DNA from: Xanthomonas hyacinthi
GTDB lineage: Bacteria; Pseudomonadota; Gammaproteobacteria; Xanthomonadales; Xanthomonadaceae
Direction: 5' to 3'
DNA length: 64,000 nucleotides
NCBI RefSeq assembly: GCF_009769165.1
Contig: NZ_CP043476.1
Coordinates: forward strand, 3,355,001 to 3,419,000
A model generated the notes under the pieces. The model was not told the origin of the DNA and did not search any database. It saw only the letters and a program-made list of their open reading frames with translations. Shown here in pieces: positions 1 through 64,000 of the stretch. The translations under genes and the position numbers were made by a program. How positions within the stretch are numbered: position 1 is the first letter of the stretch; every line of letters begins with the position of its first letter.

Positions 1-1
1 C

Positions 2-193
2 CGAACGCCTGCGGGGCGAACAGTTCCGCGACGTGAAGGGAAGCTACAAGGCGCTATCCTCGCCGAGCGGAAGGCCCGCGCCGCCGACAACCAATTCGTG
101 CGCGGCAAGGGCGAGGCTCTCGTGAACCTCTCCAACACGCTGGCGAGGCCGCTGGGAGCTATTCGCTTCTGTAGCCAAAATGATGGTAGCTAA
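2..193 (+). pseudogene. Frameshifted fragment of an unrecognised gene
   Basis: An open frame from base 2 to the TAA at 191-193 encodes a charged segment around AERKARAADNQFVRGKG. The first 50 bases read better in another frame (GEQFRDVKGSYKA), which suggests one gene with a frameshift near base 50. I do not recognise the family. The piece is cut by the window edge on the left and followed by AT-richer DNA, so it is best read as a remnant inside the degraded island next to tRNA-Ser. Function unknown. Confidence 0.25.
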
Positions 194-336
194 CCCGCTT
201 GGGTAAACCGTGTTCGGCTCGAACAGAGTTTTCTGAAGGTTCGCGTGACTGAGAGTACTTGTATTTTCCTAGTTCTACTGTGTTATGAACAAATTTAATC
301 TCTGGTACTGTTGCAAGATCTTCACGTCCAATTGAA
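159..336 (-). other. AT-rich remnant, possible C-terminal coding fragment cut by the ISL3 element
   Basis: This stretch is clearly less GC-rich than the host. On the minus strand it stays open for about 58 codons from the insertion sequence border to the stop at 159, reading for example EIKFVHNTVELGKYKYSQSR. It could be the last part of a gene whose 5' part was removed when the ISL3 element landed. No family is recognised and it may be non-coding. Confidence 0.2.
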
Positions 337-1642
337 GGTCTTCGCGGATCATTGTGGGTGAAGTCGGGCGTTTTCGGGTAGTGGCGGCAGGAAGCTGGCG
401 ATGATCTTGAGCTTGAGATACTCCTCATCGCGGTAGCCATAGGCGCTGCGCTGGATGACCCGGATCTTGTTGTTCAGTCCTTCTACCAGGCCGAGGCTGA
501 CCTTGTGGTCTGGATGACAGTACGAGGCAATGCCCTCCCAGTGCCGCTCGATCATCCGCACGAACGTCTGGTACGGCGCCAGTCGTTGCCAGCGCAGGCT
601 CTGCTTCCAACGCTCGAAGAACGCCCGGGCGCCGCGCTCGGTGCGGTAGCTCCACAACTGGCCGAACGATTCCTTCAGCAGATACGCGGTGTTCAGCCGC
701 TTGTTGGCCGCCAGCAGCTTCCTGAGCGCTTGGCGGCCGTCCAGGCTGAGGTTCTCGCGGTTGGACAGCAGGGTGTAGCGCTGGCCCTTGATGTAGCTGC
801 GGTCCTGACCCTGCAGGCGCTTGTACTCGTCTCGCCTAACCTGGTCGAGCGCGTCGGACAGGTGACGCATGATGTGGAACTTGTCGAACACGATGGCGGC
901 ATTGGGCGCGTTCTTGTTCACCGAGGTCCGGAACGGGCGCCACATGTCCATCGCCGCCAGTTCGATCCGGGCGCTCTTGTTCGGCCCGGGTTCGGCGAAG
1001 AACTGATCGATGTCGGCCTCGGTGCGACCGCTGCCGCCGAACCAGATCGGTCGGCCCCGCTCCAGGTCGCTGACCACCACCCGGTAGTCGTGGCCCTTGT
1101 GGATCGCGATTTCGTCGATGCCGATGGCGCGGGGCGCCGGCATCCCGGCCCGGCGCACCTGCTCGGCCATGTACAGCTTGGACAAGTCCTTGACCGTACT
1201 GTCGTGCAGGCGCTCCAATTCGGCCACCGCCTTGTTGGTCATGCTCCGGCACAGATTGCCTACCTGCAGGGCGAAGCGCCCGGTGTAGCGCGAATTCTTC
1301 GCCAGCCAGTCCAGCCGCTCTACGTGCACGCCGCCGCACCCGGGGCACTTGACCCGCCAGCGCTCGAACTCCACGTGCAGGATCCAGCCAGCCACACGCA
1401 GGTCGCGGGCACGGCACAGGCGTTGGTCGTAGCGGCTGCGGCAGCGATGGCCACAGTTCGAGCACACCGCCGTTTTTTTCGGCGCCGCAAGATCACGATC
1501 CGGGCCTTCGGATCGCCAAACACGCCCTTGAGCGTGGCTGCCGCCACGAAGCCCGGGAAGGCGAGCGGTACCCGTGCCCGGTGGGCACAGCCAAGCGCAG
1601 GCGCAGCGGGAGCGTCGGCGTCGATCGCTAGCAACGAAGACC
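337..1642 (-). mobile_element. ISL3-family insertion sequence
   Basis: The element is built around an ISL3-family transposase read leftward. The probable ends share the short inverted repeat GGTCTTCG (337-344) and CGAAGACC (1635-1642), giving about 1.3 kb, a normal ISL3 length. I see no convincing 8-bp target duplication, so the exact ends are uncertain. The element separates the gene fragments at 1-336 from the coiled-coil ORF at 1574-2335, whose 5' codons run through the right end, so it probably broke a pre-existing gene. Confidence 0.6.
349..1467 (-). CDS. ISL3-family transposase (main frame)
   Basis: A 372-residue frame opening at GTG 1467. It starts in a zinc-ribbon with CSNC (2-5) and CPGC (41-44), followed by the DDE catalytic domain: GIDEIA with D118, AAMDMW with D174, and the family signature GLVEGLNNK (E about 329) followed by QRSAYGYRDEEY. 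The usual N-terminal beta-hairpin is not in this frame; it is encoded upstream in the other frame (GVFGDPKARIV, from about 1547) and joins at an A7 run at 1473-1479 by a -1 shift. The full transposase would therefore need frameshifting or transcript slippage. Family assignment is secure; activity is uncertain. Confidence 0.85.
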   Translation of the reverse strand: MCSNCGHRCRSRYDQRLCRARDLRVAGWILHVEFERWRVKCPGCGGVHVERLDWLAKNSRYTGRFALQVGNLCRSMTNKAVAELERLHDSTVKDLSKLYMAEQVRRAGMPAPRAIGIDEIAIHKGHDYRVVVSDLERGRPIWFGGSGRTEADIDQFFAEPGPNKSARIELAAMDMWRPFRTSVNKNAPNAAIVFDKFHIMRHLSDALDQVRRDEYKRLQGQDRSYIKGQRYTLLSNRENLSLDGRQALRKLLAANKRLNTAYLLKESFGQLWSYRTERGARAFFERWKQSLRWQRLAPYQTFVRMIERHWEGIASYCHPDHKVSLGLVEGLNNKIRVIQRSAYGYRDEEYLKLKIIASFLPPLPENARLHPQ

Positions 1643-2335
1643 CCACTGACGCCGGTGCCGGGGCTGGAAATCTATGGGCTGAGCGGAGTCCGGCCGTCCA
1701 GCGTGCTCGGCAAAGGCCAAAGCAGCGAGACGGAGAAGGCCCCACCGCCGTCCATCGCGCAACTCTTGGCCGATGCGACGCGCGACCTGGCCGAAATCCT
1801 TGCCCTCCGTTCGGAGCTCGCCCTGGCCGCGACGAAGCGGCTGCTCCAGCAGCTGACGACCTGGGCAGCGCATGGGGAAAGCGCGGGCCTCCGCCGCGAC
1901 CTCACCGGCTTGGTCCAGGGCCTGGAGCGGTTGAAACGCCGGTTGACCCGGTTCGCGCAGCGGGTCGCCGCGGTGGGCCGAGCGGAGCGGCTCTTCCACC
2001 TAGCGGAGCAATCGTGGGAACAGTTCGATGCTGCCCACCCGAACAGCGGGGATGCGGGAGCCCCCGAGGAGTGGACGCGGCGGCGAGCCGTGCGCCTGGC
2101 CGCCCTGCGCAAGCGCATCGTGGAACTGCGAGGTGCGCGGGCGGCGGCCTCGAAGGAAGCAGAAGTGGCGTGCGAGGCCGAGGTCAACACAGCCAGCGAA
2201 CAGCTCGAGCAGTGGAGCAAGCAGGCCTCGGCTCGCTACGGCGATCCGACTGAGGCGAATGCGCTTCCGTTGCCCGCGCTGCGGCCATCACCGAGCCCAG
2301 TGCTGGCACCCAGGCCCCGTCGGCCGAGGTCCTGA
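1574..2335 (+). CDS. Hypothetical coiled-coil protein, probably 5'-truncated by the insertion sequence
   Basis: A 253-residue frame with no recognised family. Residues about 60-220 are long charged helices with heptad-like Leu/Arg/Glu spacing (for example LLADATRDLAEILALRSEL and AALRKRIVELRGARAAASK), so a coiled coil is likely; the tail is Pro-rich. The first 20 or so codons lie inside the right end of the ISL3 element, so the native start was probably lost. A strong hairpin terminator follows 7 bases after the stop, supporting this as a once-expressed gene of the integrated island. Function unknown. Confidence 0.45.
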   Translation: MPGGHSQAQAQRERRRRSLATKTPLTPVPGLEIYGLSGVRPSSVLGKGQSSETEKAPPPSIAQLLADATRDLAEILALRSELALAATKRLLQQLTTWAAHGESAGLRRDLTGLVQGLERLKRRLTRFAQRVAAVGRAERLFHLAEQSWEQFDAAHPNSGDAGAPEEWTRRRAVRLAALRKRIVELRGARAAASKEAEVACEAEVNTASEQLEQWSKQASARYGDPTEANALPLPALRPSPSPVLAPRPRRPRS

Positions 2336-2710
2336 CGCAAGAAAGCCCCGCATTGCGGGGCTTCTTCGAGAGGGTTGGCGATCTCAGTGGAGGGTTGGTT
2401 TCCTGCGGCCAGGGCCCGGGGGAAGCGGGGCATCCTTCCTGGCACGCGCGGCACGCCACTGGCGCACGTCCTGGAAGTTCGGTGGAAGGAGGGTGCGATC
2501 AACCACGGCGCGTCGAACCTGGATGCCGGGCGAAGGGTAGGTGGCCGGCTTGTGGATCCTTCGCTTTGCCCGCCTCGCATCTGCTCGGCGACCATGTCCA
2601 ACCAGTGCCGGATGTCATCCAGGCGCTCGGGGAGGCCTCGGGTTGGGTGGTGTTGTATCAGGTGGGCAAGCAGGCAATTGGCAATGTGGAGTTGGGTTTC
2701 TGCGGGCATA
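2236..2710 (-). CDS. Possible small hypothetical protein
   Basis: From ATG 2710 a minus-strand frame begins with plausible helical sequence (AETQLHIANCLLAHLIQHH, then LPERLDDIRHWLDMVAEQM) and has AAGG about seven bases ahead of the start. After about 50 residues it becomes low-complexity, runs through the 2343-2363 hairpin and overlaps the upstream plus-strand gene, so only the first half looks like real protein. It may be a small island gene or the remains of one. No family recognised. Confidence 0.25.
2343..2363. terminator. Rho-independent terminator
   Basis: AAGCCCCGC, a 3-base loop and GCGGGGCTT form a 9-bp perfect stem followed by CTTCTT. It sits just after the coiled-coil ORF ending at 2335; the A-rich left side would let it also work leftward. 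Confidence 0.7.
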
Positions 2711-2870
2711 AGTAGCCTTGGACGGATGGGGGTGCCCGTATCAAAGCGCGTATTCAAAAATGTGCAAGAGTGGTCACTGAGCGGTGTTTCACAAATATGA
2801 ATTTTAGCTAAGCAATAAGGTGTGCCAATATTCGGCGATGCCAGAAAGGCGCATCCCCCAAGCTGCTTGC

Positions 2871-2898
2871 TTGACAAGTCCCAAAATGGGACTATGAT
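2871..2898 (+). promoter_or_regulatory. higBA promoter with palindromic operator in the spacer
   Basis: A consensus -35 TTGACA (2871-2876) and -10 TATGAT (2893-2898) are separated by 16 bases. The spacer is almost entirely the perfect inverted repeat GTCCCA-AAA-TGGGAC (2878-2892), a natural site for the HigA antitoxin to shut off its own operon. The -10 ends six bases before the ATG of higB, so the transcript should begin at or within a base or two of the start codon. Confidence 0.8.
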
Positions 2899-2904
2899 TG
2901 CGAC

Positions 2905-3207
2905 ATGAGAGTCATCGCCATTGCCACACTCAGGGACTACTGGGAGGCGAACCCGCCGGCCGAACAACCCTTGAAGGCGTGGTATGACGAGGCGAAGGCG
3001 GCCACTTGGAAGTCGCCGCAGGACATCAAGAACGCCTATCGAAATGCAAGCTTCGTTGCTAATAACCGAGTGGTGTTCAACATCAAGGGCAATGACTACC
3101 GTCTGATCGTGGCGGTGGCTTACCAAGGCGGCATTGTTTACGTGAAGTTTATCGGCACGCATGCCGAATACAATCAGATAGACGCCGCAACCATAGAGGT
3201 TGACTGA
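2905..3207 (+). CDS. higB: HigB-family toxin (mRNA interferase) of a type II toxin-antitoxin system
   Basis: A 100-residue protein of the HigB family, RelE-fold ribosome-dependent mRNA endonucleases. Typical features are the N-terminal IATLRDYWE, the central DIKNAYRNASFVANNRVVFNIKG block and the C-terminal YVKFIGTHAEYNQID. Toxin-first order with the antitoxin one base downstream is the normal higBA arrangement. The promoter leaves essentially no 5' leader, so translation probably starts on a leaderless message. The cell target is translating mRNA, inferred from the family. It lies in the tRNA-Ser island beside the integrase and probably stabilises it. Confidence 0.9.
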   Translation: MRVIAIATLRDYWEANPPAEQPLKAWYDEAKAATWKSPQDIKNAYRNASFVANNRVVFNIKGNDYRLIVAVAYQGGIVYVKFIGTHAEYNQIDAATIEVD

Positions 3208-3208
3208 C

Positions 3209-3568
3209 ATGAACATCTCCCCCATCCGCACCCCCACTGATTACAAGGCTGCACTGAAGTCGATCTCCAAGCTTGTGGAGGCTGACCCCGCGCCCGATAG
3301 CCCGGAAGGTGAATACTTGGACGTGATGGCCACGCTCATCGAGGCGTATGAGGCCAAGCAGTTCCCCATAGACGCGCCGGATCCGATCCAGGCAATCAAG
3401 TTCAGGATGGAGCAGGCTGGACTTGAGCCGAAAGATCTTACCGCATCGATTGGCAAGCCAAACCGTGTGTATGAGGTGCTTAACGGGAAGCGCGGCTTGT
3501 CCATTGAGATGATCCGTAACCTTCGCAAGAACCTTGGCATCCCCGCAGAAAGTTTGATTGGCGCCTAA
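3209..3568 (+). CDS. higA: HigA-family antitoxin, helix-turn-helix regulator
   Basis: About 119 residues from ATG 3209 (a TTG nine bases earlier overlaps higB but is less likely). The N-terminal half (SPIRTPTDYKAALKSISKL, then SPEGEYLDVMATLIEAYE) matches HigA antitoxins that wrap the toxin; the C-terminal half is an XRE-type helix-turn-helix (IKFRMEQAGLEPKDLTASIG, then RVYEVLNGKRGLSIEMIRNL). It should neutralise HigB and repress the operon through the palindrome at 2878-2892. A strong terminator follows directly, so higBA is a two-gene unit. Confidence 0.9.
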   Translation: MNISPIRTPTDYKAALKSISKLVEADPAPDSPEGEYLDVMATLIEAYEAKQFPIDAPDPIQAIKFRMEQAGLEPKDLTASIGKPNRVYEVLNGKRGLSIEMIRNLRKNLGIPAESLIGA

Positions 3569-3574
3569 TCCTTG

Positions 3575-3598
3575 AACCCCGCTTCGGCGGGGTTTTCT
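3575..3598 (+). terminator. Terminator of higBA
   Basis: AACCCCGC-TTCG-GCGGGGTT with a stable tetraloop, followed by TTCTTT, starting seven bases after the higA stop. Confidence 0.85.
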
Positions 3599-3604
3599 TT
3601 ACGA

Positions 3605-3724
3605 CTATTGGCGCCGAACGAAGTGACAATCTGCCAAGCGTCCCTCCACGATACAGGTAAGGACGTTGTCGCAATCCACCAGCACGGCGACGAGCGCATC
3701 GTGCGAGAGTCCTGCGGCGCTCAT
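3605..3724 (-). CDS. Possible 39-residue ORF coupled to the integrase
   Basis: ATG 3724 overlaps the integrase stop in an ATGA, an arrangement typical of translational coupling. The frame encodes 39 residues beginning MSAAGLSHDALVAVLVDCDN and ends at the TAG at 3605-3607, just short of the higBA terminator. It has a sensible hydrophobic core but no recognisable family. It could be a tiny accessory protein of the island or simply an open frame. Confidence 0.3.
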   Translation of the reverse strand: MSAAGLSHDALVAVLVDCDNVLTCIVEGRLADCHFVRRQ

Positions 3725-5115
3725 GCGGGTTGCTTCCTTGGCTTGGATGGTTTCTTGCTCGGGGGTGGTTCTTTGAGCAAGGGGAGGAGTGCGGTGAGAC
3801 CGAGGCCGTAGGCCAGCACCGAGAGCCCAGGTGACACGCCCCCCAGGCCATCGAGCTTCTCCTTGGCGGTGAAGGCCCGGCTGTAAGTGACGTGGTGCTC
3901 ATCGTCCAGCTCATGGCCGACGAGCTGAGCCCGCAACTCCGAAACCACGCCCGCGCCCTGCAACTCTTGGATCAGGGTTTTGCGCAACGAGTGGAAGCCG
4001 CGCTTGGCCTTGGGCCAGTTCTTGCCCACCTCGGCCAGGTGTCGGCTAAAGGCCTTGGAGATCCAGTTGCCCTGGCCGTTCTTGGCGTCCGCTTTGGCCG
4101 CCGGGAACAAGCGGTCCTGGCCTTCGGCTCGCGCTCGCTCGACCCAGGCCAGGAAGCCCGGGGTGAGCAGGTCGGGGTGGACCGGCACGGTCCGAAGGCT
4201 AACTTCGGTCTTCACCTTTTGATGCTCGCCTTCGTCCGAAATCTGGATGCAGGGGATGCCGCCGTCCTCGACCACGTCGGAGGTCAGCAGTTGGCCTACC
4301 TCAGAAGCACGGGCGCCGGTATACAGACCAATGAGGGAGGCCCACCGTGCAGCCAGGGGCAGGGCCTCGAAGGCGGCCGGCGCAAACAGAGCTTGGACCT
4401 GGTGGGCGTCGTAGGCCTTGAAGCCGAACTTCCGCCGGGTCCGCTTCTCGCGGGTGGAGTAGCTCACGTGCCCGGAAGCGGGGTTGTCGCCACGGGGGTA
4501 GTGGCCGGAGGCTTGGGCCCATTCGAAAAGCCCGCCCTTGCCGCCGATGTAGCTCTGCTTGTTCGTGAGCGTCGGCGTTGAAGCGCCTTTTTCCCGCATG
4601 TCCTGATACCAGCGCGCCAGGTCCGAGCGGGTGACCGTGTGCAGCTTGGTCTTCTCGCCCAAGAAACTGGTCAGCAATTCGACAGCGGTCCGCTTGATGG
4701 TCCAGGTCTTGGGCAGGGTGCTGCCCTTGAGGCTGGTCAGCCAGGCGTCGCGGGCCTTGCCCAGCGTGATCGATTCGATGGCGGGCTTGGTCGTCCGCCT
4801 TGGCGTAGGGAGGGGAGGGACCTGCTGACGAATCAGCTCCCCCAGCGCGCTGGGCTGGGGCGCAGTGAGATCCATGATTTGCTGGTAGAGCGTGACGTCC
4901 TCTGGGGTGTCGATCTGCCATTGCTCGGTGATCGACCCGTCTGCCGAACGCGTCCGGTTCAGCGTGAGCTCCTGCGGACGTTCGGTGCCGGTCAGGCGCG
5001 CGAGGAGCGCGTCCAAGTCGTCGTCCCGGGTTTGCATGCGTCGTTCCCTCAACACAGTGAAGGCTTGAGCATAGCGGGCGGCCAGAATCAGCGCGCGCAA
5101 CCTTGCCTCCCGCAT
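3721..5115 (-). CDS. Tyrosine site-specific recombinase (phage/island integrase), 5' end out of frame
   Basis: The 464-residue frame from ATG 5115 carries the complete tyrosine recombinase catalytic set: R269 (TGARASEVGQL), H375 and R378 (GFHSLRKT), H401 (QLVGHELD) and Y411 (VTYSRAF), preceded by a SAM-like core-binding domain (about 110-210). The true N-terminus lies upstream in another frame: ATG 5255 begins MRIPHHLVRAPSGLWSYRQR and continues to HTYDMRYA, the arm-type domain usual for these integrases. The two frames would fuse if the 7-bp repeat at 5111-5131 had one more copy. It sits next to tRNA-Ser, the likely attachment site. As it stands the enzyme lacks its first 50 or so residues. 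Confidence 0.85.
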   Translation of the reverse strand: MREARLRALILAARYAQAFTVLRERRMQTRDDDLDALLARLTGTERPQELTLNRTRSADGSITEQWQIDTPEDVTLYQQIMDLTAPQPSALGELIRQQVPPLPTPRRTTKPAIESITLGKARDAWLTSLKGSTLPKTWTIKRTAVELLTSFLGEKTKLHTVTRSDLARWYQDMREKGASTPTLTNKQSYIGGKGGLFEWAQASGHYPRGDNPASGHVSYSTREKRTRRKFGFKAYDAHQVQALFAPAAFEALPLAARWASLIGLYTGARASEVGQLLTSDVVEDGGIPCIQISDEGEHQKVKTEVSLRTVPVHPDLLTPGFLAWVERARAEGQDRLFPAAKADAKNGQGNWISKAFSRHLAEVGKNWPKAKRGFHSLRKTLIQELQGAGVVSELRAQLVGHELDDEHHVTYSRAFTAKEKLDGLGGVSPGLSVLAYGLGLTALLPLLKEPPPSKKPSKPRKQPA

Positions 5116-5131
5116 ATCGCATATCGCATGT
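5111..5131. repeat. 7-bp tandem repeat at the integrase frame break
   Basis: CGCATAT CGCATAT CGCATGT: two perfect copies and one degenerate copy. The repeat lies exactly where the integrase reading frame switches. Seven is not a multiple of three, so gain or loss of a unit changes the frame; one additional unit joins the upstream 50 codons to the long downstream frame. Confidence 0.8.
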
Positions 5132-5302
5132 CGTAAGTGTGCAGGGTGCGCTTGAAGGTCTGGCGACCCAGGAGGGGCTGCAAATCAACCGGAACACGCT
5201 GGCGATACGACCAGAGTCCAGAGGGGGCTCGAACGAGATGATGAGGAATGCGCATTAGGAGTCGTGTATCCCGCCTTGCGCAGCTGCAGCCAGTTTTTAC
5301 GC

Positions 5303-5333
5303 TAACAAAAAACCCCTGATTTCTCAGGGGTTT
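5303..5333 (-). terminator. Terminator downstream of tRNA-Ser
   Basis: Read on the minus strand, AAACCCCTGA, a short loop and TCAGGGGTTT form a strong stem followed by a T run. It lies just past the 3' end of tRNA-Ser and before the integrase. Confidence 0.8.
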
Positions 5334-5341
5334 GCGTAATC

Positions 5342-5434
5342 TGGCGGAGAGAGGGGGATTCGAACCCCCGAAGCGCGGTTTAGACGCTTACACACTTTCC
5401 AGGCGTGCTCCTTCAACCACTCGGACACCTCTCC
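5342..5434 (-). tRNA. tRNA-Ser(GGA)
   Basis: 93-nt serine tRNA with the acceptor stem GGAGAGG pairing with TCTCTCC, an anticodon loop reading CTGGAAA (anticodon GGA), a long variable arm as expected for tRNA-Ser, the T-loop GGTTCGAATCC and an encoded CCA. Its 3' end faces the integrase, which makes it the likely integration target of the island to the left. Confidence 0.95.
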
Positions 5435-5673
5435 GGGCCTGCCGGCGCGAGGTAGCCGACGGCAGGGGCGGGATTCTAGCCGTCGCGGGCGCCGTTAACA
5501 AGGCGAGCGGTCTGCGCCGGCGGGGACTGGCCGCCACGGGCCCGTTGCCGATTGCGGAAAAGCGCCGGGCCGGCGCCGTCCGGCCCGTGGCGACGGGCCG
5601 GCCGCCGCTGCCGCTGAACGATCGACGTGGCGCGGCGTGGCACAATGGCGGTTCAGATGAAGACGGTTGCCTG

Positions 5674-7548
5674 ATGTCCTATCTCGTTCTCGCCCGCAAG
5701 TGGCGCCCCAAGCGGTTTGCCGAGCTGGTGGGGCAGGAGCACGTGGTCCGCGCGCTCAGCAATGCGCTGGACAGCGGGCGCGTGCACCATGCGTTCCTGT
5801 TCACCGGCACCCGCGGCGTCGGCAAGACCACCATCGCGCGGATCTTCGCCAAGTCGCTGAACTGCGAGCAGGGCACCAGCGCCGATCCGTGCGGGCAGTG
5901 CCCGGCGTGCCTGGACATCGACGCCGGCCGCTACATCGACCTGCTGGAGATCGACGCCGCGTCCAATACCGGCGTGGACGACGTGCGCGAGGTGATCGAG
6001 AACGCGCAGTACATGCCCTCGCGCGGCAAGTACAAGGTGTACCTGATCGACGAGGTGCACATGCTGTCCAAGGCGGCGTTCAATGCGCTGCTGAAGACGC
6101 TGGAAGAGCCGCCGGAGCACGTCAAGTTCCTGCTCGCCACCACCGACCCGCAGAAGCTGCCGGTGACGGTGCTGTCGCGCTGCCTGCAGTTCAACCTCAA
6201 GCGCCTGGACGAGGAGCAGATCCAGGGGCAGATGACCAGGATCCTGGCCGCCGAGCAGATCGAGGTGGATGCCTCGGCGATCGTGCAGCTGGCCAAGGCC
6301 GCCGACGGCAGCCTGCGCGACGGCCTGTCGCTGCTCGACCAGGCCATCGCCTACGCCGGCGGCGCGCTGCGCGACGACGTGGTGCGGGCGATGCTGGGCA
6401 CGGTCGATCGCACCCAGGTCGGGGCCATGCTCGAGGCGCTGGCCGATGGCGACGGGCAGCGCTTGCTGCAGGTGGTCGCCGCGCTGGCCGAGTTCTCGCC
6501 GGACTGGGGCGGGGTGCTGGAAGCGCTGGCCGAGGCGCTGCACCGGATCCAGGTGCGGCAGCTGGTGCCGGGCGCGGTGGTGGCCGGCCTCGACGGCCTG
6601 GACCCGGCGCCGTTCGCCGAGCGCCTGCGTCCGGAAATCGTGCAGCTGTGGTACCAGATGGCCTTGAACGGCCGCCGCGACCTGTACCTGGCGCCGAGTC
6701 CGCGCGCCGGCTTCGAGATGGCGGTGCTGCGCATGCTGGCGTTCCGCCCGGCAGGCGCCGCGCCGTTGCCGGCCGCGTCCGGGTCGGGTACGACGACGGA
6801 AGGCCGCGCGCCTGCGGCGCCCGTGGCCGCGGCCCCTGCCGCCGCTGCGGCCAGCGTCGCCGCGCCGTCCGTCGCCGCGATGCCCGCGCCCGCCGCACCG
6901 ATGATGGCACCAGCGCCGACAGCGGCTGCGGTCGCAGCGAAGCCGACACCGGCGCCCGCACCGGTCGCGGCGCCCGCCGTGCTCGACCCGCCGTGGGAAA
7001 CCGCGGCGCCGGCACCTGCGCAGGCACCACCGCCATTGGCGAACACGGCGCCGGCCGCGTCAGCATCCGCACCCTCGCCCGAGCCGGAAATGGCGATGGT
7101 GCCGCCGCTGGCCGCCGCTGAGCGCACGCCTCCTGAACACGCCGCGCCGCGCGTGCTGCATGCGGCCGAGGACTGGCTGGAACTGGTCGCCGATTGCGGC
7201 CTGACCGGGCCGTCGCGGCAGCTCGCCGCCAACGCGGCCTTCGTCAGCCACGCCGACGGCGTGCTGCGGCTGTCGCTGTCGCCGGGCTTCGAATACCTGC
7301 AGTCCGAGCGCTCGCTCGGCGAACTGGCCGCGGCGCTGGCCGACGCGCTGGGCAGCCGGCCGAAGATCGTGATCGAAAGCGGCATCGCGGTCGATGCCGA
7401 GACCCTGCACGAGCGCTCGCACCGGCAACGCGGCGAGCGCCAGAGCGCGGCCGAAACCGCGTTCCTGCACGACCCGGCGGTGCAAGCGCTGATCCAGCAG
7501 CAAGGCGCGCGGGTCGTCCCCGATTCCATCCGCCCTTACCAAGAGTAA
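5674..7548 (+). CDS. dnaX: DNA polymerase III subunits gamma/tau
   Basis: A 624-residue clamp-loader ATPase. Visible motifs are Walker A GTRGVGKTT near residue 45, a zinc site formed by CEQGTSADPCGQCPAC, Walker B LIDEVHML, and the sensor/arginine region LLATTDPQKLPVTVLSRC. After about residue 370 comes a long Ala/Pro-rich linker typical of tau, then a C-terminal domain (about 490-624) that contacts the polymerase. The ATG at 5674 is chosen because it starts the conserved MSYLVLARKWRPKRF. No strong slippery heptamer is obvious, so a separate gamma form is not predicted. It heads dnaX-ybaB-recR. Confidence 0.95.
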   Translation: MSYLVLARKWRPKRFAELVGQEHVVRALSNALDSGRVHHAFLFTGTRGVGKTTIARIFAKSLNCEQGTSADPCGQCPACLDIDAGRYIDLLEIDAASNTGVDDVREVIENAQYMPSRGKYKVYLIDEVHMLSKAAFNALLKTLEEPPEHVKFLLATTDPQKLPVTVLSRCLQFNLKRLDEEQIQGQMTRILAAEQIEVDASAIVQLAKAADGSLRDGLSLLDQAIAYAGGALRDDVVRAMLGTVDRTQVGAMLEALADGDGQRLLQVVAALAEFSPDWGGVLEALAEALHRIQVRQLVPGAVVAGLDGLDPAPFAERLRPEIVQLWYQMALNGRRDLYLAPSPRAGFEMAVLRMLAFRPAGAAPLPAASGSGTTTEGRAPAAPVAAAPAAAAASVAAPSVAAMPAPAAPMMAPAPTAAAVAAKPTPAPAPVAAPAVLDPPWETAAPAPAQAPPPLANTAPAASASAPSPEPEMAMVPPLAAAERTPPEHAAPRVLHAAEDWLELVADCGLTGPSRQLAANAAFVSHADGVLRLSLSPGFEYLQSERSLGELAAALADALGSRPKIVIESGIAVDAETLHERSHRQRGERQSAAETAFLHDPAVQALIQQQGARVVPDSIRPYQE

Positions 7549-7554
7549 TCAAGC

Positions 7555-7875
7555 ATGCGTGGGAACATCGCCCAATTGATGCAGCAGGCGCAGAAGATGC
7601 AGGAAAACCTGCAGCGCGCCCAGGAAGAACTGGCCCAGCTGGAAGTCACCGGCAGCGCCGGCGGCGGCATGGTCAGCGTGACCCTGACCGGCGCCAAGGA
7701 ATGCCGCAAGGTGCGGATCGATCCGAGCATCCTCTCCGACCAGGAGATGGCCGAGGATCTGATCGCCGCCGCCTTCAACGATGCGTCCAACAAGATCGAT
7801 GCCGAATCCAAGTCGCGGATGGGCGCGGCCACGGCCGGCATGCCGATTCCGCCGGGGATGAAGTTGCCGTTCTGA
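7555..7875 (+). CDS. ybaB: YbaB/EbfC-family nucleoid-associated protein
   Basis: A 106-residue protein starting six bases after dnaX. It has the YbaB pattern: N-terminal helix rich in Gln and Met ([19 protein letters not shown]), the GMVSVTLTG strand, and a Met/Pro-rich C-terminus ([12 protein letters not shown]). Members bind DNA as dimers and are almost always between dnaX and recR, as here, so a role in nucleoid or repair functions is inferred from family and context. Confidence 0.93.
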
Positions 7876-7879
7876 GAGG

Positions 7880-7972
7880 TCGGGATTCGGGAATCGGGAT
7901 TGGGGATTCGCAAAGGCAAGCGCGAAGCCACTGCTTCCCAATCCCGAATCCCGACGTCCGAATCCCGAATTC
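7880..7972. repeat. GGGATTCGGGA-type dispersed intergenic repeat forming an inverted pair
   Basis: Copies of GGGATTCGGGAATCGGGATT on the left (about 7880-7912) face CCCAATCCCGAATCCCGA on the right (about 7936-7970), so the 97-base gap between ybaB and recR can fold into one long imperfect hairpin. This kind of simple repeat is scattered through Xanthomonas intergenic regions. It may attenuate recR expression, which is inference. Confidence 0.65.
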
Positions 7973-8584
7973 ATGTCTTCCCTGCTCGAACAACTGATCG
8001 ACGCCTTTCGCGTGTTGCCGGGGGTAGGCCAGAAGACCGCGCAGCGGATGGCCTACCACGTGCTCGAGCGCGAGCGCGAAGGTGGGCTGCGCTTGGCGAA
8101 CGTGCTGGCCGAGGCGGTGGAGAAGGTCGGCCACTGCGCGCAATGCCGCGATTTCAGCGAGACCGAACTCTGCGCGATCTGCGCCAGCGCCAGCCGCGAC
8201 CGCCAGCAACTGTGCGCGGTCGAATCGCCGGCCGATCGCCTGGCGATCGAGCACGCCACCGGCTACCGCGGGCTGTATTTCATCCTGCAGGGGCGGCTAT
8301 CGCCGCTGGACGGGGTCGGGCCGCGCGAACTCGGCCTGGATCGGCTCGGGACGCGGCTGGCACAGGGCGAGATCGCCGAGTTGATCATCGCCACCAATTC
8401 CACCGTCGAGGGCGAGGCCACCGCGCACTATCTGGCGCAGCTGGCGCGCCGCCACGGGGTGCGCCCGAGCCGGCTGGCGCAGGGCCTGCCGCTGGGCGGG
8501 GAGCTGGAGTACGTGGATCGCGGCACGCTGTCGCATGCGTTCGGCAGCCGCAACGAGGTCCCGCGCGGCGGCGCAGGCGAGTAG
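7973..8584 (+). CDS. recR: Recombination protein RecR
   Basis: A 203-residue RecR. The N-terminal helix-hairpin-helix ([17 protein letters not shown]) is followed by a four-cysteine zinc motif (CAQC and CAIC within [16 protein letters not shown]), a TOPRIM domain beginning at the [13 protein letters not shown] strand, and the C-terminal Walker-B-like segment. RecR with RecF and RecO loads RecA onto gapped DNA. It sits in the conserved dnaX-ybaB-recR cluster. Confidence 0.95.
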
Positions 8585-8656
8585 CGGCGCGGCAGTGCCT
8601 GCACGCTGCCGAATTGGGCTATAACGACTGCCCCTTTCCGCTTTGCGACCCGGCCC

Positions 8657-9004
8657 ATGGACACCATCTTCGGCAAGATCATCCGCCGCGAAATTCCCGC
8701 CAGCATCGTTTACGAGGACGACGACGTGCTCGGCTTCAAGGACATCGCGCCGCAGGCGCCGGTGCACGTGCTGTTCATTCCCAAGCAGGTGGAGATTCCC
8801 ACCCTCGACGACCTGGCGCCGGACCAGGCGACGCTGGTCGGCAGGCTGGTGCTGGCCGCGGCCGCCTATGCGCGCGAACAGGGCCTGGCCGAGGACGGCT
8901 ACCGGGTGGTGATGAACTGCCGCGAGCATGCCGGGCAGACCGTGTTCCATCTGCACCTGCACCTGCTGGCCGGTGCGCCGCTGGGCCGCTTCGGCACGCC
9001 CTGA
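8657..9004 (+). CDS. HIT-family (HinT-like) nucleotide hydrolase
   Basis: A 115-residue histidine-triad protein. The start MDTIFGKIIRREIPA and the catalytic triad HLHLHLL near residue 99 match the HinT branch, which hydrolyses adenosine 5'-monophosphoramidates. The IPKQVEIPTLDDL segment and VMNCREHAGQTVFHLH are also typical. It is the last plus-strand gene before a bidirectional terminator. Confidence 0.92.
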   Translation: MDTIFGKIIRREIPASIVYEDDDVLGFKDIAPQAPVHVLFIPKQVEIPTLDDLAPDQATLVGRLVLAAAAYAREQGLAEDGYRVVMNCREHAGQTVFHLHLHLLAGAPLGRFGTP

Positions 9005-9060
9005 GTCCGCCGCTGGCCGGCGCATGCGGACGATTTTCCGCGGCGCTACCGGTCAAATGG

Positions 9061-9086
9061 AAAACGCCGCTTTTCAGCGGCGTTTT
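9061..9086. terminator. Bidirectional terminator between convergent genes
   Basis: AAAACGCCGC-TTTTCA-GCGGCGTTTT, a 10-bp perfect stem with A and T runs on opposite sides, placed between the HIT gene and the converging slp gene. Confidence 0.9.
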
Positions 9087-9120
9087 CTTCTCCATCATGG
9101 CACAACGCTTGCCAGCCGGC

Positions 9121-9648
9121 TTACCACCAGCCGCGGCCCCAGCCCCAGCGAGGGCCCCACGGATCCCACGGGCCGTACGGACCGTAGGGGTAGGCGGGCA
9201 CCACTTCGACCTGGCGCACCACCGGCCACAGGTAGACCACGTCGGCGTCGATCTTCGGCAGGCGGTAGTCGTATTCGCCGATGCGGGTGCTCTCGTAGCC
9301 GGAGACGTGGCCGATGAAGGTCACCTCGCGGCCGGGTTCGAACACCGCCGGGTCGTAGAAGCCGGCGCGGCAGGCGAGGAAGCGGCCGTCGCTGGCGTCG
9401 GCCGAGTCGCTGTCCGGGCGGCCGCTGGCGCTCAACGGCCGCGACAGCATCTGGAAGCAGGTCTGGCCCTGGCCGGGTTTGGTCTGGATGATCTTGCCGC
9501 CCCAACGCACCGAGGTGCCGACCTGCTGGCCGGCGACCGAGTCGCGCGGGGTGACGGTGGCGAACTGGCCTTGCAGCGGCTTGGGCGCGGTCGCGCAGGC
9601 GCCCAGGGCGAGAACGGCCAGGACGGGGAACAGCAATCGGATCTTCAT
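9121..9648 (-). CDS. slp: Slp-family outer-membrane lipoprotein
   Basis: 175 residues with a lipoprotein signal peptide ending in LALGAC (Cys about 18). The mature part has the Slp pattern VAGQQVGTSVRWGGKIIQTK and the strand-rich EVTFIGHVSGYESTRIGEYDY with a YLWPV block. The last 25 residues are a Trp/Gly/Pro/Tyr-rich tail (GPYGPWDPWGP). The ATG overlaps the stop of the transglutaminase gene in an ATGA, so it is the distal gene of the moxR-DUF58-tgpA operon. Slp proteins are outer-membrane anchored; the exact role is unclear. Confidence 0.85.
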   Translation of the reverse strand: MKIRLLFPVLAVLALGACATAPKPLQGQFATVTPRDSVAGQQVGTSVRWGGKIIQTKPGQGQTCFQMLSRPLSASGRPDSDSADASDGRFLACRAGFYDPAVFEPGREVTFIGHVSGYESTRIGEYDYRLPKIDADVVYLWPVVRQVEVVPAYPYGPYGPWDPWGPRWGWGRGWW

Positions 9649-11594
9649 CGAGATGCTCCGGTGTGCGGACGGTGCCTGCGCAGGTCGCGCAACAATGAAG
9701 CCCTGTCCGAATCAGCGCCAGCGTAGCGCGAATCGGCGAAACGCTGGCTGAGCGAAAGCAACGCGTTTGCCTCCATCACCTGCTGCACACGCGACGCCCA
9801 CAGCAGCGCCGGTTCGTGCGCCTCGCGGCCCAGGCCGAGCCGGGCGTAGCGCCGGCCCAGCCGCCGCCAGGCGCGCAGCAGCGGGTCGCGCTCGCGTTCG
9901 CCGCGCGCCAGTAACCAGGCCATCCAGCCCAGCAGCAGCGCGGCGAAGCCGGCGAACAAGGCGACCAGTTGCGCCGGCTCCAGCTTGGCGATGCCCAGAT
10001 CGCTCAGCAGCCGCTGCTGGCGGTTGGCGTCGAAGGACAGCACCAGGTCGTTCCAGCCGCGGCGCAGCCAGTCGCCGACGTCGCGCAGTTGCCAGTCGCC
10101 GCCGCCGCCCTGTGCGCCGGCGTCGCGGCCGAGGCGGTCTTCCAGGGTGTCGTAGATGCGTTCCGGGGCGACCGCGGCGGTCGGGTCCACGCGCACCCAG
10201 CCGCGTTGCGGCAGCCATACCTCGGCCCAGGCGTGGGCGTCCATGCGCCGCACCACCCAGTAGTCGCCGAACGGATTGCGGGTGCCGCCGGCATAGCCGG
10301 TGACCACGCGCGCGGGAATCCCCGCGCCGCGCATCAGCACCACGAAGGCCGAGCTGAAGTGCTGGCAGAAGCCGGCCTTCTGCTGGAACAGGAATTCGTC
10401 GACGCCGTCGCGGCCGGGCAGTGGGGTCTCCAGCGTGTAGGCGAAGTCGCGGCGGATCCATTGCAGCGCGCGCGCCACGATCGCGGCGTCGTCGGCGCCG
10501 GCCTGTTGCCGCCATTGCCGAGCCAGCGCCAGGGTGCGCGGGTTGTAGCCGGGCGGCAGCGCCAGCGCGCGCTGGCGCTGTGCGGGCGGCAGTGCGGTTT
10601 CGAAGCGCAGCGGCGGCGCCGAGCGCAGGCGCCAGCGGGTCAGCGCGCCCAGGGGGCGCTCGGTGTGCAGGACGTAGTCGGCGGAGATGCGGGTGCCCTC
10701 CGGCGCCTGCAGCGGCAGGTCCAGCGCGACCAGCTGGCGGCGGTCGGTCGGCTCGACCTCGATCTCGTAGTCCCACGTGACCGCACCGGGCTGCACCGCC
10801 GGCGCCGGCAGGTATGCGTTGCCGCGTTGCGCACGCCAGGTGCTGCCGTCGAAATCCCACAGCACCGGCCCGCGCCAGTAGCGCTGTGCCGGTGCGGGCA
10901 CGCGGCCGAAGAACTGCACGCGCAGCGCCGGGGTGTCGTCGGCCATCAGGTCCAGCCATTGCCCGGGGCTCATCGTGTCTGCCAGGCCGGGCCGCGCCAG
11001 CGCACGTTCCGGCACGCCCCACAGCGGCGAGCCCAGCCGCGGAAACAGCCAGAACGCGGCCAGCGCCAGCGGCAGGCCCAGCACCAACAGCCGGCCGACG
11101 CCGCGCAGCTGGCCGCGCAGCGGAGGGTCGGCGCTGTGCCCTTCCTGGTCGGCCAGGCGCTGCATGCACAGCAGCGCGGCGATCACCGCGGCCAGCCCCA
11201 GCAGCATCGTCGCCGGACCCTGGTCCAGCAGGAACGCGGCGAACGGCGCGAACAGGGCGAAGCCGAGCAGGCTGCGCGCGTCGCGCAGCGTCTTCAGTTC
11301 CGACGGCTTGATCGCCAGCATCGCCGCGAGCATGGCGCAGCCGGTGTCGCGGCCGAAGCGCATGCCGACCTGCCAGTAGATCGCCGCCAGCATCGCCGCC
11401 ACCAGCAGCAGGCGCAGCGCGGCCGGCAGCGGTCGCCATGCCGAGCTGGCGCCGATCAGCAGTGCGGTCGCCGCGAACAGCAGCGCCAGCGCGCCAGGCA
11501 ACTGCAGCAGCAGCGGCAGCAGCGCCAGCAGGCCGGCACCCAGCGCCCAGTGGCGGCTGCTGTCGCGCAGCGCGGGCGAGCGCGGCTCAGCCAT
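9645..11594 (-). CDS. tgpA: TgpA-type membrane transglutaminase (DUF3488/DUF4129)
   Basis: 649 residues from ATG 11594, overlapping the DUF58 gene by 8 bases. The N-terminal 170 or so residues form five to six membrane helices (DUF3488). A periplasmic transglutaminase-like core follows, with Cys about 410 (KAGFCQHFS), His about 454 (DAHAWAEVW) and Asp about 469 (RVDPTAA). One more helix near 545 leads into a cytoplasmic C-terminal DUF4129-like tail. In Pseudomonas the homologue TgpA is reported essential; the substrate is not established. The moxR-DUF58-tgpA order suggests the ATPase and DUF58 protein act with it at the membrane. Confidence 0.9.
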   Translation of the reverse strand: MAEPRSPALRDSSRHWALGAGLLALLPLLLQLPGALALLFAATALLIGASSAWRPLPAALRLLLVAAMLAAIYWQVGMRFGRDTGCAMLAAMLAIKPSELKTLRDARSLLGFALFAPFAAFLLDQGPATMLLGLAAVIAALLCMQRLADQEGHSADPPLRGQLRGVGRLLVLGLPLALAAFWLFPRLGSPLWGVPERALARPGLADTMSPGQWLDLMADDTPALRVQFFGRVPAPAQRYWRGPVLWDFDGSTWRAQRGNAYLPAPAVQPGAVTWDYEIEVEPTDRRQLVALDLPLQAPEGTRISADYVLHTERPLGALTRWRLRSAPPLRFETALPPAQRQRALALPPGYNPRTLALARQWRQQAGADDAAIVARALQWIRRDFAYTLETPLPGRDGVDEFLFQQKAGFCQHFSSAFVVLMRGAGIPARVVTGYAGGTRNPFGDYWVVRRMDAHAWAEVWLPQRGWVRVDPTAAVAPERIYDTLEDRLGRDAGAQGGGGDWQLRDVGDWLRRGWNDLVLSFDANRQQRLLSDLGIAKLEPAQLVALFAGFAALLLGWMAWLLARGERERDPLLRAWRRLGRRYARLGLGREAHEPALLWASRVQQVMEANALLSLSQRFADSRYAGADSDRASLLRDLRRHRPHTGASR

Positions 11595-12543
11595 GCGGCA
11601 GCAGCGCCAGCGCGCGCAGGCACAGATGCCGGTGGTGCGGGCCGCGGGCCGGGCCCAGCGGCGGCTGTCCCGGCAGCAGCAGGCGATAGCGGCGGCCGTC
11701 GCGCTCGGCCTCGTCGACCCAGCGTGCCAGCCGCGCGATGCAGCGCTCGTAGGGCAGCGTCGGCAGCGTGCGCCAGTCCAGCACCACGTCCACGCCGATC
11801 GGGCGTTCGTATTCGCGCAGCAGCAGCGTGTCGCGGCGCGCCGAGTGCTTCCAGGAGATCGCGCGCGGCGCATCGCCGGCGCGGTACGGGCGCAACTGCT
11901 GCAGCTCTTCGCCGAGCGCGTGCAGGCGGGTCTGGGTCGGGGTGCCGTCGCCGTGTGGCAGCGGTGGCCCATCGCGTTCCGGCTGCGGGTAGACCAGCAG
12001 CGGCGTGTCCGGCCAGAACCAGGCCCAGGCGCGCAGCAGGCCCAGTGGCTGGGTGGTGGAGATGCGGATGCGCTGCAGGTCGAGCCAGCCGCGGCGTTCG
12101 GTGGGTAGCTCCAGGTCGGCTTCGTTGCCGCCGTCGCCGTACAGGTCCAGGTAGGTGTGGCGGCCGGCATGCGCCACGCGCAGGCCGCGCCGGGGCCGGG
12201 TATCGTCGGCGGCCAGCGCCAGGCGTAGCCGCAGCGGCGTGCCGGCCGCCACCGGCTCGGCCGACAGCGCCTGCAGGTGCAGCCCCGACAGCTGCAGGTG
12301 GGCCATGATCGCGCTGGCGATGGCGGCCGCGCCGAGCAGCATCGCCAGCAGCAACGCGGGGTTGTTGTTGTAGTTCAGCGCGCCGAGCAGCATCGCGCCG
12401 AGCAGCAGCGCGATGAAGCCGCCGAACGGCGTGGGCAGGATGTAGATCCGGCGCCGGTCCAGCCGTACCGGCAGCGTTTCGGGATCGCGCGGCCGCGCCA
12501 GCCGTGCCAGCCCCTGCCGCCACTCGCGCAGCCGTGCCCGCAT
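11587..12543 (-). CDS. DUF58 membrane-associated protein
   Basis: 318 residues. Two membrane helices near 40-85 (ILPTPFGGFIALLLGAMLLG and ALLLAMLLGAAAIASAIM) anchor a C-terminal DUF58 domain with the hallmark LRPYRAGDAPRAISWKHSAR followed by LLLREYE. DUF58 proteins have a von-Willebrand-A-like fold and are nearly always encoded with MoxR ATPases. It lies five bases after moxR and overlaps tgpA, so the three are translationally linked. Biochemical role unknown. Confidence 0.88.
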   Translation of the reverse strand: MRARLREWRQGLARLARPRDPETLPVRLDRRRIYILPTPFGGFIALLLGAMLLGALNYNNNPALLLAMLLGAAAIASAIMAHLQLSGLHLQALSAEPVAAGTPLRLRLALAADDTRPRRGLRVAHAGRHTYLDLYGDGGNEADLELPTERRGWLDLQRIRISTTQPLGLLRAWAWFWPDTPLLVYPQPERDGPPLPHGDGTPTQTRLHALGEELQQLRPYRAGDAPRAISWKHSARRDTLLLREYERPIGVDVVLDWRTLPTLPYERCIARLARWVDEAERDGRRYRLLLPGQPPLGPARGPHHRHLCLRALALLPHG

Positions 12544-12548
12544 CGGCC

Positions 12549-13502
12549 TCAGTCCACCGCCACGCTGTGCAGGATCGCCTTGGCCAGCGATTGTCCGGAG
12601 GCCGATTCCTGTTCGGCCACCAGCCGGTGTTCGGCCACCGCCACGAACAGCGCCTGCACGTCCTCGGGCAGCGCATGCGCGCGGCCGAGCAGCAGCGCGT
12701 GCGCCTTGGCCGCGCGCAGCAGTGCGATGCCGGCGCGCGGCGACAGGCCCACGCGCACGCCGGGATGCTGGCGGCTGCGCGCGAGCAGCGCCTGCACGTA
12801 GCCGACCAGCGCGTCGCTGGCGTGGATCTGTTCCACGCTGTGCCGCAGCGTGGCCATGTCGGTGTCGCTGAGCAGCGGCCGCGCCTGCGCGATCAGGTCG
12901 CGGCGGTCGCTGCCGCTGAGCAGCGCGCGTTCGGATTCGGCGCTGGGATAGCCCAATGCCAGCCTAAGCAGGAAGCGGTCCAGCTGCGAATCGGGCAGCG
13001 GGAAGGTGCCCGACAGGTCCACCGGATTCTGCGTGGCGATGACGAAGAACGGCGCCGGCAGCGGATGCGTGGTGCCGTCCAGCGTCACCTGCTGTTCGGC
13101 CATCGCTTCCAGCAGCGCGCTCTGCGTGCGCGGCGGCGCGCGGTTGATCTCGTCGGCGAGCAGCACGTGCGCGAATACCGGTCCGGGATGGAACTGGAAC
13201 TGGCGCGATTGCGCGTCGTACACCGACACGCCGAGCACGTCGGCCGGCAGCAGGTCGGAGGTGAACTGCACGCGCTGGAAGCTCAGGCCCAGGCTTGCGG
13301 CCAGCGCATGCGCCAGCGTGGTCTTGCCCAGTCCGGGCAGATCCTCGATCAGCAGATGCCCGCCGGACAGCAACGCGACAAAGGCCATGCGCACCTGCTG
13401 CGGCTTGCCCAACACCAGCGCATTGACCTGTTGCTGGGCCTGCGCGAGCGCCTCGCGCAGCGTATCGGTTAGCATTTCCGGCAAGCGGGGCGGAGTAGGC
13501 AT
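12549..13502 (-). CDS. MoxR-family AAA+ ATPase
   Basis: 317 residues. Walker A is EDLPGLGKTT (53-62), Walker B LLADEINRAPP (about 115), sensor 1 FVIATQNPVDLSGTFPLP, and the lid LSPRAGIALLRAAKAHALL. MoxR ATPases act as chaperone-like motors for VWA-domain partners, here probably the DUF58 protein. It is the first gene of the operon. Only 37 bases separate its ATG from the divergent glycosyltransferase. Confidence 0.92.
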   Translation of the reverse strand: MPTPPRLPEMLTDTLREALAQAQQQVNALVLGKPQQVRMAFVALLSGGHLLIEDLPGLGKTTLAHALAASLGLSFQRVQFTSDLLPADVLGVSVYDAQSRQFQFHPGPVFAHVLLADEINRAPPRTQSALLEAMAEQQVTLDGTTHPLPAPFFVIATQNPVDLSGTFPLPDSQLDRFLLRLALGYPSAESERALLSGSDRRDLIAQARPLLSDTDMATLRHSVEQIHASDALVGYVQALLARSRQHPGVRVGLSPRAGIALLRAAKAHALLLGRAHALPEDVQALFVAVAEHRLVAEQESASGQSLAKAILHSVAVD

Positions 13503-13539
13503 CGCATTCTCGCAACGGGTTTAGGGGAGTCTAAGGGCA

Positions 13540-15387
13540 ATGCAAGGCGAACAACGTGCACGCACCACCTTCATGGTGCTGTGGATGCTGGTCACCGCAG
13601 CCAAGCTGCTGGCGGCCGCGCGCCTGCCGTTGTTCGTCGACGAGGCGTTCTATTGGCAGGAAGGCCAGCACCTGGCCGCCGCCTATTCGGATCTGCCCGG
13701 GCTGACCGCCTGGCTGGCGCGGCTGGGCGTGGCGCTCGGCGGCGATCATCTGCTGGCGCTGCGCGCGCCGTTCCTGCTGGTGTCGGCGCTGATGCCGTGG
13801 CTGATCGCGCGCATCGCCACGCGCTGGTTCGGCGCGGTGGCCGGCTGGCGTGCCGGCAGCCTGACCTTGCTGATGCCGCTGTCGGGCACGCTCGGCATTC
13901 TGGCCTTGCCGGACGTGCCGATGGCGCTGGCCACGATCCTGTGCATGGACGCCAGCGCGCGGCTGCTGCGCCAGGTCGATGCGATGAGCGCGGTGGAACT
14001 GGCGCTGGGCCTGACCCTGGGCGCGCTGAGTCATTACCGTTTCGCCGGGGCGATCGGGGTCGGCGCGATCGCGCTGCTGCTGATCCCGCAGGGCCGGCGC
14101 ATGCTGCGCGATCCGCAGGTGTGGGTGGCGCTGGCGATGGGCATCGTCGCCTGGCTGCCGCTGCTGGCCTGGAACGCCGACAACGGCGAGGCCGGGGTCA
14201 AGTTCCAGTTGATCGACCGGCATCCGTGGAGCTTCCAGCCCAGCGGCATCGCCTTCGTGCTGATCCAGGGCCTGCTGGTCACGCCGCTGCTGGCGGTGGC
14301 GATGTGGAAGGTGGCGCTGGTGGCCACCCGCGGCGGCGGCGGCGGCGGCGCGCGCGTGCAGTGGCGCTACTTCGGCCTGCTCGGTGGCGTGTCCACGCTG
14401 GGCATCTTCCTGCTCGGCTTCTTCACCGATGCCGAGCGCATCAGTTTCCATTGGCCGCTGCCGGGTTACCTGGCCTTGCTGATCGCCGCGCCGGTGATCC
14501 TGCACGGCTGGCCGAAACCGCTGCGCCGCGCGACCTGGCTGCTGACCGGGATCGGCTTGGTCGGCGCGTTCGGCTATTACCTGGCGGTGTCGGTGCCGTC
14601 GGTGCGCGAGCATGCCGCCGGCGACAAGTATTACCCGCGCAACTTCGCCGGCTGGCAGCCGCTGGCGTCGGCGGTGCGCCGCGAACTGGCGGCGATGCCG
14701 CCGGGCACGCAGCTGCTGGCCGACAATTTCAAGGTCGGCGCCGAGCTCGGTTTCGAACTGGGCGATGCGGAGATACAAGTGCTGCCGCATGCGTTGAACG
14801 ACAAGCACGGGCGCAGCGCGCAGCTGCGCCAGTGGGGCCTGCTCAGCGACGGCCGGCGCGACGGGCCGCGGCTGCTGGTGCTGTCGCCCAGCGACATGAA
14901 ATACCGGCTGCTGCTGCAGCGCTATCACGCGGTCTGCGACCTGGTCGGTCCGTTGCCGCCGCCGAAGGTGGTGTCCAGCGATCATGGCAGCCAGCGCTTC
15001 CTGCTGTTCGCATTGCCGGCGCAGCGCCTGCCTGGGCCATGCACGACGCCGGCGATGGCCTGGTTCAATGCGCCGGAGGTGGGCGACAAGGTGGCGCGCC
15101 ATTTCGAGGTGTCCGGCTGGGCATTCAAGGACGGCGTGGGCATCGCCCGGGTCGAGGTGCTGCTCGACGGCAAGGTCGCCGCGCAGGCGCGCTATGGCGA
15201 GGCCTACGACGTCACCGCGTTCTGGAAGATCTCCACCGATCCGGGCCATCCCAACGTCGGCTTCCGCGCCGAACTCGATGCCAGCGGCTTGGCGCCGGGC
15301 ACGCATTGGCTCGGCTTGCGTCTGCATGGCCGCGACGGCAGCGTCGAGGATTGGTGGGAACAGCCGATCGAACTGCGCCGCCGCTGA
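13540..15387 (+). CDS. GT39/ArnT-like membrane glycosyltransferase with C-terminal Ig-like domain
   Basis: 615 residues, polytopic. The N-terminal luminal motif LFVDEAFYWQEGQHL (Asp-Glu near 30) is the catalytic signature of GT-C enzymes of the PMT/ArnT type, which transfer a sugar from polyprenyl phosphate to a substrate outside the inner membrane. About ten hydrophobic helices span 1-370. The C-terminal 110 residues (from GDKVARHFEVSGWAFKDGVG) look like a soluble Ig-like domain in the periplasm. It is followed by a GT2 enzyme and another GT-C-like protein, suggesting a surface glycan or lipid modification operon. Acceptor unknown. Confidence 0.8.
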   Translation: MQGEQRARTTFMVLWMLVTAAKLLAAARLPLFVDEAFYWQEGQHLAAAYSDLPGLTAWLARLGVALGGDHLLALRAPFLLVSALMPWLIARIATRWFGAVAGWRAGSLTLLMPLSGTLGILALPDVPMALATILCMDASARLLRQVDAMSAVELALGLTLGALSHYRFAGAIGVGAIALLLIPQGRRMLRDPQVWVALAMGIVAWLPLLAWNADNGEAGVKFQLIDRHPWSFQPSGIAFVLIQGLLVTPLLAVAMWKVALVATRGGGGGGARVQWRYFGLLGGVSTLGIFLLGFFTDAERISFHWPLPGYLALLIAAPVILHGWPKPLRRATWLLTGIGLVGAFGYYLAVSVPSVREHAAGDKYYPRNFAGWQPLASAVRRELAAMPPGTQLLADNFKVGAELGFELGDAEIQVLPHALNDKHGRSAQLRQWGLLSDGRRDGPRLLVLSPSDMKYRLLLQRYHAVCDLVGPLPPPKVVSSDHGSQRFLLFALPAQRLPGPCTTPAMAWFNAPEVGDKVARHFEVSGWAFKDGVGIARVEVLLDGKVAAQARYGEAYDVTAFWKISTDPGHPNVGFRAELDASGLAPGTHWLGLRLHGRDGSVEDWWEQPIELRRR

Positions 15388-15438
15388 GATAGCATGGCGC
15401 GCCTTTCCACGCCCGCCGCGCAGGACCGCACGCCGCCC

Positions 15439-16434
15439 ATGCCGAGTCTTTTTTCCGCCCACGAGGCGGCCATGCCGCGGATCGCGGTGCTGGTTCCCTG
15501 CCACAACGAAGCGGCCACGATCGGCCAGGTGGTCGCCGCGTTCGCCGCGCAGCTGCCGACGGCGAGCATCCACGTGTTCGACAACAACTCCAGCGACGCC
15601 ACCATCGAGCGCGCACGCGCGGCCGGCGCGCAGGTGCGCGAGGTGGCGCTGCAGGGCAAGGGCAACGTGGTGCGGCGCCTGTTCGCCGATGTCGATGCCG
15701 ACGTGTACGTGCTGGTCGATGGCGACGCGACCTACGACGCGGCGATGGCGCCGGCGCTGATCGAGCGCCTGCTGCGCGACGGACTGGACATGGTGGTCGG
15801 CGCGCGGCGCAGCGACGAGGCCGCCGCCTACCGCGCCGGTCACCGTTTCGGCAACGTGCTGCTGACCCGCTGCGTGAGCTTCCTGTTCGGACGCAGTTTC
15901 GACGACATGCTGTCCGGCTACCGGGTGTTCTCGCGCCGCTATGTGAAGTCGTTTCCCGCGCATGCCGCCGGCTTCGAGACCGAGACCGAACTGGCGGTGC
16001 ACGCGCTGCAGTTGCGCATGCCGGTGGCGGAAGTGGCCACGGCCTACGGTGCGCGGCCGCAAGGCTCGCAAAGCAAGCTGCGCACCTGGCACGACGGCAC
16101 GCGGATCCTGCTGACCATCCTGCGCCTGTTCAAGGCCGAGCGGCCGTTGCTGTTCTTCTCGCTGGGCTTCGGCGCCTGCTTGCTGCTGGCGCTGGGGCTG
16201 GCGGTGCCGTTGGTGCTCACCTATGCGCACACCGGCCTGGTGCCGCGCTTCCCGACCGCGATCCTGTGCTCGGCGCTGGTGCTGCTCGGCTTCCTGCTGC
16301 TGGCCTGCGGGCTGATCCTGGACACGGTCACCCGTGGCCGGGTCGAGGCCAAGCGCCTGGCCTATCTGGCGATCCCGGCGCTGCCGTTGCGCTCGCCGAC
16401 GGCGCATGCCGCATCCTCTGGCGACGACGCATGA
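15439..16434 (+). CDS. GT2-family polyprenyl-phosphate sugar transferase (GtrB/DPM-like)
   Basis: 331 residues from ATG 15439; an ATG at 15394 is also possible. The GT-A fold shows VLVPCHNEAATIG, VFDNNSSDAT and the metal-binding DGDATYD, then a region with the FDDMLSGYRVFSRR motif of dolichyl/undecaprenyl-phosphate sugar synthases. Two C-terminal membrane helices (about 240-300) match the GtrB type. It probably makes the lipid-linked sugar donor used by the neighbouring GT-C proteins. Its stop overlaps the next start (ATGA). Confidence 0.85.
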   Translation: MPSLFSAHEAAMPRIAVLVPCHNEAATIGQVVAAFAAQLPTASIHVFDNNSSDATIERARAAGAQVREVALQGKGNVVRRLFADVDADVYVLVDGDATYDAAMAPALIERLLRDGLDMVVGARRSDEAAAYRAGHRFGNVLLTRCVSFLFGRSFDDMLSGYRVFSRRYVKSFPAHAAGFETETELAVHALQLRMPVAEVATAYGARPQGSQSKLRTWHDGTRILLTILRLFKAERPLLFFSLGFGACLLLALGLAVPLVLTYAHTGLVPRFPTAILCSALVLLGFLLLACGLILDTVTRGRVEAKRLAYLAIPALPLRSPTAHAASSGDDA

Positions 16435-18287
16435 GTGCGGCCATCGACACGCCGACAGCGCCGCGCCCGAACCGTCGCCAGCGCCTGCTGCGCGCACTGG
16501 ATCGCCGCTTCGCCTTCCACGACCGCGGCAACGTGATCGCCGCCGGCATCGCGGTCGCGCTGCTCGGCGGCGTGCTGTCGCTGCTGCTGGGCCAGGACGC
16601 CAACTGGGATCTGCGCAACTACCACCTATACAACGGCTATGCCGCGTTGCATGGCCGCCTCGGCATGGACCTGGCGCCGGCGCAGCTGCAGAGCTACTTC
16701 AATCCGTTGCTGGACGTACTGCACTACGCATTGATGACCGGCCTGCCAGCGCCGCTGGCGGGATTGGCGATGGGCGCGCTGCACGCGCTGGCGTTCCTGC
16801 TGCTGGCCGGCATCGTCTGGCAAGTGCTGGACGCGCGCCTGGACCGCGCGCGGCTGGCGCCGTGGCTGGCCTTGGCCGGCATGTGCAGCGCCGCGTTCCT
16901 GTCCGAATTCGCCAGCAGCATGGCCGACAACAGCAGCGCGCTGCCGGTGCTGGGCGCGCTGCTGGCCGCGTTGCACGCGCAGCGCCGGCAGCAGGCGGCC
17001 GGGCAGGGCGTGGCGGTGGCGTGGTGGGCGCTGGCCGGTGCGTTGCTGGGCCTGGCGCTGGCCTGCAAGCTGACCAACGCGCCGTTCGCGCTGGCCCTGG
17101 GGGTGGCGGCGCTGGTCGCCGGCGGCCGCGCGCGGCAGCGCGTCGGCGGCGCCGCGGTGCTGACCGTGTTGACCGTGCTCGGCTTCGCGGTCCTGGCCGG
17201 GCCGTGGCTGCTGGGCGTGTGGAAGACCTTCGGCAACCCGCTGTTCCCGCAGTTCAACAGCCATTTCCTGGCGCCGCTGGCGCAGCCGGTCGCGCTCAGC
17301 GATACGCGCTGGCTGCCGCAAGGCTGGCTGCAATGGCTGAGCTGGCCGCTGCAGTTCTCGATCGCGCCGAACCGGGTCAGCGAGGTCGCCCTGCGGCAGA
17401 TTGTGTGGCCGCTGCTGTATCTGCTGGGCTTGGCGTCGCTGCTGCTGGCCGCGCTGCGCCGGCGCCGGCGGCCAGCGGCGGCCAGCGACGTGGCCGCGCC
17501 GGTATGGCGCGCATTGCTGGTGTTCTTCGTGGTTGCGTTCCTGGCCTGGCAGGCGGCCTTCAGCATCCAGCGCTATCTGGTGGTGCCGGAACTGCTGGCG
17601 CCGCTGCTGCTGTGGGTCGGGCTGCGGCGGCTGTTGCCGGCGCGGATCGCGGCGCCGGCGGCGCGCTGGACGCTGATCGCCTGCGCGCTGGTCGCCGTGC
17701 ACGGCTGGGGCGACTGGGGCCACGAGCGCTGGGCGCGCACGGCGTTCCGGGTGCAGGCGCCGCCGCTGCCGCAGCCGGCGCGCAGCCTGGTGCTGCTGGT
17801 CGGCGACGTGCCGCAGTCGTGGCGCATCCCGTTCCTGCCGGCGCAGGCGGCGTATGCGTCGGTGGCGTCCAATTTCCCCGAATCGCCGGCCTATGCCGAA
17901 CGCGTGCGGGCGCTGCTGGCCGAGCGCGGCCAGGGTTATGCGCTGCTGCCGGCGACGGTGGACCGCAACGTCGAGCGGCTGCGCCGGCTCAATGCGCTGG
18001 CCGCACGCCTGGGCCTGGACCGCGGGCCGGACTGCCGGTTGATGCGGCGCCTGGCGCACCGGCCGGTGCGTGCGGCAGTGACCGAGCGCGATGGCCGCTG
18101 CCGGTGGACGCTATTGCCGGAACGCGCCATCGACATCGCCGCCGGCGACCGCGAGGCGCTGGCGCTGGCCGACCAGCAACTGGCGCGCTACGGCCTGGCG
18201 CTGCAGCCGGACACCTGCGCGGTCTACGAGTCCTGGCTCGGGCAGGCACGCTATCCGTACCAGTGGTGTCGGGTGAGCCGGCGTTAA
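16431..18287 (+). CDS. Polytopic membrane protein, GT-C-like
   Basis: 618 residues with about eleven predicted membrane helices and a soluble C-terminal third (about 450-618). The first periplasmic loop contains LGQDANWDLRNYHLYNGYAA, an Asp-rich loop placed where GT-C enzymes carry their catalytic acid. I do not recognise a named family. Translational overlap with the GT2 gene argues for a joint role, either as a second lipid-sugar-dependent transferase or as a carrier partner. Enzymatic function is inference. Confidence 0.7.
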   Translation: MSAAIDTPTAPRPNRRQRLLRALDRRFAFHDRGNVIAAGIAVALLGGVLSLLLGQDANWDLRNYHLYNGYAALHGRLGMDLAPAQLQSYFNPLLDVLHYALMTGLPAPLAGLAMGALHALAFLLLAGIVWQVLDARLDRARLAPWLALAGMCSAAFLSEFASSMADNSSALPVLGALLAALHAQRRQQAAGQGVAVAWWALAGALLGLALACKLTNAPFALALGVAALVAGGRARQRVGGAAVLTVLTVLGFAVLAGPWLLGVWKTFGNPLFPQFNSHFLAPLAQPVALSDTRWLPQGWLQWLSWPLQFSIAPNRVSEVALRQIVWPLLYLLGLASLLLAALRRRRRPAAASDVAAPVWRALLVFFVVAFLAWQAAFSIQRYLVVPELLAPLLLWVGLRRLLPARIAAPAARWTLIACALVAVHGWGDWGHERWARTAFRVQAPPLPQPARSLVLLVGDVPQSWRIPFLPAQAAYASVASNFPESPAYAERVRALLAERGQGYALLPATVDRNVERLRRLNALAARLGLDRGPDCRLMRRLAHRPVRAAVTERDGRCRWTLLPERAIDIAAGDREALALADQQLARYGLALQPDTCAVYESWLGQARYPYQWCRVSRR

Positions 18288-18294
18288 CACGCCC

Positions 18295-18867
18295 TCAGGG
18301 CAGCACGTAGCCGGCTTCGCGCAGCAGTCCGGCCAGGCCGATCAGCGGCAGCCCGACCAGCGCGGTCGGGTCCTGGCTGTGGATCGCGCTGAACAGGCTG
18401 ATGCCCAGGCCTTCGCACTTGAAGCTGCCGGCGCAGTCCAAGGGCTGCTCGGCGGCGACGTAGCGGGCGATCTCCTCGGCCTGCAGCACGCGGAAGCGCA
18501 CTTCGGTCAGGTCGCACAGCTGCAGCGCGCGTTCGCCGCGCAGCAGGCATACCGCGGTATGGAAGCGCACGCTGCGCCGGGACATCGCCGCCAGTTGCGC
18601 CTGCGCGGCGGCGGCATGGCCGGGTTTGCCCAGCGGCTGGCCATCGAGTTCGGCGACCTGGTCCGAACCGATCACCCAGGCATCGGCGGCGCCGGCCGCC
18701 ACCGCGGCGGCCTTGGCCCGCGCCAGGCGCTGCGCCAGCGCCGGTGGCGCTTCGCCGGGCAGCGGCGTTTCCTCGACCTGCGGGGGCACGCTGTCGAAGG
18801 GCAGGCGCAGGCGCTGCAGCAGTTCGCGGCGGTGGACGGAGGTGGAGGCCAGGATCAGGCGCGGCAT
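18295..18867 (-). CDS. Maf-like nucleotide pyrophosphatase
   Basis: 190 residues from ATG 18867. The start PRLILASTSVHRRELLQRL, the EETPLPGEAP segment, the conserved WVIGSDQVAELDGQPLGKPG and the CEGLGISLF motif are Maf-family hallmarks; the last corresponds to the YceF branch. Maf proteins hydrolyse modified or canonical nucleoside triphosphates and are linked to division arrest. It is divergent from yceD, the usual position in gammaproteobacteria. Confidence 0.92.
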   Translation of the reverse strand: MPRLILASTSVHRRELLQRLRLPFDSVPPQVEETPLPGEAPPALAQRLARAKAAAVAAGAADAWVIGSDQVAELDGQPLGKPGHAAAAQAQLAAMSRRSVRFHTAVCLLRGERALQLCDLTEVRFRVLQAEEIARYVAAEQPLDCAGSFKCEGLGISLFSAIHSQDPTALVGLPLIGLAGLLREAGYVLP

Positions 18868-18954
18868 CGGCAAGGTCGGGCAGGGCGGCGCGGGCGCCGG
18901 GGCCGGCAGTCTGCGGCGCTGCGCACGGCCGGGCAAGCGGGACGACAGGACGGT

Positions 18955-18983
18955 TTGACAGCGCCCCCGGCAGTCCTTAACAT
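18955..18983 (+). promoter_or_regulatory. Promoter of yceD-rpmF
   Basis: -35 TTGACA (18955-18960), 17-base spacer, -10 TAACAT (18978-18983). The yceD ATG at 18994 lies only ten bases after the -10, so the predicted 5' leader is about four nucleotides. Confidence 0.7.
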
Positions 18984-18993
18984 TCTGCGGCTT

Positions 18994-19503
18994 ATGTCCG
19001 CGAACGTGCCCGAACTGTTGGATGCCTGGCGGATGGTCGCAGCGCGCAGGGTCTTCGAAGACCGCCTGCCGCTCTCGGCGATGTCCCGGCTGCAAGGCAG
19101 CCTGGCCGATACCGAAGGCGAATGCCGCTACACGCTGGAATTCGGCCGCGACGCTGTACTGCAAGTGTCCTACGTCGAACTGACGCTCGAAACCGCGCTG
19201 CCGCTGATCTGTCAGCGCAGCCTGCAGCGCTTCCTGCTGCCGGTGTCGAGCGTGCAGCGGTTGGGACTGATCCGCAGCGAGGCCGAAGAGGCCGCGCTGC
19301 CGCCGGAGTACGAGGCCTTGCTGGTGCCGGACGACGGCTTGCTGCGGCCCGCCGATCTGGTCGAGGACGAGTTGGTGCTGGCGGTCCCGCTGGTGCCGGT
19401 GGCGCCCGGAAGCGAGGCGGTCGAACAGGACTGGCCGGCGACCGAGGAAGAGGTGAGCAAAGCCAACCCGTTCGCGGTGTTGGCGGCGCTGAAGAAACAG
19501 TAG
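18994..19503 (+). CDS. yceD: YceD/DUF177-family protein
   Basis: 169 residues with the DUF177 features: a beta-rich N-terminal half, the paired strands around QVSYVELTLETALPLICQRSLQ, and the acidic stretch DDGLLRPADLVEDELVLAVPLVP. YceD is encoded next to rpmF in most bacteria and has been linked to 23S rRNA or ribosome biogenesis in plants and bacteria; the exact role here is unknown. The sequence FAVLAALKK ends the protein, as in homologues. Confidence 0.9.
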   Translation: MSANVPELLDAWRMVAARRVFEDRLPLSAMSRLQGSLADTEGECRYTLEFGRDAVLQVSYVELTLETALPLICQRSLQRFLLPVSSVQRLGLIRSEAEEAALPPEYEALLVPDDGLLRPADLVEDELVLAVPLVPVAPGSEAVEQDWPATEEEVSKANPFAVLAALKKQ

Positions 19504-19606
19504 CGGTCGGCCCGCCGGCCCGCTGCCTGAAGCTTGTTGCCGGACGCGCGCGTCCTGCGCGACGTAATGACGACAGATGTAAACGAACCGAGTTTGGAGC
19601 AATCCC

Positions 19607-19801
19607 ATGGCTGTGCAGAAATCCCGTGTCACCCCGTCCCGCCGCGGCCAGCGCCGTTCGCACGACGCCCTCAGCGCCAAGCAACTGTCGACCGATCCGA
19701 CCAGCGGCGAGATCCACCTGCGCCACCACATCACCGCCGACGGCTACTACCGCGGCAAGAAGGTGATCGCGACCAAGACCTCGCAGGTCGAAGAAGATTG
19801 A
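19607..19801 (+). CDS. rpmF: 50S ribosomal protein L32
   Basis: 64 residues with the universally conserved start [19 protein letters not shown] and the C-terminal GYYRGKKVI. The usual four-cysteine zinc ribbon is absent, as in other zinc-independent gammaproteobacterial L32. It is placed 103 bases after yceD. Confidence 0.97.
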
Positions 19802-19897
19802 TCCGTGCCCGTCCATCGCGCCGCGGCGGACGGAGTCACCCATCTTCACAGGCCGCGCCCGCGCGGGCGGCCTGCGTAACAGGCAACAGGAACCAGC

Positions 19898-20881
19898 ATG
19901 AGCAAGCGGATCTATTCCAGGATCGCGGGCACCGGCAGCTATTTGCCTGAAAAAGTGTTGACCAACGACGATCTGTCGCACATGGTCGAGACCAGCGACG
20001 AATGGATCCGCAGCCGCACCGGCATCCGCGAGCGGCACATCGCCGCGCCGGGCCAGACCGCCGGCGACCTGGGCTACGAAGCCGCGTTGAAGGCGATCGA
20101 GGCGGCCGGCGTCGATGCCGCTGCGCTGGACATGATCGTCGTCGGCACCACCACCCCGGACCTGATCTTCCCGTCCACCGCCTGCCTGATCCAGGCACGG
20201 CTGGGTGCGGTCGGTTGCGCCGCGCTGGACGTCAACGCCGCCTGCTCGGGCTTCGTCTACGCGCTCAGCGTGGCCGACAAGTTCATCCGCTGCGGCGACG
20301 CCAAGACCGTGCTGGTGATCGGCACCGAAACCCTCAGCCGCATCGTCGACTGGACCGAGCGCACCACCTGCGTGCTGTTCGGCGACGGCGCCGGCGCGGT
20401 GGTCCTGCGCACCGACGCGGACACCGGCATCCTCAGCACCCATCTGCATGCCGACGGCAGCAAGAAGGAACTGCTGTGGAATCCGGTCGGCATCTCCACC
20501 GGGCTTGCCGACGGCACCGGCGACGCCTCCGCCGGCGGCATCCGGATGAAGGGCAGCGAGGTGTTCAAGTACGCGGTCAAGGCGCTGGACGCGGTGGTTG
20601 ACGAGACCCTGGACGCCAACGGCCTGAACAAGCGCGACCTGGACTGGCTGATCCCGCACCAGGCCAACCTGCGCATCATCGAAGCCACCGCCAAGCGCCT
20701 GGAGCTGTCGATGGAGCAGGTGGTGGTGACGGTGGACATGCACGGCAACACCTCCTCCGCCTCGGTGCCGATGGCGCTGGACGTGGCGGTGCGGTCCGGC
20801 CGCGTGCAGCGCGGCCAGCTGCTGCTGCTGGAAGCCTTCGGCGGCGGTTTCACCTGGGGCTCGGCGCTGCTGCGCTACTGA
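19898..20881 (+). CDS. fabH: 3-oxoacyl-ACP synthase III
   Basis: 327 residues. The catalytic triad is Cys116 ([10 protein letters not shown]), His254 (PHQANLRI) and Asn284 (GNTSSAS), and the N-terminus [20 protein letters not shown] is typical. It condenses acetyl- or other acyl-CoA with malonyl-ACP to start fatty-acid synthesis. It begins 96 bases after rpmF, leaving no room for plsX, which lies between these genes in Escherichia coli. Confidence 0.96.
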
Positions 20882-21217
20882 GTCCGGGCGTTCCCGCGGC
20901 ATGGTGCCACGCGCGCCATGGCCTGCGGCGGGGCGGACGCCTCGCGCGCCGCTGCAAATCGCAGAACGTTGTTACGCACGTGCCCGCAGGCGCGACCGAG
21001 GGGATGGCCGTGGCGTTGCGCCGCGCGCGAACCGGCTGCGCGAGGGAGGTCGCCGCGCGGTTGCGCGCAGCGCTGCCGTGGCCTGCGGCGGCGGCCTGGA
21101 GCGGTTGCGGCGCTTGCCGTGGCCGCCGTCGCCCGGCGCCGCACAATACGCCCGGGTACAGACGCACGGCCGGTTTCGCCCGTATCATCGCCGCTCGATT
21201 TTTGCAGGTGCATCCGC
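20882..21217. other. 336-base gap between fabH and fabD
   Basis: High-GC DNA with no open frame resembling a protein and no clear hairpin terminator. A TATCAT hexamer about 30 bases before the fabD start (around 21183) could be a -10 box, but no good -35 is visible. I see nothing else I can name here. Confidence 0.4.
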
Positions 21218-22162
21218 GTGACCGATTCCACACTCGCCTTCGTTTTCCCCGGCCAGGGTTCGCAATCGCTGGGCATGCTGGCCGAACTGTCCGAGCTGCA
21301 CCCGCAACTGCGCGACAGCTTCGTCGAGGCCTCCGACGGCGCCGGCGTCGACCTGTGGGCGCTGACCCAGGGCGGCCCCGAGGAAATGCTCAACCGCACC
21401 GAATACACCCAGCCGGCGCTGCTGGCGGCGAGCGTGGCGCTGTGGCGGCTGTGGCTGGCCCAGGGCGGCGCGCGTCCGGCGCTGCTGGCCGGGCACAGCC
21501 TGGGCGAGTACAGCGCGCTGGTCGCGGCCGGCGCGCTGTCGCTGCACGACGGCGCGCACCTGGTGCGGCTGCGCGGCCAGCTGATGCAGGACGCGGCCCC
21601 GGCCGGGGTCGGCGCGATGGCCGCGGTGATCGGCGCCGAGGACGCGCTGGTCGAGGAGGTCTGCGCGCAGGCCGCCGGCAGCCAGGTGGTGGTCCCGGCC
21701 AACTACAACTCGCCCGGCCAGGTGGTGATCGGCGGCGATGCGGCGGCGGTCGAGCGCGCGCTGGCGCTGCTGGCCGAGCGCGGCGTGCGCAAGACGGTGA
21801 AGCTGGCGGTCAGCGTGCCCTCGCACACGCCGCTGATGCGCGAGGCGGCCAACCGCCTGGCCGAGGCGATGCGCGGCCTGGCCTGGCACGCGCCGCAGCT
21901 GCCGGTGGTGCAGAACGTGGATGCGCAGGTGCACGACGGCGTCGATGCGATCCGCCAGGCGCTGGTCGAGCAGCTGTACCTGCCGGTGCGCTGGAGCGGC
22001 TGCGTGCAGGCGCTGGCCGCGCGCGGCGCCACCCGCGTGGCCGAATGCGGACCCGGCAAGGTGCTGACCGGGCTGATCAAGCGCATCGACAAGTCGCTGG
22101 ACGGGCGCGCGCTGGCCACCCCGGCCGACTTCGCCACCGCGCTCGAGACCTGGGCCGCCTGA
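21218..22162 (+). CDS. fabD: Malonyl-CoA:ACP transacylase
   Basis: 314 residues from the GTG at 21218, chosen because it precedes DSTLAFVFPGQGSQSLGML, the standard FabD N-terminus. The catalytic serine is Ser94 in GHSLGEYSAL and the partner histidine is His203 in SVPSHTPLM. It loads malonyl units on ACP for the neighbouring condensing enzymes. Confidence 0.95.
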   Translation: MTDSTLAFVFPGQGSQSLGMLAELSELHPQLRDSFVEASDGAGVDLWALTQGGPEEMLNRTEYTQPALLAASVALWRLWLAQGGARPALLAGHSLGEYSALVAAGALSLHDGAHLVRLRGQLMQDAAPAGVGAMAAVIGAEDALVEEVCAQAAGSQVVVPANYNSPGQVVIGGDAAAVERALALLAERGVRKTVKLAVSVPSHTPLMREAANRLAEAMRGLAWHAPQLPVVQNVDAQVHDGVDAIRQALVEQLYLPVRWSGCVQALAARGATRVAECGPGKVLTGLIKRIDKSLDGRALATPADFATALETWAA

Positions 22163-22251
22163 TCCCGCTGCCGCGCGCTGGCGGGTACGCCCGCGGCGGC
22201 CTCCTTTCCTCCCGGCGCCTCGCGCGCCGTCCGTCCCCCAAGGAACAGCAG

Positions 22252-22995
22252 ATGAGCAAGCCATTGCAGGGCGACGTCGCCCTGGTCACCGGCGCCAGCC
22301 GCGGCATTGGCGCGGCCATCGCCGACACGCTGGCCGCGCAGGGCGCCACCGTCATCGGCACCGCGACCTCCGCCTCCGGCGCGCAGGCGATCGGCGAACG
22401 GCTGGCCGCCAACGGTGGCCACGGCCGCGCGCTGGACGTCACCGACGCCGCCGCGGTGGACGCGCTGATCGAGGCGATCGGCAAGGAATTCGGCGCGGTC
22501 TCGATCCTGGTCAACAACGCCGGCATCACCCGCGACAACCTGCTGATGCGGATGAAGGAAGAGGACTGGCAGGCGATCATCGATACCAACCTGACCAGCG
22601 TGTTCCGCACCTCCAAGGCGGTGCTGCGCGGCATGATGAAGGCGCGCAAGGGTCGCATCGTCAACATCGCCTCGGTGGTCGGGGTGACCGGCAATCCGGG
22701 CCAGGCCAACTACGCCGCGGCCAAGGCCGGGATCATCGCCTTCTCCAAGTCGATGGCCAGGGAAATCGGCTCGCGCGGCATCACCGTCAACGTGGTCGCG
22801 CCGGGCTTCATCGACACCGACATGACCAAGGCCCTGCCCGAGGCGCAGCGCAGCGCGCTGCTGGAGCAGATCGCGCTCGGCCAGCTCGGGCAGCCGGCCG
22901 ACATCGCCAACGCGGTGGCGTTCCTGGTCGGCCCCGGCGCCGGCTACATCACCGGAGAGACCCTGCATGTGAACGGCGGGATGTACATGGCGTAA
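22252..22995 (+). CDS. fabG: 3-oxoacyl-ACP reductase
   Basis: 247 residues, a short-chain dehydrogenase. The NADPH-binding TGASRGIG lies near 14-21, NNAGIT near 88, and the catalytic Ser141, Tyr154 and Lys158 lie in NIASVVGVTG and NYAAAKAG. It performs the first reduction of each fatty-acid elongation cycle. A ribosome site AAGGAAC precedes ATG 22252. Confidence 0.96.
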   Translation: MSKPLQGDVALVTGASRGIGAAIADTLAAQGATVIGTATSASGAQAIGERLAANGGHGRALDVTDAAAVDALIEAIGKEFGAVSILVNNAGITRDNLLMRMKEEDWQAIIDTNLTSVFRTSKAVLRGMMKARKGRIVNIASVVGVTGNPGQANYAAAKAGIIAFSKSMAREIGSRGITVNVVAPGFIDTDMTKALPEAQRSALLEQIALGQLGQPADIANAVAFLVGPGAGYITGETLHVNGGMYMA

Positions 22996-23148
22996 GCCTG
23001 CGGCGCAAGGACTGCGCCTAAGTGGCTGATCGGCAGGCGTTTGTGCAGCGATGCAAGCGCCGGGCGGTTTCCACTACACTATCCAACGCGGCCATCGCAG
23101 CCCGATGGCGTTTCGAACCACCACTACTCCATCTGGAGCGATATCCCA

Positions 23149-23388
23149 ATGAGCACCATCGAAGAACGCGTCAAGAAAATCGTCGTCGAACAACTCGGCG
23201 TCAAGGAAGAAGAAGTCACCAACAGCGCATCGTTCGTCGATGACCTCGGTGCCGACTCGCTGGACACCGTCGAGCTGGTGATGGCGCTGGAAGAAGAGTT
23301 CGAGTGCGAGATTCCGGACGAAGAAGCCGAGAAGATCACCTCGGTGCAGCAGGCCATCGACTACGTCAAGGCGCACGTCAAGAGCTGA
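23149..23388 (+). CDS. acpP: Acyl carrier protein
   Basis: 79 residues, strongly acidic, with Ser37 in the phosphopantetheine site [18 protein letters not shown]. It carries growing acyl chains for the enzymes encoded on both sides. A hairpin-plus-T-run follows it, so the very high ACP output can be separated from fabF. Confidence 0.97.
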
Positions 23389-23448
23389 TGCTCCGTTCTC
23401 GATCGCGATCGGCGCCTGCGTGGCCCCGGTCCGCGTGACAATCCCATG

Positions 23449-23475
23449 GGGCCGCGCATGCGGCCCTGTGTTTTT
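23449..23475 (+). terminator. Terminator or attenuator between acpP and fabF
   Basis: GGGCCGC-GCAT-GCGGCCC followed by TGTGTTTTT. The stem is 7 bp of pure GC. It lies 60 bases after acpP and 43 before fabF, so partial read-through would set the ACP:FabF ratio. Confidence 0.75.
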
Positions 23476-23517
23476 ACAGCGTCAAAGCCGCGCGCATCGC
23501 GGTGAGGAGATTTCGCA

Positions 23518-24753
23518 ATGAGCCGTCGCGTCGTCGTAACCGGCATGGGCCTGGTATCGCCGTTGGGCAATGACCTGGCCAGCAGTTGGGAAGGAATCGT
23601 CAACGGGCGTTCCGGCATCGGCCCGATCACCCAGATCGATGCGTCGCAGTTCACCACCAGGATCGCCGGCGAGATCAAGGATTTCGATCCGACCAAGTAC
23701 GTGTCCGCCAAGGACGCCAGGAAGATGGATTCGTTCATCCACTACGGCGTCGGCGCCTCGTTCATGGCGCTGGACGATTCGGGCCTGGTCATCGACGAGC
23801 GCAATGCCGACCGCATCGGCGCGATCCTCGGCTCGGGCATCGGCGGCCTGCTTGGCATCGAGGAGCAGACCATCAAATTCCACGAGGGCGGCGCGCGCAA
23901 GATCTCGCCGTTCTACGTTCCCAGCACCATCATCAACATGCTGCCGGGGCAGGTGAGCCTGATCAAGGGCCTGAAGGGCCCGACCTTCTCGGCGGTCTCG
24001 GCCTGCGCCACCTCCAACCATTCGATCGGCACCGCGCTGCGCATGATCCAGCACGGCGATGCCGACGTGATGCTGGCCGGCGGCGCCGAGCGCGGCTCCT
24101 CGCCGACCTCGGTCGGCGGCTTCTGCGCGATGAAGGCGATGTCCACCCGCAACGACGACCCGGCCGCCGCCTCGCGGCCGTGGGACAAGGGCCGCGATGG
24201 CTTCGTGCTCGGCGACGGCGCCGGCGTGCTGGTGCTGGAGGAATACGCACACGCCAAGGCGCGCGGCGCGCGGATCTATGCCGAGCTGGTCGGCTTCGGC
24301 GCCAGCTCCGACGCGTTCCACATGACCGCCCCGAGCGAGGACGGCGAAGGCGCCGCGCGCAGCATGCTGGCCGCGATCAAGGACGCCAGGCTCAATCCCG
24401 AGCAGATCGACTACCTCAACGCGCACGGCACCTCCACGCCGCTGGGCGACCTGGCCGAGACCCTGGCGATGAAGCGCGCGCTCGGCGACCATGCCTACAA
24501 GACCATGGTCAGCTCGACCAAGTCGATGACCGGGCACCTGCTCGGCGCGGCCGGCGGCGCCGAGGCGATCTTCTCTGTGATGGCGCTGCACACCGGCATC
24601 ATCCCGCCGACGATCAACCTGGAACAGCCGGGCGAAGGCTGCGACCTGGACTACGTGCCGAACGTGGCGCGCGAGAAAAAGATCGAGGTGGCGATGTCGA
24701 ACGGGTTCGGCTTCGGCGGAACCAACGGGACCTTGGTGTTCAGGCGGCTTTGA
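23518..24753 (+). CDS. fabF: 3-oxoacyl-ACP synthase II
   Basis: 411 residues with the KAS II catalytic residues Cys163 (SACATSNHSIG), His303 (NAHGTSTPLGD) and His340 (TGHLLGAAGG), and the terminal GFGGTNGTLVF. It elongates C14-C16 and unsaturated acyl-ACPs. The order fabH-fabD-fabG-acpP-fabF is the standard fatty-acid cluster. Confidence 0.96.
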   Translation: MSRRVVVTGMGLVSPLGNDLASSWEGIVNGRSGIGPITQIDASQFTTRIAGEIKDFDPTKYVSAKDARKMDSFIHYGVGASFMALDDSGLVIDERNADRIGAILGSGIGGLLGIEEQTIKFHEGGARKISPFYVPSTIINMLPGQVSLIKGLKGPTFSAVSACATSNHSIGTALRMIQHGDADVMLAGGAERGSSPTSVGGFCAMKAMSTRNDDPAAASRPWDKGRDGFVLGDGAGVLVLEEYAHAKARGARIYAELVGFGASSDAFHMTAPSEDGEGAARSMLAAIKDARLNPEQIDYLNAHGTSTPLGDLAETLAMKRALGDHAYKTMVSSTKSMTGHLLGAAGGAEAIFSVMALHTGIIPPTINLEQPGEGCDLDYVPNVAREKKIEVAMSNGFGFGGTNGTLVFRRL

Positions 24754-24782
24754 GGTTGCGGGACCGGGGACCGGGGACCCGG

Positions 24783-24820
24783 TCGGGACTCGGGACTCGG
24801 GACTCGGGACTCGGGACTCG
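24783..24820. repeat. 7-bp tandem repeat (TCGGGAC, five copies)
   Basis: Five perfect head-to-tail copies of TCGGGAC directly after fabF, preceded by the related GGACCGG copies at about 24759-24782. Similar simple repeats are common in Xanthomonas intergenic DNA. The rest of the 226-base gap to pabB shows no gene. Confidence 0.85.
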
Positions 24821-24979
24821 TAGAGCCTAGCCGCTTGTTTGAATTGCGATCTGTTGTTTCTCGGTTTGCTTTTTTCTGATGCGGGAAAGGTGCCCGCACG
24901 GCGGAGCTGACGCTTCCGCCGTTGCGCCGCCGTTCGCATGCGGCGTCGCATCACCTCCCATCCTCCCGCCGGATTCCTG

Positions 24980-26329
24980 ATGCTGCGTACCGTTCCCCTG
25001 CCAGCCGACACCGATCTGCTGGCGCTGCACCGCCTGGCGCCGCAACGCTATCCGCTGCTGCTGGAATCGGCCGCGTCGGGCACCGCGCAGGGCCGCTGGG
25101 ACCTGCTGCTGATCGCCGGCGGCGAGGGCCTGCGCCTGGAGCGCGACGGCGTGACCCGCGACCTGCACGGCGCTGCGCTCGCGGGCGATTTCCTGGCCGC
25201 GCTGGACGCGCAATGGCAAGCCGAACGCTGCGCGCGCGATGAGCCGCGCTGGCCGTTCCGCGGCGGCTGGGCGCTGCTGCTGGACTACGAGCTGGCGGCG
25301 CAGGTCGAGCCGGTGCTGCAGTTGCCACAGGCGCAGGCGCCGGCGCCGGTCGCGCTGGCGCTGCGCTGCCCGGCCGCGCTGCTGCGCGACCACGCCAGCG
25401 GCGAGTGCGTGGCGCTGGCGGAAACCGCGCATGCCGCGCTGCTGGACACGCTGCTCGCCGACCTGCAGGCAGTGCCCGCTGCCGCCGCGCTGCCGGCCTG
25501 GACCGCGCCGCTGGCGATCGCCGAAGACCCGCCGCAGCGCTTCGTCGACGGCGTGCGCCGCATCCTCGACTACCTGCGCGCCGGCGACGCGTTCCAGGTC
25601 AACCTGTCGCGGCGCTGGTCGGCGCGTTTCGCCGCCGCGCTGGATCCGGCTGCGCTGTACGCGCAGCTGCGCCGCGCCAATCCGGCGCCGTTCGCCGGCC
25701 TGTTCGCCAGCCATGGCCGCGCCGTGGTCAGTTCCTCGCCGGAACGGCTGGTGTCGGTGCGCGGCGACGTGGTCGAGACCCGGCCGATCGCCGGCACCCG
25801 CCCGCGTACGCCCGGCGACGACGAGGCCGCGCGCATCCGCGAACTGGTCGGGCACCCGAAGGAGCGCGCCGAGCACGTGATGCTGATCGACCTGGAGCGC
25901 AACGACCTGGGCCGGGTCTGCGCGCCGGGCAGCGTCGAGGTCGACGAACTGATGACGGTGGAGAGCTACGCCCACGTGCACCACATCGTCAGCAACGTGC
26001 GCGGGCGGTTGCGCGCCGGGGTCAGCCCCGGCGAAGTGATCCGCGCCACCTTCCCCGGCGGCACCATCACCGGCTGCCCCAAGGTGCGCTGCATGCAGAT
26101 CATCGCCGAGCTGGAGCAGACCCCGCGCGGCGCCTACACCGGCGCGTTCGGCTGGCTCAACCGCGACGGCGACATGGACCTGAACATCCTGATCCGCACC
26201 GCCGAAGTGGACGGCGCGCAGGCGCATTTCCGCACCGGCGCCGGCATCGTGGTCGACTCGCAGCCCGAGCGCGAACTCGACGAGACCCGGGCCAAGGCGC
26301 GCGGCCTGTTGCGCGCGCTGGAACCGTGA
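24980..26329 (+). CDS. pabB: Aminodeoxychorismate synthase component I
   Basis: 449 residues of the anthranilate/para-aminobenzoate synthase component I family. Chorismate-binding motifs are visible: DAFQVNLSRRW, SSSPERLVSV, RPIAGTRPR, ERAEHVMLIDLERNDLGRVC and PGGTITGCPKVRCMQII. The PIAGT signature distinguishes PabB from TrpE only weakly, but the position between fabF and mltG is the standard pabB locus. It makes 4-amino-4-deoxychorismate for folate with a separate glutaminase. Confidence 0.88.
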   Translation: MLRTVPLPADTDLLALHRLAPQRYPLLLESAASGTAQGRWDLLLIAGGEGLRLERDGVTRDLHGAALAGDFLAALDAQWQAERCARDEPRWPFRGGWALLLDYELAAQVEPVLQLPQAQAPAPVALALRCPAALLRDHASGECVALAETAHAALLDTLLADLQAVPAAAALPAWTAPLAIAEDPPQRFVDGVRRILDYLRAGDAFQVNLSRRWSARFAAALDPAALYAQLRRANPAPFAGLFASHGRAVVSSSPERLVSVRGDVVETRPIAGTRPRTPGDDEAARIRELVGHPKERAEHVMLIDLERNDLGRVCAPGSVEVDELMTVESYAHVHHIVSNVRGRLRAGVSPGEVIRATFPGGTITGCPKVRCMQIIAELEQTPRGAYTGAFGWLNRDGDMDLNILIRTAEVDGAQAHFRTGAGIVVDSQPERELDETRAKARGLLRALEP

Positions 26330-26404
26330 GCGGCACCGTCGCGATACCGGCCGCTGCCGGGTGCGCGGTATCCTGCACCCCGCTGAATTCGCTTCGAGGT
26401 GGCC

Positions 26405-29101
<2,697 letters not shown>

Positions 29102-29105
<4 letters not shown>

Positions 29106-29455
29106 GTGCGATGAGCGGACGTCAGGGCATCCTGTCGCTGGCGGTGAAGGACAAGGCGGCGCTGTACAACGCGTACATGCCGTTCGTGAAGAACGGCGGC
29201 ATCTTCGTGCCCACGCCCAAGCGCTATTTCCTGGGCGACGAAGTGTTCCTGCTGCTGACCCTGCCCGATTCCAGCGAGCGCCTGCCGGTGGCCGGCAAGG
29301 TGATCTGGGTGACCCCGATGGGCGCCCAGGGCAACCGCAGCGCCGGCATCGGCGTGCAACTGCCGGACAACAGCGAAGGCGAGACCATCCGTAACAAGAT
29401 CGAGACCCAGCTGGCCGGTACGCTCAACGCCGACAAGCCGACCCAGACCATGTAG
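29102..29455 (+). CDS. PilZ-domain protein (non-canonical, XC1028-like)
   Basis: 117 residues similar in sequence and position to the Xanthomonas PilZ protein next to holB. The N-terminal c-di-GMP motif RxxxR expected in canonical PilZ domains is missing, and the second motif is also altered (RSAGIGVQL), so it probably does not bind c-di-GMP directly. Homologues affect type IV pilus function and virulence; partner-mediated action is inferred. Confidence 0.88.
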
Positions 29456-29487
29456 CGGCCGTGCCGGCACGGCATCTGCGGGGACCG

Positions 29488-29515
29488 TTGACGCCAGCCG
29501 CAGCGGCCCTATAAT
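29488..29515 (+). promoter_or_regulatory. Promoter of tRNA-Val
   Basis: -35 TTGACG (29488-29493), 16-base spacer and a perfect -10 TATAAT (29510-29515), 16 bases ahead of the tRNA 5' end. Confidence 0.85.
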
Positions 29516-29531
29516 GTGCGGCTCGCGACAC

Positions 29532-29606
29532 GGGCGGTTAGCTCAGCGGTAGAGCATTGCCTTCACACGGCAAGGGTCGCAGGTTCGAACCCTGCACCGC
29601 CCACCA
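29532..29606 (+). tRNA. tRNA-Val(CAC)
   Basis: 75-nt tRNA with acceptor GGGCGGT/ACCGCCC, D-arm TTAGCTCAGCGGTAGAGC, anticodon loop TTCACAC (anticodon CAC), T-loop GGTTCGAACCC and encoded CCA. It reads GUG valine codons. Confidence 0.95.
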
Positions 29607-29626
29607 TACAATCAGCGTGTTGCGAC

Positions 29627-29651
29627 AAAACCGGCCTTGAGCCGGTTTTTT
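29627..29651 (+). terminator. Terminator after tRNA-Val
   Basis: AAAACCGGC-CTTGA-GCCGGTTTTTT, 20 bases beyond the tRNA 3' end. Confidence 0.9.
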
Positions 29652-29691
29652 CGTATCTGCAGGGGGGGGCAGTGTGGCTGAAAGGAAACCA

Positions 29692-30237
29692 ATGTCGCGT
29701 AGACAGCGGAAGCTAAAGCTCTACAAGCTTGCGCTTGCCCGCTCAGATTTCGCAGCTAGCCGTCGTGCCTGCGTGGCCATGACGGAATATGTCCAAGGCC
29801 CCGATCATCCCCTGTACTTCCATCTGTTTTCCTCCTCGGTTGTTGCCTACGCGAAACCGTTCGTGGATAACAAAAGCTTCGGTTCTCTCCCCAAAGAATG
29901 GCGGAAGTTCGAACATCCGTGGATGTCTCAGGTCCACAACGATGCTATCAAGGCGAGGCACGAGGTTATCGCTCACAATGATGACAAAGTGAGGAAGATG
30001 TGGGTCCTTCCTCCTGGGGCTATGCCACCTGGGGCGCTGGCGGCAGCGGCCAACGGTCTGTCACTGAAGATTGAGGGCTACTACGTTGGCGGTGGCTTCT
30101 TCATTTCGCTTGCGCATCTGTGTGACTACCAGATATATCGCCTAAATCATGCTGTTGACGAAGAGCTGTGTGCTTTGTACGAGGGGCAGCCCATTCCGTC
30201 CGAAGAATTCCTGCTGACCCTTGACGACGAATTTTAG
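29692..30237 (+). CDS. Hypothetical protein with a HEPN-type RX5H motif
   Basis: 181 residues from ATG 29692, preceded by a good GAAAGGAA site. The segment ARHEVIAHNDDKV (R89, H95) matches the R-X4-6-H catalytic motif of HEPN ribonucleases, resembling the RNKxIAHRD motif of the AbiU2-like branch. The surrounding residues are predicted helical. Codon use is AT-richer than the neighbours, and the gene sits between tRNA-Val and a YefM-YoeB pair, so it looks like part of a small acquired defence or toxin segment. Family assignment rests on the motif only and nuclease activity is inference. Confidence 0.5.
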   Translation: MSRRQRKLKLYKLALARSDFAASRRACVAMTEYVQGPDHPLYFHLFSSSVVAYAKPFVDNKSFGSLPKEWRKFEHPWMSQVHNDAIKARHEVIAHNDDKVRKMWVLPPGAMPPGALAAAANGLSLKIEGYYVGGGFFISLAHLCDYQIYRLNHAVDEELCALYEGQPIPSEEFLLTLDDEF

Positions 30238-30265
30238 TAAGGCCTGCGGCGAGCGCGCCAGAAGG

Positions 30266-30523
30266 CTAAACATAGTGGTAGCGCACCTGCGCGATCAGCA
30301 GGATGCCAGCCTCGACCTTGTAGACGATGCGATGTTCGTCGTTGATGCGCCGCGACCAATAGCCGGCCAAGGCATGGCGCAGCGGTTCTGGCTTGCCGAC
30401 GCCTTGGAAGGGATCGCGTTGAATGGCTTTGATCAGGTCGTTGACGCGCTTGAGCATCTTCTTGTCGGTCTGCTGCCAGTAGAGGTAGTCCTCCCAGGCA
30501 TTGTCCGAGAACTGAAGCGTCAC
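30266..30523 (-). CDS. yoeB: YoeB-family toxin (ribosome-dependent mRNA endonuclease)
   Basis: 85 residues with the Txe/YoeB hallmarks: FSDNAWEDYLYWQQTDKKML at the start, the FQGVGKPEPLRHALAGYWSRRI core with the catalytic Arg, DEHRIVYKV, and the C-terminal RYHY. Its ATG overlaps the antitoxin stop by four bases. It should cut mRNA at the ribosomal A site when the antitoxin is lost. Confidence 0.95.
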   Translation of the reverse strand: MTLQFSDNAWEDYLYWQQTDKKMLKRVNDLIKAIQRDPFQGVGKPEPLRHALAGYWSRRINDEHRIVYKVEAGILLIAQVRYHYV

Positions 30524-30771
30524 TCGGCCAGGTCCCGTGCCTTGCCGCGACCGGCCTCGAGCTGGGCGATGGATTCCAGCAGGCGCTGCGCGCTCTTCGG
30601 GCTGCGCAGCAGGTAGGCGGTTTCCTCCATCGCCTTGTAGTCCTCCAGCGACAGCATGACCACGGATTGCTCGCGGCTGCGGGTGATGATCACCGGCTCG
30701 TGGTTGTTGACGACCCGCTCCATGGTGTCCGCAAGGGCGGCGCGTGCAGCGCTATAGGTGATGGTGTCCAT
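30520..30771 (-). CDS. yefM: YefM-family antitoxin
   Basis: 83 residues from ATG 30771: MDTITYSAARAALADTMERV followed by NHEPVIITRS and VVMLSLEDYKAMEETAYLL, the Phd/YefM fold. It binds the promoter palindrome and neutralises YoeB. The frame stays open upstream of 30771, but the promoter, operator and conserved N-terminus fix this start. Confidence 0.95.
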   Translation of the reverse strand: MDTITYSAARAALADTMERVVNNHEPVIITRSREQSVVMLSLEDYKAMEETAYLLRSPKSAQRLLESIAQLEAGRGKARDLAE

Positions 30772-30784
30772 GCTGGGCTCCAGT

Positions 30785-30822
30785 TGTACAAATAATTGTA
30801 CATGTGGATTGGGGCGTGTCAA
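30785..30822 (-). promoter_or_regulatory. yefM-yoeB promoter and twin TGTACA operator
   Basis: On the minus strand: -35 TTGACA (30817-30822), 16-base spacer, -10 TACAAT (30795-30800). Two TGTACA hexamers (30785-30790 and 30797-30802) lie with centres 12 bp apart and one covers the -10. TGTACA pairs spaced 12 bp are the known YefM operator design in Escherichia coli. Confidence 0.85.
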
Positions 30823-30923
30823 TTTGGGCTTCCTGGTCTGCATAACAGCCGACATAAGCGGCATGTCCATAGGTGGATCGTTCGGCTCACGATCGGCTCA
30901 CGGCCATTCCAGATACTGCAGCC

Positions 30924-31686
30924 ATGCCCGAAGGTCCTTCGATCGTCATCCTGAAAGAAGAGGCGGCCGCGTTCGCGGGGCGCAAGGTGTTGCGGGTGTC
31001 CGGCAACAGCAAGCAAGACCTGGAACGGATCCGCAACCGCAAGATTTTGTCGCTGCGCAGCTGGGGCAAGCACTTCCTGATCGAGTTCGACGGGTTCAGC
31101 GTGCGCATCCATTTCCTGCTGTTCGGCAGCTATCGGATCAATGCGCAAGGAGGCGCCGCCGCGGTTGAGCCTGGGGTTCGCCAAGGGCGAGGAGCTGAAC
31201 TTCTACGCGTGTTCGGTCAAGTTCATCGAGGGCGCGCTGGACGATGCCTACGACTGGCGCGCGGACGTGATGAACCCGGACTGGGACGCGGCGCAGGCGC
31301 GGCGCAAGTTGCGGTTGCGGCCGCGCACGCTGGCTGCCGATGCGTTGCTGGACCAGGACGTGTTCGCCGGGGTCGGCAACATCATCAAGAACGAGGTCTT
31401 GCATCGCATCCGCGTACATCCGGAGAGCGAGGTCGGGGCGTTGCCGCCGCGCAAGCTGGCCGAACTGGTGACGCAGGCGCGCGAGTACAGCTTCGATTTC
31501 TACCACTGGAAGAAGGCCTTCGTGCTGAAGAAGCACTACCAGGTGCATACCAAGACCACTTGTCCGCGCGACGGGCATCTGCTGACCTATCGCAAGCAGC
31601 TCGGCAAGGCACAGCGGCGCGCGTTCTTCTGCGAGCACTGCCAGCGCCGCTATGCGCTGGAGGCTTCACTCGCTGAAGCGTCTTAG
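30924..31686 (+). pseudogene. Fpg/Nei-family DNA glycosylase, frameshifted
   Basis: The 5' frame from ATG 30924 starts MPEGPSIVILKEEAAAFAGR, with the catalytic Pro2-Glu3 of the family, and runs to SYRIN. From about 31141 the protein continues in another frame (RKEAPPRLSLGFAKGEELNF) through the H2TH region DQDVFAGVGNIIKNEVLHRI to a C-terminal zinc finger (CPRDGH and CEHC). Joining needs two extra bases in the GCGC run near 31141-31145, so a 2-bp deletion or a sequencing error splits the gene. The intact product would excise oxidised bases. Confidence 0.8.
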
Positions 31687-32405
31687 GGATCCAGCGCGAG
31701 TTCGTCCCCGGCAAGCCGGCGGATTCCAAGTTCGGTTTGCAGGCCGGCCCAGCCGATATCCGTGATGTGGATGGAGCGCGAGCCGTCGTTGCGGCGCAAC
31801 CAGTGTTTGGCGCAAAGCAGTGCAAGCAATTCGACGCCGAGTGGCCCGGCGAGATGGTGCTTGCGTTCGGTCCAATCCAGGCACTGTCGCGCAATGCCGA
31901 GCCTGGTCGGGGCGAGGCGCGAAACGTCCAGGCCCATCCGCGCGAACCAGGCAGCTCCTTCGGTGGACACCACGTATTGCTTGTCGCCTTGCCTGGAGAT
32001 CAGCGTGCGCCGCTCCAGCGCTTCGGTCACCGCCACGCCCAGCCACCCCGCCAGATGGTCGTAGCAGCATCTGGCCAAGGTCAGCGATTGCTGCTTGCGT
32101 CCCGCTTTCCGGCATCGCGGTGCGGTGGGCGCGGCGAGGGTCGCCAGGTTCTCGAGGGCGAACGCGACGTGGGAACCGGCGAGCCGGTAGTAGCGATGGC
32201 GGCCTTGGACTTCGACCGCGACCAGTCCGCCATCCAGCAGTTTCGCGAGATGCGAACTCGCCGTTTGCGGGGTGACGCCGCCGGCGAAGGCCAGTTCCCC
32301 GGCAGGCAGTGCACGCCCGTCGATCAGCGCCATCAACATGGCGGCGCGGGCGGGATCGGCGATCAGGAACGCGGTCGCTGCAAGCTTGGGCTGTTCGACC
32401 GGCAT
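31683..32405 (-). CDS. ArsR-type winged-helix transcriptional regulator
   Basis: 240 residues from ATG 32405. Residues about 8-85 are an ArsR winged helix (DPARAAMLMALIDGRALPAG, GVTPQTASSHLAKLLDGGLV, QGRHRYYRL). The C-terminal 150 residues are a second helical and winged domain with several cysteines (RCCYDH) and histidines whose ligand is unknown. It is divergent from a SnoaL-like gene with 122 bases between starts and probably regulates it. The tail overlaps the glycosylase pseudogene by four bases. Confidence 0.85.
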   Translation of the reverse strand: MPVEQPKLAATAFLIADPARAAMLMALIDGRALPAGELAFAGGVTPQTASSHLAKLLDGGLVAVEVQGRHRYYRLAGSHVAFALENLATLAAPTAPRCRKAGRKQQSLTLARCCYDHLAGWLGVAVTEALERRTLISRQGDKQYVVSTEGAAWFARMGLDVSRLAPTRLGIARQCLDWTERKHHLAGPLGVELLALLCAKHWLRRNDGSRSIHITDIGWAGLQTELGIRRLAGDELALDP

Positions 32406-32527
32406 CGTGTGCGCTCCTGGCGGGCACGGCATCATAGACCGCGCCTTGCCGGAACGCTTCGATACGCATCGAATCGACAGCGCATCGATGTTCCTAGACT
32501 GCGATGCACTACAGCGGAGTGTCTTGC

Positions 32528-32977
32528 ATGAGCGAAATCGAAGCGCAGTCGAGCGGGTCGGAGGGCGATGCCCGTCGCATCTTCGAGCAATGGCATCGCA
32601 GCGTGGTCGAACGGGATCTGGACGCGCTGATGGCACTGTATGCGCAAGACGCGATGCTGGAAACGCCGTTGGCCTACGTGGTTTCCGCAGAGCGGCAAGA
32701 TGGCAGGCTGCAGGGACGCGAGGCGATCAGGGCATTCTTCGCCGCGTCTTTCGCACAGCCCGAAAACGGTCTCGGCCGCTGGTATCGCACCGATCGTTGT
32801 CATGCGTCCCATCGCCAGGTGATCTGGGAATATCCGCGAGAAACGCCGGACGGCGATCAGGTCGATCTGGTGGAAGTCATGGACCTGGATGCGCGCGGCC
32901 TGATTGCCTGCCATCGGGTGTATTGGGGCTGGAAAGGCGTGCAGACGCTGCTGGCCGCGCTGGGCAGGTCGCCGTAG
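32528..32977 (+). CDS. SnoaL-like / nuclear transport factor 2 family protein
   Basis: 149 residues with the NTF2-like cone fold pattern: FEQWHRSVVERDLDALMALY, AQDAMLETPLAY, GREAIRAFFAASF and VDLVEVMDLDARGLI. Such proteins are small enzymes or ligand-binding proteins, often in detoxification or secondary metabolism. ATG 32528 is preferred for its CGGAG site nine bases upstream; an ATG at 32504 is possible. Substrate unknown; the divergent ArsR regulator suggests induction by a small molecule. Confidence 0.75.
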   Translation: MSEIEAQSSGSEGDARRIFEQWHRSVVERDLDALMALYAQDAMLETPLAYVVSAERQDGRLQGREAIRAFFAASFAQPENGLGRWYRTDRCHASHRQVIWEYPRETPDGDQVDLVEVMDLDARGLIACHRVYWGWKGVQTLLAALGRSP

Positions 32978-33077
32978 CCGGGATCGATCGAGGCCATGAA
33001 GAAAGGATGGCGTGGCCATGGGGCGCAACTGCAGCGGCTATGATGGCGGTAGCGAAGCACCTTAAGGAAAAGACACG

Positions 33078-33689
33078 ATGAGGATCACCCGGTTTCTGGT
33101 TGTTGGTTTGTTCTCGCTTTGCCCCGTAGCGCCTGCGCTCGCCGGCGCTGCTGCGCTGCATTCGGGCAAGTACGAAGGGCTGATGCTCGCGGTGACGCCC
33201 GAGCATCGGGTCGAAGGCTTCTACTCGGAAGAGATGGGCGAGGGCGTGAGCCGCCGTTGTGCGTTCTACCTGCAGGGCAAGGCCGAGGGGGCTGCCCCGG
33301 TCGCGGTCGCCACGTGGTCGGACGATGCCTATCCCGGCACGGTGGCGGCTTCGTCCGATGGCGTGACGCTGACCGTGAAGCAGGGCCGTCAGCATCCCGG
33401 TTGCCTCAGTGTGCTGATACCGGAAATCGCCACTGGCCTGGACCTGACCCAGACCGCCAGCAAAAAATGGATCGGCCTGGTGACGGTGTCCGCCGACAAG
33501 GCGTATCTGCAGAAAACTCCGGGCGCCAAGACGCCCAAGGGACCCTATGTCGTCAAGGACGATGTGGTGGGTGTGTTGGCGTTCAAGGATGGCTGGGCGC
33601 AGGTCGAATTCATCAATGCCAAGAACGGTTCGTTCACCGGTTGGATCGGCCACGACCAGTACGCGCGCCTGGCCGCTCCTAAAGACTGA
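33078..33689 (+). CDS. Exported hypothetical protein with C-terminal SH3-like repeat
   Basis: 203 residues with a clear signal peptide cut near APALAGA (about 22-24). The mature protein has a beta-rich N-terminal domain with a Cys pair, and a C-terminal segment (KAYLQKTPGAKTPKGPYVVK, then GVLAFKDGWAQVEFINAKNG and GWI) resembling a bacterial SH3 domain. It is predicted periplasmic. No named family; a cell-wall or protein-binding role is possible. Confidence 0.7.
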   Translation: MRITRFLVVGLFSLCPVAPALAGAAALHSGKYEGLMLAVTPEHRVEGFYSEEMGEGVSRRCAFYLQGKAEGAAPVAVATWSDDAYPGTVAASSDGVTLTVKQGRQHPGCLSVLIPEIATGLDLTQTASKKWIGLVTVSADKAYLQKTPGAKTPKGPYVVKDDVVGVLAFKDGWAQVEFINAKNGSFTGWIGHDQYARLAAPKD

Positions 33690-34236
33690 CTGTCCACATC
33701 GTTCGACCGAAGGGCATGGCCGCCGATGTGCGCGCCATGCTCGGTAAGACTCGACCACGGCCGTGTGTTCGACGCGTCGCACGCCTTGATCGAAGACGAC
33801 GCCCAGGCGGGCGTTTGCTCGCTTGAAATCCCGGTTGCGCGCAGTCGCGTTTTGCAGTGGCAGGGCCAGGTCTTCTGGCCGGCGTGTTTGCGCCATGCAT
33901 GCCGACGATCGGGAGCGCATGCCTTCGGCGATTTGCAGTCCGTCGCGTACCGCCAGCGGCTCTTCTGCCATCGAATTGCGCCGACCAGCCAACCCGGCCG
34001 CACCCCGAACATCGGTGACTGGGCGCACTCTCCGACATGCGCAGCATCCGTGCTTGCGCCATGCATGGCGCGCGGCGACGTTGCTGTCGCACTTCGCTCC
34101 GCCGATCCGATTGTTCGATCCGCCGCCGCCGGGTTTCGTCGCAACACGACTGGCGGCGGCGTTTGTCGTGGCTATCTTCCATCGGCGCTGTCCGCAACGA
34201 GCGGATGGCGGTCTTCGTTTCCGCTTGGGAGCAGCT
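33690..34236. other. 547-base gap without a recognised gene
   Basis: No frame here resembles a known protein. It contains two direct copies of a 20-base sequence, CGTG(T/C)TTGCGCCATGCATG(C/G), at 33883-33902 and 34049-34068, each carrying the palindrome ATGCAT. The function is unknown; it may be the remains of a small repeat element. Confidence 0.4.
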
Positions 34237-34527
34237 ATGAACAACGTGTTTGCGGTGCTGAGTGTTGCGTGTTTGCTGATGGTGTGCACGCCGGGGCAAG
34301 CGGCACCGGCGGAGTGCGACAGCATGGCCGCCACGGCCAGGCTGGTGGCCAGGTATCGCCAGTTGGGCGGGCCGCTGTCGGATATCGCCAGCTATGGTTC
34401 GATCGGGTCGAGCAAGGCCAGGCGCGAGCTGGCCGCCACCATCTATCGCGAGCATTTGGGCGAAGCCGATGCGGTGCGACGGGCGATGCAGGCGTGCGGC
34501 CGTGCAGGGGATGCGCCATCGCAATAG
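34237..34527 (+). CDS. Small exported hypothetical protein
   Basis: 96 residues with a signal peptide (NNVFAVLSVACLLMVCTPGQ, cut before AAPAECDS) and a short helical mature part containing two cysteines (Cys in AECDS and QACGRAG) that could form a disulfide. GGGAG precedes ATG 34237. No family recognised; predicted periplasmic. Confidence 0.6.
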   Translation: MNNVFAVLSVACLLMVCTPGQAAPAECDSMAATARLVARYRQLGGPLSDIASYGSIGSSKARRELAATIYREHLGEADAVRRAMQACGRAGDAPSQ

Positions 34528-34578
34528 GGGCGGCCTATCTGTTCGCTGCGCAAGGCATGCAGCGTTGTGCTCGCCGGC

Positions 34579-37769
<3,191 letters not shown>

Positions 37770-37773
<4 letters not shown>

Positions 37774-39221
37774 GCGAACCAGCCGTGCAGCATCAGTGCG
37801 TCCGGCGCATCGGTCGGCGCGAACACCCAGGCGCGCTGACCCTGGCGGGTGCGCACGATGTAGTAGTCGCGGCGCACGTCGCCGTCGTCCCACCAGCCGC
37901 TTTCGATGCGTTCCGGGCCGGCCAGGCGCTCGGGGTTGCGTTCGCGCAGCGGGATCGGGCGGGTCAGCAGCCAGCCGGGGCGCGGCAGCGCGGTGGACGC
38001 GGCCACGTGGGGCGCGGTCGATTTGTTGGTCTTGCCTGCCTGCGCGGGCTTGCCGGATTCGGCGCGCCACGCCTGTTCGGGACGGTGGTCGGCATGCGCG
38101 CGCAGGCCGTGCACCGCGTCGTCGCCGAGGCGCGCGCGCAGGCGTTCGCGCAACTGTTCCCAGGGCAGCGCCTGCTGCGCGCGGTCGTCGAACAGTTCGC
38201 GCGCGGCGGGCACGAACGGCGGCAGTTCGTCGGCGCGCAGGCGCAGCGCCTGTACCGGTGCCGGCACGCTGGCCTGCTGCAGGCGGCCGCGGGCCAGTTC
38301 GAACAGCATCGCCGCTTCGCGTTCGGCGGCGAGCAGGCCGACCGGTACCACGCTGTCGGCCAGGCCTTCGTGTTCCAGGTGCAGTTGGAAGCGCTGCACG
38401 CCGCCGTCGCGCCCGGCCAGGAACGCGGCCAGATCGGCGGTCAGGCGGCGCAGCGGGAACAGCAGGGCCTGGCTGGATTCCACTGCGTAACCCAGTTCCA
38501 GCCGCGCATCGAAACGGTCCGGCGGCAGGTAGTACTGCAGCGGCAGCGGCGCCTGCCCGCGCAAGGCATCCAGATGCTGCAGCAGCGTGGGTGGGTAGCG
38601 CCGCGCCAGTGCAGTGCGCGGCAGTGCGAACAACTGCTGCAGTCGACGCAGGCCCATCCTTGCGAAGGCGTCGGCCAGGCCCGGTTCCAGCCCGGCGCGG
38701 GCGATCGGCAATTGGTCCAGCGCGCCGTGCAGCGCGGCGTTGTCGAGCAGGGCGATGCCGTCGTGCGCATTGGCCAGCACGCGCGCGGCCAGCGGATGCG
38801 GCGCGACCACGATGCGGTGGCGGAAACCCAGCGCGGTCAGCTCCTCGCGCAGGCGCGCCTCGAAGCGCGGCCATGGCCCGAACAGGCCCAGGCTGGCCTC
38901 GATCTCCAGCAGCAGCGCGCCGGGATAATCGGTGCTGACCAGCGAGCTGAAACGGTAGGCCCAGGCCGCCAGGAACTGCTGGTAGCGGCGGCTTTCCTCG
39001 GCATCGTGCAGAGCGGTGGCGAAGCGCTCGCACAGCGCCTGCGCGGTGGCCAGCGATTGCCCGGGCTGCAGGCCGCGTGTGCGTGCGGCGGCGTTGACCG
39101 CCTTCAGCGTGCGCCGCTGCGGCGGGCCGGCGAGCAGGACCAGCGGTGCGTCCGGCGTCGGCCAGCGCCGCAGCACCGTGTCGAGCGCCAGTTGCGGCAG
39201 CAGGATGCAGGCCCAGCGCAT
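37770..39221 (-). CDS. imuB: ImuB, Y-family polymerase-like protein
   Basis: 483 residues from ATG 39221. The N-terminus [19 protein letters not shown] and the [16 protein letters not shown] region are typical of ImuB, a Y-family relative lacking the catalytic carboxylates of active polymerases. It is thought to bind the beta clamp and recruit DnaE2. The C-terminal half carries the conserved [20 protein letters not shown] and [17 protein letters not shown] ending. The frame continues open into dnaE2 but ends at 37770. Confidence 0.92.
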
Positions 39222-39231
39222 GCGTGCGCCC

Positions 39232-39867
39232 TCAAGCCGATGCCGACGCTGGCGCGGCCAGCGCGGACAGCGCGATGGCGCGCGCCGGCGGCATGCCGCC
39301 GCGGCACTTGAGCACGCGTAACTGCGCCGGTGCGGCATCGATGGCGATGCGCAGCGCGGCCGGCGACGGATTGGCCGCGGCCTTCAGCGGCCGATAGGCG
39401 AAGCCCAGCGCGCGCCCGGTCTCGGCCGCCACCTGCAGCCGGCGCAGGGTCTTGTCGTTGGCCTGCGCCGGCCAGCACAGCACCGCCGCGCAGCTGCCCG
39501 ACCGCAGGCCTTGTTCGGCGGCCCAGGCCGCGTCGGCACCGGCACGCACGATCTGCAACTGCGGCAGCGCCACGCCGGCCTGTTGCCAGGCGCCGGGGTA
39601 GGGCAGATAGGGCGGATCGACCAGCACGATCCGGCCGCCGCCCTGCGACAGCCGCGCCAGCGTCGGCCACAGCAGCTGCAGTTCGCCGATGCCGTCGGCG
39701 GCATGCAGCAGTTCGGTCAGCGCCATTTCCGGCCAGCCTCGCGCCGGCAGCGCGGCGTCGAGCGCGGCATGGCCGGTGGGCTGCGTGCTGGGCGGCAGCG
39801 CGGTCGGCTGGCCGCGCCAGACCCGGCGTTCGGCGAGCAGGCGATCGAGGGCGACGACGGCAGCCAT
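39232..39867 (-). CDS. imuA: ImuA, SOS mutagenesis accessory protein (RecA/SulA-like)
   Basis: 211 residues from ATG 39867, whose A is shared with the lexA2 stop (TGATG). It has a RecA-like core without a good Walker A: LDAALPARGWPEMALTELLH, RIVLVDPPYLPYPGAWQQAG, then VLCWPAQANDKTLRRLQVAA and ALGFAYRPLKAAANPSPAALR. ImuA works with ImuB and DnaE2 in damage-induced mutagenesis; ten bases separate it from imuB. Confidence 0.92.
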   Translation of the reverse strand: MAAVVALDRLLAERRVWRGQPTALPPSTQPTGHAALDAALPARGWPEMALTELLHAADGIGELQLLWPTLARLSQGGGRIVLVDPPYLPYPGAWQQAGVALPQLQIVRAGADAAWAAEQGLRSGSCAAVLCWPAQANDKTLRRLQVAAETGRALGFAYRPLKAAANPSPAALRIAIDAAPAQLRVLKCRGGMPPARAIALSALAAPASASA

Positions 39868-40484
39868 CAGCCTTGCCGGATCAGGCCGCAGTAATGCCCT
39901 TCGATGGCGAAGTCCTGCCCCGCCTGCACCACGATCGGCGCGTAGGCCGGATTGCGCGGCAGCAGCTGGATGCGTGCGCCGTCGTGCCGGTAGCGCTTGA
40001 TGGTGATCTCGCCGTCCAGCCGCGCCACCACGATCTGCCCGTCGCGCGCATCGGCGGCGCGGCGTACCCCGACCAGATCGCCGTCGAGGATGCCGTCGTC
40101 GATCATCGAATCGCCCTGCACGCGCAGCAGGTAGTCCGGACGCAGCGCGAACAGCGCGCGGTCCAGCCGCAGTTGCTGGTCCAGGCCGATATCGGCGCCG
40201 ATCGGCGCGCCGGCGGCGACCCGGCCCAGCACCGGCAGCCGCAGCAGCCCGCTGCGCCGCTGCGCCTGCACCGGTCGCAGGCTGCGCGCCTGCTGCGGCA
40301 CATGCTCGAGCAGCCCGGCCTCGACCAGCGCCTGCACGTGCTTGCGCGCGGCATTGCGCGAGGCGAAGCCGAAGCGCGCGGCGATCTCGGCCAGGCTCGG
40401 CGGCCGTCCGGCCTGCTCGGCGCAGTCGTGGACGTAGGCGAGGATGGCGGCGCGCTGTGGCGAGAGGGATTCCATGGTGTACAT
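39867..40484 (-). CDS. lexA2: LexA2-type SOS repressor
   Basis: Up to 205 residues (ATG 40484; ATG 40475 gives MESLSPQRAAIL and is equally plausible). The winged helix is LAEIAARFGFASRNAARKHV; the self-cleavage site is Ala91-Gly92 (GRVAAGAP), with Ser126 (QGDSMIDDG) and Lys163 (EITIKRY). As first gene of lexA2-imuA-imuB-dnaE2 it represses its own operon until RecA-stimulated cleavage. It is distinct from the housekeeping LexA. Confidence 0.93.
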   Translation of the reverse strand: MYTMESLSPQRAAILAYVHDCAEQAGRPPSLAEIAARFGFASRNAARKHVQALVEAGLLEHVPQQARSLRPVQAQRRSGLLRLPVLGRVAAGAPIGADIGLDQQLRLDRALFALRPDYLLRVQGDSMIDDGILDGDLVGVRRAADARDGQIVVARLDGEITIKRYRHDGARIQLLPRNPAYAPIVVQAGQDFAIEGHYCGLIRQG

Positions 40485-40493
40485 TTGTACACC
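40476..40493 (-). promoter_or_regulatory. LexA2 operator
   Basis: GGTGTACA-TT-TGTACACC is a perfect 18-bp palindrome. It overlaps the upstream candidate start codon of lexA2 (40484) and ends one base before the second (40475). This favours the ATG at 40475 as the real start, with the operator over the transcription start region. Confidence 0.8.
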
Positions 40494-40648
40494 GTCGCAG
40501 ACAATTTGGCGACGCGCGGTTCACTGAATCCGGTCAGCCCTTTCCCCGCCGCGCGAAGGGAGCGCTGCGCTGCGGGTTGCCGCCGCAGGGCATGCGGACT
40601 CGGACGCCGCCGCCTCCGATGCGGCGCCTGCCGCGCAAGCTGCCGTGC

Positions 40649-41884
40649 TCAGCCCGGCGCCGAACCATCGGGCATCACCCCGGCATAGCGCGCGCGTGGG
40701 CGGATCAGCTTGCCCAGTGCCTGCTGTTCCAGCGCATGCGCCAGCCAGCCGGACAGCCGGGCGGCGGCGAACAGGACCAGGGCGTGGGCGGCGGGCAGGT
40801 CGTGGATGAGGCAGATCGCCGCGAGCATGCCGTCGATGTTGGGCGCCTGGCCGCTGCAGTCCTGCGCCGCGGCGAGCACCGTTTCCACATGCCGCATCTG
40901 CGGGTGGTGGCCGCAGCGTTCGCGCAGCAGGCGCAGGACCTCGGCGGCGCGCGGGTCGCCGTCCGGGTACAGCGCGTGGTGGAAGCCGGGCAGGTCGTCG
41001 CCGCGCTGCCAGCGTTCGGCGATGAAGGCCGCCGGGTCGGCGGCGTCCTGGGCGTCGCGCAGCAGCGCGTGGGCGCGGGCGGTGGCGCCGCCATGGCGCG
41101 GGCCGGACAGCGCGGCCAGGCCGGCGCTGACGGTGGCGTGCAGCGGCGCGCCGGTGGAGGCGACCACGCGCGCGGCGAAGGCGGAGACGTTGAGTTCGTG
41201 ATCGGCGCACAGCACCAGGGTGGCGCGCACCAGCTCGGCGACGTCGGCATCGCCCGGGCGCCAGCGGTCGGCGATCAGGCGATGCACCGGCCGGGTGTCC
41301 GGCTGGGCGCCGACCAGCAGCGCGGCGTTCTGCCGCAGCAAGGTGGCGGCGATCTCGCGGCGCACCGTCGGCGCGGCGTTGAGCGGCTGGCGCAGCTCCA
41401 GGGCCAGCAGCGGGATGCAGGCCATGGCGCGCTCCAGCGGCGGCAGCGTAGTGTCGCCGGCCAGCGGGGCCACGCGCGGCGACCAGGGCGCCGTCGCCGC
41501 GCTGGCGAACGGATCCTCGTCCTGGCAGTCCCACAGTAGCCGCGCGATGTCCTCCAGGCCGGCACCCTCGCGCACCAAGGCCACCGCCGAGCGCCCGCGG
41601 TAGTAGGGGCCGTCGGGCCGGATCAGCGAGATGCGCGTCTCCAGCACCGGCAGGCCGCGGTCCAGGCTCTGCGCGGCCCCGCGTGCGGCCCCGCGGCCGA
41701 CGCGCTTGCGCTGGGCCAGCCGCTCCACCTCCGTGCGCAGATAGGCGCGGCTGCGGTGGTCGGCGCCGGCGCGCGAACCGAGCAGGCCGCGGCTCACGTA
41801 GGCGTACAGCGTGGCGCTGCTGATGCCGAGCAGGGCGCAGGCCTCGGCGGCGGAGATCAGGTTGCGGTCGGCTTCGGGGGACAT
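40649..41884 (-). CDS. Citrate synthase-fold protein with N-terminal helix-turn-helix
   Basis: 411 residues. Residues 8-60 (NLISAAEACALLGISSATLY, then SRGLLGSR and LRTEVERLAQRK) form a MerR-like helix-turn-helix. Residues about 80-411 are citrate synthase: TRISLIRPDGPYYRGRSA, ADHELN (His229), GPRHGGATA (His264), GFHHALYPDGDPR (His302/303) and NIDGML (Asp351). The catalytic His, His and Asp are kept. It is divergent from prpB across a 119-base gap with a 17-bp palindrome, and no PrpR or GntR regulator gene is nearby, so a metabolite-sensing repressor or activator of the 2-methylcitrate genes is a strong inference; it may also be an active enzyme. Confidence 0.85.
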   Translation of the reverse strand: MSPEADRNLISAAEACALLGISSATLYAYVSRGLLGSRAGADHRSRAYLRTEVERLAQRKRVGRGAARGAAQSLDRGLPVLETRISLIRPDGPYYRGRSAVALVREGAGLEDIARLLWDCQDEDPFASAATAPWSPRVAPLAGDTTLPPLERAMACIPLLALELRQPLNAAPTVRREIAATLLRQNAALLVGAQPDTRPVHRLIADRWRPGDADVAELVRATLVLCADHELNVSAFAARVVASTGAPLHATVSAGLAALSGPRHGGATARAHALLRDAQDAADPAAFIAERWQRGDDLPGFHHALYPDGDPRAAEVLRLLRERCGHHPQMRHVETVLAAAQDCSGQAPNIDGMLAAICLIHDLPAAHALVLFAAARLSGWLAHALEQQALGKLIRPRARYAGVMPDGSAPG

Positions 41885-41901
41885 GGGGATCCGCTGATAG
41901 G

Positions 41902-41918
41902 TTGATTCATTGAATCAA
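41902..41918. promoter_or_regulatory. Candidate operator between the HTH-citrate synthase gene and prpB
   Basis: TTGATTCATTGAATCAA is a perfect 17-bp palindrome with an AT-rich centre in otherwise GC-rich DNA, 18 bases upstream of the divergent regulator start and 86 before prpB. It is the only obvious dyad in the gap. Confidence 0.7.
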
Positions 41919-42003
41919 GATTGATCGGCTGGGGCGATGGTGCCAGATTGGCGGCCATCGCGGAACGGCCGTGCAGGCCGCCGCCCTCGCTCAGGAGTTC
42001 GTC

Positions 42004-42891
42004 ATGTCGCAGGCTTCCGCTGGCGCCCGTTTCCGCGCCGCGTTGGCCGCCGAATCGCCGCTGCAGGTGATCGGCGCGATCAACGCCAACCATGCGCTGC
42101 TGGCGCAACGCGCCGGCTACCGGGCGGTCTACCTGTCCGGCGGCGGCGTCGCCGCCGGGTCGCTGGGCCTGCCGGACCTGGGCATCAACACCCTGGACGA
42201 CGTGCTGATCGACGTGCGCCGCATCACCGATGTTTGCGACCTGCCGCTGCTGGTGGACATCGACACCGGCTTCGGCCCGAGCGCGTTCAACATCGAGCGC
42301 ACCATCAAGGCGCTGATCAAGGCCGGCGCGGCCGCCTGCCATATCGAGGACCAGGTCGGCGCCAAGCGCTGCGGCCACCGGCCTGGCAAGGAGATCGTCA
42401 GCCAGGGCGAGATGGTCGACCGGGTCAAGGCCGCCGCCGATGCCAGGACCGATGCCGACTTCTTCCTGATCGCGCGCACCGACGCGATCCAGGTGGACGG
42501 CGTGGATGCGGCGATCGCGCGCGCCATCGCCTGCGTGGAGGCCGGCGCCGACGGCATCTTCGCCGAGGCCGCCTACGACCTGGACACCTACCGCCGCTTC
42601 GTCGATGCGGTGAAGGTGCCGGTGCTGGCCAACATCACCGAATTCGGCAAGACCCCGCTGTTCACCCGCGACGAGCTGGCCCAGGCCGGGGTGGCGATCC
42701 AGCTGTTCCCGCTGTCGGCGTTCCGCGCCGCCAACAAGGCCGCCGAGGCGGTGTACACCGCGATCCGCCGCGACGGCCACCAGCAGAACGTGGTGGACAC
42801 GATGCAGACCCGCGAGGAGCTGTACGAACGCATCGGCTACCACGCCTTCGAACAGCGCCTGGACGCTCTGTTCGCCGGCAAGGGCGCATGA
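42004..42891 (+). CDS. prpB: 2-methylisocitrate lyase
   Basis: 295 residues of the isocitrate lyase superfamily. The catalytic cysteine is Cys123 in [14 protein letters not shown]; metal-binding acids are in LVDIDTGFG and IEDQ; the N-terminal [18 protein letters not shown] is typical of PrpB. It splits 2-methylisocitrate into pyruvate and succinate, the last step of propionyl-CoA oxidation. First gene of the locus. Confidence 0.95.
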
Positions 42892-42922
42892 TCCACGCCG
42901 GTCCCCTTGCCCGAGCACGTCC

Positions 42923-43525
42923 ATGAACACCCATGCCGGCACCACGCCGCCACGCGGCCGCATCGACCGCCGCCAGACCGCGCGGCAGTTGCTGCAGACC
43001 GAACTGGAGAAACTGCCGGACGCCGAGCGCCAGGTGGTGGAGCGCTTCATCGCCAAGCGCCACGTGGCGCGCGACATCGTCAAGCAGGCCGACCGCGACC
43101 GCTCGCTGGGCGAGCGCATCGCCGATCGCGTGGCCGAAGTCGGCGGCAGCTGGAGTTTCATCATCGGCTTCGGCCTGGTGCTGCTGGCGTGGATCGCGCT
43201 CAACAGCCTGGTGCTGGCGCATGCCTTCGATCCGTATCCCTACATCCTGCTCAACCTGTGCCTGTCGTGCCTGGCCGCGATCCAGGCGCCGGTGATCATG
43301 ATGAGCCAGAACCGCCAGGCCGCGGTGGACCGCCTGCGCGCGCAGAACGATTACGAAGTGAACATCAAATCCGAGCTGGAGATCCTGCAGGTGCACGAGA
43401 AGCTCAACCAGTTGCGCGAGCAGGACTGGGCGACGCTGGTCGACCTGCAGAACCGCCAGATCGCCATGCTGCAGCAATTGCTCGAGCGCGCCGGCGGCCT
43501 GTCGCCGGACGCCTCCCTGCGCTGA
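42923..43525 (+). CDS. DUF1003 membrane protein
   Basis: 200 residues. Two adjacent membrane helices (about 78-104 and 110-132: [20 protein letters not shown] and [20 protein letters not shown]) followed by the conserved [20 protein letters not shown] and a cytoplasmic coiled coil. This is the DUF1003 pattern; function unknown. It sits between prpB and prpC with short spacers, so it is co-transcribed with propionate genes, which is unusual. Confidence 0.88.
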
Positions 43526-43568
43526 TTGCCTGCGCCGACACGACCGCGAACATCCGGGAGATTTTCCA

Positions 43569-44735
43569 ATGAACGACACCACCGCCCCGCACACCGCCAC
43601 GCCCTTCAAGCCGAAGAAATCGGTGGCCCTGTCCGGTACCGCCGCCGGCAACACCGCGCTGTGCACGGTGGGCCGCAGCGGCAACGACCTGCACTACCGC
43701 GGCTACGACATCCTGGACCTGGCGCGCAGCAGCCAGTTCGAGGAGATCGCCTACCTGCTGGTGCACGGCAAACTGCCCAGCACCAGCGAGCTGCGCGGCT
43801 ACAAGGCCAAGCTGCGCTCGCTGCGCGGGGTGCCGGCCGCGGTCAAGGCGGCGCTGGAACAGCTGCCGCCGTCGGCGCATCCGATGGATGTGATGCGCAC
43901 CGGCGTGTCGGTGCTGGGCTGCGTGCAGCCGGAGAAGGACGACCACAACCATCCCGGTGCGCGCGACATCGCCGACAAGCTGATGGCCTCGCTGGGTTCG
44001 ATGCTGCTGTACTGGTACCACTACAGCCACAACGGCCGGCGCATCGAGGTGGAGACCGACGACGATTCGATTGGCGGCCATTTCCTGCACCTGCTGCATG
44101 GCGTCAAGCCGCACGCCGAATGGGTGCAGGCGATGCACACCAGCCTGATCCTGTACGCCGAACACGAATTCAATGCGTCCACCTTCGCCTGCCGGGTCAT
44201 CGCCGGCACCGGCAGCGACATGTACAGCGCCATCGCCGGCGGCATCGGCGCGCTGCGCGGGCCCAAGCACGGCGGCGCCAACGAGGTCGCGTTCGAAGTG
44301 CAGAAGCGCTACGACACGCCCGACGAGGCGGAAGCCGACATCCGCGCGCGGGTCGAGCGCAAGGACGTGATCATCGGCTTCGGCCACCCGGTGTACACGG
44401 TCAGCGATCCGCGCAACCAGGTGATCAAGGACGTGGCGCGCGAACTGTCCGATGCGCAGGGCAGCCGCAAGATGTACGACATCGCCGAGCGCCTGGAGGC
44501 GGTGATGTGGGAGATCAAGAAGATGTTCCCGAACCTGGACTGGTTCAGCGCGGTCAGCTACCACATGATGGGCGTGCCGACCGCGATGTTCACCCCGCTG
44601 TTCGTGATCGCGCGCACCGCCGGCTGGAGCGCGCACATCGTCGAGCAGCGCATCGACGGCAAGATCATCCGCCCCAGCGCGAACTACACCGGGCCGGAGG
44701 ACCAGACCTTCGTGCCGATCGACCGGCGCAGCTGA
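43569..44735 (+). CDS. prpC: 2-methylcitrate synthase
   Basis: 388 residues of the citrate synthase family in the PrpC branch. His234 (GPKHGGANE), His273 ([14 protein letters not shown]) and Asp324 ([14 protein letters not shown]) are the catalytic residues. It condenses propionyl-CoA with oxaloacetate. The NLDWFSA motif and length favour methylcitrate over citrate synthase, as does the operon. Confidence 0.95.
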
Positions 44736-44737
44736 TA

Positions 44738-45030
44738 CTCCCCTCTCCCCTCGGGAGAGGGGCCGGGGGTGAGGGTACGGGCGCAGCCTCGTGGCGTTTG
44801 GGTGCATGAGGCTTCGCGCGTACCCTCATCCGCCTCATGTGGGCTCTCATTTGCACGAGGCTTCGCGCGTACCCTCATCCGCCCCATGTGGGCTCTCATT
44901 TGCACGAGGCTTCGCGCGTACCCTCATCCGCCCCATGTGGGCTCTCATTTGCACGAGGCTTCGCCCGTACCCTCATCCGCCCCTGCGGGGCACCTTCTCC
45001 CGATGGGAGAAGGGGGCGTCTTCGCTTTCT
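44738..45030. repeat. 49-bp tandem repeat array inside palindromic intergenic repeats
   Basis: Between prpC and acnD lie about 3.6 head-to-tail copies of a 49-bp unit (starts 44807, 44856, 44905, 44954; about 97 percent identical), containing CCCTCATCCGCCCCATGTGG. The array is flanked by two dyads common in Xanthomonas: CCCCTCTCCCCTCGGGAGAG on the left (about 44741) and CTTCTCCCGATGGGAGAAGG on the right (about 44994). The array seems to be an amplification within that repeat element. Confidence 0.85.
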
Positions 45031-45046
45031 TCTACTGTAGCCAGCC

Positions 45047-47659
45047 ATGAACAGCCACTACCGCACCACCCTGCCGGGCACTTCGCTGGAGTATTTCGAC
45101 GCGCGCGCCGCGGTCGATGCGCTCCGGCCCGGGGCCTATGCCACGCTGCCGTATACCGCGCGGGTGTTCGCCGAAAACCTGGTGCGGCGCTGCGATCCGG
45201 CCACGCTGGACGCCTCGCTGACGCAGCTGATCGAACGCCGCCGCGACCTGGATTTCCCGTGGTTTCCGGCGCGCGTGGTGTGCCACGACATCCTCGGCCA
45301 GACCGCGCTGGTGGACCTGGCCGGGCTGCGCGATGCGATCGCCGAGCGCGGCGGCGATCCGGCGCAGGTCAATCCGGTGGTGCCGACGCAGCTGATCGTG
45401 GACCACTCGCTGGCGGTGGAATTCGGCGGCTTCGACAAGGCCGCGTTCGCCAAGAACCGCGCAGTGGAAGACCGCCGCAACGCCGACCGCTTCCACTTCA
45501 TCGACTGGACCAAGCGCGCGTTCGAGAACGTCGACGTGATCCCGCCGGGCAACGGGATCATGCACCAGATCAATCTGGAGAAGATGTCGCCGGTGGTGCA
45601 GGTGCGCGATGGCGTGGCGTTCCCGGATACCTGTGTGGGCACCGACAGCCACACCCCGCACGTGGATGCGCTGGGCGTGCTGGCGATCGGCGTCGGCGGG
45701 CTGGAGGCGGAGAGCGTGATGCTGGGGCGCGCGTCGTGGATGCGCCTGCCGGACATCGTCGGCGTGGCGCTGAGCGGACGGCCGGGCGCCGGCATCACCT
45801 GTACCGACATCGTGCTGGCGCTGACCGAGTTCCTGCGCGCGCAGAAGGTGGTCGGCGCCTACCTGGAATTCTTCGGTGCCGGTGCGGCGGCGCTGACCAT
45901 CGGCGACCGCGCGACCATCTCCAACATGTGCCCGGAGTACGGTGCGACCGCGGCGATGTTCTCCATCGACCGGCAGACCCTGGACTACCTGCGCCTGACC
46001 GGCCGCGAGGACGCGCAGGTCGCGCTGGTGGAAACCTACGCCAAGGCCGCCGGGCTGTGGGCCGACGACCTGACCGCGGCGCAGTACGAACGTGTGCTGC
46101 AGTTCGACCTGTCCAGCGTGACCCGCAACATGGCTGGCCCGTCCAATCCGCACAAACGCGTGGCGACCAGCGACCTGGCCGCGCGCGGCATCGCCGACGA
46201 GGCCAAGCTGCAGGCCGGCAGGCGCGAACAGGCGCAGGGGCTGATGCCCGACGGCGCGGTGATCATCGCCGCGATCACCAGCTGCACCAACACCAGCAAT
46301 CCGCGCAACGTGATCGCCGCCGGCCTGCTGGCGCGCAACGCCAACGCGCGCGGGCTGAGCCGCAAACCGTGGGTCAAGACCTCGCTGGCGCCGGGCTCCA
46401 AGGCGGTGCAGCTGTACCTGGAGGCATCCGGGCTGCTGCCGGAGCTGGAGCAGCTGGGTTTCGGCATCGTCGGCTTCGCCTGCACCACCTGCAACGGCAT
46501 GAGCGGCGCGCTGGACCCGGCGATCCAGCGCGAGGTGATCGAACGCGACTTGTACGCCACCGCGGTGCTGTCGGGCAACCGCAATTTCGACGGGCGCATC
46601 CATCCCTACGCCAAGCAGGCGTTCCTGGCCTCGCCGCCGCTGGTGGTGGCGTACGCGATCGCCGGCACCATCCGCTTCGACATCGAGAAGGACGTGCTGG
46701 GCGTGGACAAGGACGGCCAGCCGGTGACGCTGAAGGACCTGTGGCCCAGCGACGCGGAGATCGACGCGATCGTCGCTGCCAGCGTCAAGCCCGAGCAGTT
46801 CCGCCAGGTCTACGAGCCGATGTTCGCGCGCAGCGGACTGGCCGCCGCGCAGGTGGCGCCGCTGTACGCGTGGCGCCCGCAGAGCACCTATATCCGCCGC
46901 CCGCCTTACTGGGAAGGCGCGCTGGCCGGCGAACGGACGCTGCGCGGCATGCGCGCGCTGGCGGTGCTCGGCGACAACATCACCACCGACCACCTGTCGC
47001 CGTCCAACGCGATCCTGGCCGACAGCGCCGCCGGCGAATACCTGACGCGGATGGGCGTGCCGGAGGAGGACTTCAATTCCTACGCCACCCACCGCGGCGA
47101 TCACCTCACCGCGCAGCGCGCCACCTTCGCCAATCCGCAACTGCTCAACGAAATGGCCGTGGTCGCTGGCCAGGTCCAGCGCGGTTCGCTGACCCGGCTG
47201 GAGCCGGAAGGGCAGGTGCTGCGCATGTGGGAGGCGATCGAGACCTACATGGCGCGCAAGCAGCCGTTGCTGATCGTGGCCGGCGCCGACTACGGGCAGG
47301 GCTCCTCGCGCGACTGGGCGGCCAAGGGCGTGCGCCTGGCCGGGGTCGAGGCGATCGTGGCCGAGGGCTTCGAGCGCATCCACCGCACCAACCTGGTCGG
47401 CATGGGCGTGCTGCCGCTGGAATTCCGGCCCGGCACCACGCGCAAGACCCTGGGCATCGACGGCAGCGAGGTGTTCGACGTGCTCGGCGCACGCACGCCT
47501 GGCGCCACGCTGACCCTGGCCATCGCCCGCGCCGACGGCGCGCGCGTGGAGGTGCCGGTGACCTGCCGCCTGGACACCGCCGAGGAACTGGCGATCTACG
47601 AAGCCGGCGGCGTGCTGCAGCGCTTCGCGCAGGATTTCCTGGAAGCTTCTGCGGCCTGA
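45047..47659 (+). CDS. acnD: 2-methylcitrate dehydratase, Fe/S-dependent (AcnD)
   Basis: 870 residues of the aconitase superfamily. The 4Fe-4S cysteines are Cys413 (TSCTNTSNP), Cys479 and Cys482 (GFACTTCNG). Swivel-domain motifs GSSRDWAAKG and LVGMGVLPLEF are present. AcnD rather than AcnA is inferred from the prp context and from prpF downstream: AcnD dehydrates 2-methylcitrate and needs PrpF for the cis-isomer step. Confidence 0.92.
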   Translation: MNSHYRTTLPGTSLEYFDARAAVDALRPGAYATLPYTARVFAENLVRRCDPATLDASLTQLIERRRDLDFPWFPARVVCHDILGQTALVDLAGLRDAIAERGGDPAQVNPVVPTQLIVDHSLAVEFGGFDKAAFAKNRAVEDRRNADRFHFIDWTKRAFENVDVIPPGNGIMHQINLEKMSPVVQVRDGVAFPDTCVGTDSHTPHVDALGVLAIGVGGLEAESVMLGRASWMRLPDIVGVALSGRPGAGITCTDIVLALTEFLRAQKVVGAYLEFFGAGAAALTIGDRATISNMCPEYGATAAMFSIDRQTLDYLRLTGREDAQVALVETYAKAAGLWADDLTAAQYERVLQFDLSSVTRNMAGPSNPHKRVATSDLAARGIADEAKLQAGRREQAQGLMPDGAVIIAAITSCTNTSNPRNVIAAGLLARNANARGLSRKPWVKTSLAPGSKAVQLYLEASGLLPELEQLGFGIVGFACTTCNGMSGALDPAIQREVIERDLYATAVLSGNRNFDGRIHPYAKQAFLASPPLVVAYAIAGTIRFDIEKDVLGVDKDGQPVTLKDLWPSDAEIDAIVAASVKPEQFRQVYEPMFARSGLAAAQVAPLYAWRPQSTYIRRPPYWEGALAGERTLRGMRALAVLGDNITTDHLSPSNAILADSAAGEYLTRMGVPEEDFNSYATHRGDHLTAQRATFANPQLLNEMAVVAGQVQRGSLTRLEPEGQVLRMWEAIETYMARKQPLLIVAGADYGQGSSRDWAAKGVRLAGVEAIVAEGFERIHRTNLVGMGVLPLEFRPGTTRKTLGIDGSEVFDVLGARTPGATLTLAIARADGARVEVPVTCRLDTAEELAIYEAGGVLQRFAQDFLEASAA

Positions 47660-47727
47660 TGTCACGCAAGTCCCTACCAGGAAACATCGGCCTCGCTTGC
47701 ACTCCCGGGGGGGGCGATGCACAATTT

Positions 47728-47742
47728 TGGCAAAGTTTGCCA
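47728..47742 (+). promoter_or_regulatory. Candidate ParD operator
   Basis: TGGCAAA-G-TTTGCCA is a perfect 15-bp palindrome 11 bases before the parD start, where ribbon-helix-helix antitoxins normally bind to control their own operon. Confidence 0.65.
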
Positions 47743-47753
47743 TTGAGGTGCGT

Positions 47754-47996
47754 ATGGCCACCATGAACATCTCCTTGCCCGACGAACTCAAGCAGTTCGT
47801 CGATCAGCAGGTCGCCGAGCACGCCTACGGTTCCAGCAGCGAGTACATGCGCGAGTTGATCCGCAAGCACCGCGACGTGGAAACGCTGCGTGGAGTGTTG
47901 TTGGACGGCGCCGGTTCCGGACCGGCGACGGCGATGGAACCCGATTTCTTCGGCACGATGCGCCAGCGTGCCCAAGGGCGGGCTGCCGGCAAGTGA
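47754..47996 (+). CDS. parD: ParD-family antitoxin
   Basis: 80 residues. The ribbon-helix-helix start MATMNISLPDELKQFVDQQV and YGSSSEYMRELIRK are typical of ParD/CopG antitoxins. It neutralises ParE and represses the pair. It sits between acnD and prpF, so the toxin-antitoxin pair has been inserted into the propionate locus. Confidence 0.93.
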   Translation: MATMNISLPDELKQFVDQQVAEHAYGSSSEYMRELIRKHRDVETLRGVLLDGAGSGPATAMEPDFFGTMRQRAQGRAAGK

Positions 47997-48310
47997 AGCC
48001 GGCGCATTGGCGTCCATTGGCGCAGCGCGATGCCGAGGAGGCAGCGGCGTGGTATGGCGAACAAGGCGGCTCGACACTGGAACTGGCGTTCGTCGATGCG
48101 CTCGAAGCGGCGATCAAGACGATCGCGCGGCATCCGGGTATCGGCTCCACGCGCCATGCCGTTCTGTTGAAGCTGCCGCACCTGCGATTCTGGCTGCTCG
48201 AAGGTTTCCCGTATCTGATCTTCTATGTCGAACGCGAGACGCATGTCGAACTCTGGCGCCTTCTGCATGCGCAGCGGGACATCCCAGCATGGATGCGGGA
48301 AGACGCATGA
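47993..48310 (+). CDS. parE: ParE-family toxin
   Basis: 105 residues from a GTG overlapping the parD stop (GTGA). The pattern PLAQRDAEEAAAWYGEQGG, FVDALEAAIKTIARHPGIGS, LRFWLLEGFPYLIFYVERE and ELWRLLHAQRDIPAWM is the RelE/ParE fold; ParE-type toxins usually inhibit DNA gyrase. Conserved arginine and terminal Trp are present, so it looks intact. Confidence 0.92.
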   Translation: MKPAHWRPLAQRDAEEAAAWYGEQGGSTLELAFVDALEAAIKTIARHPGIGSTRHAVLLKLPHLRFWLLEGFPYLIFYVERETHVELWRLLHAQRDIPAWMREDA

Positions 48311-48453
48311 ACCCCTCGAAGAAGGCGCGTTGCTGCGTGCTGTAGCGCTTCGTGCAGGAATTTCGTGGAGCTGTCGAAAATGAACTGTCCCATTCGTCGG
48401 TGTCATGAGCGCGTGCCATCCTGCGCGCGCCGTCCACCAATGAGGAAACCACC

Positions 48454-48915
48454 ATGAGCAACGGCCATCCCGGTAGCGTCCGCCTGCACCGCGTCCTGCG
48501 TGCGCCGGCCGAGCGCATCTACCGCGCCTTCCTGGAGCCGGCGGCGCTGGCCAAATGGCTGCCGCCGCATGGCTTCGTCGCCACCGTGCATGCGTTGGAT
48601 GCGCGCGTGGGCGGCAGCTTCAGGATCTCCTTCGGCAACCTGGGCGCCGGGACCAGCGAGTCCTTCGGCGGCACCTATCTGGAACTGGTGCCGGGCGAAC
48701 TGATCCGCCATACCGATACCTTCGACAACCCGGACCTGCCCGGCGAGATGGTGGTGACGATCAAGCTGCGCCCGGTGGCGTGCGGCACCGAGCTGGACAT
48801 CGTCCAGCACGGCATTCCCGAACAGATCCCGGTGGAACTCTGCTACCTCGGCTGGCAGGAGTCGCTGACCCTGCTGGCGCATCTGGTCGAGGCCGAGATT
48901 CCCGCCAACCCCTGA
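48454..48915 (+). CDS. SRPBCC-family (AHSA1-like) protein
   Basis: 153 residues of the START/Bet v1-like fold: VRLHRVLRAPAERIYRAFLE, LAKWLPPHGF, GGSFRISFGNL, GGTYLELVPGELI and the terminal GWQESLTLLAHLVE. Such proteins bind hydrophobic ligands; the role is unknown. It lies between parE and prpF and may belong with the inserted segment. Confidence 0.85.
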   Translation: MSNGHPGSVRLHRVLRAPAERIYRAFLEPAALAKWLPPHGFVATVHALDARVGGSFRISFGNLGAGTSESFGGTYLELVPGELIRHTDTFDNPDLPGEMVVTIKLRPVACGTELDIVQHGIPEQIPVELCYLGWQESLTLLAHLVEAEIPANP

Positions 48916-48950
48916 GCCACTCCTGCCCTCTGCGTCGATCGGAAAACCCC

Positions 48951-50141
48951 ATGTCCCATGTTCCCCAACTCCGCATTCCCGCCACCTACATGCGCGGCGG
49001 CACGTCGAAGGGCGTGTTCTTCCGCCTGCAGGATCTGCCGCCTGCCGCGCAGGTGCCGGGCGCGGCGCGCGATGCGTTGCTGCTGCGGGTGATCGGCAGT
49101 CCCGATCCCTACGCCAAGCAGATCGACGGCATGGGCGGGGCCAGCTCCAGCACCAGCAAGACGGTGATCGTGGCGCCGAGCACGCGCGCGGACCACGACG
49201 TGGACTATCTGTTCGGCCAGGTCTCGATCGATCGCCCGTTCGTGGACTGGAGCGGCAACTGCGGCAATCTGTCGGCGGCGGTGGGGCCGTTCGCGATCGC
49301 CGCCGGCCTGGTCGATGCCGCGCGCGTGCCGCACGACGGCATGGCCACGGTGCGGATCTGGCAGGCCAACATCGGCAAGACCATCCTGGCGCAGGTGCCG
49401 ATCGTGGCCGGTGCGGTGCAGGAAAGCGGCGACTTCGAACTGGACGGGGTGACCTTTCCGGCGGCCGAGGTGCAGCTCGAATTCCTCGATCCGGCGGCCG
49501 ACGAAGAGGGGGCGGACGGGGCGATGTTTCCGACCGGCAATCTGATCGATACGCTCGAGGTGCCGGGCGTCGGCAGCTTCCAGGCGACCTTGATCAACGC
49601 CGGCATTCCGACCATTTTCCTCGACGCGCAGGCGCTGGGCTACCGCGGCACCGAACTGCAGGACGCGATCAACGGCGATGCGCAGGCGCTGGCCAGGTTC
49701 GAGACCATCCGCGCGTACGGCGCGCTGCGCATGGGCCTGATCGCCACGCTGGAAGACGCGGCGACGCGCCAGCACACGCCCAAGGTCGCCTTCGTCGCGC
49801 CGCCGGCCGACTACGTGGCCTCCAGCGGCAAGCCGGTCGCCGCCGCCGACATCGACCTGCTGGTGCGGGCGATGTCGATGGGCAAGCTGCACCACGCGAT
49901 GATGGGCACCGCGGCGGTGGCGATCGGCACCGCCGCGGCGATCCCCGGCACGCTGGTGAACCGCGCGGCCGGCGGCGGCGCGCGCCAGGCGGTGCGCTTC
50001 GGCCATCCCTCGGGCAGCTTGCGGGTCGGTGCCGAAGCCAGCCAGGCGGACGGCCAGTGGAGCGTCACCAAGGCGATCATGAGCCGCAGCGCGCGGGTGT
50101 TGATGGACGGCTGGGTACGGGTGCCGGGCGACATCGGCTGA
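48951..50141 (+). CDS. prpF: AcnD-accessory protein, 2-methylaconitate isomerase
   Basis: 396 residues. The PrpF family start IPATYMRGGTSKGVFFRLQD, GGASSSTSKTVIVAPS, WSGNCGNLSAAVGPFAIAAG and the HPSG motif near the end are all present. It isomerises trans-2-methylaconitate to the cis form and is needed when AcnD replaces PrpD. Separated from acnD by 1.3 kb containing parDE and the SRPBCC gene. Confidence 0.94.
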   Translation: MSHVPQLRIPATYMRGGTSKGVFFRLQDLPPAAQVPGAARDALLLRVIGSPDPYAKQIDGMGGASSSTSKTVIVAPSTRADHDVDYLFGQVSIDRPFVDWSGNCGNLSAAVGPFAIAAGLVDAARVPHDGMATVRIWQANIGKTILAQVPIVAGAVQESGDFELDGVTFPAAEVQLEFLDPAADEEGADGAMFPTGNLIDTLEVPGVGSFQATLINAGIPTIFLDAQALGYRGTELQDAINGDAQALARFETIRAYGALRMGLIATLEDAATRQHTPKVAFVAPPADYVASSGKPVAAADIDLLVRAMSMGKLHHAMMGTAAVAIGTAAAIPGTLVNRAAGGGARQAVRFGHPSGSLRVGAEASQADGQWSVTKAIMSRSARVLMDGWVRVPGDIG

Positions 50142-50491
50142 GCCGGCGAGGCGGTGGCATGGCGGCACCGCTGGGGCGCCGCAAATCCCGTCTTGTTTTT
50201 TTGTAGGAGCGGGGCCTGGCGCAGTAGCGCGGTGCTGCACGGCCGAGGCAGCCAATGGCGCCGGCGAACCGGGAGTCCGGAGCCCGATTTCAAGCGTGAC
50301 CGGGAGCAGGGCCTTCTGGGGGCAGCGCACATGCAGGGCACATGTGGCGGCGCATTGCGCGGTTACAGCCTTAATGCGTTCAAGTGACCGGGACATGCAA
50401 AGCATGTGTATTTTGTGTTAATTATGCTGCGGCGCGACATCGCCTGCCGGCGACGCGCCCCGCTCTTGCCCATTCCACTCCGGAGTCCTCC
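50142..50491. promoter_or_regulatory. Upstream region of the TonB-dependent receptor with a palindrome
   Basis: 350 bases without a gene. The last 100 become AT-richer and contain the perfect dyad ACATGC-AAA-GCATGT (50393-50407), followed by TTTTGTGTTAATTATGCT, which may hold a -10 element. A GTAGGAGCGG-type fragment of a dispersed repeat lies near 50200. The dyad is a candidate operator for the receptor. Confidence 0.5.
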
Positions 50492-52711
50492 ATGTCAGCC
50501 AGTTGGTCGCTGCGCACCAGCGCACTTGCCGTAGCCGTCATTTCCGCCCTCTCGTTCGCCGCCGCCGCCCAACAGGCGGACAGCGCGGACGGAGTCGCCC
50601 GCCTGGATACGGTCAAGGTCACCGCCGAGCGGCGCGCGGAAGATTCCAAGGACGTGCCGATCTCCGCCAGCGTGCTGCGCCCGGAGTACCTGGACGCGAT
50701 CGCCACCAGCGGCTCGGACGTGCGCGTGCTGGCCGGCAAGGCGCCCAGCCTCAATGTCGAATCCTCCAATGGCCGCGTGTTCCCGCGCTTCTATATCCGC
50801 GGCTACGGCAATACCGACTTCAACACCTACGCCTCGCAGCCGGTGTCGCTGGTGTACGACGACGTGGTGGCCGAGAACGCGTTCCTGAAGGGCTTCCCGA
50901 TCTTCGATCTGGAAAGCCTGGAAGTGCTGCGCGGACCGCAGGGCACGCTGTTCGGCCGCAACACCCCCGCCGGCGTGGTCAAGTTCAACTCGGTCAAGCC
51001 GGCCATCGGCGCCAACGACGGCTACGCCAGCCTGTCCTACGGCACCTACGGCACCATGACCATGGAAACCGGGCTGAGCATCGCCATGGGCGACAAGTGG
51101 GCCGCGCGCGTGTCGGCGCTGGGCCAGCGCCGCGACGACTGGGTCGACAGCACCGTGGACAACCGTTCGTTCGAGGGCTACACCGACTCGGCGGTGCGGG
51201 TGCAGCTGCTGTTCCAGCCCGGCGAGGATTTCAGCGCATTGTTCAACGCGCATGCGCGCCACCTCGACGGCACCGCGCGGCTGTTCCGCGCCAACATCTT
51301 CCGCCCCGGCAGCAACAAGCTGGTCGCCGGCTTCGATCCGGACAAGGTGTCCATCGACGGCGGCAACACCCAGGAACTGCAGACCTACGGCGGCAGCGCC
51401 AACCTGAGCTGGGACCTGGGCGACATCGTGCTGCACTCGATCACCGGCTACGAGGGCATCGGCAAGTACTACAGCCGCGGCGACATCGACGGCGGCTACG
51501 GCGCAGTGTTCGCGCCGCCGTCGGGGCCGGGCACGATCCCGTTCCCGGTGGAAACCGCCGGCGGCATCAAGAACCTGGACCAGTACTCGCAGGAGCTGCG
51601 CGCCGAATCGCAGTACGCAGGCCCGCTCAACTGGCAGGCCGGCCTGTACTATTTCCACGATTCGGTGGAAGGGGAGAGCTACACCTACGACACCCTGGGC
51701 GGCGGTGCGCTGGCCAGCTATCAGCTGACCCGCCAGCGCAATACCTCGTGGGCCGCGTTCGGCTCGCTGAACTATGCCGCGACCGATCGCCTGAACCTGC
51801 GCGCCGGCATCCGCTACACCTACGACAAGAAGACCTTCGACGTGCTGGCGCTGGACCGCGTCACCCTGCTCGAGCCGTCCACCGGCAGCACCGACAACTC
51901 CAAGGTCACCGGCGACCTCAGCGCGACCTATGCGATCAACGACGACGTCAACGTCTACGCCCGCGCCGCGCGCGGCTTCCGCGGCGCCAGCTTCGGCGAG
52001 CCGTCGGCGACCGCGCCGCTGACCGTGGCCGCGCCGGAGACCGTGGACTCCTACGAGATCGGCATCAAGTCCGACCTGTTCGACAAGCGCGCGCGCATCA
52101 GCTTCGACATCTACGACTTCCGGGTGAAGAACCAGCAGCTGACCGCGGTGGGCGGCACCTCCAACGACGTACGTCTGCTCAACGCCGACAAGTCCAAGGC
52201 GCGCGGCGCCGAGTTCGATTTCGAGGCGTTGATCACCCAGAACCTGCGCGTCACCCTCGGCGGCGCCTACAACTGGACCCGCATCGAGGACTCGACCCTG
52301 TCGGTCGGCGTGTGCCGCAGCTGCACCGTGACCGATCCGCTCAATGCCGCCGGCAATGCCATCATCGACGGCAACACACTGCCGCAGGCCGCCAAGTGGA
52401 TGGGCAACGCCACGCTGCGCTACGGCATCCCGGTCGGCGACGCCGCCGAGTTCTTCTTCTACACCGACTGGTCCTACCGCAGCGAAGTCAACTTCTTCCT
52501 GTACGACTCGCGCGAGTTCGTCGGCCAGCCGCTGCTCGAAGGCGGGGCCAAGATCGGCTACAACTGGGACGCCGGCGCATACGAGGTCTCGGTGTTCTGC
52601 CGCAACTGCACCAACCAGATCCGCGCCACCGGTGCGATCGACTTCGACAACCTCACCGGCTTCATCAACGATCCGCGCATCGTCGGCGCGCAGTTCCGCG
52701 CCAATTTCTGA
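50492..52711 (+). CDS. TonB-dependent outer-membrane receptor
   Basis: 739 residues. Signal peptide cut after FAAAAQ; TonB-box-like LDTVKVTAERR; plug domain with PRFYIRGYGNTDFN and LEVLRGPQGTLFGRNTPAGV; a 22-strand barrel ending in aromatic Phe (FRANF). The extracellular part has an uncommon CRSC pair (VGVCRSCTVTD) and a second near the C-terminus (FCRNCTNQ), probably disulfides or metal ligands. The ligand is unknown. A Shine-Dalgarno GGAG lies six bases before ATG 50492. Confidence 0.92.
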   Translation: MSASWSLRTSALAVAVISALSFAAAAQQADSADGVARLDTVKVTAERRAEDSKDVPISASVLRPEYLDAIATSGSDVRVLAGKAPSLNVESSNGRVFPRFYIRGYGNTDFNTYASQPVSLVYDDVVAENAFLKGFPIFDLESLEVLRGPQGTLFGRNTPAGVVKFNSVKPAIGANDGYASLSYGTYGTMTMETGLSIAMGDKWAARVSALGQRRDDWVDSTVDNRSFEGYTDSAVRVQLLFQPGEDFSALFNAHARHLDGTARLFRANIFRPGSNKLVAGFDPDKVSIDGGNTQELQTYGGSANLSWDLGDIVLHSITGYEGIGKYYSRGDIDGGYGAVFAPPSGPGTIPFPVETAGGIKNLDQYSQELRAESQYAGPLNWQAGLYYFHDSVEGESYTYDTLGGGALASYQLTRQRNTSWAAFGSLNYAATDRLNLRAGIRYTYDKKTFDVLALDRVTLLEPSTGSTDNSKVTGDLSATYAINDDVNVYARAARGFRGASFGEPSATAPLTVAAPETVDSYEIGIKSDLFDKRARISFDIYDFRVKNQQLTAVGGTSNDVRLLNADKSKARGAEFDFEALITQNLRVTLGGAYNWTRIEDSTLSVGVCRSCTVTDPLNAAGNAIIDGNTLPQAAKWMGNATLRYGIPVGDAAEFFFYTDWSYRSEVNFFLYDSREFVGQPLLEGGAKIGYNWDAGAYEVSVFCRNCTNQIRATGAIDFDNLTGFINDPRIVGAQFRANF

Positions 52712-52738
52712 TCGGCGCGGCCAGGCGATGAACCAGCG

Positions 52739-52768
52739 ACCGCCGGCTATCATGCCGGCGGTTTCTTT
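52739..52768 (+). terminator. Terminator after the TonB-dependent receptor
   Basis: ACCGCCGGC-TATCAT-GCCGGCGGT followed by TTCTTTTT; a 9-bp stem 28 bases after the stop. Confidence 0.85.
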
Positions 52769-52783
52769 TTGCGGGAGGCGCGC

Positions 52784-53800
52784 ATGCGCAGTCTGAAACG
52801 GTGGGCGGCGCTGGCGCTGCTGGGCTTGGCATCGGCCGCTGCCGCGGCGGCTCCGGCCGCGGCCAGTGCGCCGGCGCAGAAGGTGGTCGTATCCACCGAC
52901 GTCGGCGACGACATTGACGATGCGTTCGCGCTGGCGCTGCTGCTGCGCAGCCCGGAGCTGGAGGTGCTCGGCATCGCCTCGGCCTGGGGCGACACCGGGC
53001 TGCGTGTGCAATTGTTGCAGCGGTTGTTGCAGCAGGCCGGACGCAGCGAGATCGCGCTGGCGATCGGCCACAAGACCGCCAGCAGCATCCCCTTCAGCCA
53101 GGCGCGCTGGGCGGCGCAGGGCACGCTGCCGCGCAACGCAGCGGACGCGGCGGACTTGATCCTGGCGCAGGCGCGGCGCCATCCCGGCCAGGTCACGCTG
53201 CTGGTGCTCGGTCCGCTGACCGACGCGGCGCGCGCGCTGCAGCGCGACCCGCGCGGTTTCGCTCAGCTCAAGCAGGTGGTGCTGATGGGCGGCGCGGTGC
53301 GCGCCGGCTACGGCAAGTCGCGCTACCGGCCGCCGAACCCGCCGGTGCCCGAATACAACATCGTGTCCGACATCGGCGCCGCGCAGCGCGTGTTCGCCGC
53401 CGGCGTGCCGATCGTGATGCTGCCGCTGGACGCGACCCAGGTGACCCTGGAGGAACCGGAGCGGGTGGCGCTGTTCGCGCACGGCGATCCGCTGACCGAC
53501 GCGCTGACCCAGCTCTACTACCAGTGGCGCGACACCGACCAGCCCTGGGCCAGCGCCACGCCGACCCTGTTCGACGTGGTGCCGGTGGCGCAGCTGCTCG
53601 ACCCGGGCCTGTGCCCGACCGTGCCGCTGCGCATCGCCGTCGACGATCAGGGGTATACGCGGGAAGTGCCGTCCGGCGGCGGGGCAGGCGGCGCTGCGGC
53701 TGGTCGCCACGCCGCAACCGGCGGCGCCAACGCCCAGGTCTGCCTGGCACTGGACCGGCCGCGGTTGATCGCGCTGTACATGCAGCGCTTGTTGCGCTGA
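52784..53800 (+). CDS. Exported nucleoside hydrolase (IunH-like)
   Basis: 338 residues with an N-terminal signal peptide (ALALLGLASAAAAAAPAA). The catalytic Asp cluster is in VVVSTDVGDDIDDAFALALL; VLMGGAV and EYNIVSDIGAAQRVF are the metal and ribose motifs, and PLDATQV is also conserved. It splits nucleosides to base and ribose, here in the periplasm, which suggests scavenging together with an importer. Near 295-320 the sequence is Gly/Ala-rich (GGGAGGAAAGRHAATGG), longer than usual. The receptor upstream is a possible import partner, though a terminator separates them. Confidence 0.88.
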   Translation: MRSLKRWAALALLGLASAAAAAAPAAASAPAQKVVVSTDVGDDIDDAFALALLLRSPELEVLGIASAWGDTGLRVQLLQRLLQQAGRSEIALAIGHKTASSIPFSQARWAAQGTLPRNAADAADLILAQARRHPGQVTLLVLGPLTDAARALQRDPRGFAQLKQVVLMGGAVRAGYGKSRYRPPNPPVPEYNIVSDIGAAQRVFAAGVPIVMLPLDATQVTLEEPERVALFAHGDPLTDALTQLYYQWRDTDQPWASATPTLFDVVPVAQLLDPGLCPTVPLRIAVDDQGYTREVPSGGGAGGAAAGRHAATGGANAQVCLALDRPRLIALYMQRLLR

Positions 53801-54190
53801 GGCGGCGGCCAGTCCGCCGCTTCGTTCGTCGCGGCTGAAGCTGCTCCCACAAGGAACTCGCAGCCAATTCGCCGGGTGCACTGTGGGAGGGACTTCAGTC
53901 CAGACTGCATCCGGGCCGGGCGAATCAGTTGCCTGGCTGGCCGCTTCCACGGCGATGTCTGGGGAGACGATGGCATGTCGGCTCGGCCAGGGCGCGCGGA
54001 GGGCGCCGCCGCCGATGTGCCCGCAACCTGGGCACCACAATCGCGGCGCGCGCGGCCTGGCCGCGGCGTCCGCCGCCGTCCCCGACCGCCTTGTCAGGCC
54101 CGGGCGAACGCCGCGTTCGCAATCTCTATTCCGTCCCTCCGGCCGCCATGTCCGCGTTCTATACTCGCGCCACTTTCATGGAGCGAACGT
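53801..54190. repeat. 390-base gap with a dispersed repeat copy
   Basis: GCTGCTCCCACAAGGAACTC (about 53839) and TGTGGGAGGGACTTCAGTCC (about 53882) are the two arms of a Xanthomonas-type dispersed repeat. The rest is GC-rich without a recognisable gene; TATACT about 28 bases before the next start (54162-54167) may be a -10 box. Confidence 0.55.
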
Positions 54191-57100
54191 ATGCACACGG
54201 ATTCGAAGCGGCAGTGGCGCCTCCTGCGCGCGGGGCTGTTGAGCACCTTCCTGCTGCTGGGCCTGGCGCTGGCGCTGGGCGGCTGCAAGCGCAACGAATC
54301 CGGGCAGTTGCCCGACGCCAGCGGCGAGCCGGTGAAGGGACAGAAGCAAGCGATGAAGGGCTTCGGCCTGGTCCGCGCCTATCCCGACCAGAAGGGCGAC
54401 GGGCTGTCGCTGGCGCTGGAGTTCTCGCGGCCGCTGGTCGGCACCCAGGACTTCGACAAGCTGCTGCGCTTCGAGGAAAAAGTCGGTACCGACGACAGCG
54501 CCTGGTCGCTGTCCGACGACGGCAAGACCCTACGTTATCCGTACGTGGAGGCGGCCAAGGACTACACCGTGCTGATCTCCGCCGACCTGCTCGCCGCCGA
54601 CGGCAGCCGCCTGGGCAAGCCGCTCAAGCAGAAGGTCTACACCGGCGAACTGGAGCCGGCGGTCGGCTTCGCCTCGCAGGGCAGCGTGTTGCCGGCGCGC
54701 GAGAGCCGCGGCCTGCCGGTGGTGTCGCTCAACGTGCCGGAAGTGGACGTGGAATTCATGCGGGTCAAGGAAGGCGCGCTGCCGGCGTTCTTCGCCCAGT
54801 ACCAGCGCGGCGGCCGCCGCGGCAGCTGGGAGATGGACAGCGACTACAGCGAGCACACCCCGATCGCGCAGCTGGCCGAGTCGGTCTACGTCAACCGCTT
54901 CGTGCTCGGCGGCGACAAGAACGAACGCGCGCTGACCTATCTGCCGATCCAGGACATCAAGGAGCTGCAGGCGCCGGGCCTGTATTTCGCGGTGATGAAG
55001 CGCCCGGGCCGCTTCGAGAACGAATACGACACCGCGTTCTTCACCGTCAGCGACATCGGCCTGCACGCGCGCGCCTACAAGGACAAGCTGTTCGTGCACA
55101 CCGCCGCGCTGCAGAGCGGCGAGCCGCTGAAGAAGGTGGAACTGCGCGTGCTCGACGCCAAGGGCGAGCTGTTCCTGAAAGGCGAGACCGACGCCAACGG
55201 CAACGCGCTGCTGAACTACACGCTCGACGCCGGCCAGGTGCTGGTGGCGCGCAGCGGCACCGACCTGTCGATGCTGCCGTTCAACCAGCCGGCGCTGGAC
55301 CTGAGCGAGTTCGCCGTGGCCGGGCGCGAGAACGCCTGGTTCGACGTGTTCGCCTGGTCCGGCCGCGACCTGTACCGCCCCGGCGAGACGGTGCGCGTGT
55401 CGGCGCTGCTGCGCGACAACGACGGCAAGCCGGTGGCGACCAGCGGCAAGGGCGCGCAGCCGGCCGGCGGTCAACCAGTCTTCCTGCGGCTGAAGCAGCC
55501 CGACGGCAAGATCTTCCGCGAGACCCGCCTGCAGCCGGGCGAGCAGGGCTATTTCAGCTTCGAGCAGCTGATCCCCGCCGATGCGCCGACCGGGCGCTGG
55601 CAGGTGGAGTTCCGCACCGATCCGTCCAGCAAGGAAGCGGTGCAGGGCATGACCCTGCGCATCGAGGAGTTCCTGCCCGAGCGCATGAAGCTGGACCTGG
55701 ACAGTGCGCAGAACACGCTCAAGCCGGGCGAGCCGTTCAAGCTGCAGGCCACCGCCGCCTACCTGTACGGCGCGCCGGCCGATGGCAACCGCTTCACCGC
55801 CAAGCTGGCGGTGGCGGTCGAGCAGCATCCGGTGGAAGCGCTGCCCGGCTATTTCTTCGGCGACCCGACGCTGCAGCTGCCGCGCGAAGCCAAGGACGTG
55901 ATCGATACCGAATTCGGCGCCGACGGCAAGATCGCCGAAGACCTGGCGCTGCCGGACGAAGCCAAGCCGACCAGCAGCATCGCCGCGCTGGTCTCCGCCA
56001 GCGTGTACGAGACCGGCGGGCGCACCGTCACCCGCACGCTCAAGCGCGTGCTGTGGCCGGCGCCGGCGTTGGTCGGGGTGCGCCCGCTGTTCGACGACAA
56101 GGACGGCGCCGACGCCAACGCCAACGCGCGCTTCGAGCTGATGCGGGTGGACGCGCAGGGCAAGCCGCAGCCGGCCAAGGGGCTGAAGGTGACGCTGGTG
56201 CGCGAGCTGCGCGACTACCACTGGGCGTTCACCGACAACCGCTGGGACTATGACTTCACCCGCCGCTTCGAGAACAAGCAGACCCTCACCGTCGATGCCG
56301 GCAGCGGCGCGGCCAAGTTCGACTTCCCGGTGGAGTGGGGCGAGTACCGCGTGGACGTGTTCGATCCGTCCACCGGCCTGACCACGCGCTATCCGTTCCG
56401 CGCCGGCTGGAGCTGGAACGACGAGAACCGCGGCCTGGACGCGCGTCCGGACAAGGTCAAGCTGGCGCTGGACAAGACCGGCTACAAGGCCGGCGACACG
56501 CTCAAGGTCACCCTGACCCCGCCGCATGCCGGTCCCGGCGTGCTGATGGTCGAGAGCGACAAGATGCTGTACGTGCAGGACATCGACGTGAAGCCGGGCA
56601 GCCGCTTCGAGATCCCGGTGACCAAGGACTGGGAGCGCCACGACGTCTACGTCACCGCGCTGGTGTTCCGCGGCGGTTCGGCGCCGAGCAAGATCACCCC
56701 GGCGCGCGCGGTCGGCGTGGCCTTCGTGCCGATGGAGCGCAAGACCCGGCGCGTGGCGGTGGGCCTGGTCGCGCCCAAGCAGATGCGTCCGGAGCAGCCG
56801 CTGCCGGTGACGGTCAGCGTGCCGGAACTGGCCGGCAAGCAGGCGCACGTGACCCTCTCCGCGGTGGACGTGGGCATCCTCAACATCACCCGCTTCCCGG
56901 TGCCTGACGCCAACGCGCAGTTCTTCGCGCAGCGGCGCCTGGGCGTGGACGCCTACGACATCTACGGCCGGGTGATCGAGAGCTTCGAGGGCGGCACCGG
57001 CAAGCTGCGCTTCGGCGGCGACATGGCGCTGGCGGCGTTGCCGCAGGCCAAGCGCCCGACCGCGCGGGTGCAGACCGTGGACCTGTTCTCCGGCTCGGTG

Positions 57101-59158
57101 CAGCTCGACGCCAAGGGCAACGCGCGGGTGCAACTGCCGGTGCCGGACTTCAACGGCACGCTGCGCGTCTCGGCGCTGGTGTATGCGGACGAGCGCTACG
57201 GCAACCGCGACGTGGAGACGCTGGTGCGCGCGCCGATCGTGGCCGAGGCCAGCATGCCGCGGGTGCTGGCGCCGGGCGACCGCAGCACGGTCACCCTGGA
57301 CGTGCAGAACTTCACCGGGCAGCCGGGCGAGTTCAAGGTGCGGGTGGACGGCGAAGGCCCGCTGGCGATCGCCGAGAACGCGCGCAGCGCCAAGCTCGGC
57401 AAGGACGGCAAGGCTACGCTCAGCTTCCCGCTGGTGGCGCAGGAGGGCTACACCGTGGCCAAGGTGCGGCTGCGGGTGGACGGCAACGGCTTCGCCGTGG
57501 ACCGCCGCTACGACCTGCCGGTGCGCGCGGCGTGGCCGTCGGTGCTGCGCGCGCAGACCCGCGTGCTGGACACGTCTGCGACCGGCGGGCTGGCGCCGGT
57601 GACGCTGGGCATGAGCGATGCCGAGGGCCTGATGGCCGGTTCGGTCAACGCGCGCATGCTGGTCAGCGCGTTGCCGCCGATCCCGTTCGCCAGCGCGCTG
57701 CAGGGCGCGCTGAACTACCCGTACGGTTGCGCCGAGCAGACCACCAGCAAGGGCTACGCCGCGCTGCTGCTCGACGACGCCACCGCCAGGCTGCTCGGCG
57801 CCAAGGGCCTGGACGCGGCGACCCGCCGCGAGCGCATGGAAGGCGCGTTCGGCCGGCTGGCCTCGATGCAGATTTCCAGTGGGCACTTCTCGATGTGGGG
57901 CGACGACGGCTACGTCAATCCGGGCCTGACCCCTTACATCGCCGAGTTCCTGCTCGACGCCAAGGACGCCGGCTTCGCGGTGCCCGACAACGTGCTGCAG
58001 AAGGCCTTGAACCGGCTCAGCGAGGACCTGCTGTCCGGCGGCAACAACTTCTACGGCCAGGACCGCCGCGAGTACCTGAAGTTCGCCAACCAGGCCTGGT
58101 CCGGCTACGTGCTGGCCCGCGTCAACCGCGCTCCGCTGGGCACGTTGCGCGCGCTGTACGACAACGACCGCGGCAAGGCGCTGACCGGCCTGTCGCTGGT
58201 GCACCTGGGCGTGGCGTTGTCGCTGCAGGGCGACAAGAAGCGCGGCGAAGCGGCGATCGCGGCCGGCTTCGCCAAGGATAGCGGCGAGCGTCCGCCTTAC
58301 TTCGGCGACTACGGCAGCGTGATCCGCGACGACGCGCTGATGATCGCGTTGCTGCACGAGCGCGGCCTGGCCAAGCCCGAGGACGACGCGCGCGCGGTGG
58401 CGCTGGGCCGCGAGATCGACGCGCGCCGCCGCAGCGGCTGGCTGTGGCTGAGCACCCAGGAGCAGGTGGCCTTGGCGCGGATGGGCAAGGCCTTGCTGGT
58501 CAACCAGAGCAAGCTGGTGTCCGGGCAGTTGGCGATCGGCGCCGGCAGCGAGGCGATCGGCGCGGCCAAGGCGTTCGGCCGCCAGTTCGGCGAGACCGAG
58601 CTGGCGCGCGGGGTCAGCTTCGTGCCGCAGGGCGAGGCGCCGCTGTACGCCAGCCTGGAAATCGCCGGCATCCCGCGCAAGGCGCCGGAGGTGGACGAGA
58701 GCACGCTCAAAGTGGAGCGCGAGTGGTACGGCACCGACGGCACGCCATGGACGCCGCGGCCGCTGAAGGAAGGCGAAGCGCTGATCGTGCGCGTCACCAT
58801 CACCGCCAACGTGGGCATGCCCGATGCGCTGTTGACCGACCTGCTGCCGGCCGGCCTGGAGATCGAGAACTTCAACCTGGGCGATGCCAAGCAGTGGGCC
58901 GACGTGGTGGTGGACGGCATCGAGATCAGCGACCGTTCCGAGGCCGCCGACGTCAAGCACGAGGAGTTCCGCGACGACCGCTACGTGGCCGCGCTGAGTC
59001 TGGGTTCTGGCAGCAAGGCGCAGGTGTTCTACCTGGTGCGCGCGGTGACCCCGGGCACCTACACGGTGCCGCCGCCGCTGGTCGAGGACATGTACCGTCC
59101 CGACCTGCGCGGGGTCGGGCGCAGCAACCCGGGCACGATCAGCGTCGTGCAGCCGTAA
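54191..59158 (+). CDS. Bacterial alpha-2-macroglobulin lipoprotein
   Basis: 1655 residues. Lipobox LALGGC (Cys32) anchors it in a membrane. MG-type beta domains span about 60-700, an ANA/bait region follows, then the thioester motif GCAEQ (Cys1180 and Gln1183) at the start of an alpha/alpha toroid (about 1150-1430), and a receptor-binding-like C-terminus. Intact CxEQ supports covalent trapping of proteases in the periplasm. Usually pbpC follows; here an insertion sequence starts 13 bases after the stop. Confidence 0.93.
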   Translation: MHTDSKRQWRLLRAGLLSTFLLLGLALALGGCKRNESGQLPDASGEPVKGQKQAMKGFGLVRAYPDQKGDGLSLALEFSRPLVGTQDFDKLLRFEEKVGTDDSAWSLSDDGKTLRYPYVEAAKDYTVLISADLLAADGSRLGKPLKQKVYTGELEPAVGFASQGSVLPARESRGLPVVSLNVPEVDVEFMRVKEGALPAFFAQYQRGGRRGSWEMDSDYSEHTPIAQLAESVYVNRFVLGGDKNERALTYLPIQDIKELQAPGLYFAVMKRPGRFENEYDTAFFTVSDIGLHARAYKDKLFVHTAALQSGEPLKKVELRVLDAKGELFLKGETDANGNALLNYTLDAGQVLVARSGTDLSMLPFNQPALDLSEFAVAGRENAWFDVFAWSGRDLYRPGETVRVSALLRDNDGKPVATSGKGAQPAGGQPVFLRLKQPDGKIFRETRLQPGEQGYFSFEQLIPADAPTGRWQVEFRTDPSSKEAVQGMTLRIEEFLPERMKLDLDSAQNTLKPGEPFKLQATAAYLYGAPADGNRFTAKLAVAVEQHPVEALPGYFFGDPTLQLPREAKDVIDTEFGADGKIAEDLALPDEAKPTSSIAALVSASVYETGGRTVTRTLKRVLWPAPALVGVRPLFDDKDGADANANARFELMRVDAQGKPQPAKGLKVTLVRELRDYHWAFTDNRWDYDFTRRFENKQTLTVDAGSGAAKFDFPVEWGEYRVDVFDPSTGLTTRYPFRAGWSWNDENRGLDARPDKVKLALDKTGYKAGDTLKVTLTPPHAGPGVLMVESDKMLYVQDIDVKPGSRFEIPVTKDWERHDVYVTALVFRGGSAPSKITPARAVGVAFVPMERKTRRVAVGLVAPKQMRPEQPLPVTVSVPELAGKQAHVTLSAVDVGILNITRFPVPDANAQFFAQRRLGVDAYDIYGRVIESFEGGTGKLRFGGDMALAALPQAKRPTARVQTVDLFSGSVQLDAKGNARVQLPVPDFNGTLRVSALVYADERYGNRDVETLVRAPIVAEASMPRVLAPGDRSTVTLDVQNFTGQPGEFKVRVDGEGPLAIAENARSAKLGKDGKATLSFPLVAQEGYTVAKVRLRVDGNGFAVDRRYDLPVRAAWPSVLRAQTRVLDTSATGGLAPVTLGMSDAEGLMAGSVNARMLVSALPPIPFASALQGALNYPYGCAEQTTSKGYAALLLDDATARLLGAKGLDAATRRERMEGAFGRLASMQISSGHFSMWGDDGYVNPGLTPYIAEFLLDAKDAGFAVPDNVLQKALNRLSEDLLSGGNNFYGQDRREYLKFANQAWSGYVLARVNRAPLGTLRALYDNDRGKALTGLSLVHLGVALSLQGDKKRGEAAIAAGFAKDSGERPPYFGDYGSVIRDDALMIALLHERGLAKPEDDARAVALGREIDARRRSGWLWLSTQEQVALARMGKALLVNQSKLVSGQLAIGAGSEAIGAAKAFGRQFGETELARGVSFVPQGEAPLYASLEIAGIPRKAPEVDESTLKVEREWYGTDGTPWTPRPLKEGEALIVRVTITANVGMPDALLTDLLPAGLEIENFNLGDAKQWADVVVDGIEISDRSEAADVKHEEFRDDRYVAALSLGSGSKAQVFYLVRAVTPGTYTVPPPLVEDMYRPDLRGVGRSNPGTISVVQP

Positions 59159-59179
59159 CGCTGCGCCGCTTTAGAGCGG

Positions 59180-59817
59180 CTAACAAAACTCGGGAAGACG
59201 TCGAAGGCAGATGATCGAGCAGGCGAGAGAGAGCAAGGCCAGATGGAGATCGATTCGGCGTTCGAAACGGGTGCGCATCTTGCCCATGCCCGCGAACCAA
59301 GCATGCGTGCGCTCCACCACCCAGCGATGTCGCCCCAGCCGGTCATTGCGCTGCGCTCGATCCCTTTGCGCGCGATGTGGGCGCTGATCCCTCGTCGTTT
59401 GAGATGCGCGCGGCAGCGCTCGCTATCGTAGGCCTTGTCGGCATGCAGTTTGTCTGGCCAGCGTCGCGGACGTCCCTGCTTGCCGGCGATCAGAGGCAAG
59501 GCATCCACCAATTCTTCGAACACCACTGAGTCATGTCGGTTGGCTCCGGTGACGCACACCACCAGAGGAATGCCGTGACGATCGGTGATCAGATGCCGTT
59601 TGCTGCCGAGCTTGCCGCGATCGGTCGGATTTGGCCCGGTGTATGCGCCCCCCAGGGGGAGGCCACACTGGCCGCGTCCAGGCTGGCCCGGCTCAGATCC
59701 AGCATGTCGGCCCGGCGCAGCTCGGCCAGCAAGGCATGATGCAAACGATGCCACACGCCGGCGGCCTGCCAGTCGCGCAGACGCCGCCAGCAGGTCATGC
59801 CGCTGCCGTAGCCCAGT
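59180..59817 (-). pseudogene. IS5-family transposase, C-terminal part
   Basis: Reads GYGSGMTCWRRLRDWQAAGV and continues to DLSRASLDAASVASP, then shifts frame at a G6 run (59655-59660) to GGAYTGPNPTDRGKLGSKRH, and shifts again at a 5-bp duplication (59348-59357) before RLGRHRWVVERTHAW and the stop at 59180. The G6 shift may be the natural two-ORF design of the IS427 group, but the second is a lesion. The matching N-terminal part is at 61475-61648. Confidence 0.85.
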
Positions 59818-59847
59818 CGGTGCATGTCAAGATAGTTGTCGCCTGAT

Positions 59848-60933
59848 TCATGCGGCTTCTTGAGTTTCAGTGGCTGCCGCGACGGCGGCCTCCTTCTCCG
59901 GATTCAACGCGACGGCAGTGATGCGCTCCCAGTTCCGGGTTCGACCGCTCCAGCGTGCCGGGTTGGCCTGACGTGCTTGCTGGTACAGCCCATGACGGGC
60001 CTGGAGGATGGCCAGGTCCTGTCCGGCGTGCCGCTGCTCGGGGCTGACATAGCCGATGCTGCTGTGGCGATGCTCGACGTTGTACCAACGTACGAAGTTC
60101 GCTGCCCATTGGCGCGCGCCGTCGAGGTCGGCAAAGCCGGTGGCCGGGAACTCGGGGCGGTACTTGGCGGTGCGGAACAGCGATTCGACGAAGGCATTGT
60201 CGTCGCTCACGCGCGGGCGCGAGTACGACGGCTTGATGCCCAGCCAGTACAGCATCGCCAGCACGGTGGTGGCCTTGAACGAGGCGCCGTTGTCGCCGTG
60301 TAAGACCGGGCGGTGTGCGGGATCCTGAAGCACGATGTTCTCGGCCAGCGCCGTGCGCCTGACCAGGTGCGTGGCATGTTCTGCCCCATCGCTGTCGTGC
60401 ACCTCCCAACCGATGATCTTGCGGCTGTACAGATCCATGATCAGGAACAGGTGGAACCAGCGACCTGCCACCTCGGCCGGCAAGTAGGTCATGTCCCAGC
60501 ACCAGACCTGGCCCGGCGCCGTGGCGATATGCGTGCTCGGCGCCCGGCTGGGGCGCGGGGCGCGAGCACGGCCGCGGCGGGCGTTCTGGCCGTATTCGCG
60601 CAGGATGCGGGCAAAGCTCGATTCGCTGGCGATGTCGCGGCCTTCGTCGGCCAGCATCGGCACGATGCGCGCCGATGGCATGTCGGCAAAACGCGGTTCG
60701 TTGGCGACGTTCAGCACTTGAGCACGCTCGTCCTCGGTCAACGCATGCGCTGGGCGCTTTCGTACCGCGTGTGGACGTCGATCGCCAGTGACCAGACTGT
60801 CATTGGACCTCCATCGTTGCAGGCTGCGGACATCGATGCCGGCAATGCGACAGGCCTGTCCCAGCCGGGCACCATCACGGGGGGCTTGTTCGATGTCGGC
60901 CACCAGGCTTTGACGATCTTCCAGAACGATCAT
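59848..60933 (-). CDS. IS3-family transposase OrfB (DDE integrase)
   Basis: 361 residues. The integrase core has the DDE residues in CWDMTYLPAE, VLHGDNGASFKA and DDNAFVESLFRTAKY, followed by WYNVEHRHSSIGYVSPEQRH. The N-terminal HTH_21-like region precedes. ATG 60933 overlaps the orfA stop (ATGA), so translation is probably coupled rather than made by frameshifting. It looks intact. Confidence 0.92.
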   Translation of the reverse strand: MIVLEDRQSLVADIEQAPRDGARLGQACRIAGIDVRSLQRWRSNDSLVTGDRRPHAVRKRPAHALTEDERAQVLNVANEPRFADMPSARIVPMLADEGRDIASESSFARILREYGQNARRGRARAPRPSRAPSTHIATAPGQVWCWDMTYLPAEVAGRWFHLFLIMDLYSRKIIGWEVHDSDGAEHATHLVRRTALAENIVLQDPAHRPVLHGDNGASFKATTVLAMLYWLGIKPSYSRPRVSDDNAFVESLFRTAKYRPEFPATGFADLDGARQWAANFVRWYNVEHRHSSIGYVSPEQRHAGQDLAILQARHGLYQQARQANPARWSGRTRNWERITAVALNPEKEAAVAAATETQEAA

Positions 60934-61403
60934 TCGTCCTCGCCTTTGCTGAAGATCGTCTCGAGTTTTTTTGACAGCACCAGCAACGCGGCCGTCTCGG
61001 CCAGCGCCTTGTCCTTGCGCCGCAACTCGCGCTCAAGCTCCCGGATACGACGCCGGTCCTGTTTGTCCTGTCGAGTATCGGCTCCAATCTCGCCAGGCTC
61101 GGCCAAGCTGCGCTGGGCCGCCTCGCGCCACCGCGTCAGCTCTTGCGGGTACACCCCGTTGCTGCGGCACCATGCACCACGCGAAGCCTCGTCCAGGCTG
61201 GCCGTCGTCAACACCGCATCGAACCGCGCCGCCGACGTCCACAGCCGCTCACGTTGCGGTTCGGCCAGCGACTGGCTCAGCCAACGCTCCAGCGTCGCTT
61301 CGGAGACGCCACTCTCCCGCGACACATCGCTTACCGCCGCGCTCTCCGGCGGCAGCAAACGCGCCACCGCCCTGTTCTTGAACTGTTGTCCGTATCGTGC
61401 CAC
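60930..61403 (-). CDS. IS3-family OrfA (DNA-binding)
   Basis: 157 residues. The helix-turn-helix (SDVSRESGVSEATLERWLSQ) is followed by a second HTH-like region and a C-terminal leucine-zipper coiled coil (RRIRELERELRRKDKALAET). It recognises the element ends and cooperates with OrfB. Longer than the usual 90-100 residue OrfA, with two HTH-like units. Confidence 0.88.
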   Translation of the reverse strand: MARYGQQFKNRAVARLLPPESAAVSDVSRESGVSEATLERWLSQSLAEPQRERLWTSAARFDAVLTTASLDEASRGAWCRSNGVYPQELTRWREAAQRSLAEPGEIGADTRQDKQDRRRIRELERELRRKDKALAETAALLVLSKKLETIFSKGEDE

Positions 61404-61474
61404 TTCAACCTCTCGTCATCGCCCCTTGGCTTCGGATCCTATCGGGGCGACAACTATTCTGACGTAGGGGGCAG

Positions 61475-61648
61475 TTCCAGCGGCAGATCTTCCCAAGGGA
61501 TGCCGGTGCGCAGGACGTAGATGATGCCGTTGAGGGCTTGCTGATCACCGATGCGCGGTCGCCCTCCCTTGGGCGAGGGCTTCACTGGGGGGATCAACGG
61601 TTCGATGCGCTTCCACAGCGCGGCGGGAATCTCTTTGCGACGTGCCAT
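61475..61648 (-). pseudogene. IS5-family transposase, N-terminal part
   Basis: 58 codons from ATG 61648: MARRKEIPAALWKRIEPLIP, then GGRPRIGDQQALNGIIYVLR and GIPWEDLPLEL, where the IS3 element interrupts it. This is the N-terminal DUF4096-like domain of IS5-family transposases; it continues at 59817. Confidence 0.88.
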
Positions 61649-61706
61649 GCAGATGATTTTGCCATCACTGTGCAGGTTTTCAAGATGGTTTTGTTAGCTG
61701 CTCTTA

Positions 61707-61990
61707 GCCTGGCCAATTGCGTGCGGCGCGGACTGCCGCCTGTATGCGCCGCCGATCAGGCGCGATCCGGTGCGATGGCGTGGCGCCGCCGCCACGTCGC
61801 ACTTGTCGATCCGTCTCATGATGGCTGCTGGTGACGCAGCCGATGGAGTGTGCGCTGCGCGACGAAGATGCGCTGGCGTTCCGCCGACGCAGTGCGTGCT
61901 CTGCCACGATATCAACAAGTCGACGGCGCCGATCGCGTCGATGGCCGACACGCTGTGACGTGTGCCGGGCGGTAGCTAAGAATTAGATTA
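61707..61990. other. 284-base gap right of the insertion sequences
   Basis: GC-rich DNA without a recognisable gene, tRNA or hairpin terminator. It separates the insertion sequences from the lower-GC cluster to the right and may be the tail of the region that once followed the alpha-2-macroglobulin gene. Confidence 0.35.
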
Positions 61991-62611
61991 CTAGCCAGAG
62001 GCTGGTCCGCTCCAGGGGGTGGGCCCAAGCTTCCGTCTTCCGTTGAAAATCTTGTCCTTATTCGGTCCTGACGCGTCAACGAAATGGAAGAACGCTTGGC
62101 ACCAAATTCCTGACGACAAGGGCTCGCGCCAGTGAGGGAGCTCAGTGCCCTTGTAGATCAAGGCGTCCCCAATCTCGAGGGAAACCGGTAGATCACGATC
62201 TCGACTGGTGAGCCATATAGGCCACTCGCCAGGAGCATTCTTGTGCCCAATGGTAACTGTCGCGCTGATTTCACAGGCGCTGTGATCGACATGCTTGGTC
62301 AGTTTCGATTCGCTCGTATAGATGCGGGCGAAAGAGTAGGTGGGGAGTAGGGACTTCCCGATAGCCTGCTCAATGCTGGACATCACGTCGAGCATAAGTG
62401 CTTCGCTCAGCGCGTCAGCATACCTATCCAGTGCCTTGACCTTTTCATAAACTTTGTAATAACCGGGAAGATCCACGTATGACGCGTAGTATCTGAAAGC
62501 GACGCTCAGGATTTCCTTGGATAACAGGCTTCTGTGTATGGCGTAGCCGTCATCATTAAAACTCTTGGCCAAATGGCCGAAATTATCTTTAGCGGCAGCA
62601 TCAATAGGCAT
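61991..62611 (-). CDS. 2-oxoglutarate/Fe(II)-dependent oxygenase family protein
   Basis: 206 residues from ATG 62611. The iron-binding facial triad is visible as His107-x-Asp109 (LTKHVDHSACEIS) and His160 (TELPHWREPL), in the order and spacing of prolyl-hydroxylase-like oxygenases; DALIYKG before the distal His is typical, and FFHFVD ends the core. The substrate is unknown. It starts 12 bases after the ABC ATPase stop and is the last gene of the cluster, so it may hydroxylate the exported product. Codon use is AT-richer than the chromosome. Confidence 0.8.
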   Translation of the reverse strand: MPIDAAAKDNFGHLAKSFNDDGYAIHRSLLSKEILSVAFRYYASYVDLPGYYKVYEKVKALDRYADALSEALMLDVMSSIEQAIGKSLLPTYSFARIYTSESKLTKHVDHSACEISATVTIGHKNAPGEWPIWLTSRDRDLPVSLEIGDALIYKGTELPHWREPLSSGIWCQAFFHFVDASGPNKDKIFNGRRKLGPTPWSGPASG

Positions 62612-62622
62612 GACAGGGCGTC

Positions 62623-63330
62623 TCAATGGGCATTGACCGAGGACTCATTGGCAACGAGTCCATCCAGCATGTGGATCTGGCGATCGGCCAGTTGTGCGTG
62701 TTGGGGATCGTGGGTAACCATGCAAATGGTCGAGCCGCTCTCGTTGAGGCGTCTAAGAAGTTGCATGATGACTTCTCCGTTTTTAGTGTCCAGGTTGCCT
62801 GTCGGCTCGTCAGCCAGGATGATTGGTGGCTCGCCGACAATGGCTCTGGCTATCGCAACGCGTTGCTGTTGGCCGCCGGAAAGCTGGGCGGGAAAATGGG
62901 CGGACCGATGGCTGAGTTCAACCAGATCAAGGGCCTTTTTTGATCTTTCAATCCTTGATCCTTTGTCGATGTCCTTGCGGAATGTTAAAGGTAGCGCGAT
63001 ATTTTCAATGACAGACATGTCGCCGATCAGATTGAACGACTGAAAGATGAATCCAATCTTGCGATTGCGTAGCGCTGATAGGGACGACTTTTCTAACGTC
63101 GATGTATCGACTCCATCAATGAAATAATTTCCAGACGTAAGTGAGTCTAGCAGTCCAAGGATGGATAGTAGGGTTGACTTGCCGCAGCCAGACGGTCCGG
63201 TGATGCTGACAAACTCGCCGCGCTTAATTTCAATGTCGATGCTTGAAAGGGCGTGAGTTTCGATCTCGTCGGATAGAAATATCTTTGTCGCATTTTTCAG
63301 TGAAATAACTCTACTAACATTCGCGTCCAT
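62623..63330 (-). CDS. MacB/LolD-type ABC transporter ATP-binding protein
   Basis: 235 residues. Walker A GPSGCGKST (45-53), Q-loop FIFQSFNL, signature LSGGQQQR, Walker B ILADEPTGNLD and the switch VTHD are all intact. The type belongs to the MacB/LolD/FtsE group (ENIALPLTFR and TGNLDTKNGE). It is placed between an adaptor and an oxygenase; the matching MacB-like permease is not in the window and should be upstream, beyond 64000. Confidence 0.93.
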   Translation of the reverse strand: MDANVSRVISLKNATKIFLSDEIETHALSSIDIEIKRGEFVSITGPSGCGKSTLLSILGLLDSLTSGNYFIDGVDTSTLEKSSLSALRNRKIGFIFQSFNLIGDMSVIENIALPLTFRKDIDKGSRIERSKKALDLVELSHRSAHFPAQLSGGQQQRVAIARAIVGEPPIILADEPTGNLDTKNGEVIMQLLRRLNESGSTICMVTHDPQHAQLADRQIHMLDGLVANESSVNAH

Positions 63331-63343
63331 GATGTCGGCTCCG

Positions 63344-64000
63344 TCACTTGATTTTCAACTTGTTTGCGTCTTCGAATTGGCTGGTATCAGATAGGATGAT
63401 TTTGTCTCCTGCAGCGAGCCCGCGAACCTCGATTGTGTCGGAGGACTGCTTTCCGTAGGTTACCTCCACGCGCTCGGCCATGTTTTCTCCTTTTAGGCGA
63501 TACACAGGCATTTTTTCGCCAGGCAAAGCGTTCTGCGGACGTTCTATGAAAGTCGTGTTTGGAACCTTCTCAATCTGGATGATCCCATCAACCGACTGAT
63601 CTGACCTTAGAGAGGCGTCTCGTTGCTCGGAGAGAGATACTTCAACCAGGATTGCACCTTTATCAACTCTCGGGTTGATGCGCCGGATGAGTCCGTTGAT
63701 TTCTCCTGACCGCGTTTCCACCTTGACCTCCTGGCCGAGAGCGAGTTCGAATGAGAGCGATTCGGGAACTCGAAGCTCCGCAATGAGCTGGCCCCGCTCC
63801 GCAATCCTCGCGAGGTTGGCGCCGGCCTCAATTTGCTGCCCCTCTTCAACGGCGATCTGCTGGACGATGCCGTCCATTCCCGCAGTGATCGAAAGTGCGT
63901 CCACTTCGGCACGCCTTAAATTCCTTTCACCTTCGAGCTGCGCTACGCGCGATCTTTCGGCCGCGACCTGGGCTGTAACATAGGCGCGCGTGCCGGCTAG
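63344..64000 (-). CDS. Periplasmic adaptor subunit (HlyD/MacA-like), 5' end outside the window
   Basis: 219 codons are visible and the frame is open to the window edge. The right-hand part is a coiled-coil hairpin (AQVAAERSRVAQLEGERN), followed by the lipoyl half MDGIVQQIAVEEGQQIEAGA and beta-barrel and membrane-proximal segments (LAAGDKIILSDTSQFED). This is the membrane-fusion protein pattern that links an inner-membrane ABC exporter to a TolC-type channel. Thirteen bases separate it from the ATPase gene. Confidence 0.9.
   Translation of the reverse strand, partial: LAGTRAYVTAQVAAERSRVAQLEGERNLRRAEVDALSITAGMDGIVQQIAVEEGQQIEAGANLARIAERGQLIAELRVPESLSFELALGQEVKVETRSGEINGLIRRINPRVDKGAILVEVSLSEQRDASLRSDQSVDGIIQIEKVPNTTFIERPQNALPGEKMPVYRLKGENMAERVEVTYGKQSSDTIEVRGLAAGDKIILSDTSQFEDANKLKIK

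Follow-up and report, generated by a model that had tools for sequence, protein, structure and literature searches.

Which protein controls the 2-methylcitrate operon of this genome, given that the gene facing the operon encodes a citrate synthase fold joined to a DNA-binding domain and that, as the first-pass annotation had remarked, neither a PrpR nor a GntR gene lies nearby? The window (the whole stretch of 64,000 nucleotides that was analysed) carries the genes in the order prpB-DUF1003-prpC-acnD-prpF opposite a gene here termed HCS, a name coined for the helix-turn-helix + citrate synthase fusion that it encodes (Table 1). Citrate synthase is the entry enzyme of both the TCA and the methylcitrate cycles. 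Judged from comparative sequence analysis, HCS is probably (at roughly 0.8) a one-component transcription factor dedicated to the 2-methylcitrate operon, with a former citrate synthase as its sensor.

Table 1. Coordinates in the window of HCS, its domains, the candidate control elements and the facing prp genes
Feature	Position	Strand	Remarks
HCS	40649..41884	-	411 aa, ATG start
Citrate_synt domain of HCS	40694..41659	-	residues 76-397; His229, His264, His303, Arg312, Asp351, Arg376, Arg395
HTH_17 domain of HCS	41705..41857	-	residues 10-60; Pfam match
Dyad TTGATTCATTGAATCAA	41902-41918	+	left part of the 25-bp element
Candidate operator TTGAT-N7-ATCAA-G-A-TTGATC	41902..41926	+	25 bp; comparative
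Inferred -35 box TTGATC	41921..41926	+	third half-site of the operator; from spacing; TTGATC in 88/89 Xanthomonadales sites
Inferred -10 box CAGATT	41944..41949	+	17 bp from -35, TGC before; from comparative spacing
prpB, methylisocitrate lyase	42004..42891	+	TIGR02317 over cut-off; ATG 42004, in-frame GTG 41971 also open
DUF1003 gene between prpB and prpC	42923..43525	+	PF06210
prpC, 2-methylcitrate synthase	43569..44735	+	NF009006, 720.4 bits, cut-off 550
acnD, 2-methylisocitrate dehydratase	45047..47659	+	TIGR02333, 1753.1 bits, cut-off 1419.85
prpF, 2-methylaconitate isomerase	48930..50141	+	TIGR02334, 760.9 bits, cut-off 440.55

The two-part architecture that had been read from the sequence at first pass, a helix-turn-helix followed by a complete synthase body, is borne out by the Pfam matches to HTH_17 (31.3 bits, cut-off 27) and to Citrate_synt (PF00285; 197.5 bits, cut-off 27), the latter extending over profile positions 3-357 of 357 and so being full length. 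His264, His303 and Asp351, which had been named as kept, align with their counterparts in true synthases, and together with His229, Arg312, Arg376 and Arg395 they are the same residues in the GltA-like synthase and in the PrpC of the same genome; residue 302 is a histidine as well, but varies among relatives. The roles that we take these oxaloacetate-binding and catalytic residues to have, and the pig-enzyme numbering used for them, are assumed from general knowledge of the enzyme. The synthase domain is divergent over its first half: solved structures are matched by the single HCS sequence mostly from about residue 203-221 onward, whereas the alignment of the family profile to solved structures begins at position 73. 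Among the 60 listed of 84 PDB matches all start at or beyond profile position 73, and none contains the helix-turn-helix part of the fusion. HCS stays below every listed NCBIfam cut-off for citrate synthases (best score 150.9 vs 332; TIGR01800 133.6 vs 421.3) and below those of two MerR models (20.0 vs 21.6 and 19.6 vs 28.2), and a domain search of the protein found no match to PrpR_N, AAA or GntR. Four relatives were scanned for MerR, of which three exceed the MerR_1 cut-off and one of these three also that of MerR.

The best matches to HCS come from Xanthomonas bonasiae (94%) and X. translucens (92%), and close relatives carry database names such as 'citrate synthase family protein', 'citrate/2-methylcitrate synthase' and 'helix-turn-helix domain-containing protein'. 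That most of these names denote a citrate synthase, and that the active site is retained, would agree with HCS being a second methylcitrate synthase whose helix-turn-helix is a relic or an oligomerisation tail. This reading is hardly credible, as the helix-turn-helix segment is among the best-conserved parts of the protein across phyla and is accompanied by a conserved DNA site; within it the stretch TLYAYVSRG (residues 25-33, 41786-41812) has each position kept in 191-199 of the 199 aligned rows with residues there. A regulatory role for HCS is further favoured by its divergence, regulators often being less conserved than the enzymes they control: its median identity to the window protein is 70%, compared with 91% for PrpB and 86% for PrpC, over the 58 of 60 loci (L105-L164) that have all three genes.

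prpB, prpC, acnD and prpF each exceed their NCBIfam cut-off and lie on the strand opposite HCS, so that the divergent arrangement with prpB-prpC-acnD-prpF recognised at first pass stands. The start codons of HCS and prpB are 119 bp apart if prpB begins at ATG 42004. A DUF1003 gene matches at the same operon position in relatives (e.g. L110, L118, L127, L164). Between acnD and prpF lie a ParD/ParE-type toxin-antitoxin pair (47697-48310) and an AHSA1-domain gene (48454-48915). On the far side of HCS are lexA (TIGR00498, 39867-40484), an IMS-domain gene (37770-39338) and a long open reading frame (34579-39033, minus strand) that by eye reads like a DNA polymerase; the stretch 34579-40484 on the minus strand is presumably a lexA-imuA-imuB-dnaE2 SOS mutagenesis cassette.

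The intergenic region contains the 17-bp dyad that had been noted at first pass. The dyad is real, but it is only the left part of a 25-bp element in which a third half-site follows the first two. The consensus of this candidate operator in the gaps between HCS and its partner genes is TTGAT-N7-ATCAA-n-ATTGA(T/C), with an inner spacing of 7 in 156 and of 6 in 7 of 163 deduplicated sites. With up to 3 mismatches allowed, the window holds a single copy of the 25-bp element and 100 shuffles hold none; TTGATN7ATCAAGATTGATC is likewise unique in the whole genome when up to 2 mismatches are allowed. Folding of the gap as a single strand was set aside, the z-score being -1.64 with 13 of 200 shuffles as good.

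Both the protein and the site were followed through a family sample of 297 genomes from 54 genera, of which 292 have prpB and 88, from 10 genera, have HCS. Conservation of the dyad beside homologues, a check proposed at first pass, is borne out in this sample: in 87 of the 88 genomes HCS and prpB diverge from each other, across gaps of 65-301 bp, and all 87 gaps contain the site. In the remaining genome (G104) the HCS gene is split between contigs and the site adjoins its other piece. HCS is also present, at E 1e-130 or better, in five additional genomes of the order (G297, G307, G324, G331, G337), with prpB opposite in four; in the fifth, G307, HCS is faced by acnD-prpF, prpB being placed on a different contig, and there is a single site in the whole genome. 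A further genome of the order, G313, has a weaker HCS match in two frames that faces a citrate synthase, again with the site present. Overall a regular expression recovers the site in 138 of 146 HCS locus entries, duplicates included.

The site also follows HCS on the scale of whole genomes. Every one of 30 HCS genomes searched has a single exact match to TTGATN7ATCAANATTGAY, and 20 genomes that lack HCS (10 with PrpR, 10 with neither regulator) have none. With up to one mismatch allowed, TTGAYN7ATCAAGATTGATC is present in 80 of 80 HCS genomes, at one place in 78 and at two places in 2; a reversed control pattern has no matches. Likewise, the site is missing from the 500 bp upstream of prpB in all 27 such regions taken from genomes devoid of HCS (9 with PrpR, 18 with neither). 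One of the two genomes with a second copy, G087 (L157), has both in the HCS/prpB gap, as an apparent tandem duplication. In the other, G230, the gap holds a TTGAC variant and the one exact copy sits on another contig, roughly 100 bp upstream of an acnD gene (TIGR02333, 1759.3 bits), where it continues as TTGATC-N17-CAGATT, the layout of the prp promoter; no acnD match is found in the 12-kb stretch around prpB-prpC of that genome. The site thus also occurs at an unlinked methylcitrate gene.

This last arrangement bears on whether the element might serve only the autoregulation of HCS, or belong to another factor altogether, with control of prp being incidental. Some rows from outside the prp-linked group could be read in that way, since 5 of the 13 without a recognised partner gene still have the site before HCS. 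The copy in front of an unlinked acnD, the absence of the exact site from all 20 genomes devoid of HCS that were searched and a promoter-like spacing directed toward the partner genes make such a reading very improbable.

Known regulators of the methylcitrate genes offer a different explanation for the control of the operon, and here the first-pass statement that none is encoded close by can be extended. The genome has no PrpR_N domain, its nine matches to the PrpR model are all below cut-off, and its six GntR matches all lie outside the window, at distances above 500 kb; a PrpR or GntR protein acting from elsewhere was set aside on these grounds. Nor is PrpR_N found in any of the 18 genomes of the genus group to which the window belongs. 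In the family sample the domain is present in 36 of 297 genomes, with no overlap with the 88 that have HCS, where 10.7 shared genomes would be expected if the two were independent (P about 1e-6, phylogeny ignored). The two even divide one genus (g29), with HCS in 4 genomes and PrpR in 12, and PrpR occupies the equivalent place, adjoining and divergent from prpB in all 8 PrpR loci fetched, as HCS is. A larger set of 168 genomes has prpB with neither HCS nor PrpR, including 2 of the 18 in the genus group of the window (G170 and G214, genomes of 3.5-3.7 Mb), so HCS is not needed by the operon everywhere. In 18 loci of this kind no regulator was recognised in the 2.2 kb upstream of prpB, where open reading frames were judged by eye; the names given by eye to their upstream genes are malate dehydrogenase-like in 7, acyl-CoA synthetase-like in 5 and another shared gene in 3.

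Published accounts of prp control in related bacteria are divided. In X. citri, PrpR encoded upstream of prpB is described as a repressor, and induction by propionate is reported to be independent of PrpR, which points to a further factor in that species (PMC12153269); the same may hold here. In X. oryzae, a review describes the PrpR of the prp locus as an activator, on unpublished data (PMC8657755), so that as described the two proteins have the same target and act with opposite sign (PMC12153269; PMC8657755). The GntR-type PrpR of Pseudomonas aeruginosa is described as a repressor at the methylcitrate operon (PMC9765439). The same source states, citing another paper, that all Xanthomonadales analysed use a Fis-type PrpR (PMC9765439); as worded there, this does not fit the 18-genome genus group of the window, which is free of PrpR_N. 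That genus group appears to be the translucens/sacchari-like branch, with citri and oryzae in another.

How HCS might act on the operon is suggested by the layout of the promoter. Because a strict scan of 41700-42100 for sigma-70 and terminator consensus sequences called nothing, the putative prp promoter rests on comparative spacing: a hexamer whose second base is A and whose sixth is T is found at a spacing of 17 from the third half-site in 99% of 89 deduplicated Xanthomonadales sites and at no other spacing between 14 and 21 in more than 9%. In 67 other sites the share is 51% at spacing 17 and never above 19% at the rest. Of the 89 Xanthomonadales sites, 88 have a TG in front of the -10 hexamer. 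Visual inspection of the site in reverse showed no convincing boxes for a promoter of HCS itself. MerR promoters have a typical spacer of 19-20 bp, and promoter distortion of the MerR type was set aside, since the inferred spacer here is 17 bp and the operator lies upstream of it.

Thus placed, the 25-bp element would overlap the -35 box and be centred near -42 of the inferred promoter, which fits either a repressor that blocks the -35 box or a class II activator, the latter being known to sit near -42 over the -35 box. Repression relieved by a ligand is favoured, at somewhat better than even odds. Activation is a tenable but less probable sign: besides the position of the element, it is suggested by the -10 boxes of many partner genes outside the Xanthomonadales, which are far from consensus, and by the activator role given to PrpR at the same operon in X. 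oryzae (PMC8657755, unpublished data). Against it, the near-consensus -35 box and the TG before the -10 box of the Xanthomonadales sites suggest a promoter capable of firing by itself, and the regulators described in X. citri (PMC12153269) and P. aeruginosa (PMC9765439), which are of other types, are repressors.

The active site is the part of HCS that might tell what is sensed. It was compared over 201 HCS rows (101 of the Xanthomonadales group and 100 others, a few genomes being present twice), of which 191, the window protein included, have HHHRDRR at the oxaloacetate and catalytic positions; the other 10 take in one fragment and one gene with stops. From the near-invariance of these oxaloacetate-site residues we infer that HCS may sense its substrate or product in its own active site, as had been supposed at first pass. 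The same retention would suit a bifunctional trigger enzyme, which would condense oxaloacetate with acetyl- or propionyl-CoA and let turnover set its DNA-binding state. This is unlikely on several grounds, one being that the genome already encodes two further citrate synthases, PrpC and the GltA-like enzyme, and another the scores of HCS under all listed citrate synthase cut-offs. The position equivalent to pig R324, which we take to be the CoA-phosphate arginine, is proline throughout the Xanthomonadales group (100 of 100 rows with an aligned residue) and in 81 of the 100 other rows, an argument that is weak because PrpC has threonine at that position. In addition, a few rows have lost a catalytic residue and kept the operator, namely L064 (Asn at 303), L102 (Ile at 264, Glu at 351) and L229 (Glu at 351); L230 is likewise devoid of a catalytic residue and keeps the operator with one mismatch. 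In a Caulobacterales genome (fetched twice, as L069/L093 and L240) residue 303 is Gln and the site is missing. Such losses are at least as compatible with sensing as with catalysis, though they prove neither.

The association between HCS and its site extends well beyond the order. An HCS match is present in 35 of 299 phylum-wide genomes, five of them in the order of the window, and the relatives among the best 80 listed in a scan of named genomes come from Alpha- and Betaproteobacteria, Chloroflexota, Acidobacteriota, Gemmatimonadota, Deinococcota and Rhodothermota. In the 100 rows outside the prp-linked group (G313 included, at least two genomes present twice), 67 have a citrate synthase as divergent partner, 20 a family III CoA-transferase and 13 none that was recognised; the family of the partner was tested for one synthase (Bradyrhizobium; PF00285 and NF009005) and one CoA-transferase (Paraburkholderia; PF02515). 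The strict site is present in 76 of these rows (75 by script and L104), and of the other 24, 22 were searched again, which placed 16 within 3 mismatches and 6 beyond. In a tree of 100 rows, drawn with a midpoint root and containing long branches, 13 chosen prp-linked HCS form one clade (100/99) whose neighbours are relatives that mostly face citrate synthase or CoA-transferase genes, and HCS clusters apart from five enzyme rows. The site persists from phylum to phylum beside different partner genes, as if HCS and its site had remained together and the target operon had been exchanged. Partner synthases of L060-L084 (e.g. beside L061 and L073) have Glu in place of the catalytic Asp in 22 of 22 with a residue there. 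The CoA-transferase partners (L199 4437-5864 and relatives) include those of Betaproteobacteria and Azospirillum-like bacteria, and the substrate of this enzyme could hint at the effector of HCS.

Protein, site, promoter-like layout and methylcitrate genes are associated across the genomes compared, and HCS itself presumably binds the predicted operator. The helix-turn-helix at its N-terminus would contact the TTGAT half-sites between the two start codons, the third of which would double as the -35 box of the prp promoter. The synthase part would form its usual dimer, with oxaloacetate, an acyl-CoA or (methyl)citrate held in the conserved active site. Citrate synthase is known for its open-closed movement, and such a movement could alter the grip of HCS on the DNA. 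The proposal made at first pass that HCS controls the operon it faces is strongly supported by comparison, through the divergent arrangement, the site that tracks the protein, the copy at an unlinked acnD and the lack of overlap with PrpR. The arrangement in G307, the six rows beyond 3 mismatches, the outcome of the strict promoter scan and the genomes with neither regulator count against it. A bolder version, and a doubtful one, would see in HCS an ancient group of catalytically competent synthase-factors spread across phyla, which make or hold (methyl)citrate and leave the operator in the closed state, so that the cell reads its supplies of acyl-CoA and oxaloacetate jointly and switches prp, CitA-like or CoA-transferase genes.

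A close parallel in design is the MocR/GabR family, in which an aminotransferase fold is fused to a winged helix-turn-helix and whose genes are often beside and divergent from those they control. Both have an enzyme fold and a DNA-binding domain in one chain, with the fold serving as sensor (as proposed for HCS). They differ in their parts, a PLP-dependent aminotransferase with a GntR-type helix-turn-helix as opposed to a citrate synthase with HTH_17, and neither MocR domain is found in HCS; HCS may thus work like MocR/GabR without being a member of that family. With MerR proteins it shares a similar N-terminal helix-turn-helix, with weak matches that in some relatives exceed the cut-off, but HCS itself is below both MerR cut-offs and its inferred promoter spacer is shorter than theirs. 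PrpC, CitA and GltA have the same domain and active-site residues, whereas HCS adds the helix-turn-helix, is divergent in its first half and misses the NCBIfam cut-offs. The Fis/sigma-54-type PrpR described in X. citri and X. oryzae is encoded at the prp locus and acts on the same genes (PMC12153269; PMC8657755), but HCS contains neither PrpR_N nor AAA and the putative promoter linked to it appears sigma-70-like. The GntR-type PrpR of P. aeruginosa acts on the methylcitrate operon as a local regulator and has a palindromic site predicted for it, yet it belongs to a different protein family and the site is another one, ATTGTCGACAAT (PMC9765439).

No description of a regulator combining a helix-turn-helix with citrate synthase was found in the open-access literature, a coverage outside which most subscription papers lie. 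Enzyme-derived regulators are known, but to our knowledge none derives from citrate synthase. With the enzyme paralogue PrpC encoded next door, this locus would allow the conversion of a metabolic fold into a sensor to be tested. If the proposed role of HCS is correct, many proteins annotated as 'citrate synthase' would be transcription factors, the site conserved from Proteobacteria to Chloroflexota would give an immediate readout of HCS targets, and a regulator of the methylcitrate operon would be identified for part of the Xanthomonadaceae.
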